From assembly GCF_900101475.1 (NCBI RefSeq), contig NZ_FMZV01000008.1:124001-188000 (forward strand): a DNA stretch of 64,000 bases, in the 5' to 3' direction. Both the position numbers and the translations under genes were made by a program. Below the pieces are notes generated by a model. That model did no database searches and was not told the origin of the DNA. It saw only the letters and a program-made list of their open reading frames with translations. The DNA comes from Ruegeria marina. Lineage in GTDB: Bacteria > Pseudomonadota > Alphaproteobacteria > Rhodobacterales > Rhodobacteraceae. Shown one piece after another: positions 1 to 64,000 of the stretch (position 1 is the first letter of the stretch; each line of letters begins with the position of its first letter).

Positions 1-387
1 GTCGAGGCGATGCGGGTTCTCGACTGGATGGGCGTGGCCGATCTGGCCGAGAAACCCGCCGCCGGGCTGCCCTATACCGACGAGCGCCGGGTTGGCATCG
101 CCCGCGCGCTGATGTTCGCGCCCTCCTTTCTGCTGCTCGATGAACCGGCGGCGGGCATGTCCGAGGCCGAGGCCGACGACCTCGCCGCGCTGATCGCCCG
201 GGTGGCGGACGAGCTGGGCATCGGAGTTCTGCTGATCGAACATAATGTCGGGCTGGTGCTGTCGGTCAGCGCGCATGTCTATGTGCTCGATGCCGGGCAG
301 GTGATCGAGGAGGGTGACCGCGCCGCGATCACTGTCAGCCAGCGGGTACGAGACGCCTATTTCGGCGCCGATCAGGAGGCCGCGTGA
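1..387 (+). CDS. livG: ABC transporter ATP-binding protein, LivG-like (5' truncated by window edge)
   Basis: This is the C-terminal 128 residues of an ATPase that would energise branched-chain amino-acid or amide uptake at the inner membrane. The reading frame is open from base 1, so the Walker A half lies outside the window. Visible are the end of the signature region followed by a Walker B (FLLLDEPAAGM) and the H-loop (LLIEHNVGLV). The fused ending YFGADQEAA is typical of LivG ends. Its stop overlaps the start of the next ATPase gene by 4 bases, so it is the first visible gene of a liv-type operon. The exact substrate cannot be read from the sequence. Confidence 0.9.
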   Translation, partial: VEAMRVLDWMGVADLAEKPAAGLPYTDERRVGIARALMFAPSFLLLDEPAAGMSEAEADDLAALIARVADELGIGVLLIEHNVGLVLSVSAHVYVLDAGQVIEEGDRAAITVSQRVRDAYFGADQEAA

Positions 388-1127
388 TGTCGAAGCTGGG
401 GGTGTTCGATATCTCGGTACGCTACGGCAAGGTGCCGGCGGTGAACGATCTGACGCTGCATGTCGAAGAGGGCGAGCGCGTCTTTGTCTCAGGGCCGAAT
501 GGGGCGGGCAAGTCCTCGCTGCTCAAGGCGATCAGCGGCGCGGTGGCGACAAGCCATGGCCGTATCGAGATGGATGGCGATCTGTTGACCGGCCGCGCGC
601 CCGAGGCGATCGCCCGGCTGGGGCTGTCGATGGTGCCCGAGGGGCGCGAGATATTCTGCTCGCTGACGGTCGAGGAGAACCTGCGCGTGGGCACCGGGCT
701 GCGCCGCGATGCCGACGCGGTGGACGTGGATATCGCCGAAATCTACGCCAGCTTCCCGATCCTGGGCGAGCGCCGCAGCGCGGCGGCGGGTGCGCTGTCG
801 GGTGGACAGCAACAGATGCTGGCTATCGGCCGGGCACTGATGACGAACCCCAAGCTGATCATGGTCGACGAACCCTCGCTGGGGCTGGCGCCGAAGATCG
901 TGGACCAGGTCTATGACACGCTCTGCGCGTTGCAGGAGGAACGCGGGCTGACCCTGCTCATCGTCGAGCAAAGCTCGCTGCGCGCGGCCCGGGTGGGCGG
1001 GCGCATGGTGCTGATGCGCGGCGGGCGGATCGTGAGCGAGGGCAATGCCGCCGACATGGCCGACCGCGATGCGCTGGCTGCGGCCTATTTTGGCCAGTCC
1101 GGCAAACAGACGGAGACGGCAACATGA
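384..1127 (+). CDS. livF: ABC transporter ATP-binding protein, LivF-like
   Basis: Second ATPase of the Liv-type (HAAT family) importer, 247 residues, the usual LivF length. Walker A is GPNGAGKSS near residue 40, the signature LSGGQQQ near 138, Walker B LIMVDEPSLGL near 158, and the H-loop sits in the IVEQ stretch near 193. The start ATG overlaps the preceding stop (ATGA) and its own stop overlaps the permease start in the same way, so translation is probably coupled along the operon. Family assignment is firm; the transported amino acid or amide is unknown. Confidence 0.92.
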   Translation: MMSKLGVFDISVRYGKVPAVNDLTLHVEEGERVFVSGPNGAGKSSLLKAISGAVATSHGRIEMDGDLLTGRAPEAIARLGLSMVPEGREIFCSLTVEENLRVGTGLRRDADAVDVDIAEIYASFPILGERRSAAAGALSGGQQQMLAIGRALMTNPKLIMVDEPSLGLAPKIVDQVYDTLCALQEERGLTLLIVEQSSLRAARVGGRMVLMRGGRIVSEGNAADMADRDALAAAYFGQSGKQTETAT

Positions 1128-2038
1128 CCAATTTTGCCCAGCTTTTCTTTGATGCGACCTCGCTTGGCGGGCTCTATGCCATGGCGGCGCTGGGGATCGC
1201 ACTGATCTTCGGGGTGATGAACCTGGTGAACTTCGCGCATGGCGAATACATCGCCTTTTGCGTCTTCGCCCTGATCGTTCCCTCGACCGACGCGGTGGCG
1301 GTGATGTTTCTGGGCCACGCGCCAGCGCTGATCCTGATCCCGGTGATCCTTGCCCTGGGCGGGCTGGTCGCGGTGGCCAGCGAATATGCCGTATTCCGGC
1401 ATTTGCGGCGGGCCGATCCGGTGGCGATGATGATCGCCTCTTTCGCGCTGGGTTTCGTGATCCGAAACGCGTTGCTGGCCGCTTATGGCGGGCGGCCCAA
1501 GGCGATCAGCCTGTGGCCCGGGCTGAATATGCCCGTGAATATCGCCGGTGCCAGCGTACCGCTGTTGCAGCTGATCGTGATCGTAACGACCCTGCTGGTG
1601 GTGACCGGGCTGGCGCTGTTGCTGAAAAGGACCCGGATCGGGCTGGAAATGCGTGCCGCGGCCGAGAATTTCACCATGGCGCGGCTGTTGGGGGTGCGGG
1701 CCAACCGGGTGATCACCGGGGCCTTTGCCCTGTCGGGCGCGCTGGCTGCTGCGGTGGCGCTGATCATGGTGACGCAGACCGGTGTGGCCGACGTGAAGAT
1801 GGGCGGGCAGATCATGCTGGTGGCCTTTATCGCCACGGTTCTGGGCGGTCTGGGCTCACTTCCCGGCGCCGTGGCTGCCGGGTTCCTGGTGGGCATCGTT
1901 TCGGTTGTCTTGCAGGCCTGGCTGCCGCTCGAGGCGCGGCCGTTCCGCGATGCCTTTCTCTACACGCTGGTGATCGTCTGCCTGCTGCTGCGGCCGCAGG
2001 GGCTGTTCGTTCCCGCATCTGCCAAGCCGAGGGTCTGA
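1124..2038 (+). CDS. livH: Branched-chain amino acid-type ABC permease, LivH-like
   Basis: Integral membrane permease of 304 residues with about eight hydrophobic segments. It carries the LivH signature GLYAMAALGIALIFGVMNLVNFAHGE at its N terminus (shown by its parts GLYAMAALG and NLVNFAHGE) and the GGLGSLPGA EAA-like loop near residue 240 that docks the ATPases. It overlaps livF by 4 bases and is followed by livM after 1 base. It forms the channel with LivM in the inner membrane. Substrate not determinable here. Confidence 0.92.
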   Translation: MTNFAQLFFDATSLGGLYAMAALGIALIFGVMNLVNFAHGEYIAFCVFALIVPSTDAVAVMFLGHAPALILIPVILALGGLVAVASEYAVFRHLRRADPVAMMIASFALGFVIRNALLAAYGGRPKAISLWPGLNMPVNIAGASVPLLQLIVIVTTLLVVTGLALLLKRTRIGLEMRAAAENFTMARLLGVRANRVITGAFALSGALAAAVALIMVTQTGVADVKMGGQIMLVAFIATVLGGLGSLPGAVAAGFLVGIVSVVLQAWLPLEARPFRDAFLYTLVIVCLLLRPQGLFVPASAKPRV

Positions 2039-2039
2039 C

Positions 2040-3104
2040 ATGCAATCGCAACACGCAAGCAATCGTATCGCGGCCTATTCGACGCCGGTAATCCTGTCGG
2101 GTCTGCTTCTGGGCCTTGTCGTGCTGGTGGCGCTTTTCGGCGACAAGGCGCTGGCGCGTACCGCGGCCGAAACCCTGGTGCGGGTGGTGCTGGTGGTCTC
2201 GCTCTGGATCTTTGTCGGCAATTCGGGCGTGATCAGCTTTGGCCACGCGGGATATATGGCGATCGGCGCCTATTGCTCGGCCTGGCTGACGCTGAAACCG
2301 CAATCCAAGGCGCTGTTCCTGCCCGATCTGCCCGACTGGCTAATGCAGGCCCAGTGGCCAGTGTTCCCTGCGGCCATCGCGGGTGGGGTTCTGGCGGCCT
2401 TCATCGCGCTCGTGTCAGGTGCGGCCATCCTGCGGCTTTCGGGGATCGCCGCCTCGATTGCCACCTTCGCCTTTCTGGCCATCGTCAACACCGTCTATTC
2501 CAACTGGGAGGGGGTGACGGGGGCGACCAGCTCGGTCGTGGGGCTGCCGCGATACGTGGATCAGTGGGTGGCGCTGGGCTGGGCGGTTGCGGCGATCCTT
2601 GCGGCCAATCTCTATGCCAATTCCGCCTCGGGACTGGCGCTGAGGGCCACGCGCGAGGATGAGGTGGCCGCCCGTGCAAGCGGCATTGACATGTACCGAC
2701 ACCGGCTGCTTTCGCTGGTGATCTCGGGGTTCTTCACCGGTGTGTCCGGCGCGCTGCTGGGTCATTCCATCGGCGTGTTGAACCCTGACAGCTTCTATCT
2801 GGGGATCACCTTCATTTCGCTCGCCATGCTGGTGGTGGGTGGCATCGGCAGCCTGTCGGGTGCGGTCATGGGGGTCTTGCTGCTGTCCCTCCTGATCGAA
2901 CTGCTGGTGCGGGCCGAGCAGGGCGTGGCCATTGGTGCGACGCATTTCGCGATCCCCTCGGGCAGCCAGGAAATCCTGATCGGGATTGCGATGATCCTTG
3001 TGCTGATCGTGCGGCCCAACGGGCTGACTGCCGGTAAGGAATTCAAACTGAAGCCCCAATGGCTTCGCCAATCGCGCATGTACGGCGCGAAATCAACCAA
3101 CTGA
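2040..3104 (+). CDS. livM: Branched-chain amino acid-type ABC permease, LivM-like
   Basis: Second permease, 354 residues, with multiple transmembrane segments and the LivM motif NSGVISFGHAGYMAIGAY near residue 61 and the conserved GGIGSLSGAVMG loop near residue 270. It begins 1 base after livH and ends 11 bases before the binding-protein gene. The C-terminal cytoplasmic tail (about 25 residues, basic) is a little long. It pairs with LivH in the membrane. Confidence 0.92.
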   Translation: MQSQHASNRIAAYSTPVILSGLLLGLVVLVALFGDKALARTAAETLVRVVLVVSLWIFVGNSGVISFGHAGYMAIGAYCSAWLTLKPQSKALFLPDLPDWLMQAQWPVFPAAIAGGVLAAFIALVSGAAILRLSGIAASIATFAFLAIVNTVYSNWEGVTGATSSVVGLPRYVDQWVALGWAVAAILAANLYANSASGLALRATREDEVAARASGIDMYRHRLLSLVISGFFTGVSGALLGHSIGVLNPDSFYLGITFISLAMLVVGGIGSLSGAVMGVLLLSLLIELLVRAEQGVAIGATHFAIPSGSQEILIGIAMILVLIVRPNGLTAGKEFKLKPQWLRQSRMYGAKSTN

Positions 3105-3115
3105 GGAGTAGACCT

Positions 3116-4285
3116 GTGAAACGACTTGCACTTGCGTCGGCTTTTGCCGCGTTGGCATGGCCTGCCATGGCCGAGGATATCACCATCGGTTTCGCGATTG
3201 CGAAATCCGGCTGGATGGAGGCATACGATACGCCCGCCGCGACGGCTGCCAAGATCCGCATCTACGAGATCAATGCCAATGGCGGGCTGCTGGGCCGGCA
3301 GATCAAATGGGTGGAAGCCGACACCAAGACCGACCGCCAGCAATCGGCCAAGGCCGGGCTTCAGGTGATCGACGAAGGCGCCGACATGATGATCGTGAGC
3401 TGCGACTACGACTTCGGTGCGCCCGCGGCACTCTCGGCCGAGGCCGAGGGGATGGTCTCCTTCTTCCTCTGCGCCGAGGATGTGAAGGCCGGCATTCAGG
3501 GCGTCGGCCCGCATTCCTTCTCGGGTTCGGTGCTGGCGGCGGTGCAGGGCGCGACGATGGCCGAGTGGAGCCATGCCAGGCGCGGGGCCAGGACCGGCTA
3601 TGTGCTGCTGGATACCACCATCGAATACAACAAGGGGATCTGCAGCGGCTTCGACTGGATGTTCCCACGGATCGACGGGACCGAGATCGTGGGCCGCGAC
3701 ACGTTCAAGAACGATGATGCCTCGATCGCCAGCCAGATCACCCGGATCAAGGCACTGCCGGACGAGCCCGACGTGATCATGCTCTGCTCCTATATCCCCG
3801 GCGCCGCCTCGGCAGTGCGCCAGATCCGGGCGGCGGGGATCAATTCGCTGATACTCAACGGTTCTGCCGTAGACGGTTCCTACTGGCTGGATGCGACGCC
3901 TGATCTGTCGGGCTTTGCTGTGCCGGTGCAGGGGTCGATCTATGGCGATGATCCGCGGCCGGAGGTCGAGGCATTCAACCAGTCCTACGAAAAGGCCACC
4001 GGGGCTCGCCCGGCAAGCTCCTACGCCTATCCGGGCTATGTGCTGCTCGATCTCTGGGCCAAGGCCGTAGAACGGGCAGGCTCGCTCGATGGTGCCTCGG
4101 TGACGGCGGAGCTTGAAAGGATGCAGGGCGAGCCGACCGCATTCGGCCCGCGCACCTTCACGGCCGATCTGCACCACCAGAACTTTGCCGAAATGCAGAT
4201 CGTCGAGATCACGAACGGAAAACCGGCCGTTGCCGACAACTGGACAATCAGTCAACCAGTGCCGCTTGATGTACTGTTGAAGTGA
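3116..4285 (+). CDS. ABC transporter periplasmic substrate-binding protein (Liv/amide family)
   Basis: Periplasmic binding protein of type I fold, 389 residues. A GTG start at 3116 is chosen because it follows GAGGAG at the right spacing and gives a clean signal peptide (VKRLALASAFAALAWPAMA, cleavage before EDITIGF). The mature N terminus ITIGFAIAKSG and the block YEINANGGLLGRQI are typical of the LivK/AmiC/UrtA family. Longer in-frame starts upstream would run into livM. Here the binding-protein gene is last in the operon, unlike the other transporters in this window. Ligand unknown: amino acid, amide or urea derivative. Confidence 0.9.
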   Translation: MKRLALASAFAALAWPAMAEDITIGFAIAKSGWMEAYDTPAATAAKIRIYEINANGGLLGRQIKWVEADTKTDRQQSAKAGLQVIDEGADMMIVSCDYDFGAPAALSAEAEGMVSFFLCAEDVKAGIQGVGPHSFSGSVLAAVQGATMAEWSHARRGARTGYVLLDTTIEYNKGICSGFDWMFPRIDGTEIVGRDTFKNDDASIASQITRIKALPDEPDVIMLCSYIPGAASAVRQIRAAGINSLILNGSAVDGSYWLDATPDLSGFAVPVQGSIYGDDPRPEVEAFNQSYEKATGARPASSYAYPGYVLLDLWAKAVERAGSLDGASVTAELERMQGEPTAFGPRTFTADLHHQNFAEMQIVEITNGKPAVADNWTISQPVPLDVLLK

Positions 4286-4313
4286 CTTGAAACCGGTGTT
4301 TCAGCTGAGAAAA

Positions 4314-4337
4314 GTGCCCCCGCGAATGCGGGGGTGC
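4314..4337 (+). terminator. Hairpin after the liv operon
   Basis: CCCCCGC (4317-4323) and GCGGGGG (4328-4334) pair around a GAAT loop, with G-U pairs extending the stem outward. It lies 28 bases after the binding-protein stop. There is no U tract, so it may protect the 3' end or assist termination rather than terminate alone. Confidence 0.55.
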
Positions 4338-4358
4338 ATTCGCCATCGTCAAGGCAAA

Positions 4359-4425
4359 CCCGCAACCTGCTTCTATCCATGTCGCTAGGAAAACCTTGCA
4401 AAACCGGGGCCGTCCACAAATGACA
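4359..4425 (+). repeat. Intergenic repeat, copy 1 (partner at 20872-20939)
   Basis: About 67 bases starting CCCGCAACCTGCTTC and ending CCACAAATGAC recur with roughly 80 percent identity at 20872-20939. The central TTGCAAAACC...GCCG is reminiscent of the codons near the transposase C terminus of the decayed IS6 elements seen elsewhere in the window, but the match is too short to be sure. Both copies lie in gaps after transporter operons. Confidence 0.6.
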
Positions 4426-4481
4426 GCACCCACCGGCTCGTTTGAATGTGTGCTTGTGGCCTTTGGACGGTTTCAGCTCAA

Positions 4482-5411
4482 CTATCGTAACAATCTTGCA
4501 CTCCAGCGCTCCTCCTCAACAGCCCGTCGGACCAGATCAAAGATCAGATCGCAAATCGCTTCGGTTGCATACGAGGGTGGACGGGATGCGAGATTGCATA
4601 GATAGAGTGTGCGAGACAGGGTTGGAGAAACAATCGGTCTTGCCCGCACCGTTCCCCGATCGAGCTGTTCCTGCATGAACAGTCGCGTGCCAATGACACA
4701 ACCAAGCCCCGCCTCGACTGCGCCACCGATAGCCTGCACCGAGTTCATCTGAAGGATGGCTCGGGCCTCGATCTTCTTAAGCAGCGCCACATCATCCATG
4801 ATCGCCCGAGCCGATATACCCTGGCGGACCAGGATGATCGGAAGCTCCAACAAGTCTGAGAAGGTAATCGGGTCGTCGGTGTCGCCGATGACTTCCGGGC
4901 GACCGACACAGACCATGGTTTCCTCCAGAACTGGCTGGCTCCGCAAGCCGGCCTCGGCAGGCGGGTTATAAATCAGCGCCATGTCGACGTCGGACGCCAG
5001 CAGAAGCGGCAAAGCGGCTCCCGAGAGACTTTCGCTCAAAACAAGCTTCACATCCGGGTAATCACGAAGAACGATTGACAGCAATTCGACTCCAATTGCC
5101 TTGACACTCGAGTAGGACATGCCGACGGCGACTTGCCCGGCGATCCGCCGGTCGGCCGTCTTCAGATCGGTTTGCGCGGCCTCGATGGCTTTCAGGATCG
5201 ACCTTGCATGTTCGTACAGGCGCAGGCCGGCTGCCGTTGGCTCCATGCCCCGTGACTTGCGCCGAAAGAGCTGTGTTCCGAGCTGCGCCTCGAGTTGCCC
5301 GAGCTGATGACTGAGTGCAGACGCCGCCACGCGCACTTCTTCGGCGGCGCGGTTCAGCGATCCGAACTCATAGATGGCAGCGAAATATCGTAGCTGACGC
5401 GTATCAAGCAT
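4482..5411 (-). CDS. LysR family transcriptional regulator
   Basis: 309-residue LysR regulator. The N-terminal winged helix (MLDTRQLRYFAAIYEFGSL, then AAEEVRVAASALSHQLGQLE) is followed by the effector-binding domain. An ATG at 5411 is preferred over an upstream TTG at 5456 because LysR proteins begin about 3-5 residues before the LRYF block. It is divergent from the CoA-transferase gene with 87 bases between, the classic arrangement for a LysR controlling the adjacent catabolic operon. Inducer unknown, probably the CoA-ester or dicarboxylate handled by the neighbours. Confidence 0.92.
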   Translation of the reverse strand: MLDTRQLRYFAAIYEFGSLNRAAEEVRVAASALSHQLGQLEAQLGTQLFRRKSRGMEPTAAGLRLYEHARSILKAIEAAQTDLKTADRRIAGQVAVGMSYSSVKAIGVELLSIVLRDYPDVKLVLSESLSGAALPLLLASDVDMALIYNPPAEAGLRSQPVLEETMVCVGRPEVIGDTDDPITFSDLLELPIILVRQGISARAIMDDVALLKKIEARAILQMNSVQAIGGAVEAGLGCVIGTRLFMQEQLDRGTVRARPIVSPTLSRTLYLCNLASRPPSYATEAICDLIFDLVRRAVEEERWSARLLR

Positions 5412-5498
5412 TCTGGATTTCCGAATGGAGGGCTGAATACTCTCTAATACCCTCAATTCTTCAGGTTGGCTATCCTACGACTCGGAGGAGGATTGCGG

Positions 5499-6686
5499 AT
5501 GGCAGACAGGTTTCAACCACTGGCGGGGCTACGTGTGGTCGAGATGACCCATATGATCATGGGGCCATCCTGTGGTATGTTCCTGGGCTTTCTCGGTGCC
5601 GAGGTCATCAAGGTCGAGCCGCCTGAAGGCGACAAGACGCGCGATCTGACAGGCATGGGCCGCGGTTTCTACCCGACATTCAATCGAGGCAAGAAAAGCG
5701 TTACGCTCGACCTCAAGTGCGAGGCCGGCATCGCCGCGTTGCATGACCTGCTGGAAACGGCGGACGTCTTCATCGAGAACTTTCGCGACGAAAGCCTGAT
5801 CCGCATGGGCCTTGCCCCTGATGTCCTGCGGGCGAAGTATCCTCGCCTGATCGTATCTTCTCTGAAGGGGTTCCTGAAAGGGCCCTATGAGAAGCGCACC
5901 GCGCTGGATGAAGTGGTGCAAATGATGACCGGAATGGCTTACATGACCGGCCCCACCGGGCGACCTTTGCGTATCGGGTCTTCGGCCAATGATATCATGG
6001 GTGGACTCTTCGGCGCCTTCGGGATTCTCGCAGCGCTCTATCAGCGGCAGACAGACGGGCAGGGGCATGCGGTCCGCACCGGATTGTTCGAGAACTGCCT
6101 TTTGCTCGTGGCCCAACACATGGTTCAGTTTGACATCGAAGGCCGCGAGGCCCCGCCCATGCCCGAGCGGGAATTCTCCTGGGCCGTGTACGACATCTTT
6201 GAAACCAAAGGCGGGCGGCAGATCTTCGTGGGAGCCGTCACCGAAGGCCAGTGGGTCACGCTGTGCAAGCTGCTGGACCTCAACGATCTTCTGAGTGATC
6301 CCCGCCTTCAGGACCGGATGGCACAGATAGAGGCACGGGAATGGACGCTGCCCATCTTCGCCCAAGCCGTCAGGGAGCGGGAATTCGAAGAGCTTATTTC
6401 CGCTTTGGAACAGGCGGGAATCCCCTTTGCGCCCATCCACCGACCGGCGGAAATGTACTCGGACCCTCATGTTCTGCGCGAGGGCGGGCTGCTGACCTCG
6501 CAACTGCCAGAGGGACAGAGCTACCGCGCACCGGGACTGCCCTTTGAAGTCGACCAGACGCTTGTTGTGGGCCCATCTGTCGATATCGCCGAGGTTGGCG
6601 CAGATACGGCAGATGTGCTCGGTGGTCTCGGGCTGAATGAAGAGGAGATCAGTCAGGCAAGCGGCAGAGCGATCGTGGTAGCATGA
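5499..6686 (+). CDS. Class III (CaiB/BaiF family) CoA-transferase
   Basis: 395-residue CoA-transferase that moves CoA between carboxylic acids. It shows the family start LAGLRVVEMTHMIMGP, the LGAEVIKVEPPEGD block and the conserved NRGKKSVTLDL, with catalytic aspartate expected near residue 160 in the family. The ATG at 5499 is preceded by GGAGGAG (5484-5490); an in-frame TTG at 5466 lacks this. It overlaps the next gene by 4 bases. With an HMG-CoA-lyase-like partner it most likely activates a hydroxy-dicarboxylate such as 3-hydroxy-3-methylglutarate or a relative; the substrate is inferred. Confidence 0.9.
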   Translation: MADRFQPLAGLRVVEMTHMIMGPSCGMFLGFLGAEVIKVEPPEGDKTRDLTGMGRGFYPTFNRGKKSVTLDLKCEAGIAALHDLLETADVFIENFRDESLIRMGLAPDVLRAKYPRLIVSSLKGFLKGPYEKRTALDEVVQMMTGMAYMTGPTGRPLRIGSSANDIMGGLFGAFGILAALYQRQTDGQGHAVRTGLFENCLLLVAQHMVQFDIEGREAPPMPEREFSWAVYDIFETKGGRQIFVGAVTEGQWVTLCKLLDLNDLLSDPRLQDRMAQIEAREWTLPIFAQAVREREFEELISALEQAGIPFAPIHRPAEMYSDPHVLREGGLLTSQLPEGQSYRAPGLPFEVDQTLVVGPSVDIAEVGADTADVLGGLGLNEEEISQASGRAIVVA

Positions 6687-7636
6687 AGAGACTGTCGCAA
6701 ATCTACCCCTCGGACCGGATCAGCCTGCGCGAAGTCGGCTTGCGCGATGGATTGCAGCTTGTGCGGACCTGGCCTGACACCGAGGCGAAACGCGCTTGGC
6801 TGGCGGCTGAGGCCCGCGCCGGCGTTCGGCATTTCGAGGTCGGCTCATTCCTGCCCGCAGCCCGCTTTCCACAATTCGGCGATATTCTGGAAGTTATCGA
6901 GACCGCCGGGACGCTTGGTCTGCATTCCGCGGCACTCGCCCTGAACGAACGTGGGGTCGAGGAGGGGGTGGCCTCGGGTGTCAGCGAAGTGGTCTGCGTT
7001 GTCTCGGCAACTGAAGAGCACAGCCAAGCCAACATGCGACGCTCGCGCGCCAACGCGGTGTCTCTAGTTGGGCAGCTTGCCGCCCGGCGCGATGCAATTG
7101 CACCGGACAAGGTCGTCAATGCCGGGATCGCGATGGCCTTTGGTTGCTCGATTTCGGGTGCCGTCGCGCCTGCCGAGGTCTTGCGCCTGGCTGAGGCCTG
7201 TCTCGATGAAGGAGCCGACATTGTCGGTCTTGCGGATACCGTGGGCTATGCTGGGCCGCGCGCGGTCGGTGCGCTTTGCGCCGCCATGGCGCGTCTTTGC
7301 GGTGACCGGCCGTTCATCATCCATCTTCACGACACCCGCGGCATGGGGGTGGCGAATGCGGCCGCCGCGCTGGACAACGGCGCACGCGTTATTGATGCTT
7401 CGCTCGGTGGGCTGGGCGGTTGTCCCTTTGCACCGGGTGCGACGGGAAACGTGGTATTCGAGGATATCGTGTTCTTGGCTGAAAGCATGGGATTTCCCAC
7501 CTGCATCGATCTGGAGGGACTGAAGAAGGCCCGGGCAATCGCCGAGGAGTCGATGCCGGGCGAGGCGTTTCACGGGGCGCTCAATCGCGCCGGACCGCCG
7601 CAAAACGCAGCCTGGCGCGCAAAGCCAGCTGCCTGA
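6683..7636 (+). CDS. HMG-CoA lyase-like DRE-TIM metallolyase
   Basis: 317-residue TIM-barrel lyase of the HMGL family. Present are the metal and catalytic RD pair in LREVGLRDGLQ, the metal-binding histidines in IIHLHDTRGMG and the glycine-rich catalytic cysteine loop GLGGCPFAPGATGN. This family splits 3-hydroxy-3-methylglutaryl-CoA or similar acyl-CoAs into acetyl-CoA plus a keto product. Its start overlaps the CoA-transferase stop (ATGA), so activation and cleavage are coupled. The substrate could equally be a citramalyl- or related CoA ester. Confidence 0.88.
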   Translation: MKRLSQIYPSDRISLREVGLRDGLQLVRTWPDTEAKRAWLAAEARAGVRHFEVGSFLPAARFPQFGDILEVIETAGTLGLHSAALALNERGVEEGVASGVSEVVCVVSATEEHSQANMRRSRANAVSLVGQLAARRDAIAPDKVVNAGIAMAFGCSISGAVAPAEVLRLAEACLDEGADIVGLADTVGYAGPRAVGALCAAMARLCGDRPFIIHLHDTRGMGVANAAAALDNGARVIDASLGGLGGCPFAPGATGNVVFEDIVFLAESMGFPTCIDLEGLKKARAIAEESMPGEAFHGALNRAGPPQNAAWRAKPAA

Positions 7637-7662
7637 GTTCATATCAAAGGGAGGAAACCGAC

Positions 7663-8649
7663 ATGAACCCGATCAAGAAATCCGCGCTGGTTTTCACCGG
7701 CCTGGTGGCCAGCGCGACCGGCGCGATGGCCCAGACGGAGATGCGCTGCAGCCACCAGTTGCCGCCTGCACACCACATCGCACAGGTCATTGACCGGTGG
7801 GCAGCCGAGGTCGAGGCTCTGTCCGAGGGCGAGATCGATGTGCAGATATTCGGGGCCGACAGCCTCGTGGGCGCACGCGAGAATATCGTCGCGACCGCCA
7901 AGGGCGACATCGAATGCGCCTTTTCTCTGAACTTCCAGTGGGGCAAGACGCTGCCCATCATGAACGTCACTGTCGCGCCCTTCGCATTCGGTGACGTCGA
8001 TATCTGGCGCAAGTGGCCAACCTCGGAGGCTGCCGCTTTCCTCGAGGAGAAGCTTCTCGAGAAAGGGGTGAAAAACGTCGTTTGGATGTTTCAGACCAAT
8101 ACCAGCGTCTTCACCACGAATGGCGAACCCCTTGTCGCGCCCGAGGACTTCCAGGGTCTGAAGTTCCGCGGCCTCACGCCGCCGTTCGACGCAGCATTCA
8201 CCGCACTTGGCGCCACACCCACGGCCATGCCCGGTTCGGAAGTCTATCAGGCTCTCGCTACAGGGGTGATCGATGGGGCCATTACCGACGTGGCCGCGGC
8301 CGTTTCGCGGAAGTATTACGAAGTGCAGGATGCCTTTACCGTCGTGCCCGTCCTGTCGGCCTATCTGCACGGTTATCTGAATCCCGCCTTCTATGACGGT
8401 TTGTCCGACAAGTCGAAGGCTGCTCTGGAGGAAGCGGGTCTCAAGGCGGCAGAATGGGCGGTGGAAGCCTCGGTAGCAGCCGGTGCAGCCGGGCCTGATC
8501 AGCTTCGCGAGAAGGGTGTGAAGGTCCATATCGCGACGCCAGAGGAAAACGCGGCGCTGGAAGCCGTCATGCGTCCGGCTTTCGACAAGGCCTTCGGCGA
8601 GGGCGATGCAGCCAGCCAGAAGTTGCTCGACCTTCTGGCGAAGATGTAA
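7663..8649 (+). CDS. dctP: TRAP transporter substrate-binding protein, DctP family
   Basis: 328-residue periplasmic receptor. A Sec signal peptide (SALVFTGLVASATGAMAQ) is followed by the family core, including the AMPGSEVYQALATGVIDG block with the conserved acidic and glycine residues. AGGGAGG lies 8-14 bases before the ATG. It follows the CoA-transferase/lyase pair by 26 bases, so it probably delivers their substrate. Six bases separate it from dctQ, and a terminator-like hairpin lies in the first codons of dctQ. Confidence 0.92.
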   Translation: MNPIKKSALVFTGLVASATGAMAQTEMRCSHQLPPAHHIAQVIDRWAAEVEALSEGEIDVQIFGADSLVGARENIVATAKGDIECAFSLNFQWGKTLPIMNVTVAPFAFGDVDIWRKWPTSEAAAFLEEKLLEKGVKNVVWMFQTNTSVFTTNGEPLVAPEDFQGLKFRGLTPPFDAAFTALGATPTAMPGSEVYQALATGVIDGAITDVAAAVSRKYYEVQDAFTVVPVLSAYLHGYLNPAFYDGLSDKSKAALEEAGLKAAEWAVEASVAAGAAGPDQLREKGVKVHIATPEENAALEAVMRPAFDKAFGEGDAASQKLLDLLAKM

Positions 8650-8655
8650 GCGCCA

Positions 8656-9177
8656 ATGCAGGTCGAAGAACAGAAGGGGGCGGACAACGCCCCTTTTTTC
8701 CCCGATCGTATCGTCAGCGGTATCATCTGGATCTGCGGGGCGCTCAGCACGCTTCTGATCCTTTGGATCTTCGTGCAGATCTGTGTCGCGGTCACGTTCC
8801 GGTATGTCATCGACCGTCCCCTGCAATGGAGTGACGAGATGATTGGTTATCTTCTCGTCGCTGCAGTCATGATGGGCGCGGCCGAGGCGCTGCGGCGCAA
8901 CGACCATATCGCGATTGACCTTCTGACAAACCGCCTGCCACCGCGTCTGCAGCGCGCTCAGGCGGTCTTTGCGCAGTGCTGCGTTATCGCATTCGCTGTA
9001 GTCGTTGGCGTGTCGATCTGGGATGCGATCAGTTTCGCACATGCTTTCGGATCGTATTCGGTGGGTTATATCGAGATCCAGACCTGGATCCCCCAGGTTC
9101 CCGTGCTGATCGGATCGGTACTTCTTGCCCTGATGGCCGCTTTAAGGCTTTCGCAGACGATAAGGGGGCGAGCATGA
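8656..9177 (+). CDS. dctQ: TRAP transporter small permease, DctQ family
   Basis: 173-residue small membrane subunit with four transmembrane segments, matching the DctQ size. The conserved middle block FRYVIDRPLQWSDEMIGYLL is diagnostic. The ATG at 8656 leaves a 20-residue hydrophilic N terminus before the first helix (IVSGIIWICGALSTLLI). The codons for residues 7-15 contain the terminator-like hairpin. It overlaps dctM by 4 bases. Confidence 0.9.
   Translation: MQVEEQKGADNAPFFPDRIVSGIIWICGALSTLLILWIFVQICVAVTFRYVIDRPLQWSDEMIGYLLVAAVMMGAAEALRRNDHIAIDLLTNRLPPRLQRAQAVFAQCCVIAFAVVVGVSIWDAISFAHAFGSYSVGYIEIQTWIPQVPVLIGSVLLALMAALRLSQTIRGRA
8674..8699 (+). terminator. Attenuator-like hairpin with T6 tract inside dctQ start
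   Basis: GGGGCG (8677-8682) and CGCCCC (8688-8693) form a stem around GACAA, extendable by A-T and G-T pairs, and are followed at once by six Ts (8694-8699). This has the full form of a Rho-independent terminator, but it sits 18 bases after the dctQ start codon. It would let transcripts end after dctP while a fraction reads on into the permease genes. Confidence 0.75.
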
Positions 9178-10460
9178 CCCTTGTCGTGGTCTTCGCGGGC
9201 CTGATCCTTCTGCTGCTCACGGGTATACCCATTTTCGCGGCGCTCGGCCTAACCGCCAGTGCGATCATGCTGATCGTCGAGGGTGACATCGATGGTTTGG
9301 GAAAATCCGTCTACAGCCATCTCGACAAGCCTGTTCTCGCGACGATCCCGCTCTTCGTCTTCATGGCGCAGGTGATGATCCGGGCGCGGGTGATCGATGA
9401 GCTTTATGATTTTGCGTACAAGCTGATCGGCCACGTCAAGGGCGGCCTCGGCGCGGCCACCGTGCTGGCATGCACGATCTTTGCCGCCATTTCGGGCTCT
9501 TCCGTGGCTACAGCGCTGTCGATCGGGTCGAGCGCGATCCCCCAGATGAAGCGGTTCGGCTACCCCGAGCGCGACGCTTTGGGCGTGGTAGCAGCCGGTG
9601 GAACGCTGGGTATCCTCATCCCGCCCTCGGGGCCGATGATCCTCTACGCCATTGTCTCGGAGGCGTCGATCGGCGCCCTGTTTCTTGCGGGGATCATACC
9701 AGGACTTCTTCTTGCGCTCGCCTTCTCGATCTTCTGTATCCTTCAGGCCAGGTCACGCCCTGAGATCGCCGCGCCTCAACGCGCGGACCGCCGCGAGTTA
9801 GCTCAGGCCTTCCGGCGCTCGATCTGGGCTTTGCTGGCTCCGCCTGTGGTCATGGGCGGTATCTATTTCGGAATATTCACGGCGACTGAGGCTGCAGCCG
9901 CCGGGTCCCTCTACGCACTTGTGGTGGCGGTCTTGGTCTATCGAAACTTCGGTCTGCGGGATCTGTGGAACTGCGCCTATAGCGCGATGCGGACATCCAT
10001 GATGGTCTTCATGATCATTGCCGGCGCTGCAATGTTCGGCCACGCCATAACTCTGATCCGCCTGCCTGCAGGAGTGACGGAGGCGGTGGCTGGAATGGGG
10101 CTCGGACCGCTGGGATTCATCCTGGTCGTGATGGCCTTGATCTTTGTGCTGGGGATGTTCCTCGAATCTATCGCCATCATCCTCATCACCACTCCAATCC
10201 TCCTGCCGACCATGATGGCACTGGGCGTCGATCCGATCTGGTATGGCATCCTGTTGATGATCAACCTCGAACTGGCAATGATCACGCCTCCCGTCGGGAT
10301 GAACCTTTTTGTGATCAAGGGCATAACGGACGCGCCACTCTCGACGGTTGTCCGTGGCGCGAGTCCCTTCGTTTTGCTGATGCTCGGAGGTATCGCAGTG
10401 TTGATTGCCGTTCCGGACCTGGCAACGTGGTTGCCTACGGTGGCGGGCTTTGGCAGGTAG
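9174..10460 (+). CDS. dctM: TRAP transporter large permease, DctM family
   Basis: 428-residue, about 12-helix large permease that carries the Na+-coupled substrate path. Start at 9174 (ATGA overlap with dctQ) gives the typical MTLVVVFAGLILLLLTGIPIFAA onset (visible as TGIPIFAALG); the longer frame upstream reads through dctQ. The motifs SGSSVATALSIGSSAIPQM and GILIPPSGPMILYAI are characteristic. It closes the LysR-linked catabolic unit. Confidence 0.92.
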   Translation: MTLVVVFAGLILLLLTGIPIFAALGLTASAIMLIVEGDIDGLGKSVYSHLDKPVLATIPLFVFMAQVMIRARVIDELYDFAYKLIGHVKGGLGAATVLACTIFAAISGSSVATALSIGSSAIPQMKRFGYPERDALGVVAAGGTLGILIPPSGPMILYAIVSEASIGALFLAGIIPGLLLALAFSIFCILQARSRPEIAAPQRADRRELAQAFRRSIWALLAPPVVMGGIYFGIFTATEAAAAGSLYALVVAVLVYRNFGLRDLWNCAYSAMRTSMMVFMIIAGAAMFGHAITLIRLPAGVTEAVAGMGLGPLGFILVVMALIFVLGMFLESIAIILITTPILLPTMMALGVDPIWYGILLMINLELAMITPPVGMNLFVIKGITDAPLSTVVRGASPFVLLMLGGIAVLIAVPDLATWLPTVAGFGR

Positions 10461-10530
10461 CCGTGGCGCAATCAGCCAACCGTGGCAAGCAGGCGGGGTC
10501 ACCCATGCCAGCAGCCTGCCACCACCTCTC

Positions 10531-10548
10531 GATCCGTTGATACGGATC
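10531..10548. repeat. Perfect inverted repeat between dctM and cyclase gene
   Basis: GATCCGT (10531-10537) and ACGGATC (10542-10548) flank TGAT. It lies in the 228-base gap between dctM and the cyclase, about 140 bases before the cyclase start. No T tract follows, so an operator or a weak terminator are both possible. Confidence 0.4.
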
Positions 10549-10688
10549 CCGCTCCGGGAGAAGGTCGCGCGCTGAGGGCTTCGGTCCTTGATGATGCGGT
10601 GATGCCTGACGGCGTAGTTTGCAAGCCATGTGTCGACGAGTACTGTCTACTCCAAGTCCGGTTGCTCCGGGAAAGGAGGGCGAAAACC

Positions 10689-12893
10689 TTGGAACGCAGG
10701 CTTGCCGCCATACTCGCAGCAGATGTGGTCGGATTCAGCCGTATGATGGCCGAAGACGAGGCCGGTACGTTCAAACGTTTGACCGAAATGCGACAGGATC
10801 TGGTGGCCAGGATCATCGCCGACAAGAACGGCCGGATTGTCAAGCTGATGGGCGACGGGTTGCTTTTGGAGTTTCCCAGCGTCGTCGATGCGGTCGAAGC
10901 CGCAATCGAAATTCAGTCAGCGGTGTCGCGCCGAAATGCGGGCGCTGGTCCGGCCAACCGGATCGAGTTGCGGATCGGCGTGAACATGGGTGATCTGATC
11001 ATCGACGGCGATGACATCTATGGCGAAGGAGTGAATATCGCCGCACGCCTCGAACCCTTGGCCAGACCTGGCGGCATCTGTATTTCGCGTGAAGTCTACG
11101 AATACACACGCGGCAAGGTCAGCAAGGCTTTTGAGCCGGCCGGCGTTCATCGGGTCAAGAACATTCCCGAGCCGATCGCGGTCTATCAGGTTGCCGATCA
11201 AGCGGCGGAAAATCCAAGCCGGAAGCGATCTTACCAACCGGTTCGAAACGTGGTGGCTCTCGTCGTTGCGATCGTCTTTAGTATGGCAGGTTTTTTCTAC
11301 TGGTCGGACAAGTCCGGGTTCTCTTTCGGAAACCTTCTGGCATGGCTGGAACCCGGCAACAGCGACCAACCGTCGCTTGTCGTGTTGCCTTTCGAAAATC
11401 ACGGGCTTTCTGCAGATGAAAGCTATCTGGCCGACGGGTTGACCGACGACCTCATCACCGACTTTTCCAAGCTATCCGGGCTGATGGTCATCGGCAGTAA
11501 CACGGCCTTCTCTTACAAAGGCGGCGATGCCGACAGCCGAGAGGTAGGGCGGGAACTGGGCGTGCGCCACGTGTTGGAGGGCAGCATGCGTCGAACGGGC
11601 GGGCGGATACGCGTCAATGTACGCTTGATCGAGACCGACAGCGGCAAAACTCTGTGGGCCGACCGCTACGACCGCGACGCGTCCGAAATGTTCGCCATCG
11701 AAGACGAAATAGTTCATCAGGCGCTCAGCCATCTGAAAGTTGAAATCACGGCTTCGGAAAAACGGCAGGTCGGCAAGCTGCCAACTACCAATCTTGAAGC
11801 CTATGATTACTTTCTGAGGGCCGAAGAGGCCGCGCGGAGCGGGTTCCGGCCCGACCTGCGAGAAGCGCTGCGCCTCTATGCCAGGGCCACCGCGCTGGAT
11901 CCTGGTTTCGCACGGGCCTATTCGTCGCGCGCCCGCACCGAGGCGCTGATCATGCGCCGCAATTACGATGACATTCTGGCCTATCCCGTGGCGCGCAAGC
12001 AGGCGTATGAACATGCCGGCCGGGCCCTGACAATTGATCCCGAAGCGGCCTCGCCTTTTGCCGTGCTGAGCGAACTGCAAACCGTAGACCGCCATTTCGA
12101 AGAAGCGCTGCGATCGGCGCAACGCGCGGTCGAGACGGCGCCTGGCGAGGCGGCAGCGCACCTGGCGCTCAGCTTCGTGAACACATTTGCGGGGCGTCAC
12201 CAGGACGCCATCGCGCAGTTCGAACTGGCGCGCAGGCTCAATCCACTTTTGCCTGCATATTCACGGCAGGTTGCCAGCCTGTCCTATATTCTGAATGGAC
12301 AGCCCGAAAGCGCGGTCGAAATCCTGGAAGAAATCCGGGAAAGTTCTCAGGGTGTTGAGGACTACCTGAACATCCTTGCCACCGCTTACTCGGAAGCCGG
12401 ACAATCCGACCGAGCACAGGTAATCTTCGAGGACACGCTTCGTTTTGCCCCTCATACCTCGGCAGAATTGTACCGGATATTGTTTGACCATTTCCGTAAA
12501 CCTGCGGATCTGGATCGCATTATCGACGCAATGCTGCGGGCCGGTCTGCAAAAGTGGCCCTTCGGCTTCCGGTCGGGCTCGGACGAGCCACTTTCCGGCA
12601 AGGAGATCTCGAATTTGCTGACCGGGGTGGTATGGCGGGGCACTTTCGAAGGCCGCGGACCCGGATTGCTGCAAATCTCGCAAAGTGGCACGATGGCGTT
12701 GCGATTTCCGAGCATGTTTGCGACCGGAACCGCGCAAGTGCGGGGCGACCAACTGTGCCTGCGGCAACCGGGCCTGGCGCTTGGGCGCGAGGTATGCGGT
12801 CCGGTGTACAAGACGGACCCACCGATGCCAGACGCTTTGCTCTACACCTATGTCAACGCGCATTTCGTGTTTCACTTCATGCCGGACGGATGA
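10689..12893 (+). CDS. Class III adenylate cyclase with TolB-like and TPR domains
   Basis: 734-residue signalling protein. Residues 5-175 are a class III cyclase: metal aspartates in ILAADVVGFSR and KLMGDGLLLEF, and the NIAARLE transition-state motif. A transmembrane segment (VVALVVAIVFSMAGFFYW, about residue 188) leads to a TolB/FlgO-like domain (LVVLPFENHG, LVRHVLEGSMRR-type block) and then TPR-like helices. A TTG start at 10689 is chosen: GGAGGG (10675-10680) is 8 bases upstream and the family starts with ERRLAAILAADV. Such proteins are common in rhizobia and roseobacters; the sensed signal is unknown. Lysine before the IMGD-type motif favours ATP as substrate. Confidence 0.88.
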   Translation: MERRLAAILAADVVGFSRMMAEDEAGTFKRLTEMRQDLVARIIADKNGRIVKLMGDGLLLEFPSVVDAVEAAIEIQSAVSRRNAGAGPANRIELRIGVNMGDLIIDGDDIYGEGVNIAARLEPLARPGGICISREVYEYTRGKVSKAFEPAGVHRVKNIPEPIAVYQVADQAAENPSRKRSYQPVRNVVALVVAIVFSMAGFFYWSDKSGFSFGNLLAWLEPGNSDQPSLVVLPFENHGLSADESYLADGLTDDLITDFSKLSGLMVIGSNTAFSYKGGDADSREVGRELGVRHVLEGSMRRTGGRIRVNVRLIETDSGKTLWADRYDRDASEMFAIEDEIVHQALSHLKVEITASEKRQVGKLPTTNLEAYDYFLRAEEAARSGFRPDLREALRLYARATALDPGFARAYSSRARTEALIMRRNYDDILAYPVARKQAYEHAGRALTIDPEAASPFAVLSELQTVDRHFEEALRSAQRAVETAPGEAAAHLALSFVNTFAGRHQDAIAQFELARRLNPLLPAYSRQVASLSYILNGQPESAVEILEEIRESSQGVEDYLNILATAYSEAGQSDRAQVIFEDTLRFAPHTSAELYRILFDHFRKPADLDRIIDAMLRAGLQKWPFGFRSGSDEPLSGKEISNLLTGVVWRGTFEGRGPGLLQISQSGTMALRFPSMFATGTAQVRGDQLCLRQPGLALGREVCGPVYKTDPPMPDALLYTYVNAHFVFHFMPDG

Positions 12894-12899
12894 CGGTGG

Positions 12900-13379
12900 T
12901 CAGTTGGAATAGTCTTTCTCGGCCAGCGGCTTGACATCGTTCCAGTTTGCGTCCGCCTTGGCCAGCACGGCGGCACTATCCGGACCATCCAGCATCTCCG
13001 CACCGCTGGGATCGGAAATGAAATACAGCTTTCCGTCGATGATCCGCCAGGAATTCTCGGGGTCTATGTTTTCCGACGCCAGCGCACCAAGCCCGACACC
13101 CAGCGTGCAATAGCCGCCGTACTGCGGGGCATAACTGACTGGGTCGGCCTTGAATAGGTCTCGGTTCTCCGCGCTGTGAAAGTGCCACGGAGTATCCAGC
13201 CATTCGAAGGAAAACTCACTAGAGCCTTTTATGGCCCTGTTTTCCTTGAAATAGGCGACGGTATCGTAGCCCTTGATTGCCACGTCACCGAAGGGCCCCG
13301 TGTTGACCGGGTCATCGGCCAAAGCTGCACTTGCGATGATCGCCAGAAAGAGACCGGCACTCAGAGATCGGCTATGCAT
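12900..13379 (-). CDS. YHS-domain periplasmic protein
   Basis: 159 residues with a Sec signal peptide (SLSAGLFLAIIASAALA) and a YHS-type core (VAIKGYDTVAYFKENRAIKG, later YGGYCTLGVGLG). YHS proteins of this kind are thought to bind metals. The ATG at 13379 follows AGGGAGG; an upstream in-frame start lies inside the neighbouring gap. It is 14 bases behind the ankyrin gene and most likely co-transcribed with it. Confidence 0.85.
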   Translation of the reverse strand: MHSRSLSAGLFLAIIASAALADDPVNTGPFGDVAIKGYDTVAYFKENRAIKGSSEFSFEWLDTPWHFHSAENRDLFKADPVSYAPQYGGYCTLGVGLGALASENIDPENSWRIIDGKLYFISDPSGAEMLDGPDSAAVLAKADANWNDVKPLAEKDYSN

Positions 13380-13393
13380 TCTTTTGGCCTCCC

Positions 13394-13987
13394 TTATTGC
13401 CCTGCCGCGACGCACAGGTCATGAAACTGCGGGTCGAATGCGCCCGGATCGGGGCATTTTGCACCGTACTGCTTGAGCAGGCCGACTATGTCGTAGTGGT
13501 AGCGAAACATCGCGCGAACAAGAACGGTGAAGCCACTGTTATCCACATTCGCAACGTCCGCCCCCCGCTCGAGCAAGAGCTTGACTACATCCAAGTGGTT
13601 TTCGTCCGCGGCCATGTAAATTGGCGTTTTTCCGGCCCTGTTATTGTTGGCGTCGATATCCGCGCCACTCTCCAGAAGCAGGTGCGCAACCTCCGCATGC
13701 CCGCCGTAGGCGGCCGCATGGAGGGGCATGAAACCGCTGCGATTGCGGGCCATCACGTCGGCCCCTGCCTCAAGTAACACGCTTACCGTTTCGGCGCTCC
13801 CAGCCAGAGAGGCCGCGATCAGCGGGGTTTCGGCGTTCAAGGTCCGTTCATCGACAATGATGCCGCTTGCAATAAGGACCCGGACCTCCTCCGCATCTCC
13901 TCGGCTTGCCGCTTCGTACAGCGGACCCGCAAATGTGGTCCCGGCCAGCCAGAGAAATGCTGCAACTGAGGCGAAAAGCCTGAGCAT
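13394..13987 (-). CDS. Secreted ankyrin-repeat protein
   Basis: 197 residues with a signal peptide (LFASVAAFLWLAGTTFA) followed by about five ankyrin repeats (e.g. ETPLIAASLAGSAETVSVLL, GFMPLHAAAYGGHAEVAHLL, TPIYMAADENHLDVVKLLL). The start at 13987 is set by AGGAGGGAGG upstream and by the signal peptide; the frame extends further upstream without support. Ankyrin repeats bind proteins; a periplasmic role with the YHS protein next door (14 bases) is inferred, as in catalase-linked AnkB pairs. Confidence 0.87.
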   Translation of the reverse strand: MLRLFASVAAFLWLAGTTFAGPLYEAASRGDAEEVRVLIASGIIVDERTLNAETPLIAASLAGSAETVSVLLEAGADVMARNRSGFMPLHAAAYGGHAEVAHLLLESGADIDANNNRAGKTPIYMAADENHLDVVKLLLERGADVANVDNSGFTVLVRAMFRYHYDIVGLLKQYGAKCPDPGAFDPQFHDLCVAAGQ

Positions 13988-14057
13988 GGATCGCCCTCCC
14001 TCCTGAACCGTACAACGGCTGATGACAGCCGGCAACACATGGATCAAACGCGACGCG

Positions 14058-14237
14058 GATCTGAGTGACGGTAAGCGGGCCGTCGATCCGGAAGGCAAAG
14101 TCCAGGAGAGCTTCGTGACGAAGAAACAAGACAAGAAGGCCGCGCTGATATTCCTAAGAAAAGCAATGTTTATGCAGGAGCGTCCCGAAGTGGTCGTTAC
14201 CGACAGGCTTCGGTCTTACCGGCCGCCCCGAGGGAAG
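14058..14237 (+). pseudogene. IS6-family transposase core fragment
   Basis: An in-frame remnant reads AVDPEGKVQESFVTKKQDKK, then AALIFLRKAM and PEVVVTDRLRSYR. This is the central DDE catalytic stretch of IS6/IS26-type transposases (the VTD aspartate is present). N- and C-terminal parts are missing. It lies in the gap between the ankyrin gene and the tct regulatory operon. Confidence 0.85.
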
Positions 14238-14314
14238 TCGGCGCTGGGCATCGCCAGTCAAGCGCCTGCCGGTGAAACACAAGGCGGATTGTAAAGGCGA
14301 CGACCTGCGGAGTC

Positions 14315-15352
14315 CTAAGGGGACACGTTCCGCTGAAATGTGTCGTTCCAGAAGTCCAGCAGGAGGTTTCGTCGATTGGCGTCACGCGCAACGAGAAGGG
14401 TGGGAGATAGCGGAATGAACCGGAGTGCGCTGCCGGATAGCCCGGTTTCCCCGACCTCGAATTCGAAGAAAAGGCCCGCGCGGGAGAGCAGGGTCCTGGC
14501 CTCGGGCGTTAGGAGGAACTCGAGCAAGCGGATCGCTTCGGCCTTTGCCGCCGCACCGCGCGGGATCATGTAGGCGCGTGACAGCAACAGCGTGTAATCT
14601 TCGGGCATGATCAATCCGACCTCGGCAGAGCCGGAGTTCAGGACGTAGGATCCCAGGACGTTGTAGGCGATGACATAGCGGCCTTCGGCAACGCCGGCGA
14701 TGATCTCCGCCGAACAACAGGTGGCAACGGCATCGACGCGAGAGAAACCTTCAAGCAATGCACCGAATGTTGTGGCTTCCAGGCTGTCGCTATGGGCGAA
14801 AAGGTAGCCCAGTCCCGACTCCGCTATGTCGTAGGTCGCGATCCGGTTGCGGAAGAAACGGGGTCGGGTTCGCATCGCGTCGAGTAGCGCGAACCGGCTG
14901 CGCGGTATGTCGTCTCCTTGCAGGAGGGTCCTGTTGTAGGCGATAACCGCTGGTTCGATCGTGATGCCCCACAACTCGTCGCGCCAGCGGCGAATGGCGG
15001 GCAGGGCCAGTGTCGCAGTCGAGCGATGCGGGTGCGCGCACGCGGCGTTTACCAGCCAAACCATCTGCTGCACCGCCGATGAGAGGATCGCATCGGCCTG
15101 CGTTCCGCTACCGCGGCAGTCGTCGCGGCTGCGTTCGAACAGGGTATTGGAGCCCCATTGTTCATAGGTGATGGCGAGATCGGGGTTCAGATCTGCGAAA
15201 CGTTCGATCACGGGGCGGAGAATGCCAATGTCCGTCGTCGAACGTAGCAGGACCTGTGTCGCGCCTGCGCCGATCCGTGTGACTGCCTCCTGCGCCGGTG
15301 CGCGGTCCGGGGTGGACATCGCCACCAGAAAGGCCAACAGATACCGGATCAT
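14315..15352 (-). CDS. Periplasmic substrate-binding protein of the tctDE operon
   Basis: 345 residues with a signal peptide (MIRYLLAFLVAMSTPDRAPAQ) and a type II periplasmic-binding-protein architecture resembling ABC iron/phosphonate-type receptors (SSAVQQMVWLVNAA, WGITIEPAVIAYNRTLL, YVIAYNVLGSYVLN). No ABC permease is nearby. Its start overlaps the tctE stop (ATGA), making it the third gene of the two-component operon, so it most likely presents a ligand to the TctE sensor in the periplasm. That role is inferred from position. Confidence 0.85.
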   Translation of the reverse strand: MIRYLLAFLVAMSTPDRAPAQEAVTRIGAGATQVLLRSTTDIGILRPVIERFADLNPDLAITYEQWGSNTLFERSRDDCRGSGTQADAILSSAVQQMVWLVNAACAHPHRSTATLALPAIRRWRDELWGITIEPAVIAYNRTLLQGDDIPRSRFALLDAMRTRPRFFRNRIATYDIAESGLGYLFAHSDSLEATTFGALLEGFSRVDAVATCCSAEIIAGVAEGRYVIAYNVLGSYVLNSGSAEVGLIMPEDYTLLLSRAYMIPRGAAAKAEAIRLLEFLLTPEARTLLSRAGLFFEFEVGETGLSGSALRFIPLSPTLLVARDANRRNLLLDFWNDTFQRNVSP

Positions 15353-16740
15353 GAATGCGCCTGGCTGGAGGGAAAGACGAGGGCGGCGCGGAAACCCGTC
15401 TCATCCTGTGTTATGGTCACGCGTCCCGCAAAAGCCGCAGCGACGGAAGAGACGATCGACAGGCCGATCCCCGTACTGTTTTCACGTGAGCCGGTGCTTC
15501 GGTTGAAGCGGTCGCCCAACCGTGCGATGACGTCGTCGGCGGGGCCCGTGCCGCAGTCATGGACCCAGAGGACTGCCTTTCCATTCTCCTGACCTGCTCC
15601 GATGGACACTGGCGGCTTGCCGTATTTCAGCGCGTTGCCAAGCAGGTTCCGGGCGGCCTCCTGCAGAGAGAAGGCATCTGCCAGCACGATTACCGGCTTT
15701 TCCCCAATGACCAGCCGCAACTCTTTATCCGGTGCCAGAGCGAGGCTGTCGTCCCTGTCCATTACCTCCAGAGCAACTTCGCGCAAATCGACCGGGGTTC
15801 GCGCCACGCTGTCTGTCCGGTGTACGACCAGGGCGCGGCTCAGGAGCTGGTCCAGCAGTTTGCCAAGCGAACTCGTCCGCAGGAGCAGCCTGTCGAGCGC
15901 GCGGTGGCGTGCAGCCTCGTCTTTCTCGGCCGTGGCACTTTCGGCGTGGACCTGGATCGCCGCGACCGGCGTTCGCAGTTGATGCGCGGTGTCCGAGATA
16001 AGGTTGCGCATAGCTTCGATCTGGCCGTCGAGCCGCGCCATGAAGCGGTTCATCGCGCTGAGCATGACCTGTAGTTCGCGCGGCAGTTTGTCAGTGGGCA
16101 TGGGCGTCAGATCGTAGGGGTCCCGACCGGTCAGATCGCTGACCAATGCGTCGAGCGGGCGCAGGGCAGAGCGCACCACGAAAGCGGCAATGGCCATCAG
16201 CAGGATGCCTGCCGCGGCCATCGGCAGCAGCGCGTTCAACATCAATTCGGTTGTCATCGCCTGGCGGGCACGCAATGTCTGGCCCACGATGACATCGACG
16301 GCCCCCGAAAAGTCCCTTTCGGTAAAGCGGCGCGTAACCTGAACGAACCGGGCCGGTTCGCCGTCGAGTTCCGCGTCGAAGAAACGGGCTGGCTCGGCGC
16401 TGCGTGGTGGAGGCTCGATGGTTTGACGTGCATCCACGCTGGTGATCGGGTCCCTGCCCGGATCCAATATGGCGTAATATATCCGGTCCTCCGGCGCCTG
16501 CGCGAGCAACTCGAAGGCCGAAACAGGAAGATCGACAAGCGGCTTCCCTTGCTGGATGCGGATCGACTCGGCGATGTCGCTGGCTGCGCCGAAAAGAATG
16601 CGGTCGTAGGATTGCCGCGCCGCTTGCCGTCCGTTCCAGAAGATCGAGACCGCGACAAGGACGCCGCCCAGTACCAGAATGGCAAAAACCGTTCCGAACA
16701 CACGTGCGGTCAGGCTTTGCATCATGGGGGGGTCAGTCAT
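15349..16740 (-). CDS. tctE: Sensor histidine kinase, TctE-like
   Basis: 463-residue inner-membrane kinase. N-terminal helix, a periplasmic domain (about residues 35-160), a second helix (LMLNALLPMAAAGILLMAIAAF), HAMP-like linker, and a HisKA H-box (DTAHQLRTPVAAIQVHAE) followed by N, G1 and G2 boxes (ARNLLGNALKYG, STGIGLSIVSSVAAAF). An ATG at 16740 overlaps the tctD stop by 8 bases. TctE kinases respond to tricarboxylates in well-studied relatives; the true ligand here is unknown. Confidence 0.9.
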   Translation of the reverse strand: MTDPPMMQSLTARVFGTVFAILVLGGVLVAVSIFWNGRQAARQSYDRILFGAASDIAESIRIQQGKPLVDLPVSAFELLAQAPEDRIYYAILDPGRDPITSVDARQTIEPPPRSAEPARFFDAELDGEPARFVQVTRRFTERDFSGAVDVIVGQTLRARQAMTTELMLNALLPMAAAGILLMAIAAFVVRSALRPLDALVSDLTGRDPYDLTPMPTDKLPRELQVMLSAMNRFMARLDGQIEAMRNLISDTAHQLRTPVAAIQVHAESATAEKDEAARHRALDRLLLRTSSLGKLLDQLLSRALVVHRTDSVARTPVDLREVALEVMDRDDSLALAPDKELRLVIGEKPVIVLADAFSLQEAARNLLGNALKYGKPPVSIGAGQENGKAVLWVHDCGTGPADDVIARLGDRFNRSTGSRENSTGIGLSIVSSVAAAFAGRVTITQDETGFRAALVFPSSQAHS

Positions 16741-17404
16741 CAAAGCCGATCCGGTAGCCGATCCCGCGGCTGGTGACGATGCTCACATCGCTGCCGGCGA
16801 ACTTCTTGCGCAGCCGCGCGATATAGAGCTCGATCGCATTCACCCCCACGTCGGCATCCTCGAATCCGTAGAGAGAATCGTATAGCCGTGCCTTCGAAAG
16901 ATATTGCCCGCGGTGGCGGATCAGCATGTCGAGCAAGGCAGCCTCGCGTCGGGTGAGGTCCAGCCGACGCCCATTCAAAACCGCGCTGCGATCCTTTGGA
17001 GCATAGTGCAACATACCCAGAGTGATCTGTTCCTCCTTGCTGTCGGCCTCGCGCCGGACAAGCGCGCGCAACCGGGCTTCGAGTTCGCGCTGGTCAAAGG
17101 GTTTGCCAAGGTAGTCGTCCGCGCCCTGATCCAGCGCCTCGATCCTGTCATCGACCGAGGTCAGAGCCGTCATCATCAGCACGGGTGTCCGGTCCGCGGC
17201 CGCGCGCATGGAGCGCAAGAACGAAAGGCCGGACCCGTCGGGAAGATTGATGTCGAGGATGATCGCGTCGTACCGCTGCACCGCACGGCAGTCGCGCGCA
17301 TCCTCCAGACTGGGCGCCAGGTCGCAGACGATTCCCGCCCGGGCGAGGTGGGCGATCACCCCCTCCGCCAGGTCTTCGGCATCCTCGACCATCAGTACGC
17401 GCAT
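16733..17404 (-). CDS. tctD: OmpR-family response regulator, TctD-like
   Basis: 223-residue response regulator: receiver (MRVLMVEDAEDLAEGV, phospho-acceptor in IILDINLPDGSG, KPFDQREL) and a winged-helix DNA-binding domain (RREAALLDMLIRHRGQYLSK, VNAIELYIARLRKKF). The ATG at 17404 is preferred to an upstream TTG. It is divergent from tctC, and a direct repeat with an 11-base period lies between them, suitable for OmpR-type dimers. Confidence 0.92.
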   Translation of the reverse strand: MRVLMVEDAEDLAEGVIAHLARAGIVCDLAPSLEDARDCRAVQRYDAIILDINLPDGSGLSFLRSMRAAADRTPVLMMTALTSVDDRIEALDQGADDYLGKPFDQRELEARLRALVRREADSKEEQITLGMLHYAPKDRSAVLNGRRLDLTRREAALLDMLIRHRGQYLSKARLYDSLYGFEDADVGVNAIELYIARLRKKFAGSDVSIVTSRGIGYRIGFDD

Positions 17405-17432
17405 AGCTTCCGCCAAAGCCAACCCGTCCGCG

Positions 17433-17450
17433 TGACAGGTTCATGACAGG
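17433..17450. promoter_or_regulatory. Candidate TctD binding site (direct repeat)
   Basis: TGACAGG at 17433-17439 and again at 17444-17450, separated by TTCA. The 11-base period on one DNA face fits the tandem binding of OmpR-family regulators. It lies 29 bases upstream of the tctD start and 113 bases before tctC, in the shared control region. Confidence 0.6.
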
Positions 17451-17562
17451 AACAACGATTACACATCTGCAACCCGCAGGAAAAGGGCTCTTGGGGCCCG
17501 GCCCGCGCGGGGACCCGTATCGGCGCGTGAGAGCGCGCCAAGCGACACCTGAGGAGGAAACC

Positions 17563-18540
17563 ATGAAACTTACCGCAACCCGCGGCGCCCTCGCCGCGCT
17601 TGCCTTGTCCCTGTCCGCCCTTGCCGCCTCGGCGCAGGAAAACCCTGAATGCATCGCGCCCGCCAACCCCGGCGGAGGCTGGGATTTCACCTGCCGCCAG
17701 GTCGGCAAGTCGCTTCAGGATCTCGGGCTGATCGACCAGACGATGCAGGTCGTGAACCTGGCCGGCGGTGGCGGCGGCGTGGCCTTTGCCGAGGTCGTGA
17801 ACAAGCGCAACGATGCCGACAACTTGATCGTCGCCGCGTCCTCCGCGACAGCGACCCGCCTCGCCCAGGGCGCCTATCCGGGTAACACGATGGACCAGGT
17901 CCGCTGGCTGGCCTCGGTCGGCGCCGACTACGGCGTGATCGCCGTGGCCGCCGACAGCGAGATCGAGACGTTGCCGCAGCTGTTGGACCAGATCAAAGCG
18001 GACCCGACCAGCGTCTCCATCGCCGGCGGCTCGGCGGTGGGCGGATGGGACCATCTCAAGGTTCTTATCGCGGCCGACGCCTATGGAATCGAGGATGTGC
18101 GCAAGGTGAAGTACATTGCATTCGACGGTGGCGGCGAGGCCGTGACGCAACTTCTGGCAGGATCGGTCCAGGGCTTCACCGGCGACATTTCCGAAGCCAA
18201 GGGCTTCGTCGACTCGGGCGACATCAAGGTGATCGCGGTTCTCGCCCCCGAGCGTCTGGGCGGAGCATTCGCGAATTTCCCGACCGCCAGGGAACAGGGA
18301 ATCGATGCCGTCGGCGCCAACTGGCGTGGCTTTTATGCCCCCGGCGGCATGTCGGACGAAGCCTATGACGAATGGGTGTCGAAGATCGGCGAGCTTTATG
18401 CCTCGGACCAATGGAAAGAGGTGATGGCTGCCAACGGATTGGCCCCGCTGGACCTGCAAGGCGACGACTTCCAGGACTTCGTTGAAGAGTCGGTTGCCCG
18501 GATCCAGACGATTTCCAGGGAAATCGGTATCATCAAGTAA
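17563..18540 (+). CDS. tctC: Tricarboxylate transport receptor, TctC family
   Basis: 325-residue periplasmic binding protein of the TTT (Bug) family. A signal peptide (RGALAALALSLSALAASA) precedes the mature ENPECIAPANPGGGWDFTCR, in which the PAxPGGGWD motif contacts the ligand. GAGGAGG lies 6-12 bases before the ATG at 17563. First gene of tctCBA, divergent from tctDE; a hairpin follows its stop. Confidence 0.93.
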   Translation: MKLTATRGALAALALSLSALAASAQENPECIAPANPGGGWDFTCRQVGKSLQDLGLIDQTMQVVNLAGGGGGVAFAEVVNKRNDADNLIVAASSATATRLAQGAYPGNTMDQVRWLASVGADYGVIAVAADSEIETLPQLLDQIKADPTSVSIAGGSAVGGWDHLKVLIAADAYGIEDVRKVKYIAFDGGGEAVTQLLAGSVQGFTGDISEAKGFVDSGDIKVIAVLAPERLGGAFANFPTAREQGIDAVGANWRGFYAPGGMSDEAYDEWVSKIGELYASDQWKEVMAANGLAPLDLQGDDFQDFVEESVARIQTISREIGIIK

Positions 18541-18554
18541 ACCCGCGATGTTCC

Positions 18555-18580
18555 GGGGGGCGTGCAACTGCACGGCCCCC
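18555..18580 (+). terminator. Intercistronic hairpin between tctC and tctB
   Basis: GGGGG-G-CGTGC (18555-18565) pairs with GCACG-G-CCCCC (18570-18580) around AACT, with one G-G mismatch. No U tract follows. It probably stabilises the tctC message end or limits read-through to the permease genes. Confidence 0.65.
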
Positions 18581-18615
18581 GACCTGCAACCAGACCCAGA
18601 CAACGGAGGTCCGTC

Positions 18616-19047
18616 ATGAGCGACCGTATCTTCGGCGTCGTCGGCATGCTTCTCGCCCTAGGCTACGTCCTCGCGGCCCTTGCGATCGAAGAGAGCTTTC
18701 TGTCCGATGCCGTCGGCCCCAAGGCCTTCCCCCTCATCATCGCCGCCATACTCGGCCTGTCGAGCGCGGTCATCGCCTTTCGTCCCGACCCCGAGCCGAA
18801 GTGGCCTGCGCTCGGCCGGCTGGTCGAGATCGGCGCGGCCATTGTCGTGATGATCCTTTATGCCGAGTTGCTGCCAGTCGCGGGTTTCGTCATCGCCACG
18901 GCCTTCGCCGCTGCCTATCTCGCCTGGCGTCTCGGATCCGCCCTGCTCGAGGCCGTGTTCGTGGGGATCGGCACCTCGATCGGCATCTACGTCATTTTCC
19001 ACCTCGTGCTGGGGCTGTCCCTGGCCCGCGGACCCTGGGGGTTCTGA
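18616..19047 (+). CDS. tctB: Tricarboxylate transporter small membrane subunit, TctB family
   Basis: 143 residues with four hydrophobic segments, the TctB size. The block DAVGPKAFPLIIAAILGLSS near the N terminus is characteristic. GGAGG precedes the ATG at 18616. It ends 3 bases before tctA. It partners TctA in the membrane; its biochemical role is poorly defined. Confidence 0.9.
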   Translation: MSDRIFGVVGMLLALGYVLAALAIEESFLSDAVGPKAFPLIIAAILGLSSAVIAFRPDPEPKWPALGRLVEIGAAIVVMILYAELLPVAGFVIATAFAAAYLAWRLGSALLEAVFVGIGTSIGIYVIFHLVLGLSLARGPWGF

Positions 19048-19050
19048 ACC

Positions 19051-20589
19051 ATGGAAACACTTGCAAATCTCGGCGACGGGTTCGCCATCGCGCTGACCTG
19101 GCAGAACCTGCTCTTGGCGCTGCTGGGCTGTTTCCTGGGCACGATCATGGGCGCGTTACCGGGGCTGGGCCCGTCGAATGGCGTGGCGATCCTGATCCCG
19201 CTGGCCTTTACACTGGGTCTCGGCGCCACGCCGTCGCTCATCCTGCTGACATCGGTCTATTACGGGGCGATGTATGGCGGACGGATTTCGTCGATCTTGC
19301 TTAACATTCCGGGTGACGAACCGGCGATGATGACCTGTCTCGACGGGCACCCGATGGCGAAGAAGGGCATGGCCGGCGAGGCGCTGTCGCTGTCTGGCGT
19401 GGCCTCCTTCGTAGGCGCTTTCTTCGCCACATGGGGCCTGATCCTGTTGGCGCCGCAACTGGTCAAGATCGCGCTGCTCTTCGGTCCCGCGGAATATTTC
19501 GCGCTGTTCGCGCTGGCCTTCATGACGCTGGGCGGCGTGTCCTCGACCAACCAGGCGAAATCCGCCTTCGCTGCGGCACTCGGCCTTGGGCTTGCCACCA
19601 TCGGCGTCGATACCCAGACCGGCGTGCCGCGTTTCACCTTCGGCGAGGTGCACCTCTATGACGGGCTTGACTTCCTGGTCGCCATCGTCGGCCTCTTCGC
19701 GCTGTCCGAGGTGTTCATCTTCCTCGAACACCGCCACGGCGGCTCCGATGCCGAAGGGCGGAAGATGGAGATCGGCAAGCTCTACCCGCCGATTTCAATG
19801 CTCAAGCAATGCATGCCGACCATGCTGCGCACTTCCTTCCTCGGCTTCCTCGCGGGTGTCCTGCCCGGCGCGGGCGCGTCGCTCGGCTCTTTCATCTCCT
19901 ACTCGATGGAGAAGCGGCTGGTGGACAAGAAGGGCACCTTCGGCACCGGCGACCCCCGCGGCGTGGCCGCCCCCGAAGCGGGCAACAACGCCGCCGCCGG
20001 GGGCGCGCTGGTGCCGATGCTGGCGCTTGGCGTGCCGGGCTCGGGCACCACGGCGGTACTGCTCGCGGTGCTGCTGGCGCTGAACATCACGCCCGGTCCG
20101 CTGCTGTTTACGCAGAACCCCGATGTGGTCTGGGGCCTGATCGCAGCGCTCTTCATCGCCAACTTCATGCTGCTGGCGATGAACATTCCGATGGTGGGTC
20201 TGTTCACCCGCGTGCTGATGATCCCCTCGCGCGTCCTGATGCCGATCGTGGCGATGGTCAGCTTTGTCGGGATCTACGGCATCTCGGGCTCGACCTTCGA
20301 CCTTCTGGTGATGATCGGCTTTGGCGTGATGGGCTGGGTGCTGCGCAAGCTGGACGTGCCGCTCGTTCCGATCATTCTCGGCACGCTTCTGGGCAACGCG
20401 ATGGAGAACAACCTGCGCCGCGCGGTCACCATCGACAACGGCAACTGGCTGACCCTGATCGACAGCCCTCTTGCGATCACGCTCTGGGCCATCGCCATCA
20501 TCGGCTTCATCCTTCCCCTGGTCATCGGCGCCAGGGTGAAGTCAGGGATGCACGTTCGTCGCGACGAAGAAGGGTCGATCAGCGACTGA
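19051..20589 (+). CDS. tctA: Tricarboxylate transporter large membrane subunit, TctA family
   Basis: 512-residue, roughly 12-helix permease. It contains the TctA hallmarks GALPGLGPSNGVAILIPL, YYGAMYGGRISSILLNIPGD and the second copy GVLPGAGASLGSFISYSMEK, as well as GVAAPEAGNNAAAGG. It is the last gene of tctCBA; a perfect 14-base-pair hairpin follows 6 bases after the stop. Probably driven by ion gradients; substrate inferred to be a tri- or dicarboxylate. Confidence 0.93.
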   Translation: METLANLGDGFAIALTWQNLLLALLGCFLGTIMGALPGLGPSNGVAILIPLAFTLGLGATPSLILLTSVYYGAMYGGRISSILLNIPGDEPAMMTCLDGHPMAKKGMAGEALSLSGVASFVGAFFATWGLILLAPQLVKIALLFGPAEYFALFALAFMTLGGVSSTNQAKSAFAAALGLGLATIGVDTQTGVPRFTFGEVHLYDGLDFLVAIVGLFALSEVFIFLEHRHGGSDAEGRKMEIGKLYPPISMLKQCMPTMLRTSFLGFLAGVLPGAGASLGSFISYSMEKRLVDKKGTFGTGDPRGVAAPEAGNNAAAGGALVPMLALGVPGSGTTAVLLAVLLALNITPGPLLFTQNPDVVWGLIAALFIANFMLLAMNIPMVGLFTRVLMIPSRVLMPIVAMVSFVGIYGISGSTFDLLVMIGFGVMGWVLRKLDVPLVPIILGTLLGNAMENNLRRAVTIDNGNWLTLIDSPLAITLWAIAIIGFILPLVIGARVKSGMHVRRDEEGSISD

Positions 20590-20595
20590 CCTCAC

Positions 20596-20635
20596 ATAGC
20601 CGCCGTTCGGAAGAAAAAGTTCGAACGGCGGCTAT
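20596..20635 (+). terminator. Strong hairpin after tctA
   Basis: ATAGCCGCCGTTCG (20596-20609) and its exact reverse complement (20622-20635) flank a 12-base purine-rich loop. It begins 6 bases after the tctA stop. No T tract follows, so it is a terminator of the stem-only type or a 3' end stabiliser. The rest of the gap to 21027 holds only the repeat at 20872. Confidence 0.7.
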
Positions 20636-20871
20636 CGGCCGGTAGCGGGCTGTTTCATTGCCGATCAATGCCGCAGGCGTGGGTCAGGCACGTGGGTGCG
20701 TGAGAAACGCAATCCCGACACCTGCAAACCTGAGTGATGACGATCGAACGGGACACCTGCGGGATACCCAGAGGCCAGGGCGTTACAGCTCGGTGGTCTG
20801 ATAGGAACCCGGCAGTTGGACATCATAAAGGCCAACGGTCCTTCGCACGGCGCCAAAAGGCCGGACGAATG

Positions 20872-20939
20872 CCCGCAACCTGCTTCGATCAACTTGGCTC
20901 AAGAAAATCCTTGCAAAACCAGAGCCGTTCACAAATGAC
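20872..20939 (+). repeat. Intergenic repeat, copy 2 (partner at 4359-4425)
   Basis: Shares CCCGCAACCTGCTTC, CCTTGCAAAACC and CACAAATGACRGC spacing with 4359-4425 over about 67 bases. It lies about 90 bases before the TAXI receptor gene. No other feature is recognisable between 20636 and 21027. Confidence 0.6.
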
Positions 20940-21027
20940 GGCAGGGTGCTGTCATTTCTTGACAGAACTGCGAATACGACTCGGCCGGATAGGCCGGCAC
21001 CTGAATAATCTCGAAGGGAGGACATCT

Positions 21028-21981
21028 ATGCAACTCAAGACCCTCGCGGCCGTGGCCGCTACCCTTGTCGCCTCTGCGTCTTTGGCGGGAGCTCAGGAAC
21101 GCATCACCTACAAGTCGGCCAAGTCTGGCTCGTCCTATTACCAAATGGGTGTCGAAATCGCCGAGGCCGTCAAGGCGGGTACCGATGGTGGCATGATCGT
21201 CACCATAGAGGAAAGCCAGGGCTCGGTGCAGAACGTGATGGAAGTTCGCGCCCGCGGTGGCGACTTCGTTTTCACGACGCCGCCTGCTCTTGTCGGTCTG
21301 GCCCAGTCCGGCAAGGCGATGTTCGAAGGCAAGGGCGACCCGGCCTTCGACGAGATCCGCGCTCTGTTCCCGATCCCGTCGCTGACTATGCATTTCGTGA
21401 TGTCGGAAGCGAGTGGCGTGAAAGACCTGGCCAGTCTGGAAGGCAAAACCATCCTTCTTGGCAAGGGATCCTTCGGTGCGACGGAGGGCGAGAAGTATCT
21501 CAAGCTCTTCGACCTGATCGACAAGGTCACCCTCGCCGATGCCGAGCTGTCGAACGCCAATGATGCGCTCAAGAACGGGCAGATCGATGGCTTCGTGACC
21601 GCCGGGTCGTGGCCCGCGCCTAATGTGATCGAGGCCGCCGCCAGCACGGGTGTCACCGTGCTCTCGCTGAGCGACGAACAAATCGCCCAGACTGGCCGCA
21701 CCAAACTGGTGATCCCGGCGGGCACCTATGCAGGGCAGGACGCCGAGATTACGACAACCTCTTTGCCGGTCGCCGCGTTCACCACGACCAAGATGACCGA
21801 CGAGGTCGCCTACGAGTTGACCAAGACTTTCTGGGAAGAGCGTGCGCGCATGTCCGAGGTTGCGCCCTGGTGGGCCGGGGTCGATCCCGCGCTGATGGAA
21901 ACCGTCGAGGTCAAGTTTCATCCCGGCGCCATCCGCTACTATGATGAAGCTGGTATCGCGCTGAGCGACGCCCAAAAGTGA
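21028..21981 (+). CDS. TRAP transporter solute receptor, TAXI family
   Basis: 317-residue periplasmic receptor. The signal peptide (LAAVAATLVASASLAGA) is followed by the TAXI core (SAKSGSSYYQMGVEIAEAVK, then ESQGSVQNVMEVRARGGDF and GSFGATEGEKYL). GGGAGG lies before the ATG at 21028; a longer frame upstream runs through the repeat region and is rejected. It precedes the fused TRAP permease. TAXI receptors often bind glutamate-like or dicarboxylate ligands; none can be assigned here. Confidence 0.9.
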   Translation: MQLKTLAAVAATLVASASLAGAQERITYKSAKSGSSYYQMGVEIAEAVKAGTDGGMIVTIEESQGSVQNVMEVRARGGDFVFTTPPALVGLAQSGKAMFEGKGDPAFDEIRALFPIPSLTMHFVMSEASGVKDLASLEGKTILLGKGSFGATEGEKYLKLFDLIDKVTLADAELSNANDALKNGQIDGFVTAGSWPAPNVIEAAASTGVTVLSLSDEQIAQTGRTKLVIPAGTYAGQDAEITTTSLPVAAFTTTKMTDEVAYELTKTFWEERARMSEVAPWWAGVDPALMETVEVKFHPGAIRYYDEAGIALSDAQK

Positions 21982-21990
21982 TCCTTCGCG

Positions 21991-22022
21991 GGTGTCGGGC
22001 GGCAACTCGGTCGCCCGATACC
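21991..22022 (+). terminator. Intercistronic hairpin between TAXI receptor and TRAP permease
   Basis: GGTGTCGGGCG (21991-22001) pairs with CGCCCGATACC (22012-22022), 11 base pairs with one G-T, around a 10-base loop. It lies 9 bases after the receptor stop and 35 bases before the permease start, and has no T tract. Confidence 0.65.
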
Positions 22023-22057
22023 ATCTCTTTGCTGCCCAAAACCATCGGACCCCCGAC

Positions 22058-23821
22058 ATGCGACTCGCTGCTTTCCTGCTGGCGGCCGTTCTGGTCGTGT
22101 TTCACTTAGGTCTCGTCTTCTCGGGACTGGTGCCGAACCTGATCTCACGCCCTTTGCATCTTGCGCTCGCACTGCCTTGGATCCTGCTGGTTCCCGGGCA
22201 AACCGGGTGGTCGCGTATCAGCGGCATCGCGTTGACCGTGATTGGTGCGGGCGCCGCGCTCTGGGTGGCGATTTCGAGCGATCGTCTCAGCGACCAGTAC
22301 GGGTTTATCGAATCCACCTTTCAGTTGGTGGTGGCGGCGGTACTACTCGGCGTGGTGCTTGAGGCGGCCCGTCGGGCCATTGGCTGGCCGCTGCCGCTGG
22401 TGGCGCTGCTGGCTCTGCTTTACGGCCTTCTGGGGCAGCATGTCCCTGGCGAGTTTGGTCATTCCGGCACGCCGCTTCGCAGCTTCTTGGGCACGCTGAC
22501 AATCGCGGAAGGCGGCATCTGGGGCAGTCTGACCGGTGTGTCGGTGAACGTGGTGGCGATTTTCGTCATCTTCGGCGCGGTGCTGAACGCAGGAGAGGCG
22601 GGACAGGGGTTCATGAACCTGGCCTCCGCGGCCGCCGGACGGCTGAGAGGCGGTGCGGCCAAGGTCTCGGTCTTGTCCTCGGCGCTTTTCGGCTCGATCT
22701 CGGGCTCGGCCTCGGCGAACGTCGCTTCGACCGGTGCGATCACCCTACCCGCGATGACCCGGCTCGGCTATCCCAAGCGGCTGGCCGCGGCGGTCGAAGC
22801 GGTCGCCTCCTCGGGCGGACAGATCATGCCGCCCTTGATGGGTGCGGGTGCCTTTGTAATGGTCGAACTGACGGGTGTTCCCTACACGCAGATCATGGCT
22901 GCGGCGCTTTTGCCTGCAATCCTCTACTTCGTTGCGGTCTGGATCGGTGTCGACGCATATGCCAGCCGTTACGATCTTAGGGGCATCGACGCTTCTGAAG
23001 CGCCCGGCTTGCGTGAGGTGGTGATCACTTCGGTCTTCTTCGCCATTCCATTCGCGGTACTCCTGACCGGGCTTTTCGTAATCCGTGTTACGCCGCAGTA
23101 CGCGGCAAGTCTTGCGATACTGTCTGCGTTCATCCTGCTTTTCTTCAACGCAAAGGGTTTGGGAAGTTGGCGTGCCACGGCAGAGCGGATCGAGACCGCG
23201 TTCCTCAACGCCGCCCGGCAGGTGTCGATGATCGCGGCCATCATTATCTGTGCCTCGATCATCATCGGAGTGCTGGCAATCACCGGACTTGGCGTCAAGA
23301 TCACCTCGCTGATCCTGTCGGGGGCGGGTGGAATGCTCTGGCCGGCGCTGCTGCTGACGGCACTGGCCTGCCTGGTCCTCGGGATGGAGGTGCCGACCAC
23401 GGCGGCCTACGTGATTTGTGTTTCGGTCGCAGGGCCTGCACTGCGCGAACTGGGGCTCGACCTGCTGCAAGCGCATCTCTTTGTGTTCTGGTTCGCGCTG
23501 CTTTCGACCATCACACCGCCGGTCTGCGGGGCGGTCTTCATCGCGGCAGGGATGATCGGGGAAAACTGGCTGAAGGTCGCTGTCACCGCCATGACGCTGG
23601 GCTTCGGCCTTTACATCATTCCGTTGGCAATGATTGCGAATCCCTCGCTGATCGGACTGTCGTCGACGCCGCTTCTGGCGGTCGTCACGGCCTTGCAGGT
23701 CGCTCTGGCGCTGGGCTTGATGTCTCTCGGCCTGATCCGCAGGCGTCTCGGCGTTTGGAGGCCGGTGCTGATCTGTGTCGGCCTGCTGGTGATCTTCGCG
23801 CGTCCGCTCTTCGGGATTTGA
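22058..23821 (+). CDS. TRAP transporter fused permease (4TM-12TM)
   Basis: 587-residue membrane protein in which the small and large TRAP subunits are fused, as is usual with TAXI receptors. The N-terminal 4-helix part (to about residue 160) is followed by the DctM-like part with GSISGSASANVASTGAITLPAM and SSGGQIMPPLMGAGAFVM. The ATG at 22058 is chosen because it opens directly into the first helix. Forms one operon with the receptor. Confidence 0.9.
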   Translation: MRLAAFLLAAVLVVFHLGLVFSGLVPNLISRPLHLALALPWILLVPGQTGWSRISGIALTVIGAGAALWVAISSDRLSDQYGFIESTFQLVVAAVLLGVVLEAARRAIGWPLPLVALLALLYGLLGQHVPGEFGHSGTPLRSFLGTLTIAEGGIWGSLTGVSVNVVAIFVIFGAVLNAGEAGQGFMNLASAAAGRLRGGAAKVSVLSSALFGSISGSASANVASTGAITLPAMTRLGYPKRLAAAVEAVASSGGQIMPPLMGAGAFVMVELTGVPYTQIMAAALLPAILYFVAVWIGVDAYASRYDLRGIDASEAPGLREVVITSVFFAIPFAVLLTGLFVIRVTPQYAASLAILSAFILLFFNAKGLGSWRATAERIETAFLNAARQVSMIAAIIICASIIIGVLAITGLGVKITSLILSGAGGMLWPALLLTALACLVLGMEVPTTAAYVICVSVAGPALRELGLDLLQAHLFVFWFALLSTITPPVCGAVFIAAGMIGENWLKVAVTAMTLGFGLYIIPLAMIANPSLIGLSSTPLLAVVTALQVALALGLMSLGLIRRRLGVWRPVLICVGLLVIFARPLFGI

Positions 23822-23850
23822 TCCGCAACGGCGGCCTTGTCCAGGCGATG

Positions 23851-23946
23851 GGCTTGGACGGGCAGGGCGGTCTCGCCGCTTGTTGCCATGCCCGAACGCG
23901 ACCTGTTCAAGTACTGCCAGACCACGGTTTGATGGTCCGATCCATT
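23851..23946 (+). repeat. Decayed IS6-like left end, with shared 21-mer
   Basis: Contains the motif GACGGGCAGGGCGGT shared with remnants at 28232, 33041, 44247 and 58456, followed by a segment resembling the others (CTGTTCAAGTACTGCCAG). It ends in a 21-base word (23926-23946) that recurs with one mismatch at 58407-58427. No transposase reading frame survives. The rest of the 288-base gap to 24109 shows nothing else. Confidence 0.6.
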
Positions 23947-24109
23947 CGGTGGAATGGGATGAAGCACTATGGGACAAGTTCGTCAGGTTTGGGCGAGTGA
24001 CCGGGTCGCGGGACTTTCCGGTCATCCACTTGGTTATTGAACGCAAACAGGGCGCAATGCGTCAAACATGAAATTGTGGTATTGTTCACTGAACCAGGGA
24101 GGAAAGTTC

Positions 24110-24724
24110 ATGGCTGATTGGCACATTGAAGGCGAGTACATGGAAACCTGCAACTGTGATTTTCTTTGCCCGTGTATCACGTCAAACCTAACGGCGACAC
24201 CGACGGAAGGTGACTGCAAGGCGGCGATTGCAATGAAGATAAACAAGGGCGAGAAGGGCGGCGTTTCATTGGATGGCTTGTCTTTCATTGTCCTGCTTCA
24301 CGCGCCGAGCGCGATGTCCGACGGGAATATCAAGGTTGGCCTGATCGTCGATGAAAAAGCGAGCGAGGAACAAATCGCTGCGATCGGTGACATCGCCACG
24401 GGCGCGGCTGGTGGCCCGATGGAAGCACTGGGTCCATTGGTCGGCGAGGTGGCGGGCGTCGAGAAGCGCCCCATCAGTTTTGTCTCGGATGGAGACAAGA
24501 TAACCGTGACAGCCGGTGAACTGATCGAGCAGGAGGTCGAAGCCGTGAACAGCGCGCTGCCGAATGGCGGCCCGATCAAGATCGACAATGTACCCCACCC
24601 GGTATCGACGACGCTGGCCCTCGCAAAGGCCACCAAGAGCAAGTTTAACGCCTTTGGAGTTACATGGGACGATGCCACCGGTTCCAGGAACGGGCATTTC
24701 GCTCCTTTCGCCTGGTCGGCGTGA
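24110..24724 (+). CDS. DUF1326 family protein
   Basis: 204-residue soluble protein. The N-terminal block WHIEGEYMETCNCDFLCPC, with four closely spaced cysteines, defines DUF1326 and may bind a metal; biochemical function is unknown. GGGAGG sits just before the ATG at 24110, which rules out the in-frame ATG at 24068. Its stop overlaps a GTG start for the DUF2182 membrane protein, a pairing seen widely for these families. Confidence 0.85.
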   Translation: MADWHIEGEYMETCNCDFLCPCITSNLTATPTEGDCKAAIAMKINKGEKGGVSLDGLSFIVLLHAPSAMSDGNIKVGLIVDEKASEEQIAAIGDIATGAAGGPMEALGPLVGEVAGVEKRPISFVSDGDKITVTAGELIEQEVEAVNSALPNGGPIKIDNVPHPVSTTLALAKATKSKFNAFGVTWDDATGSRNGHFAPFAWSA

Positions 24725-25557
24725 CCGATCCGAATGCGGTTGGGCACAGGGTAAACCCGACCAGCGGGCCTGCTTTGGACCGCATCCTGAAACGCGACCG
24801 GCTCATCGTGGCTGTTGGTCTGGCTCTCGTGGTTGTGCTTGCGGCAGTTTACACCGTGATGGGGGCGGGCATGCCAATGTCGGCAATTACGATGACCCAG
24901 ATGGCCATCGAAATGCCGGGCATGATGATGGCGTCCACCGACTGGACACCCCGCTACGGGCTCCTGGTTTTTCTAATGTGGTGGGTCATGATGATCGCCA
25001 TGATGGTACCAAGCGCGGCGCCGACCGTTTTGCTTTATACGGGTCTTGTCCGGAAAAACAAAAACACGGAAAGGCCTTACGCCTCCGTTTCAGTTTTCCT
25101 CTCTGGATATCTGATCGTGTGGGGCGCTTTCAGTTTCGGTGCAACGGTCTTGCAATGGGCGCTTGTTTCGATTGGGCATTTGAGCGGGATGATGGAGCTC
25201 ACCAAGGCACCTGTTGCCGGCATGCTGATGATGGCGGCAGGGATTTATCAGGTATCATCTCTCAAGCAGGCCTGCCTGAGGCATTGTCAGCACCCGCTCA
25301 TCTTCTTCATGCACAATTGGAAATCTGGAACCTACGGCGCGCTGCGCATGGGAATGCAGAATGGTTATTTCTGCCTTGGGTGTTGCTGGGTACTGATGGC
25401 GCTTCTTTTCGTCGGCGGCGTCATGAACCTGCTCTGGATCGCAGCGCTTGCACTCTTCGTGGGTTTTGAAAAGCTCGCCGTAGATCGCCCGTGGTTAACG
25501 AAGATTTCCTCTATAGCGCTTATTGGCGTGGGACTGTGGATTGTCATGGCAGCATGA
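24721..25557 (+). CDS. DUF2182 family integral membrane protein
   Basis: 278 residues, about six or seven helices, rich in methionine and with the motifs WWVMMIAMMVPSAAPTVLLY and GYFCLGCCWVLMALLFVGG (a CxxCC cluster). DUF2182 proteins are annotated as predicted metal-binding membrane proteins without known function. The GTG at 24721 (GTGA overlap with DUF1326) is preferred to an ATG at 24664 that lies inside the upstream gene. The pair is probably one complex. Confidence 0.83.
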   Translation: MTDPNAVGHRVNPTSGPALDRILKRDRLIVAVGLALVVVLAAVYTVMGAGMPMSAITMTQMAIEMPGMMMASTDWTPRYGLLVFLMWWVMMIAMMVPSAAPTVLLYTGLVRKNKNTERPYASVSVFLSGYLIVWGAFSFGATVLQWALVSIGHLSGMMELTKAPVAGMLMMAAGIYQVSSLKQACLRHCQHPLIFFMHNWKSGTYGALRMGMQNGYFCLGCCWVLMALLFVGGVMNLLWIAALALFVGFEKLAVDRPWLTKISSIALIGVGLWIVMAA

Positions 25558-25581
25558 CTTCAGGCTTGACAGGAAGCGGAT

Positions 25582-25609
25582 CGCAAAAGGCTTTCTATAG
25601 TCTTTTGCG
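25582..25609 (+). terminator. Inverted repeat after the DUF2182 gene
   Basis: CGCAAAAG (25582-25589) and CTTTTGCG (25602-25609) are exact complements around a 12-base loop, 25 bases after the stop. The remainder of the gap to 25887 shows no recognisable gene. Confidence 0.5.
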
Positions 25610-25887
25610 GCTTGCGTGGCGATCTCAGCAAAGTCGACTGGGAGAAAGCCCTTTGTCCAAATTTCGGGTCTTGCTCCCGTTTCCGCGGACTTGGCACAAC
25701 ATGTCTCCGAAATGCCCGTCAGGATGGCCAAAACAAGTCTTGTTGACCGCCTGGCAATGCAGTGAAGTCGGTGGCGTTCTGTGAGGTACGGGTTTCGTCG
25801 AAAACCGTCCTGGCATCTGGGGTGAAGGTCATCGAGCGGCGGGTGATTTCGAAGAGGCTCTTCTTGATCCGGCGCCCCCCAGAGTGC

Positions 25888-26940
25888 TCAGAAACGGACA
25901 CGCGCCGTATTGGAGAGCGAGTTGATTTCGATGAGGTCCATTTCTCCCAACCCTTTGACATCGAAATTGCCAAGTTCGTCGATCTGAAACTCGTCAACCA
26001 ATTCGTAAGTCATGCTTTCGGGAGCAACGACGGTCATCGGTTTGGCGAGAATTTGCAGGCGGGCCGCCATGTTCACTGCCGGGCCGAACACATCGTATAC
26101 GTATTTCTGGATACCGACTACTGAACCGACGGCGGCGCCTCTGCCCAAACCGATCCTTGCCCGCCACTTGTGCTGATGGCTCTCATTGCGCCGTTCCAAA
26201 TATCGGATAAAGCGGATCGCACAGCGGGCTACGGTAAGTGCGGCGTCCGGTGTCGGGTCCGGCATTCCGGCAACCGCAAGATACGCATCCCCGATCGTCT
26301 TGATCCGCTCGCAGCCGAACTGTTCTGATATCCGATCGAAAGCCGTGAAGATATCGTTCAGTTCGCCGAGTGTCACGGTCGGGTCGGTTCGCGCGGCAAA
26401 ATCCGTGAAATCGACGAAATCGAGCATGACGACTGCCACGTTATCGAACAACTGCGGGGTAACTACGCCGAAGGTCTTGAACTCTTCATAGACCGAGCGG
26501 GGCATCAGATTGAGAAGAAGTTTCTCGACCCGCTCTTTTTCGCGTTCCAGTTCGCGGGTATTGCGTTCCACCATGTTCGAATAGGTCTCAATCATGGCTT
26601 CCAATTCGCGAATGCGCGTAATGTTCTGACATTCGACCACAAGCAGCACTTCGTCATTGGCTTGCGCCGCAGAGATCGTGACGGCGATAACCAGCGTGCG
26701 GCGCTTCCGCTTTACCTTGAACTCCCCGCTGAAATTCGAAGCCCCGCTCGCCACATCGTGCAAGTTTTCGGAAGTCAGGCCATCGATGACCTGCAACAGT
26801 GTCGTGCCTTCTTCAGCCTCACCGAACCACTCTGCAAAGGAACTGTTATAAAAAGCAAAACTGCCATCCGAGCCCCTGACCAGCGCCACGCCTACACCGA
26901 TGGCACGAAGCAGGGATTCGTTGATGGCTTCAATACTCAT
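25888..26940 (-). CDS. PAS-class III adenylate cyclase coupled to truncated haemoglobin
   Basis: 350 residues, cytosolic. An N-terminal PAS-like domain (about residues 5-115), a coiled coil (RELEAMIETYSNMVERNTRE region) and the LLLNLMP linker typical of haem- and PAS-linked cyclases precede a class III catalytic domain (about 165-330). The metal aspartates are in VVMLDFVDFTDF and IKTIGDAYLAVAG, the lysine before TIGD and the aspartate in YDVFGPAVNMAARL favour ATP over GTP, and the N..R transition-state pair is present. The start overlaps the globin stop by 4 bases, so the two are translated together. Confidence 0.9.
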   Translation of the reverse strand: MSIEAINESLLRAIGVGVALVRGSDGSFAFYNSSFAEWFGEAEEGTTLLQVIDGLTSENLHDVASGASNFSGEFKVKRKRRTLVIAVTISAAQANDEVLLVVECQNITRIRELEAMIETYSNMVERNTRELEREKERVEKLLLNLMPRSVYEEFKTFGVVTPQLFDNVAVVMLDFVDFTDFAARTDPTVTLGELNDIFTAFDRISEQFGCERIKTIGDAYLAVAGMPDPTPDAALTVARCAIRFIRYLERRNESHQHKWRARIGLGRGAAVGSVVGIQKYVYDVFGPAVNMAARLQILAKPMTVVAPESMTYELVDEFQIDELGNFDVKGLGEMDLIEINSLSNTARVRF

Positions 26941-27305
26941 GAAGCCGTCACCTCGGTAACGATCAATGGTCGTTTCGACTCGATTCCGGAGATTATGGTT
27001 TCGATGTCGGCTTCGGTTACCTTGAACTGCACAAGAGCCTGCTTCAGAAGTTGCTCCATTTCGTCCATATCTTCATGGCAGATCCCGAGATGACTGTGCA
27101 CCTTCCGAAGGCGATCGTCGCTGAATGACGCCGGTCCTCCCATCACTGAAGCGATGAATTTCGTCTGATGATCAATTAGACGTGCCATATCCACATCTTC
27201 GAAATAGTCGCCGATCTGATCGCTATCCAGAGCCATGTCATAAAAGACCATGACTATCTTGCTTACGGTTTTGAAGCCGCCGTATCTGTCATAAAGTGAA
27301 CTCAT
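26937..27305 (-). CDS. Truncated haemoglobin (group I, TrHbN-like)
   Basis: 122 residues, 2/2 globin fold. Recognised by SLYDRYGGFKTVSKIVMVFYD, where Tyr22 is the B10 position, FIASVMGGPASF, and RKVHSHLGI, where His70 would be the proximal F8 haem ligand. The same residues are conserved in mycobacterial HbN, an NO dioxygenase. ATG at 27305 chosen because the family starts at LYDRYGG. It overlaps the cyclase gene and is upstream of it, so it could be the gas sensor for cAMP production or protect it from NO. Confidence 0.88.
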   Translation of the reverse strand: MSSLYDRYGGFKTVSKIVMVFYDMALDSDQIGDYFEDVDMARLIDHQTKFIASVMGGPASFSDDRLRKVHSHLGICHEDMDEMEQLLKQALVQFKVTEADIETIISGIESKRPLIVTEVTAS

Positions 27306-27555
27306 TGCGGCACCCAGTTGCACTGGAAATGCCCTAACGTTAACCAAACTCGACATACATATCAATCTAATCGCCGGCTTGACCGCTATGCAGCGCTCGG
27401 GGCGACACGCGCGCTGCGGCTCGTATCGAATGTCCGTAACGGGCTCCCTGCCGTCATCTGACGGCTTTGGTCGGATGAATGCTTAGCTCCAGGCCGCGGA
27501 CATCATTGGCTAATTCCATCGGCGCCGCCGCTGTGATTCATGAGAGACAGGCGAC

Positions 27556-27790
27556 TTGTCCAGGTCGCATCTGTTCTGGCTCGACCGCGAGCGTCCAAAC
27601 TGCATCGAGCATCTGTTTCCGAAACCTCGCGGCGTGCATGGTCCGAGGACCGCACAGTTCTTTTTGGCATCGTCCATGTCATTCGCAATGGCCTGCGATG
27701 GAGAAATGCACCAGCCGAGTATGGGCCGCACAAGACACTTCACAACTGGTTCGCCAGGGGCTCTCTTGCAAAAATTGGCTGAATGCCGAG
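27556..27790 (+). pseudogene. IS5-family transposase N-terminal remnant, frameshifted
   Basis: One frame reads HLFWLDRERPNCIEHLFPKP and the next frame continues FGIVHVIRNGLRWRNAPAEY and GPHKTLHNWFARG. These are the conserved first 80 residues of IS5-type transposases, with a frameshift near 27650 and loss of everything after GPHKTL. No terminal repeats were recognised. Confidence 0.85.
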
Positions 27791-27942
27791 GTTCCCCTTT
27801 GCCCGGACAGACTTATCCTGCGACCTCTGTGACAAGGATGCCGAGAGCGGTGTGGCCGTTCAGGACGGCGATGCGGACCTGAAGCGCGGCGCCTGTCGGT
27901 CGAAGTCGCGCGCCATGAGGCGCTGACCTGTGGCTCGATGAC

Positions 27943-28227
27943 TTGAAGAACGGGGAACTGATCATTGATACCGGGCTGGTTCAGGGCAAGTTGCGCCTGT
28001 CGGATATCGGCTTGTACGACCGAGTCTTCGACGTCGGCGAACTGGAGCGTCGCATTCGCGTTTTCCAACTGACCGAAACACTCGAACAGCATGAGATGCG
28101 GTGTACGACAACGGCTCCGGTCGCCTCGGACGGTCGGGATACGCCGATCTGGATCCGCACCACGACCGAGGACCGCCGCTGCATCTGGACCAGACCGGTC
28201 TACATCATTGCTGGTGCTGTCAAATGA
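27943..28227 (+). pseudogene. Orphan coding fragment of unknown function
   Basis: An open frame (open from 27919) reads LKNGELIIDTGLVQGKLRLS and ends IWIRTTTEDRRCIWTRPVYI. The periodic beta-strand pattern and the W..PVYI ending look like the C-terminal beta domain of a larger enzyme (possibly PHP/DUF3604-like), but I do not recognise it with confidence. There is no ribosome-binding site and transposon debris lies on both sides, so it is probably a stranded gene end. Confidence 0.35.
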
Positions 28228-28231
28228 ACGT

Positions 28232-28370
28232 GGCTTGAGACGGGCAGGGCGGTTTCGCAGCCTTTTGCCATCACTGAAAGATCCCCGTTTCCCTGTTTCA
28301 AGACCAGCCAGGAGATCATCCGCTGGCGGTAATGATGTATGGGCAGTTCCCGCTGTCGCTGCGGAACGTG
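28232..28370 (+). pseudogene. IS6-family left end and transposase N-terminal fragment
   Basis: The left-end motif GGCTTGAGACGGGCAGGGCGGT is followed by codons reading FKTSQEIIRWR and, after a frameshift, MMYGQFPLSLRNV (28332-28370). This matches the N terminus of IS6-type transposases (consensus MYxxYPLSLRNVEDLL). The rest of the transposase is absent. Nothing else is recognised up to 28555. Confidence 0.82.
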
Positions 28371-28555
28371 GGCGATCGCCATACGGCACGCGCCGATTGC
28401 AGTTGGTCGGCCAAGGGCACTCCAGAGACATTGGTTTTATCTCAGGCGACCGGTCAGTCGAACTGAGCTGCTGTTCTGGCCGATCGACAAGTGCATTTTA
28501 GAACCAGTCGGTCCCAGCAAGTTGGTTTTGACTCGAGGAACGGAAAGTCGTTTGC

Positions 28556-31384
28556 TTGGAAGAGATCGAAGCCTGGCGTCGTTTCATGAAGGACAGGGAC
28601 ACGATAGTTACGGACGCGCTCGACATCATTGATGTCGGTCTCGGAGTTTTTGACCGTGAAAATTGTCTGATCTATTCGAATGCGGCCTTTCGTGACTTGC
28701 GTGGCTACCCACAAGACATTTGCCACAAAGGTGCGCCGTTGGCAGAACTCCTGACTTACAGTGCCCTTCGCGGTGACTTCGGGCCAGGAGTGCCCGAAAA
28801 GCTCGTGAAAAAGCGGCTCGACGAGATCGCGGCGGTCAAGGATCGACGCGTGGAGCATGTGCGACCCGATGGGCAGGTGCTACAGATAAGATACCAGCGC
28901 AAGAAGGATGGCGGGCTGGTTATCACCTACCGTGACACAACCGCGGAGCATCGGGCGGAAGCGGCCCTCAGGCGCAGCGAGGAACGGTACGCGCTGGTGT
29001 CCGAAGCTGCCGACGAGGCAATATACGACTGGGATATCGGCGCGGGCCGTTTCTTTGCGACACCAAGGCTGGACGACCTTCTGGACCATTCAATCTCCGG
29101 CCTGGCAAAACCAATGGAGGCGTGGCGGGACCTCGTGCATGCCGATGATCTGGAGGGATATGTCGCCGCCGTAAGGGCGCATTTCAGAGGCGAAACCGAA
29201 CAGCTGGAACAGGAGTACAGAATCCGGGTCCGCGGCGGCGGTTATCGCTGGGTCCACGACAGGGGTGTTGCCGTCCGCGATGCAACAGGACGGGTCGCAA
29301 GACTGGTGGGTGCGGTGCGCGACGTGACCGAAACGCGGACCGCCGAAGAGCAGCTGGCCGCCACTCAGGCGCGCTTGGTGTCTTCGCTGTCAAGCCTCTC
29401 TGACGGGATCCTGATGGTGGATGCCGAGCGGCGCGTGGAACTATTCAACCAGCGTTATGTCGATATATTCAGCTCGGCCGCCGGAACGGATGCCACGCCA
29501 ATCATCCGGATCGGGCGCAAGTTCTTCGACATGATCCGCGACGGCTACGACATGGGCATGTTCAAACCGCATCCCGACGGCGCCGATGCCTGGGTCGAGA
29601 ACCGTCTGAAGGCTTGGGACAGCCCCGTGTCGCAATGGGAACTGGAATTGGCCAACGGGAGCTGGATCCTGTTGAACGAACGCGAGATGCCTGATGGAGG
29701 TCGTATCTCGATCTACACCGACATCACGGAGATCAAGCGCCGCGAGGCCGAGGCCGAAGCCGCGCGTCAGCGGTTCGAGGAGGCCATCGAGGCCATCGGT
29801 TCGGGCTTTGCGCTCTGGGATTCAGAGGATCGGCTGGTGATTTCGAACAGCCGCTACCGGGCTTTCTTCGAAGGGTTGGCCGACATGGTGGTGCCGGGCA
29901 AAGCGTTCAACGACATCATCGCGGCGGGCATCCAGCGCGACATGTTTCCGCTGGCGCGAGGCGATGTCGCGGGTTACCTCGCCCGGATCGCCGAACGCCG
30001 GCTTGTCGCCGACGGTTCTGTGCGAGAGCAGTTCATCAATAGGCATTGGCTGCAAATCACCGATCACCGAACCCAAGACGGTGGAATCGTTTCCATCTAT
30101 ACCGACATCACAGAGCGCAAACTTGCAGAAGACCGGCTGAGAGCGGCCCTGTCCGAGTTCAACGCGGTATCGGAACATATCGATTATGGCATTCTCTTTA
30201 CCGGGCCCGATTTACGCGCGCGCATCGTCAACCGGGCTTTCCGCGAGCTATGGGAGATGGATCAGGAATTCATAGACACATGCCCCCACATGCAGGAGCT
30301 GATAGAATACAACCGGAAAACCGGTCTGTATTCGGTTTCAGAGGAGGAATGGGACGAATGGCTGGCTGAACGTATCTCGTCCATCAAGGCCGGAAATGTG
30401 CCGCCACGAGAGTTCGAGCGCGGCGACGGCAAGTTCCTCCGTTATCAGGTCGTCAATCTACCGGATGGTGGACGGATGCTGACCTATTTCGACATCACCG
30501 AACTGAAGGCCCGCGAGAACGAAGCGTCGCGGGCGCGCGACAAGGCGGAAACGGCCCTGGCCGATCTCAAGAAGGCTCAGGAACGCCTTGTCCAGTCCGA
30601 GAAAATGGCTTCGTTGGGCCAGCTCACTGCCGGTATCGCTCATGAAATCAAGAACCCGCTGAATTTTGTCAATAATTTCTCCAAGCTGTCGGCAGAGATG
30701 CTGGAGGAATTGGAAGAAGTCCTCGAAGAGCCAGTAAAGGCATTGGCCGAGGATGATCGTGACGAGGCTGAGGATCTGCTGAAAACGGTAAGGGAAAACC
30801 TGCTCAAGATCGCCAGGCATGGCCAGCGTGCGGACGCCATCGTCAAAAACATGCTCCTGCATTCGCGAGACGGGCCAGGCGAACGACAGTCCGTCGGGCT
30901 TAATGCCATCGCCGAAGAAGCCATGAACCTCGCGTATCACGCGGCGCGGGCCGAGGATAAGAGCTTCAACATCGAAATGGTGAAGCAACTTGATGCCGAT
31001 CTTGGCGAAGTCGTGTGCTATCCGCAGGATTTGATGCGCGTGTTTCTCAATCTGGTAACGAATGGAATGTACGCGGCCGTCAAGCATCGCGAGACAGCTG
31101 CCTCGGGGTTTGAACCCCGTATCACGCTGACGACGAAGGTCAGGGGCGATATGGCCGAAGTTCAGGTGTGTGACAACGGGGCAGGCATCCCCGAGGACGT
31201 GCGCGAAAAGATTTTTCTTCCGTTCTTTACCACCAAACCCGCAGGTGAAGGCACCGGACTGGGCCTTTCGTTGAGTTATGATATCGTGGTGAAGCAGCAC
31301 GGTGGCGCGTTGACCGTGGACAGCGCCCCAAGGAAATATACCCGTTTCACGGTTTCAATTCCGATGTCGGGCGCGACGGGGTGA
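28556..31384 (+). CDS. Soluble multi-PAS sensor histidine kinase
   Basis: 942 residues with no transmembrane helix, hence cytosolic. Roughly five PAS domains in a row (ends marked by [44 protein letters not shown]), a coiled coil, then the kinase core with phospho-accepting His696 in [14 protein letters not shown] and an ATPase domain ([20 protein letters not shown] and [13 protein letters not shown]). The start is uncertain: TTG at 28556 or ATG at 28586. It heads an operon with two receiver proteins, the second fused to a cyclase. Confidence 0.88.
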
Positions 31385-31394
31385 GGGCTGAGAC

Positions 31395-31775
31395 GTGACC
31401 ACGCATATCCTCATGGTGGACGACGAACCAGATGCGCAGGACCTGTTCCGCCAGAACTTCAGGCGTGAAATCCGCAAGGGGGTCTACAGCTTCGAATTCG
31501 CGCAGTCTGGGCGTGAAGCACTGGAAGTGATCAAGACCAAGTCGCCGGTGCTGGTTTTGTCGGACATCAATATGCCGGGCATGTCCGGGATCGAGTTGCT
31601 GTCGGAACTGCACTCGCTTTGGCCCGAACTGCCGGTCTTGATGATCTCGGCCTACGGGGATGCGGGCACCGAGGCCAGGGTGCGCGCACTTGGAGCGGAA
31701 CGGCTTGTGGCGAAACCGGTCGATTTTGCCGGGTTGAAAGACGTGCTTGAAAAGATCGCCGGAGACGCCCCATGA
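31395..31775 (+). CDS. Single-domain response regulator
   Basis: 126-residue receiver domain with no output domain. Acidic pocket DDEPD, phospho-acceptor Asp57 in LVLSDINMPGMSG and the conserved lysine in LVAKPVDF. GTG start 10 bases after the kinase stop. Its stop overlaps the next gene by 4 bases. It may relay or compete for phosphate between the kinase and the receiver-cyclase. Confidence 0.9.
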   Translation: MTTHILMVDDEPDAQDLFRQNFRREIRKGVYSFEFAQSGREALEVIKTKSPVLVLSDINMPGMSGIELLSELHSLWPELPVLMISAYGDAGTEARVRALGAERLVAKPVDFAGLKDVLEKIAGDAP

Positions 31776-33016
31776 AAGTCCCGCGCATCCTGGTGGTAGA
31801 TGATGAACCGGATGTCGAGGCGCTGATCTCTCAACGGTTCCGGCGCAAGGTGCGCAAAGGCGAGTTGGAACTGGTGTTCGCTCACGATGGCCAGCATGCG
31901 CTTGAGGTTCTGAACGAAAACCCTGACGTGGACATCGTTTTGTCGGACATCAACATGCCGCGGATGGATGGTTTGACTTTGCTGGAGCGTCTCGGCGAAC
32001 TGGAATCCGATCTGCAGACGGTCATGGTCTCGGCCTACGGAGACATGCGGAACATTCGCTCCGCCATGAACCGTGGAGCTTTCGACTTCGTAACTAAGCC
32101 CATCGAGTTCGACGATCTGGAAGCCACGATCGAGAAGACGCTGGAACACCTGCGAATGCTGCGTGATCTGCAGGCTGCCAAGGCAAATGCCGAACACGCG
32201 CATCTGATGCTGTCACGCTATTTCTCCCCGAGTGTGGCCGAGGCCCTTTCGCAGAACCCGGAGGCCATGCTTTCGGGCGAGCGTCGGGAGGCGACCTTTC
32301 TTTTCACTGACCTGGAGAATTTCACCCCACTTGTGGAAGCGACCTCCGCCGAAACGGTGGTAGGCATACTAAACGAGTATCTCGATGGGATCACCGAAAC
32401 GATCTTCAATCACGGTGGGACGGTGATGAAAATCATCGGCGATGCTGTTCAAGCCATCTTTGGTGCGCCCGTGGCCCGCGAGGATCACGCGGGCGCTGCC
32501 GTGCAATGTGCTCTGGCGCTGGATGAATTCGCCACCGGTTTTAAGGACCGGATGAACACCGCCGGTATCGCCTTGGGCAAAACCCGGATCGGTGTGAATT
32601 CGGGCTCCGCGATCATCGGCAATTTCGGAGGCCAGCGCTTCTTCGATTACACCGCTTACGGAGACGCGGTGAACATCGCGGCCCGGCTCGAACAGGCAAA
32701 CAAGATTTTCGGTACCCGCATCTGCATCAGCGAGAGTGTCGTCGACCAGATTCCGGATTTCCAGGGCAGACCGGTTGGAACCCTGCGCCTCAAGGGAAAG
32801 GAAGAAAGTATCCGGACGTTTGAACCACTGCCGGCAGAAAAGGTCGGTAGCGAGGCGATGCAGGCCTATCGCGACGCTTTCGCGCTCCTGGAAGCGCAGG
32901 ATCCCAAAGCGAGGCAGGCCTTTGCCGCCCTGGTCGGCGCCTTTGATGAAGACCCGCTGACGATGTTCCACCTCGGGCGATTACTGCGCGGCGAAGCGGG
33001 GGCCGAGATCTCTTGA
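31772..33016 (+). CDS. Response regulator-adenylate cyclase fusion
   Basis: 414 residues. Receiver at 1-130 (Asp59 in IVLSDINMPRMDG; KPIEFDD), a short helical linker, then a class III cyclase (about 165-345): TFLFTDLENFTPLVE and MKIIGDAVQAIFGAPV carry the metal aspartates, and YTAYGDAVNIAARLEQ has threonine where class IIIa enzymes have aspartate. That makes it class IIIb, the CyaC/soluble-AC type often stimulated by bicarbonate. ATGA overlap with the preceding receiver. Phosphorylation by the upstream kinase probably sets cAMP output. Confidence 0.9.
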   Translation: MKVPRILVVDDEPDVEALISQRFRRKVRKGELELVFAHDGQHALEVLNENPDVDIVLSDINMPRMDGLTLLERLGELESDLQTVMVSAYGDMRNIRSAMNRGAFDFVTKPIEFDDLEATIEKTLEHLRMLRDLQAAKANAEHAHLMLSRYFSPSVAEALSQNPEAMLSGERREATFLFTDLENFTPLVEATSAETVVGILNEYLDGITETIFNHGGTVMKIIGDAVQAIFGAPVAREDHAGAAVQCALALDEFATGFKDRMNTAGIALGKTRIGVNSGSAIIGNFGGQRFFDYTAYGDAVNIAARLEQANKIFGTRICISESVVDQIPDFQGRPVGTLRLKGKEESIRTFEPLPAEKVGSEAMQAYRDAFALLEAQDPKARQAFAALVGAFDEDPLTMFHLGRLLRGEAGAEIS

Positions 33017-33040
33017 GATGGTGCTGTCAGGGCAAACCGG

Positions 33041-33213
33041 TTTGAGACGGGCAGGTCGGTCAATTAGCCTTCTGGGATGACCCGTCCGAGATGGTTTTCG
33101 CCGTTCACTCGTCCGTCTCGAACCATTTTAACCAGGAGCGCCACCTCTACAGCCCCTCGACCAGCGCGCGCCAGAAGCCGATCCCATTACTCCGAAACCG
33201 CTGGCGACGCTGA
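33041..33213 (+). pseudogene. Internally deleted IS6-family remnant (left end + transposase C terminus)
   Basis: Left-end motif TTGAGACGGGCAGGTCGGT at 33048 is followed within 45 bases by a frame (33091-33213) reading FAVHSSVSNHFNQERHL, the C-terminal signature of IS6-type transposases, then a stop. The catalytic centre has been lost. It lies upstream of the nap operon in the same orientation as the remnant at 40597. Confidence 0.82.
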
Positions 33214-33488
33214 AGGGGGGCCCGGACCGCATCCGGTCGGTCATCATCAAACTGGAAAAATGCGGCAGCGGCGCCGAGACGGTCCTCAGCCTCGAGGTTT
33301 CGGTCCGTGACGTCGGCGCGCTGTCGGAGAAACTTGCCGCCATCATCACGCAGAGGATGGAGCTGGCCGGGACGCTTGGCAGCCGGGCTCAGAGCCTCGC
33401 CCGAACCCACGCAGCGTTCAACCGCTCCAAAGAACCCCTGATCACCGAGAAAAGCATTCGGGTCAGACTGATCGAACGACCGTCTTGA
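33192..33488 (+). pseudogene. Coding-like stretch without start codon
   Basis: An open frame (open from about 33124) reads RIRSVIIKLEKCGSGAETVL and goes on through an amphipathic helix to a stop at 33486. Amino-acid composition looks protein-like but no ATG or GTG with a ribosome site exists before 33357, and the other strand is also open. I do not recognise the family. Between 33489 and 33730 nothing else is seen. Confidence 0.3.
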
Positions 33489-33741
33489 AGACAGGGCAAT
33501 TCGAATATTGGTTGGTTGCAGTTGCCTGCTGCACTCCAGCAGCGTGGTCTTCCCCAGATCGGAAACGACGTGTCGAGGGGATGAATTCGAGTCACTGGCG
33601 CCGGCCCTTGGCCGGGAACCGCACCGCCGTTCTCGCGGAGTAGCGCCAAATTTGCCTGGCATAATGGGCAGCGACACTGTCCTTGGCGAGACTGTTTGGA
33701 ATCTGTCCGACACCACCCGGCATTGCCTCATAAATCAAAAA

Positions 33742-33790
33742 AATCAAATTATTGAATTTACTTAAAAAATGACTCAGATCAAATCTGATC
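33742..33790. promoter_or_regulatory. AT-rich control region of the nap operon with IHF-like site
   Basis: An unusually A/T-rich segment (33730-33770) contains AATCAAATTATTG (33742-33754), a full match to the IHF consensus WATCAANNNNTTR. Directly after it lies an inverted repeat, CAGAT-CAA-ATCTG (33775-33787), overlapping GATCA-AATC-TGATC (33777-33790). They lie 133-181 bases before napF. No canonical FNR box (TTGAT-N4-ATCAA) was found. Confidence 0.5.
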
Positions 33791-33922
33791 CGCGCCAAGA
33801 TCGATAACGAGAGAAAATGGGCAACTCGAAAGGATTGACCTGAAATTTTGGCGGGCAGTGAATCAGGCTGGACAGCGGCTGCACTGCATTTGGGCAATTA
33901 CGCAGACGAAGTGGAATGAAGT

Positions 33923-34432
33923 TTGGCTTCCAGGCACAGCAGACGCGACATCCTACGCGGAGCGATCCGGCACGATCGGGCGCAGATCATGCGTCCGCCC
34001 GGCGCGCAGCCGGATTTCGACCGGCTATGCGACGACTGCGGGGCCTGCTCGCAGGCTTGCCCGCAGCGAATTGTCCGACGCTCAGAACATGGTGGGCCCG
34101 TGGTGGATTTCAGGCACGGGGCTTGCACTTTCTGCGGCGATTGCGCACGTGCCTGTCCCACCGGGGCACTGGTCGCCGAGGACATCGGCGTCTGGCCTTG
34201 GCGAGCATCCATCCTTTCGTCCTGCCTTTCTTACAACGGGGTGTCCTGCCGAAGCTGTGAGGATGCCTGCGAACCGCGCGCGATCCGCTTTCGCCTGCAA
34301 ACGGGGGGACGAGCTGTTCCTGTCCTGGATCAGCAGGCCTGTACGGGATGCGGCGAGTGCGCCTTTACCTGCCCCGCGCAGTCGGTCGCCTTTGAGTGCC
34401 CCATGCCTATCAAGATGGAGATCACAGCATGA
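33923..34432 (+). CDS. napF: Ferredoxin-type protein NapF
   Basis: 169-residue cytosolic iron-sulfur protein. Three cysteine clusters are visible: CDDCGACSQACP and CTFCGDCARACP with CRSCEDACEP, then CTGCGECAFTCP. The N terminus SRHSRRDILRGA is typical of NapF, which matures or interacts with NapA before export. A TTG start is used; no ATG lies in frame nearby. It overlaps napD by 4 bases. Confidence 0.88.
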   Translation: MASRHSRRDILRGAIRHDRAQIMRPPGAQPDFDRLCDDCGACSQACPQRIVRRSEHGGPVVDFRHGACTFCGDCARACPTGALVAEDIGVWPWRASILSSCLSYNGVSCRSCEDACEPRAIRFRLQTGGRAVPVLDQQACTGCGECAFTCPAQSVAFECPMPIKMEITA

Positions 34433-34701
34433 ACATCTGTGGATGCCTCATCCATGTCGCGCCAGCGGCACTGAGCGAGGCCCGCCCCCGGATCGAAGGG
34501 ATGAACGGGGTGGAAATTCATGCGGGAACCAAGGATGGCCGCCTGGTCGTGGTCGTCGAGGATACCGACGATGCCTATGCCTCGGACACCATCATGGCGC
34601 TGCACCAAATTCCGGGCGTCATCTCGTTGACGCTCAACTATCACCATTTCGAAGACCTGTCGCCGCGGGCCACGCTCGCCGCCACTCAGCCGGAGAACTG
34701 A
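34429..34701 (+). CDS. napD: NapA signal-peptide chaperone NapD
   Basis: 90 residues, the usual NapD size, starting [12 protein letters not shown] and containing the [19 protein letters not shown] ferredoxin-like strands. NapD binds the Tat signal of NapA until cofactor insertion is complete. ATGA overlap with napF and 1 base before napA. Confidence 0.92.
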
Positions 34702-34702
34702 C

Positions 34703-37198
34703 ATGACCATCTCGGACTCACGCCGGACCTTCCTCAAGGCCACTGCCGCGGCCAGCACCGCCGCCGCGGTCGGTATTCCGTTGGCAACGGCTCCTGCCGT
34801 TGCGCAAACCGCCGGAGGCGGCGGTATTCGCTGGGACAAGGCGCCCTGTCGTTTCTGTGGCACCGGCTGCTCGGTGCTGGTGGGCGTCAAGGACGGGCGC
34901 GTCGTTGCGACCCAAGGTGACCCCGACGCGCCAGTGAACCGCGGTCTCAACTGCATCAAGGGCTATTTCCTGTCCAAGATCATGTATGGCGCGGACCGCC
35001 TGACCATGCCGTTGTTGCGCAAGACGAATGGTGTCTACGACAAGAACGGCGAGTTCGAACCGGTCAGTTGGGATGAAGCCTTCGACATCATGGCGCAGAA
35101 GTGGAAAGAGGCCCTGTCCAAGAAGGGCCCGACCGCGGTCGGCATGTTCGGATCGGGTCAGTGGACCGTCTGGGAAGGTTACGCCGCGGCCAAGTTCATG
35201 AAGGCGGGCCTGCGGTCGAACAACATCGACCCGAATGCGCGGCATTGCATGGCCTCGGCCGTGGTGGGCTTCATGCGCGCCTTCGGCATCGACGAACCGA
35301 TGGGCTGCTATGACGACCTGGAGCATGCGGACACCTTCGTGCTGTGGGGATCGAACATGGCCGAGATGCACCCGATCCTGTGGTCGCGCCTGACCGACAC
35401 CCGCCTGACCAAGCCTGGCGCCGAGGTGCATGTCCTGTCGACCTTCGAACACCGGTCGTTCGAGCTGGCTGACAACGGTATCGTGTTCAACCCGCAGTCC
35501 GACCTCGCGATCCTGAACTATATCGCGAATTACATCATCCAGAATGACGCGGTGAACTGGGACTTCGTCAACAAGCATGTCGTATTCAAGAAGACCGAAA
35601 CCGACATCGGCTACGGGCTGCGCCCGGAGCATGAATTGCAGCAGGCCGCCGCAAACCCGGATTCAGGCAAGCTGTCCGACCTGACCTTCGAGGAATACGC
35701 TGCCTCGGTCGCCGAATACACGGTCGAGAAGGCCTCGGAGATCTCAGGCGTGCCCGTGCACCAGCTGGAACGCCTGGCGCAGCAATATGCAGACCCGAAC
35801 CGCAAGGTTATGTCGTTGTGGACCATGGGTTTCAACCAGCACACGCGCGGATCCTGGGTGAACGGGCTGATGTACAACGTGCATCTGCTGACCGGCAAGA
35901 TTTCCGAGCCCGGCAACTCGCCCTTCTCGTTGACCGGTCAGCCCTCTGCCTGCGGTACGGCGCGCGAGGTTGGTACCTTTGCCCACCGTCTGCCCGCCGA
36001 CATGGTGGTGATGAACGAAAAGCACCGCGAGATCTGCGAAACCGCCTGGGGCATCCCGGCCGGGACCATTCCCGAAAAACCCGGCTTCCACGCCGTGTTG
36101 CAGAACCGGATGCTGAAGGACGGTGTACTGAACGCCTATTGGGTGCAGTGCAACAACAACATGCAGGCCGCGCCCAACATCAACGAGGAAGGCTTCCCGG
36201 GCTATCGCAACCCGGAAAACTTCATTACCGTGTCCGATCCTTACCCGACCGTGACCGCTATGGCCGCCGACCTCATCCTGCCCACCGCAATGTGGGTGGA
36301 AAAGGAAGGCGCCTATGGCAATGCCGAGCGCCGTACCCAGTTCTGGCGCCAGCAGGTCGATGCGCCGGGCGAGGCGCGCTCGGACATGTGGCAGGTCATG
36401 GAATTCGCCAAGCGGTTCACCGTCGAGGAAGCCTGGGGCGCGGAACTGGTGGCGCAAAAACCTGAACTGGCCGGCAAGACGCTGTTCCAGGTGCTGTTCG
36501 AGAACGGCAAGGTCAACGCCTACCCGCTCAGCGAAACCGCCGACGGTTTCGAGAACCAGGAAAGCAAGCATTTCGGGTTCTACGTCCAGAAAGGGCTATT
36601 CGAGGAATACGCCGAGTTCGGTCGTCATCATGGTCACGACCTGGCAGATTTCGATGTCTATCACCAGGCCCGTGGCCTGCGCTGGCCAGTCGTCGACGGC
36701 AAGGAGACCTTGTACCGGTTCCGCGAAGGCTATGACCCCTATGTGCCGGTCGGCGAAGGGGTGCGTTTTTACGGCAATGCGGACGGAAAGGCGAAGATCA
36801 TCTTCGCGCCTTTCGAAGCGGCCGCGGAGGCGCCGGACGAGGAATACGACCTGTGGCTGTGTACGGGCCGGGTGCTGGAACACTGGCATTCCGGGTCGAT
36901 GACGCGGCGCGTGCCGGAACTTCATCGGGCCTTCCCGAACGCGCTGGTGTTCATGCATCCCGAAGATGCGAAGGCGCGCGATTTGCGGCGCGGGCAGGAG
37001 ATAATGATCTCGACCCGCCGGGGGCAAATGTTGAGCCGGGTAGAAACCCGCGGCCGCAACAAGCCGCCGAGGGGCCTGGTTTTCGTGCCGTGGTTCGACG
37101 AGGGCCAATTGATCAACAAGCTGACGCTGGATGCGACCTGCCCGCTATCGAAGGAAACCGATTTCAAGAAATGCGCCTGCAAGGTCGAGCGCGCCTGA
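34703..37198 (+). CDS. napA: Periplasmic nitrate reductase catalytic subunit NapA
   Basis: 831-residue molybdopterin enzyme reducing nitrate to nitrite in the periplasm. Tat signal [20 protein letters not shown]; [4Fe-4S] motif CRFCGTGC with the fourth cysteine in GLNCIKGYF; Mo-ligating cysteine in [10 protein letters not shown]. Length agrees with NapA of proteobacteria. It lies between napD and napG, the arrangement of enterobacterial nap. Electrons reach it through NapB. Confidence 0.96.
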
Positions 37199-37218
37199 TC
37201 TGAAACCGCAGGAAGAAG

Positions 37219-38037
37219 ATGCCCGCCTCCGGACAACCCATATCGCCCCAACGCCGACGGTTCCTGACGGAGACCGCGCGGATGGCGGGCGGCTGCGTGG
37301 TGGCGGGCAGCGCACTGGCCTATCTCGTGAACGATGCCCGCGGGCTGCCGGCCGAGGCCCTGCGCCCGCCGGGGGCGCTGCCCGAGGCCGATTTCCTGGC
37401 CGCCTGCATCCGTTGCGGGCTGTGCGTGCGAGATTGTCCCTACGACACGCTCAGCCTTGCGGAACTGGGAGTGGACGGGCCGGCCACCGGTACACCGTTC
37501 TTCACCGCGCGTCAGGTGCCCTGCGAGATGTGCGAAGACGTCCCCTGTGTTGCCGCGTGTCCGACCGGGGCTCTGGATCCGTCGCTGACCAATATCGACG
37601 ATGCCCGCATGGGCACCGCCGTTCTGGTTGATCAGGAGAACTGTCTGAACCTTTTGGGCTTGCGCTGCGATGTCTGTTACCGGGTCTGCCCAGTCATAGA
37701 TGAGGCGATCACGCTGGAACTGTCCCACAACGTCCGATCGGGCCATCACGCGATCTTTGCGCCGGTGGTCCATGCCGATCACTGCACCGGCTGTGGCATG
37801 TGTGAGAAAAGCTGTGTCCTGCCCGAGGCGGCGATCAAGGTTCTTCCGGTGCGGCTGGCCCGGGGGCGGTCGGCGGATCACTACCGCAAGGGCTGGGAGG
37901 AAAAGGACGCCAGGGGTGCGCCGGTGGTCGAGGGGATCATCGACCTTCCCGATCGTCTGCCGGGGCCGGGCACCGACAATCTGACTGCGCCCGGCGGCTT
38001 CGAGCCAGCCTTGAAACTGCCGGGGGTCAAGCCATGA
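37219..38037 (+). CDS. napG: Ferredoxin-type quinol dehydrogenase subunit NapG
   Basis: 272-residue periplasmic iron-sulfur protein with a Tat signal ([14 protein letters not shown]) and four [4Fe-4S] sites ([46 protein letters not shown]). With membrane-bound NapH it moves electrons from quinol towards NapC/NapB. It overlaps napH by 4 bases. Confidence 0.93.
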
Positions 38038-38930
38038 GCGCAACGACGAAACGTCTCGCCGGACACGAGGCGATACGCGTCAAGGGCTGGCTGGCCGCTC
38101 ACAAGTGGCTGATCCTTCGCCGCTTGTCGCAGGTCATGTTCCTGTTGGTTTTTCTTGTTGGGCCTTGGTTCGGCATATGGTGGGTCACCGGTACGCTGGC
38201 CGGTTCACGGACCTTCGGTGTGCTGCCGCTGACCGATCCCCTCGTGCTTTTGCAGTCGCTTGTTGCCGGCCATTTGCCCGAACTGACGGCGATCGTCGGC
38301 GCGTTGATCGTAATGGCCGTTTATGCCGTAATCGGGGGACGGGTCTTTTGTTCCTGGGTCTGCCCGATCAATCCCGTCACCGACGGGGCACACTGGCTGC
38401 ATGACCGGCTGGGTTTTTCGAAAGGCTGGCAACCCAAGCGCTCCACCCGGCTGTGGATTCTTGGCGCGGTGCTGGCCGTTTCGGCCGTGACCGGAACCAT
38501 CGCCTGGGAAGTCGTGAACCCCGTCACCATTCTGCACCGTGGCCTGGTCTATGGCATGGGGTTCGCCTGGGCATTGGTCGGGGCGGTGTTCCTCTTCGAC
38601 CTGGTCGTGGCACGGCGCGGCTGGTGCGGCCACGTCTGCCCGGTCGGCGCCTTCTACGGTCTGATCGGCACGAAGAGCCTGTTGCGGGTTTCGGCCGTCA
38701 ACCGGTCAGCTTGCAACGACTGCATGGACTGTTTCGCGGTCTGCCCGGAAAGCCAGGTCATTCCGGCCGCACTGCGGGGAAGGGATGGCGCGTCGCCACT
38801 GATCCTTTCGTCCGACTGTACCAACTGCGGGCGCTGCATCGACGTCTGTGCCGTCGATGTTTTCGCCTTCACTCACCGCTGCGACACTTACGTCAAGAAC
38901 GACGAACAGCTCGCCGACAAGGCTGCCTGA
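38034..38930 (+). CDS. napH: Membrane quinol dehydrogenase subunit NapH
   Basis: 298-residue protein with four transmembrane helices, the two conserved CxxxCP loops ([28 protein letters not shown]) and two cytoplasmic [4Fe-4S] motifs ([26 protein letters not shown]). Works with NapG. ATGA overlap with napG; napB follows after 22 bases. Confidence 0.94.
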
Positions 38931-38952
38931 ACGACAAACACGGAGAAAACAA

Positions 38953-39396
38953 ATGAAAATTTCGGCCATAGCGGGTATCTCCGCCCTCGCGACGACACTG
39001 CTGCTCGGCGGGCTGGTCGTGGCGCAGAATACAGGCGCAGTTGAAAGCCTGCGCGGTGCGGACATCGACTTGACCCTGCCGGCGGATGAGATCCACCAGC
39101 AAAAGGAGGGGCGCGAGGCGCGCAACTATCGCCAGCAACCGCCGCTGGTCCCGCATTCAATCGGTCAGTACCAGATCGACCTGCGCACCAACCAGTGCCT
39201 GTCCTGTCACGACTGGACCAACGCGGGCGAACGCGGCGCGCCGACCCTGTCCATGACCCATTACCTGGACCGTGACGGCACCCAGTTGGACACGGTTGCC
39301 GGCACCCGCTGGTTCTGCAACCAGTGCCATGTGCCGCAGGCCAACGCACCGGCGCTGGTCGGAAACACCTTCCAGCCGTCCAACGGCTCCAACTGA
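38953..39396 (+). CDS. napB: Periplasmic nitrate reductase dihaem cytochrome NapB
   Basis: 147 residues with a signal peptide (ISAIAGISALATTLLLGGLV) and two c-type haem motifs, CLSCHDW and CNQCHVP, spaced as in NapB. Passes electrons to NapA in the periplasm. ATG at 38953 after GGAGAAA; the longer frame runs back into napH and is rejected. Confidence 0.94.
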   Translation: MKISAIAGISALATTLLLGGLVVAQNTGAVESLRGADIDLTLPADEIHQQKEGREARNYRQQPPLVPHSIGQYQIDLRTNQCLSCHDWTNAGERGAPTLSMTHYLDRDGTQLDTVAGTRWFCNQCHVPQANAPALVGNTFQPSNGSN

Positions 39397-39418
39397 TACG
39401 CGACAGAGGAAAATCACC

Positions 39419-40117
39419 ATGGCTGATCCAAAGGATGAAACGTCCCCCCGCCGCGGCCTGCTGCGTCGCGTCTGGGACGCTTTCTGGAGCCCGACCGGAG
39501 TTCTGAGCACGGGGTTTCTGCTGATCGCGGGTTTCCTGGCGGGCATCCTTTTCTGGGGCGGTTTCCACTGGTCTCTGGAACTGACAAACACCGAGGAGTT
39601 CTGCACATCGTGTCACACGATGGAAACGAACCTTGGCGAGTACCGCGAAACGGTTCACTACAACAACCACTCTGGTGTTCGGGCGATTTGTTCGGATTGT
39701 CACGTGCCGCATGAATGGCAGCACAAGATGAAGGCCAAGATCATGGCCGTGAAAGACGTCTACCACGAACTTCGGGGCACCATTTCGACTCCGGAAAAAT
39801 ACGAGGAGCGTCGTCTGGAAATGGCCTCGGCCGTCTGGAAGAAGATGAAGGCGACCGACAGTCGCGAATGCCGCAACTGCCACGCGTTCGAGTACATGGA
39901 CTTCACCATCCAGGAGACGCGCGCGGCCGACAATCACCAGAAGGCCATCGATCAGGGCATGACCTGCATCGACTGTCACCAGGGGATCGCGCATGACCTG
40001 CCGCCTGACTACCTGGAGGAATACCGGCATGTGGTCGAGACGCTCGCGCAGGGCGAACGCGACCAGTCTGTCGATGTGGCCCAGATCAAGACCTATCTCG
40101 GCATCAGTGCCGATTGA
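39419..40117 (+). CDS. napC: Tetrahaem quinol dehydrogenase NapC
   Basis: 232 residues with one N-terminal membrane anchor (STGFLLIAGFLAGILFWGGF) and four CxxCH haem sites (CTSCHTME, CSDCHVPH, CRNCHAFE, CIDCHQGI). NapC oxidises quinol and feeds NapB. It is the last gene of the operon; a hairpin follows 8 bases after the stop. The operon thus has both NapC and NapGH entry routes. Confidence 0.94.
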   Translation: MADPKDETSPRRGLLRRVWDAFWSPTGVLSTGFLLIAGFLAGILFWGGFHWSLELTNTEEFCTSCHTMETNLGEYRETVHYNNHSGVRAICSDCHVPHEWQHKMKAKIMAVKDVYHELRGTISTPEKYEERRLEMASAVWKKMKATDSRECRNCHAFEYMDFTIQETRAADNHQKAIDQGMTCIDCHQGIAHDLPPDYLEEYRHVVETLAQGERDQSVDVAQIKTYLGISAD

Positions 40118-40125
40118 CCAATTCA

Positions 40126-40155
40126 GGGCCCGGCGGCCGCCGGGCCCCGCTTTTC
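40126..40155 (+). terminator. Rho-independent terminator of the nap operon
   Basis: A perfect 22-base palindrome (40126-40147, GGGCCCGGCGG and its mirror) with a CGCTTTT tail, 8 bases after the napC stop. It separates nap from the small membrane protein gene. Confidence 0.75.
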
Positions 40156-40171
40156 GCGGGAGACATCAAAA

Positions 40172-40444
40172 ATGATCAGCTTGCTTGACCTGGTTGGAAC
40201 CATTGGCGCCAGTGTACTTGGCCTGCCGGGTATTCTGGGCCTGGCCTTGGGGATGACGACGCGTAACTGGATACTGGCCGCCGTGATGGGCGGGATTGTC
40301 GGCCTGATAGCCCCGATACTGCTGGGCGGATCACATTCGATGAACGTCACGGTGCCCGTTGCTGAGTATGTCATCGGGATGCTCGTGGGCATCTGCGCCG
40401 GTTTCGCCGGAAGCGCGGTCCGGCACAAAGGCGCGAAGGTCTGA
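40172..40444 (+). CDS. Small membrane protein of unknown function
   Basis: 90 residues with three hydrophobic segments (ASVLGLPGILGLALGM, WILAAVMGGIVGLIAPILL, YVIGMLVGICAGFAGSAV) and a basic C terminus. I do not recognise a family; it is too long and different for NapE. GGGAGA precedes the ATG by 9 bases. It lies behind the nap terminator, so it would be expressed only by read-through or from its own promoter. Confidence 0.65.
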   Translation: MISLLDLVGTIGASVLGLPGILGLALGMTTRNWILAAVMGGIVGLIAPILLGGSHSMNVTVPVAEYVIGMLVGICAGFAGSAVRHKGAKV

Positions 40445-40596
40445 CCTTCTGGATGTTGCAAACAAGGCCTGCCGGTTGGCAGTCGGAATTTCTGATCGGG
40501 GCGGTCAGCCAAATTGGGGTCATGTCAAAGGTGTTCGTGTCAAGGCTGTGGGCTTGACGCGAACGGGCAATGCAACATTTTAGGCGGCTGCCGGGT

Positions 40597-40731
40597 TTGC
40601 CGAAATTCGCAGCCGTTCACTCTTCACTCTCGAACCATTTCAACGAGGGGGGGCGCCGCTGCACTCTGGCAAACGTCAAGCTGATCCGTAACGCCGCCCT
40701 CATCGACTGGCGCCAGGTTTGTTCCGGCTAA
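40597..40731 (+). pseudogene. IS6-family transposase C-terminal fragment
   Basis: An in-frame stretch reads LPKFAAVHSSLSNHFNEG and ends NAALIDWRQVCSG before a stop, matching the C terminus of IS6-type transposases (xxFAxVHxxxxNHFNxxR...RxAALAEWR). A degenerate left-end-like sequence lies just upstream (about 40545). It is in direct orientation with the remnant at 33091, and the nap operon lies between. Nothing else is seen in the gap 40445-40811. Confidence 0.82.
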
Positions 40732-40811
40732 ATCCTGCACTTCCCGGGATATCGAGACCAACTGGAAACTCTCGGACACCGACCTTGCGGGGTCTAAAGG
40801 GAAGGGCATGC

Positions 40812-42584
40812 TCAGAGGTCGGCGCGGTCGACCGTCCAGTCGACCGTCGGGATGTCGGGCAGTTCACGGCCGTCATCGACACCGATCTCGGCCGCGATGA
40901 TCGCCTCGAGCTTGCCGCTCATCCGCTGGATCAGCTCGGCGTTGCCAACCCGGTCGCGGGCCAGGTTGTTCATCTCGCCCGGGTCCTGCTCAAGGTCGAA
41001 CAGCTCGACATCGTTCCGGGCGAAGAGTTCATCCAGCGACTTCGGGCTGTGGCGCTCGACTGGTGCGAAGTAGCGCGAGAACTTGTGCCGCCCGTCATAG
41101 ACGGTGCGCAGCGTACCCCGCTTCTTCATGTCGGGCAGATAGCCTTCGCGCACCATCTGCATGATCGGCTTGCGCCCCAGCGCGCGCGCCTCGGCATTGA
41201 TGCGGAAGATCTCGGAATCATTGCTGGCCAATCCGCTGTAGGTGAAGAGGACACTGTCACGCACCGTGTCCACCTTTGCCGCTGTGGGATCTGACAGCGC
41301 CGGGGAAAAATCGCGCCCCGGCAACTCGCGCCCGGCATGGTCGGCCATCTGGTCGGGCGTGGCGCCCGCCAGCGACAAGATCGAGGGAACGAAATCAATG
41401 TGCCCCGTCAGCGAGACGCAATCGCGCCCGCCCTGCACATCGGGATGCACGACATACATCGGCAGGTGCATCGTCTCCTTGTAGGCGAACGGCCCCTTGC
41501 CGCGTAGTCCGTGTGCTCCGGCCGCCTCGCCATGGTCGGACGTGAACATGATGATCGTGTTTTCCGAAAGGCCCGTGGCGTCCAGTTCGCGCAGCAGAAG
41601 GGAGAGCTGCGCGTCCACCGTCCGGGTCGAGTTGATGTAGAAGTCGTTGAACCGCCGCCAACGCTCCTCCTCCAGAGGGATGTGGCCCAGGATGTAATCC
41701 CAGATCTTCAGGAATTCGCCATGCGCCTTGGGGCGGCCCGGCGCATCCAGCGGTTCGTACAGAGAGGCGGCCACCGGCTCGCCCCAGGTGGCGCGATACA
41801 GTTCGTGGTCGGGCGCGCGCGCGGCGCGGTTCAGAAGCGCACCGCTGTCCTGTACATTCTCCCCCGGCGCATCGGTGTTGAAATACATGATGTCATGCGG
41901 ATTCACGAGGCTCACGAACAGCGCCCAGGGCTTCATGTCGTCGTTCAGCGGCCGGCCGTGCCGCCGCAGCCAGGTCACGGCGCTGCCTGCCACGAGGTGA
42001 TCGAAGTGGAACCCGCCCAACGTGTGCCCGATGATGTCGCCCGGGCCGAAGTAGTCGGCAAAACCATAGGCCTCCATCTCTTCGGTCAGAAGCGAGCGTT
42101 CGTTCTTGTCAAAGCCCGGGTCAAGATGCCACTTACCCTTGTAGGCAGTATAGTAGCCCTGCTTGCGCAGCATGTGCCCCAGCGTCGGCACCCTGTCCCC
42201 CAGCGCACCTACATACTTCATGTCCGCGTTCTCGAACATGCCATTGTCGACCGTCGACAGACCCGTCAGCATGACCGCGCGAGACGAGGTGCACATCGTC
42301 GCCGGACAGTGATGGTTGTGAAACGTCGTGCCGGTGCGCATCAGCCGTTCATGTCCCGGCAAATCGAGGCCAGCGGGCCAGGCGGACCGATAACGTTCCT
42401 GGTCGGTAAAGACGAACAGGATGTTGGGCTTGCCCGGATGGGACCGGGACGCCTTGCGGGTGGGCGCGGTTTCGGGGGCGGTTGAGGCGGGACTACCTGC
42501 GAGAGTACCGGCCAGCACCGATCCGGTCGCCAGCGCCAGTTTCGCGAATTCCCTTCTGGTCGGCTGAAACTTCTGGTTCGTCAT
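40812..42584 (-). CDS. Sulfatase (formylglycine-type), Tat-exported
   Basis: 590-residue periplasmic sulfatase. A Tat-like signal (TRREFAKLALATGSVLAG) precedes the metal-binding start NILFVFTDQER. The nucleophile motif is C98-T-S-S-R102 followed by AVMLTG; the cysteine to be converted to formylglycine is present, but the usual proline of CxPSR is serine. Other active-site elements: FTSDHGEAAGAHGL and KGPFAYKETMHLPMYV. Substrate unknown, probably a sulfate ester. No transporter adjoins it directly. Confidence 0.85.
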   Translation of the reverse strand: MTNQKFQPTRREFAKLALATGSVLAGTLAGSPASTAPETAPTRKASRSHPGKPNILFVFTDQERYRSAWPAGLDLPGHERLMRTGTTFHNHHCPATMCTSSRAVMLTGLSTVDNGMFENADMKYVGALGDRVPTLGHMLRKQGYYTAYKGKWHLDPGFDKNERSLLTEEMEAYGFADYFGPGDIIGHTLGGFHFDHLVAGSAVTWLRRHGRPLNDDMKPWALFVSLVNPHDIMYFNTDAPGENVQDSGALLNRAARAPDHELYRATWGEPVAASLYEPLDAPGRPKAHGEFLKIWDYILGHIPLEEERWRRFNDFYINSTRTVDAQLSLLLRELDATGLSENTIIMFTSDHGEAAGAHGLRGKGPFAYKETMHLPMYVVHPDVQGGRDCVSLTGHIDFVPSILSLAGATPDQMADHAGRELPGRDFSPALSDPTAAKVDTVRDSVLFTYSGLASNDSEIFRINAEARALGRKPIMQMVREGYLPDMKKRGTLRTVYDGRHKFSRYFAPVERHSPKSLDELFARNDVELFDLEQDPGEMNNLARDRVGNAELIQRMSGKLEAIIAAEIGVDDGRELPDIPTVDWTVDRADL

Positions 42585-42645
42585 GAGAATAGCTTCCTGT
42601 TCCGAGATGTGACGACGGTCGTGGTGTCGTCGTTGAGGTGCGTGT

Positions 42646-42885
42646 CAGGTTTCAGGCACAACGCGGTTCTCGATGGCGCCAAGACCGTCGACCTCGCAGC
42701 GTAGCACGTCGCCGGCCTTGAGCGGGCGGTAGGGTTTGGAACCGAAGCCGATGCCGCCGGGGGTGCCGGTAAAGATCATGTCGCCCGGTTCCAGAGTCAT
42801 CGCCTGTGACAGATGCGCGATCTGGTCCCAGAGGTCGAAGACAAGGTGCCGGGTGTTGGAGTTCTGCCGTAGCTCGCCATTGCGC
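42646..42885 (-). pseudogene. C-terminal fragment of a fumarylacetoacetate hydrolase-family protein
   Basis: The minus-strand frame ending at 42646 reads NGELRQNSNTRHLVFDLWDQ, then TLEPGDMIFTGTPGGIGFGS and ends DGLGAIENRVVPET. This is the conserved C-terminal third of FAH-family enzymes (the GTPxGIG loop is intact). No start codon or N-terminal half exists upstream; sequence beyond 42890 does not continue the fold. A broken gene. Confidence 0.82.
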
Positions 42886-43107
42886 CAAGCGCCACATAGC
42901 CGAGGTTCAGGGTCTTCGGATTGAAAGGTCTGATGTCTTGGTCCTCCTGCCCATAGTGACGCGTGCGACGAACGGGGCGCACGGAACCGCGATCGCCGTG
43001 GTGCTGGTCCACGACCGGCTTCGGTGTAGAAAGTCTGCGGAAAGCCAGAGCATGAAGGCCGGTGCGCGATGGTCGGGGCGCGCCTGTTCCGGGGTCTTCA
43101 GTTTCTC

Positions 43108-43159
43108 ATTTCCGCGTTGAATGAGTAAGTCAAAATGACTAATTATTCAACGCGGAAAT
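43108..43159. repeat. 15-base perfect inverted repeat with nested inner repeat
   Basis: ATTTCCGCGTTGAAT (43108-43122) and its exact complement (43145-43159) flank a 22-base spacer that itself contains AGTCA-AAA-TGACT. It lies 330 bases before the TetR gene. It could be a terminator-like structure, an operator pair or the ends of a small mobile sequence. The rest of 42890-43488 shows no gene I recognise. Confidence 0.6.
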
Positions 43160-43488
43160 TTCGGGCCGTGGCAAGGTCCGTCCAATCGCATCAGGGATCT
43201 GTTGAAGAGCATGAGAAGTGATCCGAAAGTGGAACCGTCACGAAATCCGACGGCAGGTCACCAGCGGTGCCCTGCCTTGGCGGCGATCGAGCTGGAGTAT
43301 CAGGGCCAGGCAGGAATGCACCGGGCAGTCGAATTGACCCTGGCGTCCAATGCTTTAGGGTCGGTCAGCGTGAATGGCGTCGCGGCCAAGGGGAATTTTC
43401 CGGTTTGCGAAGGAGGGCAATCCCGTGCGTCGGCATCAGGCCGGCCTTGTGCCGACAGGCAGGCTGCGGAAACGAAAGGGTCAGTGCC

Positions 43489-44160
43489 ATGGCGCGCGTG
43501 AATCTGGAACGCAGGGCTGAGATCGGTCGTGAAAAGCGGGCGCGGACCCGTGCCGCGATCCTCGGGGCCGCGCGCGCGTGCTACAGCGACCCGGATGGTA
43601 CGCCGATCACCATCGAATCGGTGACGCAGGCAGCGGGTGTTGCCAAGGGCACATTCTACGTTCACTTTTCCGATCTTGCGGCGTTGGAGGCCGACCTCGG
43701 CGATGCCATCATCCTGGAACTGGCCGACCGCCACGAATCCGCGCGCCAGGCGGTGGCCGACCCGCTTGACCGCATGGCAACCGCCGTCGCGATCTTCCTG
43801 CGTGACCTTGCAGCCTCACCAGCACAGGCACGGCTGGTTGCCCGCGCGATAGTCGCGTTGCCCGATGTCGCAACGGCCGTACAAGGGCGTCTGAGGGCTG
43901 ATCTGACCGAGGCACAACTGGCGGGAAGTCTGTCCTTGGCCTCGCTCGATCTGGCGGTCCGAATCGTTGTCGCACTGGTCCAACAAGCCGCTGTGCTGTC
44001 CGGTGACGGCAAACTCGGTGCAGATGCAATCCCTGAATTACTTCGCGCCATCCTTCGCGCGCTAGGCTGCACGCCCGAAAAAGCCGCAGAGCGAACTAGG
44101 ACCGCCATTGGGAATGCAGACCAGTTCGCGCAGCACATCATCGCGCAGAGTGTCCGATGA
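43489..44160 (+). CDS. TetR/AcrR family transcriptional regulator
   Basis: 223 residues. The N-terminal helix-turn-helix (ARTRAAILGAARACYSDPDG, ITIESVTQAAGVAKGTFYVHF) is clear and the C-terminal domain is all-helical. ATG at 43489 gives the usual short N-terminal arm; the longer frame to 43267 has no ribosome site. Target unknown: neither neighbour is an efflux pump, so it may control the sulfatase/FAH region or a lost gene. Confidence 0.88.
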   Translation: MARVNLERRAEIGREKRARTRAAILGAARACYSDPDGTPITIESVTQAAGVAKGTFYVHFSDLAALEADLGDAIILELADRHESARQAVADPLDRMATAVAIFLRDLAASPAQARLVARAIVALPDVATAVQGRLRADLTEAQLAGSLSLASLDLAVRIVVALVQQAAVLSGDGKLGADAIPELLRAILRALGCTPEKAAERTRTAIGNADQFAQHIIAQSVR

Positions 44161-44246
44161 AGCGATAACGTGACGCGAAAAGACGTCTGTTCGGTGTTGT
44201 CAAGGAAACCCGCTCGGGCTTGTCAGGGGAGCCGGTGAAGAATACC

Positions 44247-44437
44247 GGCTTGAGACGGGCAGGGCGGTATTGTTGCATCGCCTCATCCACAAGATCCCCG
44301 TTTCGCTGTTTCAAGAACAGCCTGAAGTTCGTCCGCCTTGTGGCAATGCTGTATATTCGATTTTTGCCTCTCCAAGCCGACACTACTTCAAGCGGAACCT
44401 CGCTGCCGTTCTTGCCGAGTGGCGCGGCCTTTGTGCG
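44247..44437 (+). pseudogene. Miniature IS6 derivative: left end, N-terminal and C-terminal transposase pieces joined
   Basis: Starts GGCTTGAGACGGGCAGGGCGGT, continues with codons reading FVRLVAMLYIRFLP (transposase N-terminal region) and then jumps to HYFKRNLAAVLAEWRGLCA (44381-44437), the extreme C terminus of IS6-type transposases. The DDE core is missing, so this is a MITE-like internal deletion about 190 bases long. Nothing further is seen to 44528. Confidence 0.85.
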
Positions 44438-44528
44438 GTACAAGGGACAGGTCTACCGCCTTTGTGGACACTGGTTCAAATCAAGCGGCCGGCGCCGCCG
44501 CGCGCAACATCTGGCCTGAATCGGCAAT

Positions 44529-45662
44529 TCAGGGCCTGTATTTTTCCAAGATCGACTTCAACCGGCTATGGTCAATCGCTTTCCATTCCAAACCCTCGGG
44601 CTTGATCAACCGGGTATCTTCAGCGGCCAGCAGCGCATTCAGAATGGCCTCTTCGACCGCATCGACTGCCGCCGCGTAGACCGCTTCGATATAATGATCG
44701 CCAAGTGCCTGCATGGTGTTGAACACAGGATGGTCATCCGCCATCATCCGGGGCAGGCCAATGTCGTTTCCGGTGGAAAAGGCCAGCATGATATCTCCCG
44801 AATAATGCCCCCCTGGGCTGCCGGTGCGGGCAACGCCCATCGCGCCGCGTTTGGCGAGGCGGTGCAACTGGTTGGGCAGTAGCGGAATATCGGTGCCGAT
44901 GATCACGATGATCGAGCCCTGCTCCTGCGCCTCAAGTTGTGACAACGGGGCGTCTTCCGGCCATTCCTTGCCCACCGGCACACCGCGTATCATCAAGTCA
45001 TGGCGGGAGCCGAAATTGGACTGGACCAGAACGCCCACCGTGTAACGATCGCTACCCAGGGTGATCTGGCGCGATGATGTGCCGGTGCCGCCCTTGAATT
45101 CATAAGTCATCATACCGGTGCCGCCGCCGACATTACCTTCGGCCACGGGCCCGGAGACGGCACTGGCCAGGGCATCGAGCGCATGTTGTTCGGTGACGTG
45201 TCGCCCGCAGATGTCGTTGGCCGGACCGTCATAGGTTTCGGCCACCACCGGCATTGCCCAGCCGTGATCCTCCTTGAAATGGGCCGCGTAGGTGTCGATC
45301 ATCCAGCCGGTGGCGGCATGGTGCACCATCCCGACCGAGTGGGTGTTGGTAATGCAGATCGGCCCCAGGAAATAACCGGCATCGCGAATCCAGTGCGTGC
45401 CCGTCATCTCGCCGTTGCCGTTGAGGTTGAACTGCCCGGCCCAGACCGGGCTCGGGTCGCGGCGATGGCCGCGCGGCAGGATGGCGGTGACACCTGTGCG
45501 GATCGGGCCCTTGCCGATTTCCAAGGGGCCGTCGCCTTCGACGATCGTCGTCATGCCGACCGCGACACCGGGAATGTCGGTGATGGCATTGTGCGGGCCA
45601 GGGGTGCCGTCGAACGGGATCCCGATATCACGAGCGCGCGGCTTTGTTACTGGGTGTGTCAT
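44529..45662 (-). CDS. P1 family (DmpA/beta-peptidyl aminopeptidase-like) peptidase
   Basis: 377-residue member of peptidase family S58/P1. These enzymes self-cleave before a serine or threonine nucleophile; here the conserved cleavage region GGTGTSSRQITLG is present around residue 205. Other family blocks: ITDIPGVAVGMTT, TGVTAILPRG, EGNVGGGTGMMTYEFKGG. They release N-terminal beta- or D-amino acids from amides and peptides. It lies 3 bases behind the ABC permease gene and is the last gene of that operon, so it probably processes the imported compound inside the cell. Confidence 0.9.
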   Translation of the reverse strand: MTHPVTKPRARDIGIPFDGTPGPHNAITDIPGVAVGMTTIVEGDGPLEIGKGPIRTGVTAILPRGHRRDPSPVWAGQFNLNGNGEMTGTHWIRDAGYFLGPICITNTHSVGMVHHAATGWMIDTYAAHFKEDHGWAMPVVAETYDGPANDICGRHVTEQHALDALASAVSGPVAEGNVGGGTGMMTYEFKGGTGTSSRQITLGSDRYTVGVLVQSNFGSRHDLMIRGVPVGKEWPEDAPLSQLEAQEQGSIIVIIGTDIPLLPNQLHRLAKRGAMGVARTGSPGGHYSGDIMLAFSTGNDIGLPRMMADDHPVFNTMQALGDHYIEAVYAAAVDAVEEAILNALLAAEDTRLIKPEGLEWKAIDHSRLKSILEKYRP

Positions 45663-45665
45663 GTT

Positions 45666-46508
45666 CTACTCCACGCGTCGCGATCTGAGGTAAAGACCTG
45701 CGCCCGCGATGATCAGCGAGGCCAGGATGAGAAGGGTTGCGATTGCGTTGATCTCGGGTTTCACGCCGCGCCGGATCATCGAGAAGATGAACATCGGGAG
45801 GGTGGTGCTGTCGGTGCCCGCAATGAAATAGGTGATCACCAGATCGTCCATCGAGATGATGAATGCCAGCATGGCGCCGCCCACCACGCCTGGCATGAGT
45901 TGCGGCAACAACACCTTGCGGAACGTGACCCACTCGTTTGCCCCCAGATCGGCGCTGGCTTCTTCCAGCGCAGGGTCGAGCCCGGCCATGCGCGCCTGTA
46001 CCACTATGAAGACATAGGAAGAAAGAAAGGTGCAGTGGCCGATGATGATGGTCAACAAGCTGAGCTTGAAGCCCAGTGTGATGAAGAAAATCAAAAGCCC
46101 GATACCCAGCACGATATCGGGCATCATCATGGGCAGCATCATGACGCCCTGATAGGTGCCGCGAAGACGAAAGCGGTGCCGGGCCATGGCGATGGCGGTG
46201 GCGGTGCCGATGGTGGTCGAGATGATCGTGGTGAACGTGGCGACGATCAGCGAGTTCTTGAGTGCATTCAGAAGCTGGTCGGTGGATTCGACGTAGATCG
46301 CCGAGGTGCCCTGCGAGGGTGCAACCTCGCGCAAGCCGAAAAGGCCGAGATACCAGTCGAAGGTAAAGCTTTCCCACGACGCCATGTCGAGCACGTTGGA
46401 GTTGAACGAAAAGACGATGACGACGACGAGCGGAAGATAGATGAAGCAAAAGAACAGCAGGCTGTAGAGCGTGAGGGTCAGGGGCCAGGGACGGATCTTG
46501 CGCATCAT
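45666..46508 (-). CDS. potC: ABC permease, PotC-like
   Basis: 280-residue permease with six helices (LTLYSLLFFCFIYLPLVVVI and others) and the EAA-type ATPase docking loop near ASADLGANEWVTFRKVLLPQ. Polyamine/opine/phosphonate transporter family. ATGA overlap with the upstream permease. The symbol reflects family only; polyamine transport is not proven. Confidence 0.88.
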   Translation of the reverse strand: MMRKIRPWPLTLTLYSLLFFCFIYLPLVVVIVFSFNSNVLDMASWESFTFDWYLGLFGLREVAPSQGTSAIYVESTDQLLNALKNSLIVATFTTIISTTIGTATAIAMARHRFRLRGTYQGVMMLPMMMPDIVLGIGLLIFFITLGFKLSLLTIIIGHCTFLSSYVFIVVQARMAGLDPALEEASADLGANEWVTFRKVLLPQLMPGVVGGAMLAFIISMDDLVITYFIAGTDSTTLPMFIFSMIRRGVKPEINAIATLLILASLIIAGAGLYLRSRRVE

Positions 46509-47395
46509 ACCTCTCCAATGCGCTGACCGGCGCGAACGATTTTGGTGGCATAGATCAGCATCACGGTGAGGACCACGGCCATGATCACCATGCTCAGCGC
46601 CGCACCGAAGGGCCAGTTGCGCGCGTCGAGGAATTGCTGTTCCACGAGATTGCCGATCATCAGCCCCTTGGCCCCGCCAAGGACGTCCGGAATGATGAAA
46701 TTGCCGACCGACGGGATGAATACCAGAACCGAACCGCCGGCGATGCCGGGAAGGGTCTGCGGCAGGATCACCTTGAGAAAAGTCTGCCAGCCGCGCGCGC
46801 CCAGATCGCCCGATGCTTCGATCAGCGTCCGATCGAGCCGTTCGACCGAGCTGTAAACAGGCAGGAACATGAACGGGATCATCACGTAGACCATGCCCAA
46901 CACCACCGCGAAGCGGGTAAACAGCATGTCGAGCGGCGTTTCGATCAGACCGATACCCAGCAGCACATCATTGATGAGTCCCGAAGGTTTCAGGATCACC
47001 AGCCAGGCATAGAGCCGAATGATCAGGCTGGTGAAGAATGGCAGCGTGATCAGGAACATGAAGAAAAGCTGCGCACGCTGCGGGAGGCGGCTGACCCAGA
47101 ACGTGACGGGATAGACCAAGATCAGGCAGGCGATCACGGTAAATGCCGCCATCAGCATCGAACGGAACAGGATTTTCAGGTAGACAGGTTCGTACCATTC
47201 GACGACGCCGTCGGCCCAGCCGAATATGCGGCCATAATTCCAGTGATAGAAATTCCATTCTACACCGCCGTACAGGCCTGGTTCGAGAACGGAAAACACC
47301 GCAATGATCGCAAGCGGACCAAAGAAGAATACGCCCAGGTAAAGCGTGACCGGAGAGAGCAACCCGAGAAGAAAGAGCCGCTGCCGCCGCATCAA
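46505..47395 (-). CDS. potB: ABC permease, PotB-like
   Basis: 296-residue permease, six helices, docking loop EASGDLGARGWQTFLKVILPQ. Partners the downstream PotC-like subunit. Overlaps the ATPase gene by 4 bases and the next permease by 4 bases, so all four genes are translationally coupled. Confidence 0.88.
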   Translation of the reverse strand: MMRRQRLFLLGLLSPVTLYLGVFFFGPLAIIAVFSVLEPGLYGGVEWNFYHWNYGRIFGWADGVVEWYEPVYLKILFRSMLMAAFTVIACLILVYPVTFWVSRLPQRAQLFFMFLITLPFFTSLIIRLYAWLVILKPSGLINDVLLGIGLIETPLDMLFTRFAVVLGMVYVMIPFMFLPVYSSVERLDRTLIEASGDLGARGWQTFLKVILPQTLPGIAGGSVLVFIPSVGNFIIPDVLGGAKGLMIGNLVEQQFLDARNWPFGAALSMVIMAVVLTVMLIYATKIVRAGQRIGEV

Positions 47396-48459
47396 ACCGC
47401 CTCCGGCATCAGGTGAACATTGGCTGGGTCATAGGTGAGCGCTACGCGCATCCCGGTGTGATAGTCGCGGCCATCATCGCGGGCGGTGACCCGCCAGATG
47501 GACCCTCCGACATCAATCAGGAAATGAAGCTCGGACCCAAGATAGATTTCCTGACGTATCGTGCCGGGGATCGCGCCATTGGGTGCGCAATCGGCGGCGG
47601 TCAAGCTCAGGTCCGACGGTCGCAAGATCGCCGTGGCCCTGCCCGTACCGCTGTCGGATGGCACGGCAAGGACAAGACCGCCGTCAGTCGTGGCCTTTCC
47701 GTCACCTGTCAGCGCGACCGCCACCATGTTCGTCTCGCCAATGAAATCGGCCACGAAACGGGTGGCTGGACGCCGATAAATCTCGCGCGGGCTGCCGATT
47801 TGTTCGATTTGGCCTGCCTTCATCACCACGATACGGTCGGACATTGTCAACGCCTCTTCCTGATCGTGGGTGACAAAGACGAAGCTGACTCCGACCTCAT
47901 CCTGCAGGTTCTTGAGTTCGACCTGCATCTGCTGGCGCAACTGCCGATCAAGTGCTGAAAGGGGCTCGTCCAGAAGAAGTATCCTGGGCCGCGCGATCAG
48001 CGAGCGGGCCAGCGCCACCCGTTGCCGTTGGCCACCGGAAAGCTGCGAAGGTTTCCGCGCGCCCATGCCCGAAAGCCCGACCAGGTCCAGCATTTCTCCG
48101 GCCCGTTGCATGCGTTCGGATTTGCCAACCCCGGCAACCTCAAGGGAATACGCCACGTTGCGCGCCACGCTCATGTGAGAAAACAGCGCGTAGCTTTGAA
48201 ACACGGTGTTCACCGGACGGCGGAAGGCCGGGATGCCGCGCATATCGGCACCTTCGAGGTGGATCGCGCCGCCGTCGAGTTCTTCGAATCCTGCTATGGC
48301 GCGCAAGAGTGTGGTCTTGCCACAACCCGAAGGACCCAGAAGCGTGACGAACTCATTGGCGCCGACGTCCAGATTGACCCCGTCGAGCGCGTTGACCGTG
48401 CCGCCCTCGGGGGTGGCATAGGTTCTTCGGGCATCGCGTATTTGAAGGATCGGCTGCAT
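47392..48459 (-). CDS. potA: ABC ATPase, PotA-like
   Basis: 355-residue ATPase: Walker A LLGPSGCGKTTLLRAI, signature SGGQRQRVALARSL, Walker B ILLLDEPLSALD, H-loop FVFVTHDQEEAL, and a C-terminal TOBE domain from about residue 270. Length and C-terminal domain match the spermidine/putrescine and related (2-aminoethylphosphonate) groups. A hairpin lies between it and the upstream binding-protein gene. Confidence 0.92.
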   Translation of the reverse strand: MQPILQIRDARRTYATPEGGTVNALDGVNLDVGANEFVTLLGPSGCGKTTLLRAIAGFEELDGGAIHLEGADMRGIPAFRRPVNTVFQSYALFSHMSVARNVAYSLEVAGVGKSERMQRAGEMLDLVGLSGMGARKPSQLSGGQRQRVALARSLIARPRILLLDEPLSALDRQLRQQMQVELKNLQDEVGVSFVFVTHDQEEALTMSDRIVVMKAGQIEQIGSPREIYRRPATRFVADFIGETNMVAVALTGDGKATTDGGLVLAVPSDSGTGRATAILRPSDLSLTAADCAPNGAIPGTIRQEIYLGSELHFLIDVGGSIWRVTARDDGRDYHTGMRVALTYDPANVHLMPEAV

Positions 48460-48491
48460 CCATCCTCACAGGTTTTCGGGTTGAGGTTTGT

Positions 48492-48521
48492 CCGGGCGCC
48501 CCCTCTCGGTGTGCCGCCCGG
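48492..48521 (-). terminator. Intercistronic hairpin between potD-like and potA-like genes
   Basis: CCGGGCG (48492-48498) and CGCCCGG (48515-48521) are exact complements around a 16-base loop, just after the binding-protein stop on the minus strand. No T tract. Weaker than the hairpins in the other operons. Confidence 0.5.
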
Positions 48522-48535
48522 TGAAGGGGTCACGC

Positions 48536-49567
48536 TTACTCTGCCGTGCGGATCGTGTTCCAGGCGCGGTCATAGGCCTTGAGCGCCTTGCCCAAGTCCT
48601 CGAACATCTGCAACCGCGTCATCGTGGCGGCGGGTACGTTGATGTTCGGGTCCATCATGATCGCATCTGCCAGCATCGCCCGCGCCGGCACGTTGACCGA
48701 CCCGTTGAACTGCTGGTTGGTGTTCATCACCGAAATCTCGGGGCGCAACATGAACTCCATGAACTTGCGCGCTGCTTCCTTGTTGGGCGCGCTTTCCAGA
48801 ACGCACATCGCCTCTTCATACATGGTCGCGCCCTCGGACGGGATCACATATTGCAGATTGTCGTCTTCCGTGATCGCCCCGGCGAGACCGACAAAGAATT
48901 GGCCCGCTGCCACGTCACCGGACAGAAACAGGCCGGGAAAGGCATAGGTGAAGGCCGACACGTCGCCCTTGCGTTCGATCAGCCAGTCGGTGGCGGCCTT
49001 GATCTCGGCGGGGTCGGTGGAATTGACCGAGGCACCGGTTGCCATCAGACCGATGCCGAGCACTTCGCGCATGTCATCAAGGAGCGTGATCTTGTTTCCG
49101 GTCTTGCCAGGGATGGCGAAGAACTCTTCCCAGCTGGTGATATCGCCACCGGATTTTTCGCGATTATAGAAGATGCCGACCGTGCCCCAGCCATAGGGCA
49201 TGCAATAGTCGCCGTTCGGATCGTTGGCCGCACGCAGGAAGTCCGTGTCGATATTGCCCCAGTCCGCGGCCTGGTTGATGTCGGTCTTGGCCAGAAGGTT
49301 CAGGTTCAGCATGATATCGACCATGTGAATCGACGGAAAGACAATGTCGTACCCTGTCGCACCAGCCTGGATCTTGGCCAGCATCTCCTCGTTCGAAGAA
49401 TAGGTATCAAGACCGACCTCAATGCCCGTTTCCTCGGTGAATTTGGCCAGGATTTCGGGATTGATGTAGTCGCCCCAATTATAGAGCCTTAATTCTTCAG
49501 CCTGTGCCGCACCGGCCAATAGGCCGATTGCCGTCAGACTGGTAGCGACGATCTTGGTGAATAGCAT
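48536..49567 (-). CDS. potD: ABC periplasmic binding protein, PotD/PotF-like
   Basis: 343 residues. Signal peptide (IVATSLTAIGLLAGAAQA) and mature start EELRLYNWGDYINPEILAKF, the hallmark of PotD/PotF proteins. ATG at 49567 follows AGGGAGA; the frame upstream to 50035 has no support and crosses the divergent regulator. Divergent from the RpiR gene by 108 bases. Ligand unknown; the linked peptidase suggests an amide or peptide-like amine. Confidence 0.9.
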   Translation of the reverse strand: MLFTKIVATSLTAIGLLAGAAQAEELRLYNWGDYINPEILAKFTEETGIEVGLDTYSSNEEMLAKIQAGATGYDIVFPSIHMVDIMLNLNLLAKTDINQAADWGNIDTDFLRAANDPNGDYCMPYGWGTVGIFYNREKSGGDITSWEEFFAIPGKTGNKITLLDDMREVLGIGLMATGASVNSTDPAEIKAATDWLIERKGDVSAFTYAFPGLFLSGDVAAGQFFVGLAGAITEDDNLQYVIPSEGATMYEEAMCVLESAPNKEAARKFMEFMLRPEISVMNTNQQFNGSVNVPARAMLADAIMMDPNINVPAATMTRLQMFEDLGKALKAYDRAWNTIRTAE

Positions 49568-49675
49568 GAGCGTTCTCCCTACTTGCCCGATAGCGATTCG
49601 GAGCGTTTTCTGTCGAAAGCGTTGCACACATCCAGCAAAAAAATTAGCAAATGGTGGGAATGTTAGGAATCTATC

Positions 49676-50521
49676 ATGAATAATCCCGTGACCGAGATCA
49701 TCCGGTCGAACATGCCGCGCCTGACCAAGTCCGAGGAACGCATCGCACGCTATATCCTGAACAACGAGGCGCAAATCGGTCTGGAAACCGGAGCCTCGCT
49801 GGCCGCCGCGACGCAGGTCAGCGAGATCACCGTGAGCCGGTTCCTGTACAAACTCGGTTTTCGCGGCATCCGCGACCTGAAAGAGCAACTCAAGCTTACC
49901 AGGACGGAAACCCTGATTGAAAGCACCGAACGAGTCATGCGGTTGCTCTCGGGCAGCGACAGCGCGATGATCGAGGGGGAAAGCCAAGCGATCCGGAAAT
50001 TGTCCAGCCAGATTGCCCGTCCCGAATGGCAACAAATGGCAACCCGGCTATCCGATGCGGACCGGATATTCGTGACGGGTTTTCAGACAGTGAAGGGCAT
50101 GGCCGAGGATTTTGCACGCAGGCTTGGCGTCGTGCGGGACGCCGTGCGCTTCATCGCCGTGAATGAAGGGGGACTGGTCGAATGGGCGCCGCCGGCGGAA
50201 TCCATCGAAGGCTTGAAGAACCTGTTGGTCCTAATCGACATCATGCCCTATGCGCGCGAGGCCGAGCTAACCTGCAAGATCGCCCGCCGTCGTGGGTTTG
50301 ACGTCGTGGTTTTCACCGACGAATACAACAACTGGGCCTACAGCCACACCGATCTGGTGTTTCATGCCGAGTCGAAGACCGGCTTGTTTCTGGAGTCGAC
50401 GGCATCGCTGAACTCGATCCTGAATTTCGTGGTGCATGCCGTTGCCGAGCGTAACCCAGAACGGGCGCGGGCACGGATCGACAACTGGATGGTGATGACA
50501 AAAGAACTGGACATGTTTTGA
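49676..50521 (+). CDS. RpiR/MurR-family transcriptional regulator (HTH + SIS)
   Basis: 281 residues. N-terminal RpiR helix-turn-helix (LTKSEERIARYILNNEAQIG, VSEITVSRFLYKLGFRG) and a C-terminal SIS sugar-phosphate-type domain (RIFVTGFQTVKGMAEDFARR). Divergent from the binding-protein gene, so it most likely controls the peptidase/ABC operon. SIS domains usually sense phosphosugars, which is unexpected beside a Pot-like importer. Confidence 0.9.
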   Translation: MNNPVTEIIRSNMPRLTKSEERIARYILNNEAQIGLETGASLAAATQVSEITVSRFLYKLGFRGIRDLKEQLKLTRTETLIESTERVMRLLSGSDSAMIEGESQAIRKLSSQIARPEWQQMATRLSDADRIFVTGFQTVKGMAEDFARRLGVVRDAVRFIAVNEGGLVEWAPPAESIEGLKNLLVLIDIMPYAREAELTCKIARRRGFDVVVFTDEYNNWAYSHTDLVFHAESKTGLFLESTASLNSILNFVVHAVAERNPERARARIDNWMVMTKELDMF

Positions 50522-50830
50522 CCGCCGGTATCGGTTTGCGCCCGGTTTCCTGTTCCGACGACCGCTTTGCGTGACTTTCATGCATTCGCGCCAAGCGCAG
50601 CATTCGACAAGTCGGTCCCAATGCAGACATCCGAGTGTTTTGGTCAGATGACGGAACTGCTGTCCTTTGCGGGCGTGACGCCGATCAGCGGTAATGACTG
50701 CTGAGCGGACCATTCAGCCCTTTGACCCGATCGGTGCAGCGCCCCTGTCCTCGAAGCGGCGGCGCCCTTCTTGCGTCCAGCTTCGGCAAAACCTTTCGTC
50801 AGAATGGCGCGTCTGCTTCCTGCGCCATGA
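50522..50830. other. Gene-free gap between RpiR and sulfatase genes
   Basis: The two flanking genes converge here. No terminator hairpin with a T tract, repeat, mobile-element remnant or convincing open frame was recognised. Confidence 0.4.
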
Positions 50831-52354
50831 TCAGGCCGTTCCGACCGGAACCCGGTGTGCAGTGATATCGTCTGGACGGGAGGCGATGTAACGCTCCAGT
50901 TCATCTCGAATACCTGCGGAATCGGGGTCGTCGAAAAGGTTGTCGTTCTCCTGTGGGTCGGTTGCAAGGTCGTAGAGTTCGCCCGCCCCGGAATTGAGAT
51001 CTATCGTCATCTTGTGCCGGGACGTTCGGACGGTCCGCAGTTCGAGCGACACGCCGAGCCTGCCGGGTCCTAAGCCCCATTCGTTGAGCGCGAAGTCGCG
51101 GCTTGCACGCCCCTCCAGCACCGGCCGCAACGATGCGCCATGCTGTGTAAGCAGCGGCTCCGCTACGGCTGCGTCGCAGAAGGTCGCGCAAAGGTCCAGT
51201 GTCGAAACCGGCCTGTCGATCCGCTGGCCCATCGGCACGCCGGGTCCGCGAATGATCATCGGCACGCGCAAGAGCCCCTCGTAATGCATCGGGCCCTTAA
51301 GGATCAGCCCGTGGTCGCCCAGCCAGTCTCCATGGTCCGAGATATAGACAACCAGCGTGTCGTCGCGCAGACCGGCCTCATCCAGAGCGATCATCAGCCG
51401 CCCGACCTGATGGTCGATGAAACTGATCTGGCCATAGGTATTTGCGATGATCTCGCGCAACTGCTCGTCCGTTTGCGGGCCGATGCGGCTGTATTGCTTG
51501 CGCACCTCGGCGAACTTGGCGTCGCCTGGCTCGCCTGTCAGGGCGACCTCATGCCACCAGGGCTTGCCTTCAAGGTTGCGCATGCGGTTCGCGGGAAGAT
51601 CCACGTCGTCCGGGTGATGCAGGCGCGACCACGGTTCGGGGCAGTCGAACGGGTGATGTGGGTCGGGAAAGCTGACCCAGACGCAGAAAGGATGATCGCG
51701 GTCTCGCCCGTGACGCAACCAGTCGATGGCGCGGTCCGCCGTCCAGGGCGTGTTGTGCCAGGCGACAGGCAGACGCGAATGCCAGGTCTGGGCGGCCCCC
51801 CTGGTATCGCCTGCGTTCTCCCAGTAGAGCGCGATCTTTTCGTCGCCGCGCCCGTCTGCGTGGAAGAAGCGTTCATAATGTTGGCCGGCAGGCGGTTTTT
51901 CCGGCGGAAACCAGTTGTGGCCGACCAGCATCAGTTCGACATGGCCGAAGCCCATGTAGGGCCCGTTCCAGTCCGCCCCGTATTGCGCCGAGGAACGCAG
52001 GCACTCCGGCGTGCCGGTCGGTTCATAGGTGTGATAGGTCGAAAAATGCGCTTTGCCGAAGATAGCGGTCTGATACCCGGCCTGCGCCAGCGACCCGGCG
52101 AAGCCGCGTTCGCCCGTAGCGGGGTCAAGATCGATGCCGTTGTCATGCACGCCGTGAGTCCGGCAGAGCTGGCCCGTGAGGATCGACGCCCGGGCCGGCT
52201 GACAGACGACCGAAGGGGTGATGCAGGCGCTGAAATGTGTACCCTCTGCCGCCAATTGGTCGAGATGCGGCGTCTTGACTTTTCGGCCCATGAACCCAAG
52301 GCAATCGGCACGCTGCTGGTCGGCGGAAATCAGAAGGATATTGGGGCGGTTCAT
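50831..52354 (-). CDS. Sulfatase (choline-sulfatase-like), cytosolic
   Basis: 507-residue sulfatase without signal peptide. Metal site NILLISADQQRADCLG, formylglycine motif C51-Q-P-A-R55 (ASILTG), and the later YISDHGDWLGDHGLILKGPM block. CxPAR is seen in several alkaline-phosphatase-superfamily esterases, so phosphonate or phosphate esters cannot be excluded. It overlaps the upstream TctA gene by 4 bases and ends the tctCBA-sulfatase operon, so it acts on what this transporter brings in. Confidence 0.88.
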   Translation of the reverse strand: MNRPNILLISADQQRADCLGFMGRKVKTPHLDQLAAEGTHFSACITPSVVCQPARASILTGQLCRTHGVHDNGIDLDPATGERGFAGSLAQAGYQTAIFGKAHFSTYHTYEPTGTPECLRSSAQYGADWNGPYMGFGHVELMLVGHNWFPPEKPPAGQHYERFFHADGRGDEKIALYWENAGDTRGAAQTWHSRLPVAWHNTPWTADRAIDWLRHGRDRDHPFCVWVSFPDPHHPFDCPEPWSRLHHPDDVDLPANRMRNLEGKPWWHEVALTGEPGDAKFAEVRKQYSRIGPQTDEQLREIIANTYGQISFIDHQVGRLMIALDEAGLRDDTLVVYISDHGDWLGDHGLILKGPMHYEGLLRVPMIIRGPGVPMGQRIDRPVSTLDLCATFCDAAVAEPLLTQHGASLRPVLEGRASRDFALNEWGLGPGRLGVSLELRTVRTSRHKMTIDLNSGAGELYDLATDPQENDNLFDDPDSAGIRDELERYIASRPDDITAHRVPVGTA

Positions 52355-53934
52355 GTGACAGGCTTTCTTGCGGTGAATACAATGACGGCGACGGCGGCCA
52401 GCATGAAGAACGCGGCGATGGGGCTCGCGAACAGGAAGAAGGGATCGCCCCCGGTCGCGGCGAAAGCCTGACGCGCGGTCTGTTCAAGCGTACCGCCCAA
52501 AATGAACGCGATGACGAAGGGCAGCGGAGAGATCCCGGCCTTGCGCATGAAGTAGCCCAGGAAGCCGAAGGCGAGCGCGAAAAGGATCGCTTCCATCCGT
52601 GGCTCCTGCACGTAGATCGCGGTCAGCGTCAGCAAAAGCACGATAGGCAGCAGGATATGCTTGGGCGCGCGGGTCATCACACCCATCGATCGCATGAAGA
52701 GTCCGCCAAGCGTCCAGTTGAGCGCGTTTGCAAGGAACATCGCGGTAAAGAGGCCGAACGCCACGACCAGTTCGGGATTGATCCCTTCGGAAGGAACGCG
52801 GAAGACCGACGGTCCCGGGGTGAAGCCGCCGATACTGTCCGCGGCAAGGATCAGGAAGACCGCCGCTGCATTGCCGGGAATGCCCAGAGACAGGACCGGG
52901 ATCAGGTTCGCGCCCGAAACGGCGGAATTCGCGGCCTCGGTCGCGGCAACGCCTTCGGGGACACCGTCGCCAAAGCCGGGCGCGCCCGCCGGCTGGTGTT
53001 TTTGATGACGTGTCCGCCCAAGAGTGTAACCCAGTGTCGCGGCAAGTGTCGATCCGATCCCCGGCAGCGCGCCGATCAGGGTGCCGATGACGGCGGACTG
53101 GCCGATATAGGGCAGGAGCCGGCGGATATCGGCAAACCGCAGCACCTGGTCCCCCGTCAGCGCATGCGTTGTCGCGCCCGGCTGACGGCGATGGTCGTGG
53201 AAGGTTTCCTGCATCCCCTCGAACACCGCGCCAAGTATCAGGACACCCAGAACCGCCGTCGTCACCGAGAAACCGCGCGACAGCGTTTCGGTTCCCATTG
53301 ACAGGCGGGGATAGAAGTCCTCGCCCGAACCGACATAGACCGCCAGCAACCCCAGTCCTGTCGAAATCAGGCCCTTGCCCGGCGATCCGCCGACCACCGC
53401 CGCGATGAAGCTGAGTGACAAGATCAGCAGCGCGGTCTTTTCGGGCAGGTCGAGATAGGCCTCGACCAGAAGCGCCAGGAAGGGAGCGCAGAGTACCAGG
53501 ACGATGTCCGAAAAGGTATCACCGGTGACCGATGAGAAATGCGCAACGCGCAGGGCCTTGCCTGCCTTGCCCGCGCGCGCCATTGGATGACCGTCGAGCG
53601 TGGTCATGAACGCATCGGGTGTGCCCGGCGTATTGAATAGGATCGCGGGAACCGCCCCTCCGATGGTTGCGCCCTTCATCACGCCGATCAGGAAACCCAT
53701 GACCGGCAACAGCGCGTCGGATGAATAGCCGAAGATCGAAATCAGGACCGGCAGCGAGATCGCCATGGCCATCGGTCCTGCAAGCCCAGGTGTGGCGCCC
53801 ACCACGATGCCAAGGACAAAGCCCGCGAAGACCAGAAGCAGGGTGAATGAAATTGGCAGGCTGAAGAGGCTGAAGGCTGCCGGGCCCTGAAAAACCGCCA
53901 GCACGCCCAGCCATGCATGGTCCAGCATGCCCAT
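52351..53934 (-). CDS. tctA: TTT transporter large membrane subunit, TctA family
   Basis: 527-residue permease with TctA motifs GIVVGATPGLAGPMAMAISLP, GAVPAILFNTPGTPDA and GALPGIGSTLAATLGYTLG. ATG at 53934 shares bases with the tctB stop (TGATG); a GTG one codon earlier is also possible. Second such system in the window and clearly different in sequence from the one at 19051, with a substrate probably bearing a sulfate ester. Confidence 0.9.
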   Translation of the reverse strand: MGMLDHAWLGVLAVFQGPAAFSLFSLPISFTLLLVFAGFVLGIVVGATPGLAGPMAMAISLPVLISIFGYSSDALLPVMGFLIGVMKGATIGGAVPAILFNTPGTPDAFMTTLDGHPMARAGKAGKALRVAHFSSVTGDTFSDIVLVLCAPFLALLVEAYLDLPEKTALLILSLSFIAAVVGGSPGKGLISTGLGLLAVYVGSGEDFYPRLSMGTETLSRGFSVTTAVLGVLILGAVFEGMQETFHDHRRQPGATTHALTGDQVLRFADIRRLLPYIGQSAVIGTLIGALPGIGSTLAATLGYTLGRTRHQKHQPAGAPGFGDGVPEGVAATEAANSAVSGANLIPVLSLGIPGNAAAVFLILAADSIGGFTPGPSVFRVPSEGINPELVVAFGLFTAMFLANALNWTLGGLFMRSMGVMTRAPKHILLPIVLLLTLTAIYVQEPRMEAILFALAFGFLGYFMRKAGISPLPFVIAFILGGTLEQTARQAFAATGGDPFFLFASPIAAFFMLAAVAVIVFTARKPVT

Positions 53935-54482
53935 CACACGTCCCCGTTGGGTGGCAGAAGCAGATCGTCGAAGGGCAGGTCATAGATCGCGACCAATACG
54001 ATCACCGCGGCCAGCGCTATGACCAGAACTCGCAGCGACAGGCGTTGTTCCGCGAGCACAAGAAGGGCCGCCACCATGACGGTGCCCCCCAGGATGAATC
54101 CCGCGAGTTTCCAGGGATAGCTGTCGCGCAGCAGGCGATATTCCTCGCCCGCGAGCGCAGCGGCCAATGGCCCGGTCCAGCGCATAAGAAGCAAGCTGAC
54201 CACTAGGATAAGCGCTATCTGTAGCGCGAACACGACCGCCTCGCGTGAAGGCAAGGGCTGACTCGCGGCGCGACGCTCTGCCGTCAGCAGGAGCAGCCCT
54301 CCCACCAGGAGGAAGAGGGCGGCCAGACTCGGCGCCATTGCGTCTCCGATCACGGTACGACGGCGCACTGTCTCCACGATGCCCGTGGCCGTGTCCGAAG
54401 GGATCCAGACCAGAAGGGTAATCAGCGCGAAGGCGATCACGCTGCAGCCAATCAGGACGTTTCCTTTGGGATATCCGGACAT
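53934..54482 (-). CDS. tctB: TTT transporter small membrane subunit, TctB family
   Basis: 182 residues with four to five hydrophobic segments (LIGCSVIAFALITLLVWIP onset, IALILVVSLLLMRWTGPLA, LAGFILGGTVMVAALLVL). Longer than the TctB at 18616 but of the same organisation (PxLAALFLLVGGLLLL). Between the hairpin behind tctC and the tctA start. Sequence identity to known TctB is low, so context supports the call as much as sequence does. Confidence 0.82.
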   Translation of the reverse strand: MSGYPKGNVLIGCSVIAFALITLLVWIPSDTATGIVETVRRRTVIGDAMAPSLAALFLLVGGLLLLTAERRAASQPLPSREAVVFALQIALILVVSLLLMRWTGPLAAALAGEEYRLLRDSYPWKLAGFILGGTVMVAALLVLAEQRLSLRVLVIALAAVIVLVAIYDLPFDDLLLPPNGDV

Positions 54483-54512
54483 GGCGAGCTTGTCCTTGCG
54501 CTGTTTTACCCG

Positions 54513-54535
54513 GGCCGGGCCGATTTGGCCCGGCC
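54513..54535 (-). terminator. Intercistronic hairpin between tctC and tctB
   Basis: GGCCGGGCC (54513-54521) and GGCCCGGCC (54527-54535) form a perfect 9-base-pair stem with a 5-base loop, 18 bases after the tctC stop on the minus strand. No T tract follows. Confidence 0.7.
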
Positions 54536-54553
54536 ATTAGGTACTGGTCAGGC

Positions 54554-55507
54554 CTACTGTGACGCGGCTTCCATCAACGCGGCGGCACTTTCATAGTCGG
54601 CAGCCATCAACGCGTCGAGCTCTGCGCCCATGATCGTTGTCGCCCCGCCGAAGGCTTTCTTGACCAGCCCGCCGGCTTTGGTCGTCTCGTCGTTCACGAT
54701 TTCGGCGATTGCCCGGGCAAGAGCGTCGCGCGCATCCTGCGGCACGCCTGCGGGCGCGACGAAGACAAAATAGCCGTCTGCGTTGAAGGGTGTGACGCCC
54801 AGATCGGCGAGTGTCGGGGCCTCGGGTGTCTGGGCCAGCGGCGCGGATAGCCCGGAGGCGAGGTTCACGAGATCGCCGGCGGCGACTCCCTTGGACTGGA
54901 TGCCTGCGACAAAGCCCAGATCGACATCCCCCGCGACGATGGCGTCCAGCACCTCTTTTCCACCCTTGAGCGACACGATGTTCAGGTCGATCCCCTGGGC
55001 CCGCCCCAGCAGATAGGCGATGTCGTCGAGCTTGGGCGACATGACCCCGAAGCGCAGCGCGCCATCGCTCTTTGCCGCCGCGACCGCGTCAGAGAAGGTG
55101 GTCCAGCCTTTGTCGGCGCGCGCGACGATCCCCATCTGGAACCCTGCGGTGGTGGTCAGCCCCGTGAAGTCGGAAGGCGTCAGCCCCATGTCGGCCGAAC
55201 GCATGTTGTAGCCCAGCGCCTCGGTCACCGCCATTCCGATGACCGTGCCGTCGGCCGGCTGGTCCTTCAGCGACGCAAGCATCGTCAGGCCACCCTTGCC
55301 GGTTGCCTCCTCGGGAATGAAGGACCATCCGGTGCGCGCTTCGAGTTCTTCGGCGATCAGCCGCGCCTGGGTATCCGCGCCCCCGCCGGCGGCGAAGGCG
55401 ATCATCAGCTTGACAGGCCCCGGCGGGGTCCACTCCGATGCGCTGGCCGCGGTTGTCATGGCGAAAAGTCCCAATGCCGCTATCGCGGCTTTCAATCCGG
55501 TCCTCAT
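54554..55507 (-). CDS. tctC: TTT transporter periplasmic receptor, TctC family
   Basis: 317 residues. Signal peptide (AAIAALGLFAMTTAASA) and mature start SEWTPPGPVKLMIAFAAGGG, where PVKLMIAFAAGGGAD is the ligand-binding loop of this family. AGGGAGG precedes the start. Divergent from the MarR gene across 118 bases that carry two palindromic operators. First gene of the tctCBA-sulfatase operon. Confidence 0.92.
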   Translation of the reverse strand: MRTGLKAAIAALGLFAMTTAASASEWTPPGPVKLMIAFAAGGGADTQARLIAEELEARTGWSFIPEEATGKGGLTMLASLKDQPADGTVIGMAVTEALGYNMRSADMGLTPSDFTGLTTTAGFQMGIVARADKGWTTFSDAVAAAKSDGALRFGVMSPKLDDIAYLLGRAQGIDLNIVSLKGGKEVLDAIVAGDVDLGFVAGIQSKGVAAGDLVNLASGLSAPLAQTPEAPTLADLGVTPFNADGYFVFVAPAGVPQDARDALARAIAEIVNDETTKAGGLVKKAFGGATTIMGAELDALMAADYESAAALMEAASQ

Positions 55508-55550
55508 GGCAGTCCTCCCTGATCTCCTGGCGGAAGTCAGTCATAAATTG

Positions 55551-55584
55551 GTTGACCCGTCAACTATAATGTTGACCCATCAAC
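55551..55584. promoter_or_regulatory. Tandem MarR operators around a TATAAT element
   Basis: GTTGAC-CC-GTCAAC (55551-55564, perfect palindrome) and GTTGAC-CC-ATCAAC (55571-55584, one mismatch) lie with centres 20 bases apart, two helical turns, and TATAAT (55565-55570) between them. They sit in the divergent tctC/marR control region, 42-75 bases before marR, and are the expected binding sites of its product. Confidence 0.8.
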
Positions 55585-55625
55585 TTTTGGCGGGCAAGAA
55601 TGCCCACAGGAATGAGGACCGGAGC

Positions 55626-56108
55626 ATGAGCCAGAACGACATTGCCCGCATCGCCGAACCCCAGCCAGAGCTGCAGCTACAGCAATTTTTGACCTATCGG
55701 CTGTCGCGGGTTCAGGCGAAACTGAATGCACAGGCGTCGCGCGTGCTGCGCGAACATGCGGGGATCACGCTCACGCAATGGCGCATCCTGGCACTGATCG
55801 GTGTCGAAGGGCTGCGCCGGTCAGCGGATCTGTCGCGACATGCGGCGCTCGACAAGGGCATGGTCAGCCGCAACATCAAGCTTCTGGTGGCCGAGGGCCT
55901 TGTCGTGGCCGAAGGGGATGACAGCGACCAGCGCGCCCAGACGCTGGGCTTGACCGGGAAGGGACGGCAGTTGGTCGAACGCACCTTGCCCATCATGCGA
56001 AAGCGGCAGAATCTTCTGCGCGGCGCGCTGGACGCGGGTGAGCTTGCCGTTCTTTACCGCGCGCTCGACAAGCTGGAACTGGCGGCCGAAGCACAGGATT
56101 TCGACTGA
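55626..56108 (+). CDS. MarR family transcriptional regulator
   Basis: 160 residues. Winged helix visible as LTQWRILALIGVEGLRRSAD and KGMVSRNIKLLVAEGLVVAE followed by the wing DDSDQRAQTLGLTGKGRQ. ATG at 55626 after GGAGC-type spacing; a longer frame to 55239 would cross the operators and is rejected. Its stop shares bases with the sulfatase start (TGATG). Likely represses both divergent operons through the tandem palindromes. Confidence 0.92.
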   Translation: MSQNDIARIAEPQPELQLQQFLTYRLSRVQAKLNAQASRVLREHAGITLTQWRILALIGVEGLRRSADLSRHAALDKGMVSRNIKLLVAEGLVVAEGDDSDQRAQTLGLTGKGRQLVERTLPIMRKRQNLLRGALDAGELAVLYRALDKLELAAEAQDFD

Positions 56109-57544
56109 TGGCGGGGCACAACTTTCTGGTCATCATGTCGGACGAACATCAGGCCCGCGCCATGGGGTGTGTCGGACACCCCATTGTCCGGACGCCCCAC
56201 CTCGATCTGCTCGCGGCGCGGGGGCTGCGTTTCACCGAAGCCTATACCCCGTCCCCCATTTGCGTTCCGGCACGCGCCAGCTTTGCGACCGGGCAGCCGG
56301 TTCACAAGATCCGTCTGTGGGACAATGCCATGCCCTATGACGGGTCCATACCCGGCTGGGGTCATGCATTGCAGGCCGGTGGGGTGCCGGTGGAAAGTAT
56401 TGGCAAACTGCACTACCGCAGCGAGGAAGACCCGGCGGGGTTCGATGTCGAACACCTGCCGATGATGGTGGCAGATGGTGTCGGAATGGTCTGGGCGTCG
56501 ATCCGCAAGGAAGACGAACGGGTGATCCGTGACGACGGCCGGATGCTTGGCGACTACATCGGCCCCGGCCAAAGCAAATACACCGAATACGATGCCGCAG
56601 TCACCGATCGCACCTGCCGCTGGCTGGCCGAAAGGGCGGCTTCTGGCGATCGAAGGCCGTGGTGTCTCTATGTCGGGCTTGTCGCACCGCATTTTCCGCT
56701 CGTGGCGCCGCCCGAATATTTCGATCTTTACCCGCTCTCGGATCTGCCACCGCCAAAGCTGCATCCGAGGGACGGATATCGCCGGCATCCGTGGGTGGAT
56801 AAGCAGAACGCCATGATGAACAGCGAAGCGAAGTTCACCTCGGAGAACGAGCGCCTATGTGCCATCGCCGCCTATCTCGGCCTGACCTCATGGCTTGACC
56901 ATAATGTCGGTCGCATTCTGGCGGCGTTGCAGGCGCATGGCCTGACGGACAGCACGACCGTCGTTTATACATCTGATCACGGCGATAATCTTGGCGCGCG
57001 TGGCCTTTGGGGGAAATCGAACCTCTATCAGGAAAGCGTCGCCATTCCGATGATCATGGCAGGCCCGAATGTAACTCCCGGCGTCTGCCGGACACCCGTG
57101 ACGCTGCTTGACCTTGCCGCGACGATCCCTGCCCATTTCGGACAGGCATTCGACTGCGCGGGAACACCGTTGCCAGACATCGCACAGCAGCCGGAAAACC
57201 CCGACCGCCCTGTCTTCAGCGAATACCACGCCGCAGGAGCGGTCTCGGGCGCCTTCATGCTGAAGAAGGGGCGTTGGAAGCTGAATCATTACGTCGGTTT
57301 CCCGCCCGAACTCTTCGACCTTGCCACAGATCCGGAGGAGACCGCCAACCTGGCTGCCGATCCCGCCTATGCCGACACGCTGGCAGAGCTGGAAGCCCAA
57401 CTGCGCGGCATTCTCGACCCAGAGGCGACGGACGAACAGGCCTTCAAGGATCAGGCCGCGCTGATCGCGCGGATGGGCGGGCGTGACGCGGCGCTCCGTC
57501 TTGGGGCGCCGGGCGCAACGCCGCCTCCGGAGATCGCGGGATGA
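56108..57544 (+). CDS. Sulfatase (choline-sulfatase-like), cytosolic
   Basis: 478-residue sulfatase with no signal peptide. Metal site NFLVIMSDEHQARAMGC, formylglycine motif C52-V-P-A-R56 (ASFATG), and TSDHGDNLGARGLWGKSNLY with the conserved lysine. Different from the sulfatase at 50831 but of the same class, so two related esters or two steps may be handled. It overlaps the MarR gene by 1 base and the next gene by 4. Confidence 0.88.
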   Translation: MAGHNFLVIMSDEHQARAMGCVGHPIVRTPHLDLLAARGLRFTEAYTPSPICVPARASFATGQPVHKIRLWDNAMPYDGSIPGWGHALQAGGVPVESIGKLHYRSEEDPAGFDVEHLPMMVADGVGMVWASIRKEDERVIRDDGRMLGDYIGPGQSKYTEYDAAVTDRTCRWLAERAASGDRRPWCLYVGLVAPHFPLVAPPEYFDLYPLSDLPPPKLHPRDGYRRHPWVDKQNAMMNSEAKFTSENERLCAIAAYLGLTSWLDHNVGRILAALQAHGLTDSTTVVYTSDHGDNLGARGLWGKSNLYQESVAIPMIMAGPNVTPGVCRTPVTLLDLAATIPAHFGQAFDCAGTPLPDIAQQPENPDRPVFSEYHAAGAVSGAFMLKKGRWKLNHYVGFPPELFDLATDPEETANLAADPAYADTLAELEAQLRGILDPEATDEQAFKDQAALIARMGGRDAALRLGAPGATPPPEIAG

Positions 57545-58413
57545 AGCTGACCGTTCTTGGGTCGGGCTCTCCCGAGGCCCATGTCCGCCGTGCGTCGTCG
57601 GGGTATCTGCTCGATGTCGGCCAGGATGTGATCCTGTTCGATTGTGGTGGAGGCGTCTTCGACAACCTTCTGCGCGCGGGGCGCCGACCATCCGAGATCA
57701 CGCATCTGGTCTTTTCTCACCTGCATTCCGATCACATGATGGATTACGCGCGCCTCGTCCATGCTGCGTGGGACGAAGGCGGTACGCCGATCAGGGTATT
57801 CGGCCCGCCCCCGATCGCCCGGATCACGGAAGGCTTCTTCGGGGCCGACGGTGTTCTGGCGCACGATCTGCGGGCACGGACCGAACTCCTGCCGTCGCAG
57901 GAGGTCTGGAAGGCGCGGGGCGGAACTCTTCCACGGCCCTGGCCCAGCCCGGTGATCACCGAAATCAATCCGGGGTTCGTCCTGGAAACGGACAACTGGC
58001 GACTGACCTCCTGCGAGGTGCCGCATGCGCAGCCGGTGCTCTCCTGCATGGCTTTCGCCGTCGAGCACGCAGGCCTGAAATTCGTCTATTCGGGCGATGC
58101 GGGCCTTTGTCCCGACCTTGAGGCATTGTCGGAGGGCGCCGATCTGTTGCTGCACTGGTGCTACAGGCTGGATGGCGAGACCGTGCACCCGGCGATGGAA
58201 CCCCTGACCCCGACCCCTGCGCAAATCGCCCGAACGGCCGTAAGGGCCGGCGTGGCCCGCTTGGTGCTCACTCATTTCCGGATCCACATGGACGCGCCCG
58301 GTTGCCACGAATCCGCGTTGGAAATGGTCAAGACGCACTTCACCGGACCAGTTTCGATCGCCGAGGATCTCGATATCTACGCTTTGAGCCAGGGGTTTGA
58401 TCCAGGGGTTTGA
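57541..58413 (+). CDS. Metallo-beta-lactamase-fold hydrolase
   Basis: 290 residues. Zinc motif HLHSDH at about residue 60 in LVFSHLHSDHMMD, later FVYSGDAGLCPDLE and LTHFRIHMDAPG supply the other ligands. RNase Z/AtsA-like architecture, starting MKLTVLGSGSPEAHV. Coupled to the sulfatase (ATGA), so it probably hydrolyses the desulfated product, for example a lactone or ester. The last residues and stop lie in a 13-base tandem duplication. Confidence 0.87.
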   Translation: MKLTVLGSGSPEAHVRRASSGYLLDVGQDVILFDCGGGVFDNLLRAGRRPSEITHLVFSHLHSDHMMDYARLVHAAWDEGGTPIRVFGPPPIARITEGFFGADGVLAHDLRARTELLPSQEVWKARGGTLPRPWPSPVITEINPGFVLETDNWRLTSCEVPHAQPVLSCMAFAVEHAGLKFVYSGDAGLCPDLEALSEGADLLLHWCYRLDGETVHPAMEPLTPTPAQIARTAVRAGVARLVLTHFRIHMDAPGCHESALEMVKTHFTGPVSIAEDLDIYALSQGFDPGV

Positions 58414-58414
58414 T
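58389..58414 (+). repeat. Perfect 13-base tandem duplication at a gene end
   Basis: CCAGGGGTTTGAT occurs twice in a row (58389-58401, 58402-58414). The second copy supplies the stop codon of the metallo-beta-lactamase gene. Thirteen is not a multiple of three, so the duplication changed the frame at the C terminus. Confidence 0.85.
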
Positions 58415-58455
58415 GGTGCGATCCATTTCTTTGGGGCGTCGTCGAAAGGGATCCG

Positions 58456-58575
58456 GTCGGAGCGGGCAGGGCGGTCTCCTGGCGTTGCGTCATGCCCGAC
58501 TGACCGGTTCGAGGAATTTCACTGCAGTCCGAAGAGAATTCGCCTGCCGGCAAAGCTGTATATTCGGTTCCCGCC
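58456..58575 (+). pseudogene. Decayed IS6-like left end with transposase N-terminal trace
   Basis: GAGCGGGCAGGGCGGT (from 58459) matches the left-end motif of the other copies, and a frame nearby reads RIRLPAKLYIRFP, close to the LYIRF-PLSLR stretch of the IS6 N terminus. A 21-base word just upstream (58407-58427) is shared with 23926-23946. Nothing else is recognisable up to 58724. Confidence 0.65.
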
Positions 58576-58724
58576 GGGTCCAGCTTGCCCGGTCGGGATG
58601 GCGTCTTGTACTTCCGCTCGACCGAGCCCTCGCCCAGAAACTTTCTGATGGTGACGCGAGACTGCCCGGCGCCTGTCGGCTGTGGATTCGCTGATGTCGC
58701 GTGGCGTGAACCACGAGCAAACGG

Positions 58725-59027
58725 TCACAGTTTTTTCAGGTATGCCCAGGACACATATCCTTTGATCCCCCGTGCTTGTTCCAGAGTCACGCTACACCAG
58801 CGCGTCCCGCCGGTTTGCTCACATTTGTGGACTCGCAATACGATGCCGTTCGGCAGTCCAAGGATCACGCGGTACCCTGTTCCGGGGCCTGCGCGCATCT
58901 TGAGCATGTCGTCGTCTTCAACGCCAAAAACCTCGAAGCGCCCGAGAGATGCGGCCGCCGCAGGGTTGGAACTCAGGAGGGTTCCGATAGAAAGCGCCAG
59001 CAGCGCGATAGAGAGGGCTCGGTGCAT
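58725..59027 (-). CDS. Secreted SH3-domain protein
   Basis: 100 residues. Signal peptide (LSIALLALSIGTLLSSNPAAA) and a bacterial SH3 domain (LKMRAGPGTGYRVILGLPNG to GIKGYVSWAYLKKL). GGAGAAG lies ahead of the ATG. Function in the cell envelope unknown. It stands alone between an IS6 remnant and the ars region. Confidence 0.85.
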   Translation of the reverse strand: MHRALSIALLALSIGTLLSSNPAAAASLGRFEVFGVEDDDMLKMRAGPGTGYRVILGLPNGIVLRVHKCEQTGGTRWCSVTLEQARGIKGYVSWAYLKKL

Positions 59028-59048
59028 CGTCTTCTCCTGTTTTCTGCC

Positions 59049-59408
59049 TCACAAGAATCGTAAGCGGTCGGTCGGCTGAAAGAAACAGCGACATGATGGC
59101 CGTGCTCGACTTTCGAAAGGATCCCGGCTGCCACAGCGGCTGGGTCCCGGACTGGATGCAGGGCGGCGTTCCACGCCACACCCGGGCTGATCGCGGCATG
59201 TCGGACGAAAGGAAGGTTGCGGCAGCGGAACGCAGGCCAGCCGAGAGTGACCCGGATATCCGCCATCGGGATATGGACCCGGTGCGGATTGCCGGGATTG
59301 CCGGAACCCGAGTTCAGCGCAGAATATCCGTCGACGCATCGCGTTTGTCTCCGGCTTGTGATCGTCCGGCAAACCAGACCCGGCGATGATCTTGTCAATT
59401 TCCTTCAC
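59049..59408 (-). other. Possible broken gene of unknown family
   Basis: One minus-strand frame starts MKEIDKIIAGSGLPDDHKPE and reads protein-like for about 35 residues, then the plausible coding frame appears to change (PGNPHRVHIPMADIRVTLGW in another frame). This suggests a frameshifted remnant, but I cannot name it. The gap 59028-59493 holds nothing else but the ars operator. Confidence 0.25.
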
Positions 59409-59471
59409 CCGGCCATCTGCCGAGGCTTGTGAAATTTCTGTAACGACGCAGGCAGGCGATTGTCGAGGTCA

Positions 59472-59495
59472 ATATTTCTGATATTCATGAAATAT
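59472..59495. promoter_or_regulatory. Candidate ArsR operator
   Basis: ATATTTC (59472-59478) and GAAATAT (59489-59495) form a perfect inverted repeat with a 10-base spacer and overlap the start codon of the ArsR-ArsC gene. A/T-rich imperfect palindromes of this type are typical ArsR binding sites, so autoregulation is likely. Confidence 0.6.
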
Positions 59496-60339
59496 GGAAG
59501 AATTGATTCCCTCCCGCCTGTCCATCCTTGGCCATCCGCAACGGTTGGCCGTCTTCCGGCTCCTCATGCGCCGGTATCCGGACCGCGTGCCTGCTGGAGA
59601 GTTGGCGGAGGCGCTCGATCTCAAGGCTTCGACGCTGTCGGCATACCTTTCGGCCTTGCAGCAGGCAGGGCTGGTCTCCCAGGAGCGGGTCGGTACGTCG
59701 CTGCTCTACCAGGTCGCCATGACGGAGGTGCGGCGCACCTTCGATTACCTGCTCCTCGACTGCTGTCGGGGTCGGCCGGAGCTCTGTTCTCACGTCTCTT
59801 TGTCCTCTGCCAAGGGAAATACACCCATGTCCGACCGCAAGTACAAGGTGCTCTTTATCTGCACCGGCAATTCCGCCCGCTCGATCTTTGCCGAGGCCAT
59901 TCTGCGCAAGGAGGCGGGCGATCGTTTCGAAGCCTACTCCGCCGGCACCAGGCCCCGCTCGGAACTGAACCCGTTTGCGCTCGAAGTGCTGCGGCACAAG
60001 GGGCATGACACCTCGGTTCTTCGGGCCAAGAACATCGCCGAGTTCCAGGGCGAGAACGTGCCGAAGTTCGACTTCGTGTTCACGGTCTGCAACCAGGCGG
60101 CGAACGAGGAATGCCCGGCCTGGACCGGGCAGCCGGTAAGCGCGCATTGGGGCATGCCGGACCCGGTGAAGACCGAGGGAACCGATGCACAGAAGAGCCT
60201 CGCGTTTCAGCAGGCCTACGGGGCTCTGCAAAACAGGATCAAGGCCTTCGCGGCGCTTCCGATCGCCTCGCTCGATCGCATCTCGCTCCAGAAGGCGGTT
60301 GACGATATCGGCCGGACCGACGCCGGGGCGCCCGCATGA
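59494..60339 (+). CDS. ArsR-ArsC fusion: arsenic-responsive regulator joined to arsenate reductase
   Basis: 281 residues, two domains. Residues 1-100 are an ArsR winged helix ([20 protein letters not shown]) with a cysteine set [10 protein letters not shown] that could bind arsenite. Residues 115-260 are a low-molecular-weight-phosphatase-type arsenate reductase with the P-loop C123-TGNSA-R129 and later [16 protein letters not shown]. An internal ATG at 59827 could start ArsC alone, but there is no stop between the parts. First gene of the ars operon; ATGA overlap with the next. Confidence 0.9.
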
Positions 60340-61334
60340 CGGTCTATGCTCTCAACGGCCTCGGCCGGATTGGCAAACTTGCGCTTCGCCCGCTTCTCAC
60401 GCGCGGTGCACAGATCGCCTGGATCAACGACGCGGTGGGCGACCCGGAGATGCACGCCCATCTGCTGGAGTTCGACACGGTCCATGGCCGGTGGGACGCC
60501 GCCTTTTCCCATGACGAAGGGTCCGTGACGGTCGACGGCGTCCGGCTGCCCTTCATCGGAACGAGCGACCTGTCCAAGCTGCCTTTGGAGGGTGTCGACG
60601 TGGTCATCGACTGCACGGGCGTCTTCAAGTCCGAGGCGAAACTTGCGCCCTATTTCGAGGCGGGAGTGAAGAAGGTGGTGGTCTCGGCGCCGGTGAAGGA
60701 TGGCGGCGCGGCCAACGTCGTCTACGGCGTCAACCATGACATCTACGATGCAGCGGCGCACCGGATCGTCACGGCGGCGAGTTGTACCACCAATTGCCTG
60801 GCACCGGTGGTGAAGGTCATTCATGAGGCCATTGGCATCCGTCACGGGTCCATCACCACGATCCACGATGTCACGAACACCCAGACCATCGTCGACAGGC
60901 CCGCGAAGGACCTGCGCCGGGCGCGCTCGGCGCTGAACTCGCTGATCCCGACCACCACCGGTTCGGCTACTGCGATCACGCTGATTTATCCCGAACTGAA
61001 GGGGCGCCTGAACGGACACGCGGTGCGGGTGCCGCTCCTGAACGCCTCAATCACCGACTGCGTTTTCGAGGTGGAGCGGGCGACAACGGCAGAAGAAGTC
61101 AATGCACTGTTCAAGACCGCTGCCGAGGGGCCGCTCGCGGGCATCCTCGGCTACGAGGAGCGCCCGCTCGTCTCGGCCGACTACACCAACGACCCGCGGT
61201 CGGGCATCGTGGATGCACTTTCGACCATGGTGGTGAATGGGACCCAGGTGAAGGTCTATATCTGGTACGACAACGAAATGGGCTATGCCCATCGTCTGGT
61301 CGACGTCGCGCTCATGGTGGGAGCCTCGCTTTGA
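60336..61334 (+). CDS. Glyceraldehyde-3-phosphate dehydrogenase of the ArsJ pathway
   Basis: 332 residues. NAD-binding start [17 protein letters not shown], catalytic cysteine in [12 protein letters not shown] and [15 protein letters not shown]. In ars operons this enzyme makes 1-arseno-3-phosphoglycerate from arsenate and glyceraldehyde-3-phosphate for export by ArsJ. Coupled at both ends by 4-base overlaps, which supports the arsenic role over glycolysis. Confidence 0.92.
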
Positions 61335-62614
61335 TCGGCCATCGTGAAGCAGTGCGTCCCGAGGGACTGTCCGCCTATATCGCCGTCACGGCCGCCTACT
61401 GGACCTTCATGCTGACGGACGGTGCGCTGCGGATGCTGGTGCTCTTGCACTTCCATACGCTTGGCTTCACGCCGGTGCAGCTCGCCTACCTTTTCGTACT
61501 CTACGAAATCGCCGGTATGGTCACGAACCTTTCCGCCGGCTGGATCGCGGCGCGCTTCGGACTGACCTCGACGCTCTACGCAGGCCTCGGGATTCAGATC
61601 GTGGCGCTGGTCGCACTTGCACAGTTCGACCCCGGCTGGGCGGTTGGGCTCTCGGTGGCTTTCGTCATGGTGGTGCAGGGTGCGAGCGGCGTGGCGAAGG
61701 ACCTCGCCAAGATGTCCTCGAAGTCGGCGGTCAAGATCCTCGCGCCGACCGAGAGCGGCGGCCTCTTCCGCTGGGTCGCGCTCCTCACGGGTTCGAAGAA
61801 CGCTGTGAAGGGGCTTGGCTTCCTGCTCGGCGCCGCGCTCCTGGCCACGATCGGCTTCTTCTGGGCAGTCCTGGCCATGGCCGCCGTGCTGGCGGTGATC
61901 CTCGTCGCGGTGCTGATCGCCATGCCGCCGGGCCTGCCCAAGGGCCGCAAGGGTGCGAAATTCTCCGAGGTCTTCTCCAAGTCCAACAACGTCAACTGGC
62001 TCTCGGCCGCACGCGTCTTTCTCTTCGGCGCACGGGACGTCTGGTTCGTCGTGGGCATCCCGATCTACTTTTATGGTGTCCTGTCCGACGGCACTCCCGA
62101 GGGAAATCGCGCCGCCTTCTTCATGATCGGCACTTTCATGGCGCTTTGGATCATCCTCTATGGTGGGGTGCAGGCCTCGGCGCCGAAGCTTCTGCGCGCG
62201 GCCGGCACGCCGGAACGCGATCTCGTGGGCAAGGCCCGCAGCTGTGCCTGGACGCTCGCAGCAGTCCCGGCCGCGCTGACCGCGGCTGCGCTGGTGTCGG
62301 GCGAGCCACAGCCCTGGCTCACCGTTACTATGGTCGCGGGACTGCTCGTCTTCGGTGCGATCTTCGCAGTGAATTCGGCGCTACATTCCTACCTGATCCT
62401 TGCCTTCACAAAGGCCGAGCGTGTTACGATGGACGTGGGCTTCTACTACATGGCGAACGCGGGCGGGCGGCTTCTCGGTACGGTCCTGTCCGGACTCACC
62501 TACCACATCGGAGGTCTCCCACTGATGCTTGGAACCGCCACCCTGATGGTGGCCCTCTCGGCGCTCGCGGCTGGGCGTCTTAACGCGACGGAACCCGAGG
62601 TCACCCCGAAATGA
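61331..62614 (+). CDS. arsJ: Organoarsenical efflux MFS transporter ArsJ
   Basis: 427-residue major facilitator with about 12 helices. ArsJ-type blocks: [20 protein letters not shown] at the N terminus, [17 protein letters not shown] and [19 protein letters not shown] start in a TTGA overlap with the GAPDH gene. It exports 1-arseno-3-phosphoglycerate, which decays to arsenate outside. Confidence 0.93.
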
Positions 62615-63618
62615 CTGTCTTCGAACGATATCTGACCCTCTGGGTCGCACTCGCCATGCTGGCAGGCATAGCCATCGGTGCCGCTGCTCCGGCGCTGGTC
62701 GAGATCGTCGCCGCGGCTGAGGTCGCGAGCGTCAACCTTGTCGTTGCCGTGCTCATCTGGGCGATGGTCTACCCGATGATGGTCGGTGTGGACCCACGCA
62801 GCCTGCGGGACGTGGTGAAGCAGCCGAAGGGCCTCGCCATCACGCTTGCGGTCAACTGGCTCGTCAAGCCCTTCACCATGGCTGCGCTCGGCGTCCTGTT
62901 CTTCGAGGTGGTCTTTGCCGACCTCATTGCGCCGGAGGATGCGCAGCAGTATATCGCGGGGCTGATCCTGCTGGGCGCCGCACCCTGCACCGCGATGGTC
63001 TTTGTCTGGTCGCAGTTGACCCGGGGCGACGAGAGCTACACGCTCCTCCAGGTCTCGGTGAACGACGTCGTCATGGTCTTCGCCTTTGCGCCCATCGTGG
63101 CCTTCCTCCTTGGTGTGACCGACATCGCGGTGCCGTGGGAGACGCTGGTTCTGTCAGTCGTCCTGTTCGTCGCCCTGCCGCTTTTGGCGGGCCTCTGGAC
63201 GCGGGCGCGTCTCGGCAGCGCAGAACGCATCGCCGCCTTCCGCGACCGGGTGAAGCCCTGGGGGGTCGTGGGTCTCATCGCAACGGTCGTGATCCTCTTC
63301 GGGCTCCAGGGTCAGGTGATCCTCGACCGGCCGGAGGTCATTGCGCTCATTGCCGCCCCGATCCTGATCCAGTCTTATGGCATCTTCGCGCTGGCTTATG
63401 CCGCCGCCTATGCCCTGCGGGTGCCGCACCGGATCGCCGCGCCCTGCGCGCTTATCGGTACATCGAACTTCTTCGAACTCGCCGTTGCCGTGGCGATCAG
63501 CCTTTTCGGTCTGAATTCCGGCGCAGCGCTCGCTACTGTGGTGGGCGTGCTCGTCGAAGTGCCTGTCATGCTGTCGCTCGTCGCTTTCGCCAATCACACG
63601 CGCGCCGGTTTTGCATGA
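62611..63618 (+). CDS. acr3: Arsenite efflux transporter Acr3
   Basis: 335 residues, ten helices. The conserved cysteine lies in [20 protein letters not shown] and the block [18 protein letters not shown] is family-specific. Exports arsenite produced by the ArsC domain. ATGA overlap with arsJ, last gene of the four-gene operon. A perfect 14-base palindrome lies 26 bases after the stop. Confidence 0.93.
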
Positions 63619-63914
63619 TCCAGGGTCTTCCCAATATCGACCCGATGCATATGCATCCTGTCGATGCCGCCAAATATCAGGGTTCGGACGACCCCGGTCA
63701 TCCGCAGCAGATCCCAAGCCCGCGAGGCTCGGTTCGGGCGCGGCTGTATCCTCGGACGGTTGGGTGCGAAGCAAAGCGCCTGTTGCGTTTGGTCGGGGCG
63801 GAGGGCGGATATTGCGACCCGAGCGGTGCGCAGAGGACATTTCGCTGAAGATGAATTACGACAGATTTGATGTGGAATCATTTACAAAACTAGAATTGTA
63901 GTTATGTTAGTGCC
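63619..63914 (+). other. Intergenic region after acr3 with palindrome and possible promoter
   Basis: Contains GATGCAT/ATGCATC (63644-63657, perfect palindrome). Before the last gene, TTTACA (63881-63886) and TATGTT (63903-63908) are spaced 16 bases and would start transcription at or next to the ATG. TACAA and TTGTA (63883, 63896) form a short inverted repeat that could be an operator. No gene is recognised. Confidence 0.4.
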
Positions 63915-64000
63915 ATGACAACGATCAGCCCCAATGCCCGTGCCCTTGCCGCTCTTGGCCATGACGCCCGCCTGTCGATCTTTCGCCTTTTGGTGAAAGC
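63915..64000 (+). CDS. ArsR-family regulator, 3' part outside the window
   Basis: The first 28 residues read ISPNARALAALGHDARLSIF, the N-terminal helix of ArsR-type winged-helix regulators (compare [17 protein letters not shown] in the fusion at 59494). The gene runs off the window end. Position after acr3 suggests the start of a second arsenic-responsive unit. Confidence 0.75.
   Translation, partial: MTTISPNARALAALGHDARLSIFRLLVK

Follow-up and report, generated by a model that had tools for sequence, protein, structure and literature searches.

Several described systems couple a haem protein to a signalling enzyme. In soluble guanylate cyclase, the domains follow each other in the order H-NOX–PAS–coiled coil–cyclase. 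A globin as gas input is joined to a cyclase as output in globin-coupled sensors and in HemAC-Lm of Leishmania, both being fused proteins with sensor globins of another kind than the one treated here, and stand-alone H-NOX or NosP proteins are small haem proteins encoded in an operon with a histidine kinase or a diguanylate cyclase. GlbN of Synechocystis and Synechococcus and THB1 of Chlamydomonas belong, like the globin described here, to the group I truncated haemoglobins and have at position E10 a residue that could be a distal ligand (His in GlbN, Lys in THB1), and in GlbN His46 itself is an iron ligand; we know of no cyclase partner for either protein. HemAc-Lm is named an O2-sensing soluble adenylate cyclase in the available part of PMC12755159, the available part of PMC7082302 terms the Synechocystis and Synechococcus globins hexacoordinate and gives Lys E10 as the sixth ligand of THB1, and the accessible text of PMC4720485 flags that a His or Lys in position E10 may act as a ligand.

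In this study, we analysed a stretch of 64,000 nucleotides from Ruegeria marina (the window), in which a truncated haemoglobin gene is followed by a cyclase gene. By its predicted architecture, the pair shares with soluble guanylate cyclase the order PAS–helix–class III cyclase and a haem protein as presumed input; however, its haem part is a truncated globin instead of an H-NOX domain and resides on a separate polypeptide, while its cyclase has the adenylate-type residues Lys214/Asp283 and an HNOBA match below the cut-off. Because an H-NOX domain is absent, we file the pair outside the soluble guanylate cyclases, as a putative further kind of haem-regulated nucleotide cyclase. A globin as presumed gas input and a cyclase as output are also found in globin-coupled sensors and HemAC-Lm, but here a 2/2 group I globin is encoded by its own gene, giving two open reading frames and no fusion. 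The operons of H-NOX or NosP likewise combine a small haem protein with a signalling enzyme, whereas the haem fold of the present pair is unrelated to theirs and its partner an adenylate cyclase. No description of such a globin–cyclase pair was found in the open-licence literature among the matches listed, nor in the available parts of PMC4720485, PMC12755159, PMC4319818, PMC7082302 and PMC1592074, in line with the remark of an initial annotation that this is not a standard described system. The truncated haemoglobin of Roseobacter denitrificans was considered as the same gene and rejected, the published protein being group II and the word "cyclase" being absent from the main text of PMC4319818 as far as that text is available.

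We propose, with moderate confidence, that the pair is a split analogue of haem-regulated cyclases based on a truncated haemoglobin, i.e. a two-protein sensor. Beyond the initial annotation, the analysis brought up His46 at position E10, the likeness to soluble guanylate cyclase and the presence of kinase and response-regulator genes near some pairs.

Layout of the gene pair

The globin and cyclase reading frames with an ATGA overlap, as called in the initial annotation, could be confirmed on the minus strand, where the globin gene runs from its ATG at 27305 to its TGA at 26939-26937 and the cyclase ATG lies at 26940 (Table 1). The layout also fits the translational coupling proposed there: the pair is conserved, it overlaps by ATGA, and a 4-nt overlap was observed in 70 of 91 scored junctions, the others being spaced -11 to 134 nt. 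These junctions were drawn from 99 locus entries, two of them without the pair and six without a clear start, with genome G037 entered twice. Gene overlap can also be compatible with stoichiometry without binding of the two proteins.

Table 1 Positions of the gene pair and its parts in the window, and of oxidoreductase genes recurring in related loci
Feature	Position	Strand	Basis
Group I truncated haemoglobin gene, 122 aa	26937..27305	minus	ORF calling, Pfam, solved relatives, row alignment
PAS–helix–class III nucleotide cyclase gene, 350 aa	25888..26940	minus	ORFs, Pfam, AlphaFold2 model, Foldseek
ATGA stop/start overlap of globin and cyclase genes	26937..26940	minus	
PAS domain of cyclase, aa 14-106	26623..26901	minus	AlphaFold2 model; Pfam PAS_8 in relatives
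Signalling helix / coiled coil of cyclase, aa 108-145	26506..26619	minus	AlphaFold2 model; weak HNOBA-end match
Class III cyclase catalytic domain, aa 161-335	25936..26460	minus	Pfam; six catalytic positions checked
Two FAD oxidoreductases	L216 4547-7120, L214 6065-8498, L218 5795-8371 (globin on +); L223 1477-3905; L108 7428-9855		

Just upstream of the globin gene, an IS5-type transposase-like remnant was read by eye at about 27540-27830 of the window. Divergently from the pair, at 28556-33016 on the plus strand, consecutive genes encode a histidine kinase with several PAS domains, a receiver standing alone and a protein that joins a receiver to a nucleotide cyclase, and this gene row is possibly a second cAMP-making system beside the pair. 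Also on the plus strand, at 33923-37198 and ~7 kb from the pair, the gene of a 4Fe-4S protein (Pfam) is followed by a molybdopterin-oxidoreductase-like gene; judged by eye, we take the two to be like napF and napA of a periplasmic nitrate reductase. The genome of the window contains 13 cNMP_binding matches, and the proteins behind them could be candidate readers of cAMP.

The truncated haemoglobin

The globin matches Bac_globin with 59.5 bits against a Pfam cut-off of 21, and its closest solved relatives in the PDB are mainly group I truncated haemoglobins, HbN and cyanoglobin first. Tyr22 and His70 align with the residues of HbN which we take to be B10 and F8, bearing out the earlier assignment as a TrHbN-like globin. 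The pocket comprises Tyr22 (B10), Phe35 (CD1), Leu43 (E7), Asp45 (E9), His46 (E10), Gln47 (E11) and His70 (F8), so that Tyr B10 and His F8, as named in the initial annotation, are present together with Phe CD1 and Gln E11. Over 118 rows of the clade, His F8, Gln E11 and His E10 are found without exception (118/118 each), Tyr B10 and Phe CD1 in 117/118, the missing letter being a gap, and Asp E9 in 117. The pattern of the public scan included DHQ, by which position E10 is biased in the rows from that scan; His E10 is, however, found in all 38 rows from outside the scan and also in L225. Among the 11 other truncated globins fetched, which belong to the stronger matches, E10 is Lys, Met, Arg or Ser and in no case His. 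In trees, the clade is separated by a branch with 100/100 support, both with 19 rows and, after addition of L225, with 20 rows.

His46 and His70 align with the same-numbered His residues of the Synechocystis cyanoglobin 1s69, the second via an ungapped preceding stretch. Since E10 is an invariant His in the clade and aligns with that of a hexacoordinate cyanoglobin, we predict that the iron is probably coordinated by both His46 and His70.

The same pocket brings up a different reading, in which the globin would act enzymatically, as an NO dioxygenase, a peroxidase or a scavenger of O2/NO. It would clear away the ligand or by-product to which the PAS–cyclase responds, or would reset the PAS–cyclase, and the two proteins would share operon and stimulus and form no sensor complex. 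The Tyr B10/Gln E11 pair is as in HbN, where this pocket is linked to NO dioxygenation, which speaks for such a role, whereas at position E15, occupied by the gate residue Phe in HbN, 111 of 118 rows have Ile or Val. We regard this reading as improbable.

Group I truncated globin domains were also observed inside CheA-type chemotaxis kinases with the order Hpt–globin–kinase (L158 1033-3360, L159 1048-3354, L161 1-1333 and L164 1-2979), the protein of L164 having two globin domains and a receiver; L158 and L164 were assigned by Pfam, L159 and L161 were read by eye. No paper with both CheA and truncated hemoglobin was found among the matches listed (15 of 306).

The cyclase

The cyclase matches Guanylate_cyc with 129.9 bits against a Pfam cut-off of 21.9 and resembles vertebrate and mycobacterial class III enzymes. 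As noted in the initial annotation, its catalytic residues are complete, all six positions checked being present: Asp174 and Asp218, presumably binding metal, Lys214 and Asp283, presumably recognising adenine, and Asn290 and Arg294, presumably acting on the transition state. Lys and Asp at the adenine positions confer adenylate-type (ATP) specificity; Lys214 and Asp283 therefore point to ATP as the likely substrate. The six positions are kept in 102 of 113 cyclase rows, while 11 depart at at least one of them, several badly.

For the PAS domain, Pfam gave no match in the window protein itself, while PAS_8 was matched in relatives (L003, E 9.8e-7; Novosphingobium, E 2.5e-5). The AlphaFold2 model, built with 30 sequences (pLDDT 85, pTM 0.56), places a short helix first, followed by a PAS-like order of strands and helices, a long helix and the catalytic domain. 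Together, the PAS-like fold in the model and the matches in relatives uphold the PAS part of the original description. Foldseek with the 350-residue model listed bacterial Cya (5o5k/5o5l) at the top and then chains of soluble guanylate cyclase, the latter over 361-386 columns including gaps, with E from 1.5e-18, TM about 0.5 and rmsd about 11-12 Å. From this alignment length, the likeness extends past the cyclase domain alone, and we put the high rmsd down to different hinge angles. HNOBA was matched at the helix with the end of the profile only (21.9 bits, below the cut-off of 23.4), and no H-NOX (HNOB) match was found in the cyclase chain at E <= 0.001. The helix is more strongly conserved than the PAS domain (0.77 vs 0.46 in 22 non-redundant pairs).

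Within aa 1-147 of the cyclase, no His or Cys is invariant over the 113 rows. Cys104 recurs in 94 of 113 rows including the window, and 61 of 113 rows have His at position 31, the residue of the window being Tyr, so that the PAS domain may have a cofactor or ligand of its own. Such a ligand, with Cys104 as candidate site, would suit a globin that serves as an enzyme upstream of the PAS–cyclase.

Distribution and linkage of the pair

A close globin (E below 1e-30) was found in four of 61 genomes (the window's own, which is one of the four, and 60 relatives), with the same cyclase following it in all four; in the genus of the window, one of five genomes has the pair. From the cyclase side, a search of 385 class genomes turned up 48 matches at E <= 1e-40, with only the best few candidates per genome scored. 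All 17 cyclases that match beyond the catalytic domain have a globin upstream on the same strand, whereas none of the 13 fetched out of 31 catalytic-only matches has one within 1.5 kb (17/17 vs 0/13, Fisher p 8e-9). The cyclase frame is interrupted in two of these loci (L018 and L024), and in L024 the globin, too, is incomplete. Starting from the globin, a public scan of 84,980 species yielded 260 loci; in 77 of the best 80, which were kept, a cyclase lies downstream of the globin (in L090, the cyclase is cut by the contig end), and in three the globin is without an intact cyclase, with none in L053 and L082 and a C-terminal piece only in L105. A profile of 30 globins run against the same 385 class genomes retrieved 20 clade members, of which 17 are paired, among them L157, where a fragment of the globin adjoins an interrupted cyclase, and three lack a cyclase (L152, L154 and L225, the last on contig 41 of G129). 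In the family of the window, the globin is present in 20 of 295 genomes, making the pair accessory, and all 21 loci are paired, the cyclase of L194 being very divergent. At the level of the phylum (398 genomes), the three full-length cyclase matches (G000, G190 and G655) all belong to the class of the window and all have the globin, while six catalytic-only matches have no adjoining globin. Some genomes belong to two collections, so that these pairing counts overlap. Among the genomes searched here, pairing was observed in alphaproteobacteria only, with Ruegeria, Leisingera, Roseibium, Stappia and Novosphingobium as named genera, and it persists in several families to about 32% identity of either protein. 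The initial annotation had raised the case of a pair confined to this genome; the cyclase-side and globin-side counts instead reveal a widespread pair, carried by many marine bacteria and their relatives, and its conservation across genomes is far beyond chance.

Distances between globins and between cyclases are correlated with r 0.91 over 93 pairs, the highest value of 1000 permutations being 0.31; common species descent accounts for part of this correlation. No fused globin–cyclase gene was found in the pair loci examined, which show separate frames or an intervening stop. None of the 11 other truncated globins fetched has a cyclase of this type within 1.5 kb. The near-constant co-occurrence suggests a role for the globin as a sensor, of a gas or of redox state, by which the cyclase is controlled. 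The few loci with the globin alone would be in keeping with an enzymatic role; a scavenger, however, could do without a constant partner, which the globins of this clade lack only rarely, while all 11 other truncated globins fetched are unpaired.

Neighbouring genes vary by lineage, with common neighbours in the close Ruegeria and Leisingera loci, and due to these differences between lineages the pair looks portable. This variation also bears on the reading that globin and cyclase are operon companions only, having one promoter and a common condition and no functional link. Against such companionship, pairing has been kept to about 32% identity in several families and the 4-nt overlap is mostly conserved while the neighbours change, and we consider it very unlikely.

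A link to NO and denitrification was examined through the gene of copper nitrite reductase (nirK), which is over the cut-off in 5/20 carriers of the pair vs 34/275 other genomes (Fisher p 0.16) and in the genome of the window no nirK was over the cut-off, so that the tie to NO drawn in the initial annotation gains no support from the distribution of nirK. In L154, the globin gene has an ATGA overlap with that of a 146-aa partner. Reading this protein as a homologue of the PAS domain alone was rejected, as it shows no significant similarity to the cyclase profile (hhalign E 0.06, probability 0.9%) and has no Pfam match. In L152, the clade globin at 1489-1944 (minus strand, no cyclase) lies beside the alpha subunit of a Rieske ring-hydroxylating oxygenase at 28-1401.

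Altered cyclases and kinase-linked loci

In L214, L216, L217 and L218, four loci from four genomes, the cyclase gene is directly followed by a third gene, which encodes a histidine kinase matching PAS. The same arrangement is found on plasmid pLA3 of Novosphingobium pentaromativorans US6-1, where a response regulator comes after the kinase. All five kinase-linked cyclases are changed at both Asn290 and Arg294, two of them also at a metal Asp, and they form one clade with 100/98 support, so that the kinase link may be a single event. Further alterations are found in L005 (Lys, Asn and Arg) and its neighbour L106 (Arg only), in L117 (Asn to Asp), in L021 and L022 (Lys to Arg) and in L194, which forms a very long branch. 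His E10 is retained in the globins paired with all these altered cyclases. As side observations, the genome of L194 and L219 (G865) has a second, very divergent globin–cyclase pair beside the kinase-linked one, its cyclase being changed at four of six catalytic positions, and in L135 an open reading frame at 9476-9898 (globin-oriented coordinates), by eye like a second globin of the 3/3 type, lies directly behind a degenerate cyclase.

These loci permit a reading in which the conserved core would be a sensor complex of globin and PAS that acts chiefly through a two-component phosphorelay. The cyclase would then be of secondary importance and, in one branch, a pseudo-enzyme linking the globin to the PAS histidine kinase. 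This reading draws on the kinase as third gene in all five loci with altered Asn290 and Arg294 and on the kinases or response regulators related to those of Novosphingobium near other pairs (L104, L106, L108/L203, L111, L119, L128 and L210), mostly in the opposite direction. On the other hand, the six catalytic positions are intact in most cyclase rows, the window included, a kinase of the cluster to which the neighbouring kinase in the window belongs is found in only 7 of 81 ten-kb loci, and the kinase-linked cyclases are one clade; we therefore judge a phosphorelay as main output to be quite unlikely. Nevertheless, because several relatives keep the globin with a damaged or absent cyclase, cAMP may not be the sole output. 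The one clear clade is a hint that globin and PAS input form the core and that the output is changeable.

Two FAD-dependent oxidoreductases recur near the pair (Table 1), identified by Pfam for the Novosphingobium ones and by similarity for the others; a globin reductase, or an oxygenase pathway under globin control, are possible roles. Relatives of at least one of the two Novosphingobium enzymes are encoded no more than about 5 kb from the globin in L108/L203, L124 and L214-L218, and, as they could reduce the globin, they would suit an enzymatic globin.

Proposed model of the pair as a two-protein sensor

Both genes, their conservation, their overlapping layout, the pocket and catalytic residues and the predicted PAS–helix–cyclase architecture are directly supported by the data above. 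On this basis, we propose a model in which the truncated haemoglobin would be the haem input subunit, docking on the PAS domain or the helix of a cyclase that would form a homodimer joined through its coiled coil. With the sensor at rest, the iron would probably be bound by both His46 (E10) and His70 (F8). Incoming O2 or NO, or a change in the oxidation state of the iron, would displace His46 and thereby move helix E, and this motion would be passed via the PAS domain to the signalling helix, shift the two catalytic halves and alter cAMP output. The overall logic would be like that of soluble guanylate cyclase, with the haem domain placed on a separate polypeptide of another fold. Haem binding, the bis-His state, the dimer, the docking, the direction of control, the ligand and cAMP as product are all putative elements of this model. 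Several observations weigh against it: a few loci have the globin without an intact cyclase, 11 of 113 cyclase rows are altered at catalytic positions, the PAS domain may bind a ligand of its own, the pair is accessory, and overlapping genes are also compatible with a role in stoichiometry.

A tethered globin–PAS AlphaFold2 model reached a pLDDT of 92.7 and a pTM of 0.66, with a pLDDT of 57 in the linker block, and is a single model without negative control; in its alignment, about three residues are misplaced per PAS-only row and the first ~34 PAS positions come from five rows. Foldseek on this model listed globins and PAS proteins.

A further-reaching version, which we advance only tentatively and consider rather doubtful, is that of a portable split analogue of soluble guanylate cyclase with a bis-histidyl globin in place of H-NOX, whose core would be the globin–PAS contact and which would have been rewired at least once to a phosphorelay via a pseudo-enzyme cyclase between globin and kinase. 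If this "globin-for-H-NOX" reading is true, it would represent a new class of haem sensing.

Conclusions

In our judgement, the cellular role of most truncated haemoglobins is unsettled. The clade described here is rarely without one particular cyclase, which gives it a concrete and testable role as a signal input. If the two-protein sensor proposed here is true, haem-regulated cyclases would have arisen in nature in a second form, whose haem fold is unrelated and belongs to a subunit of its own.
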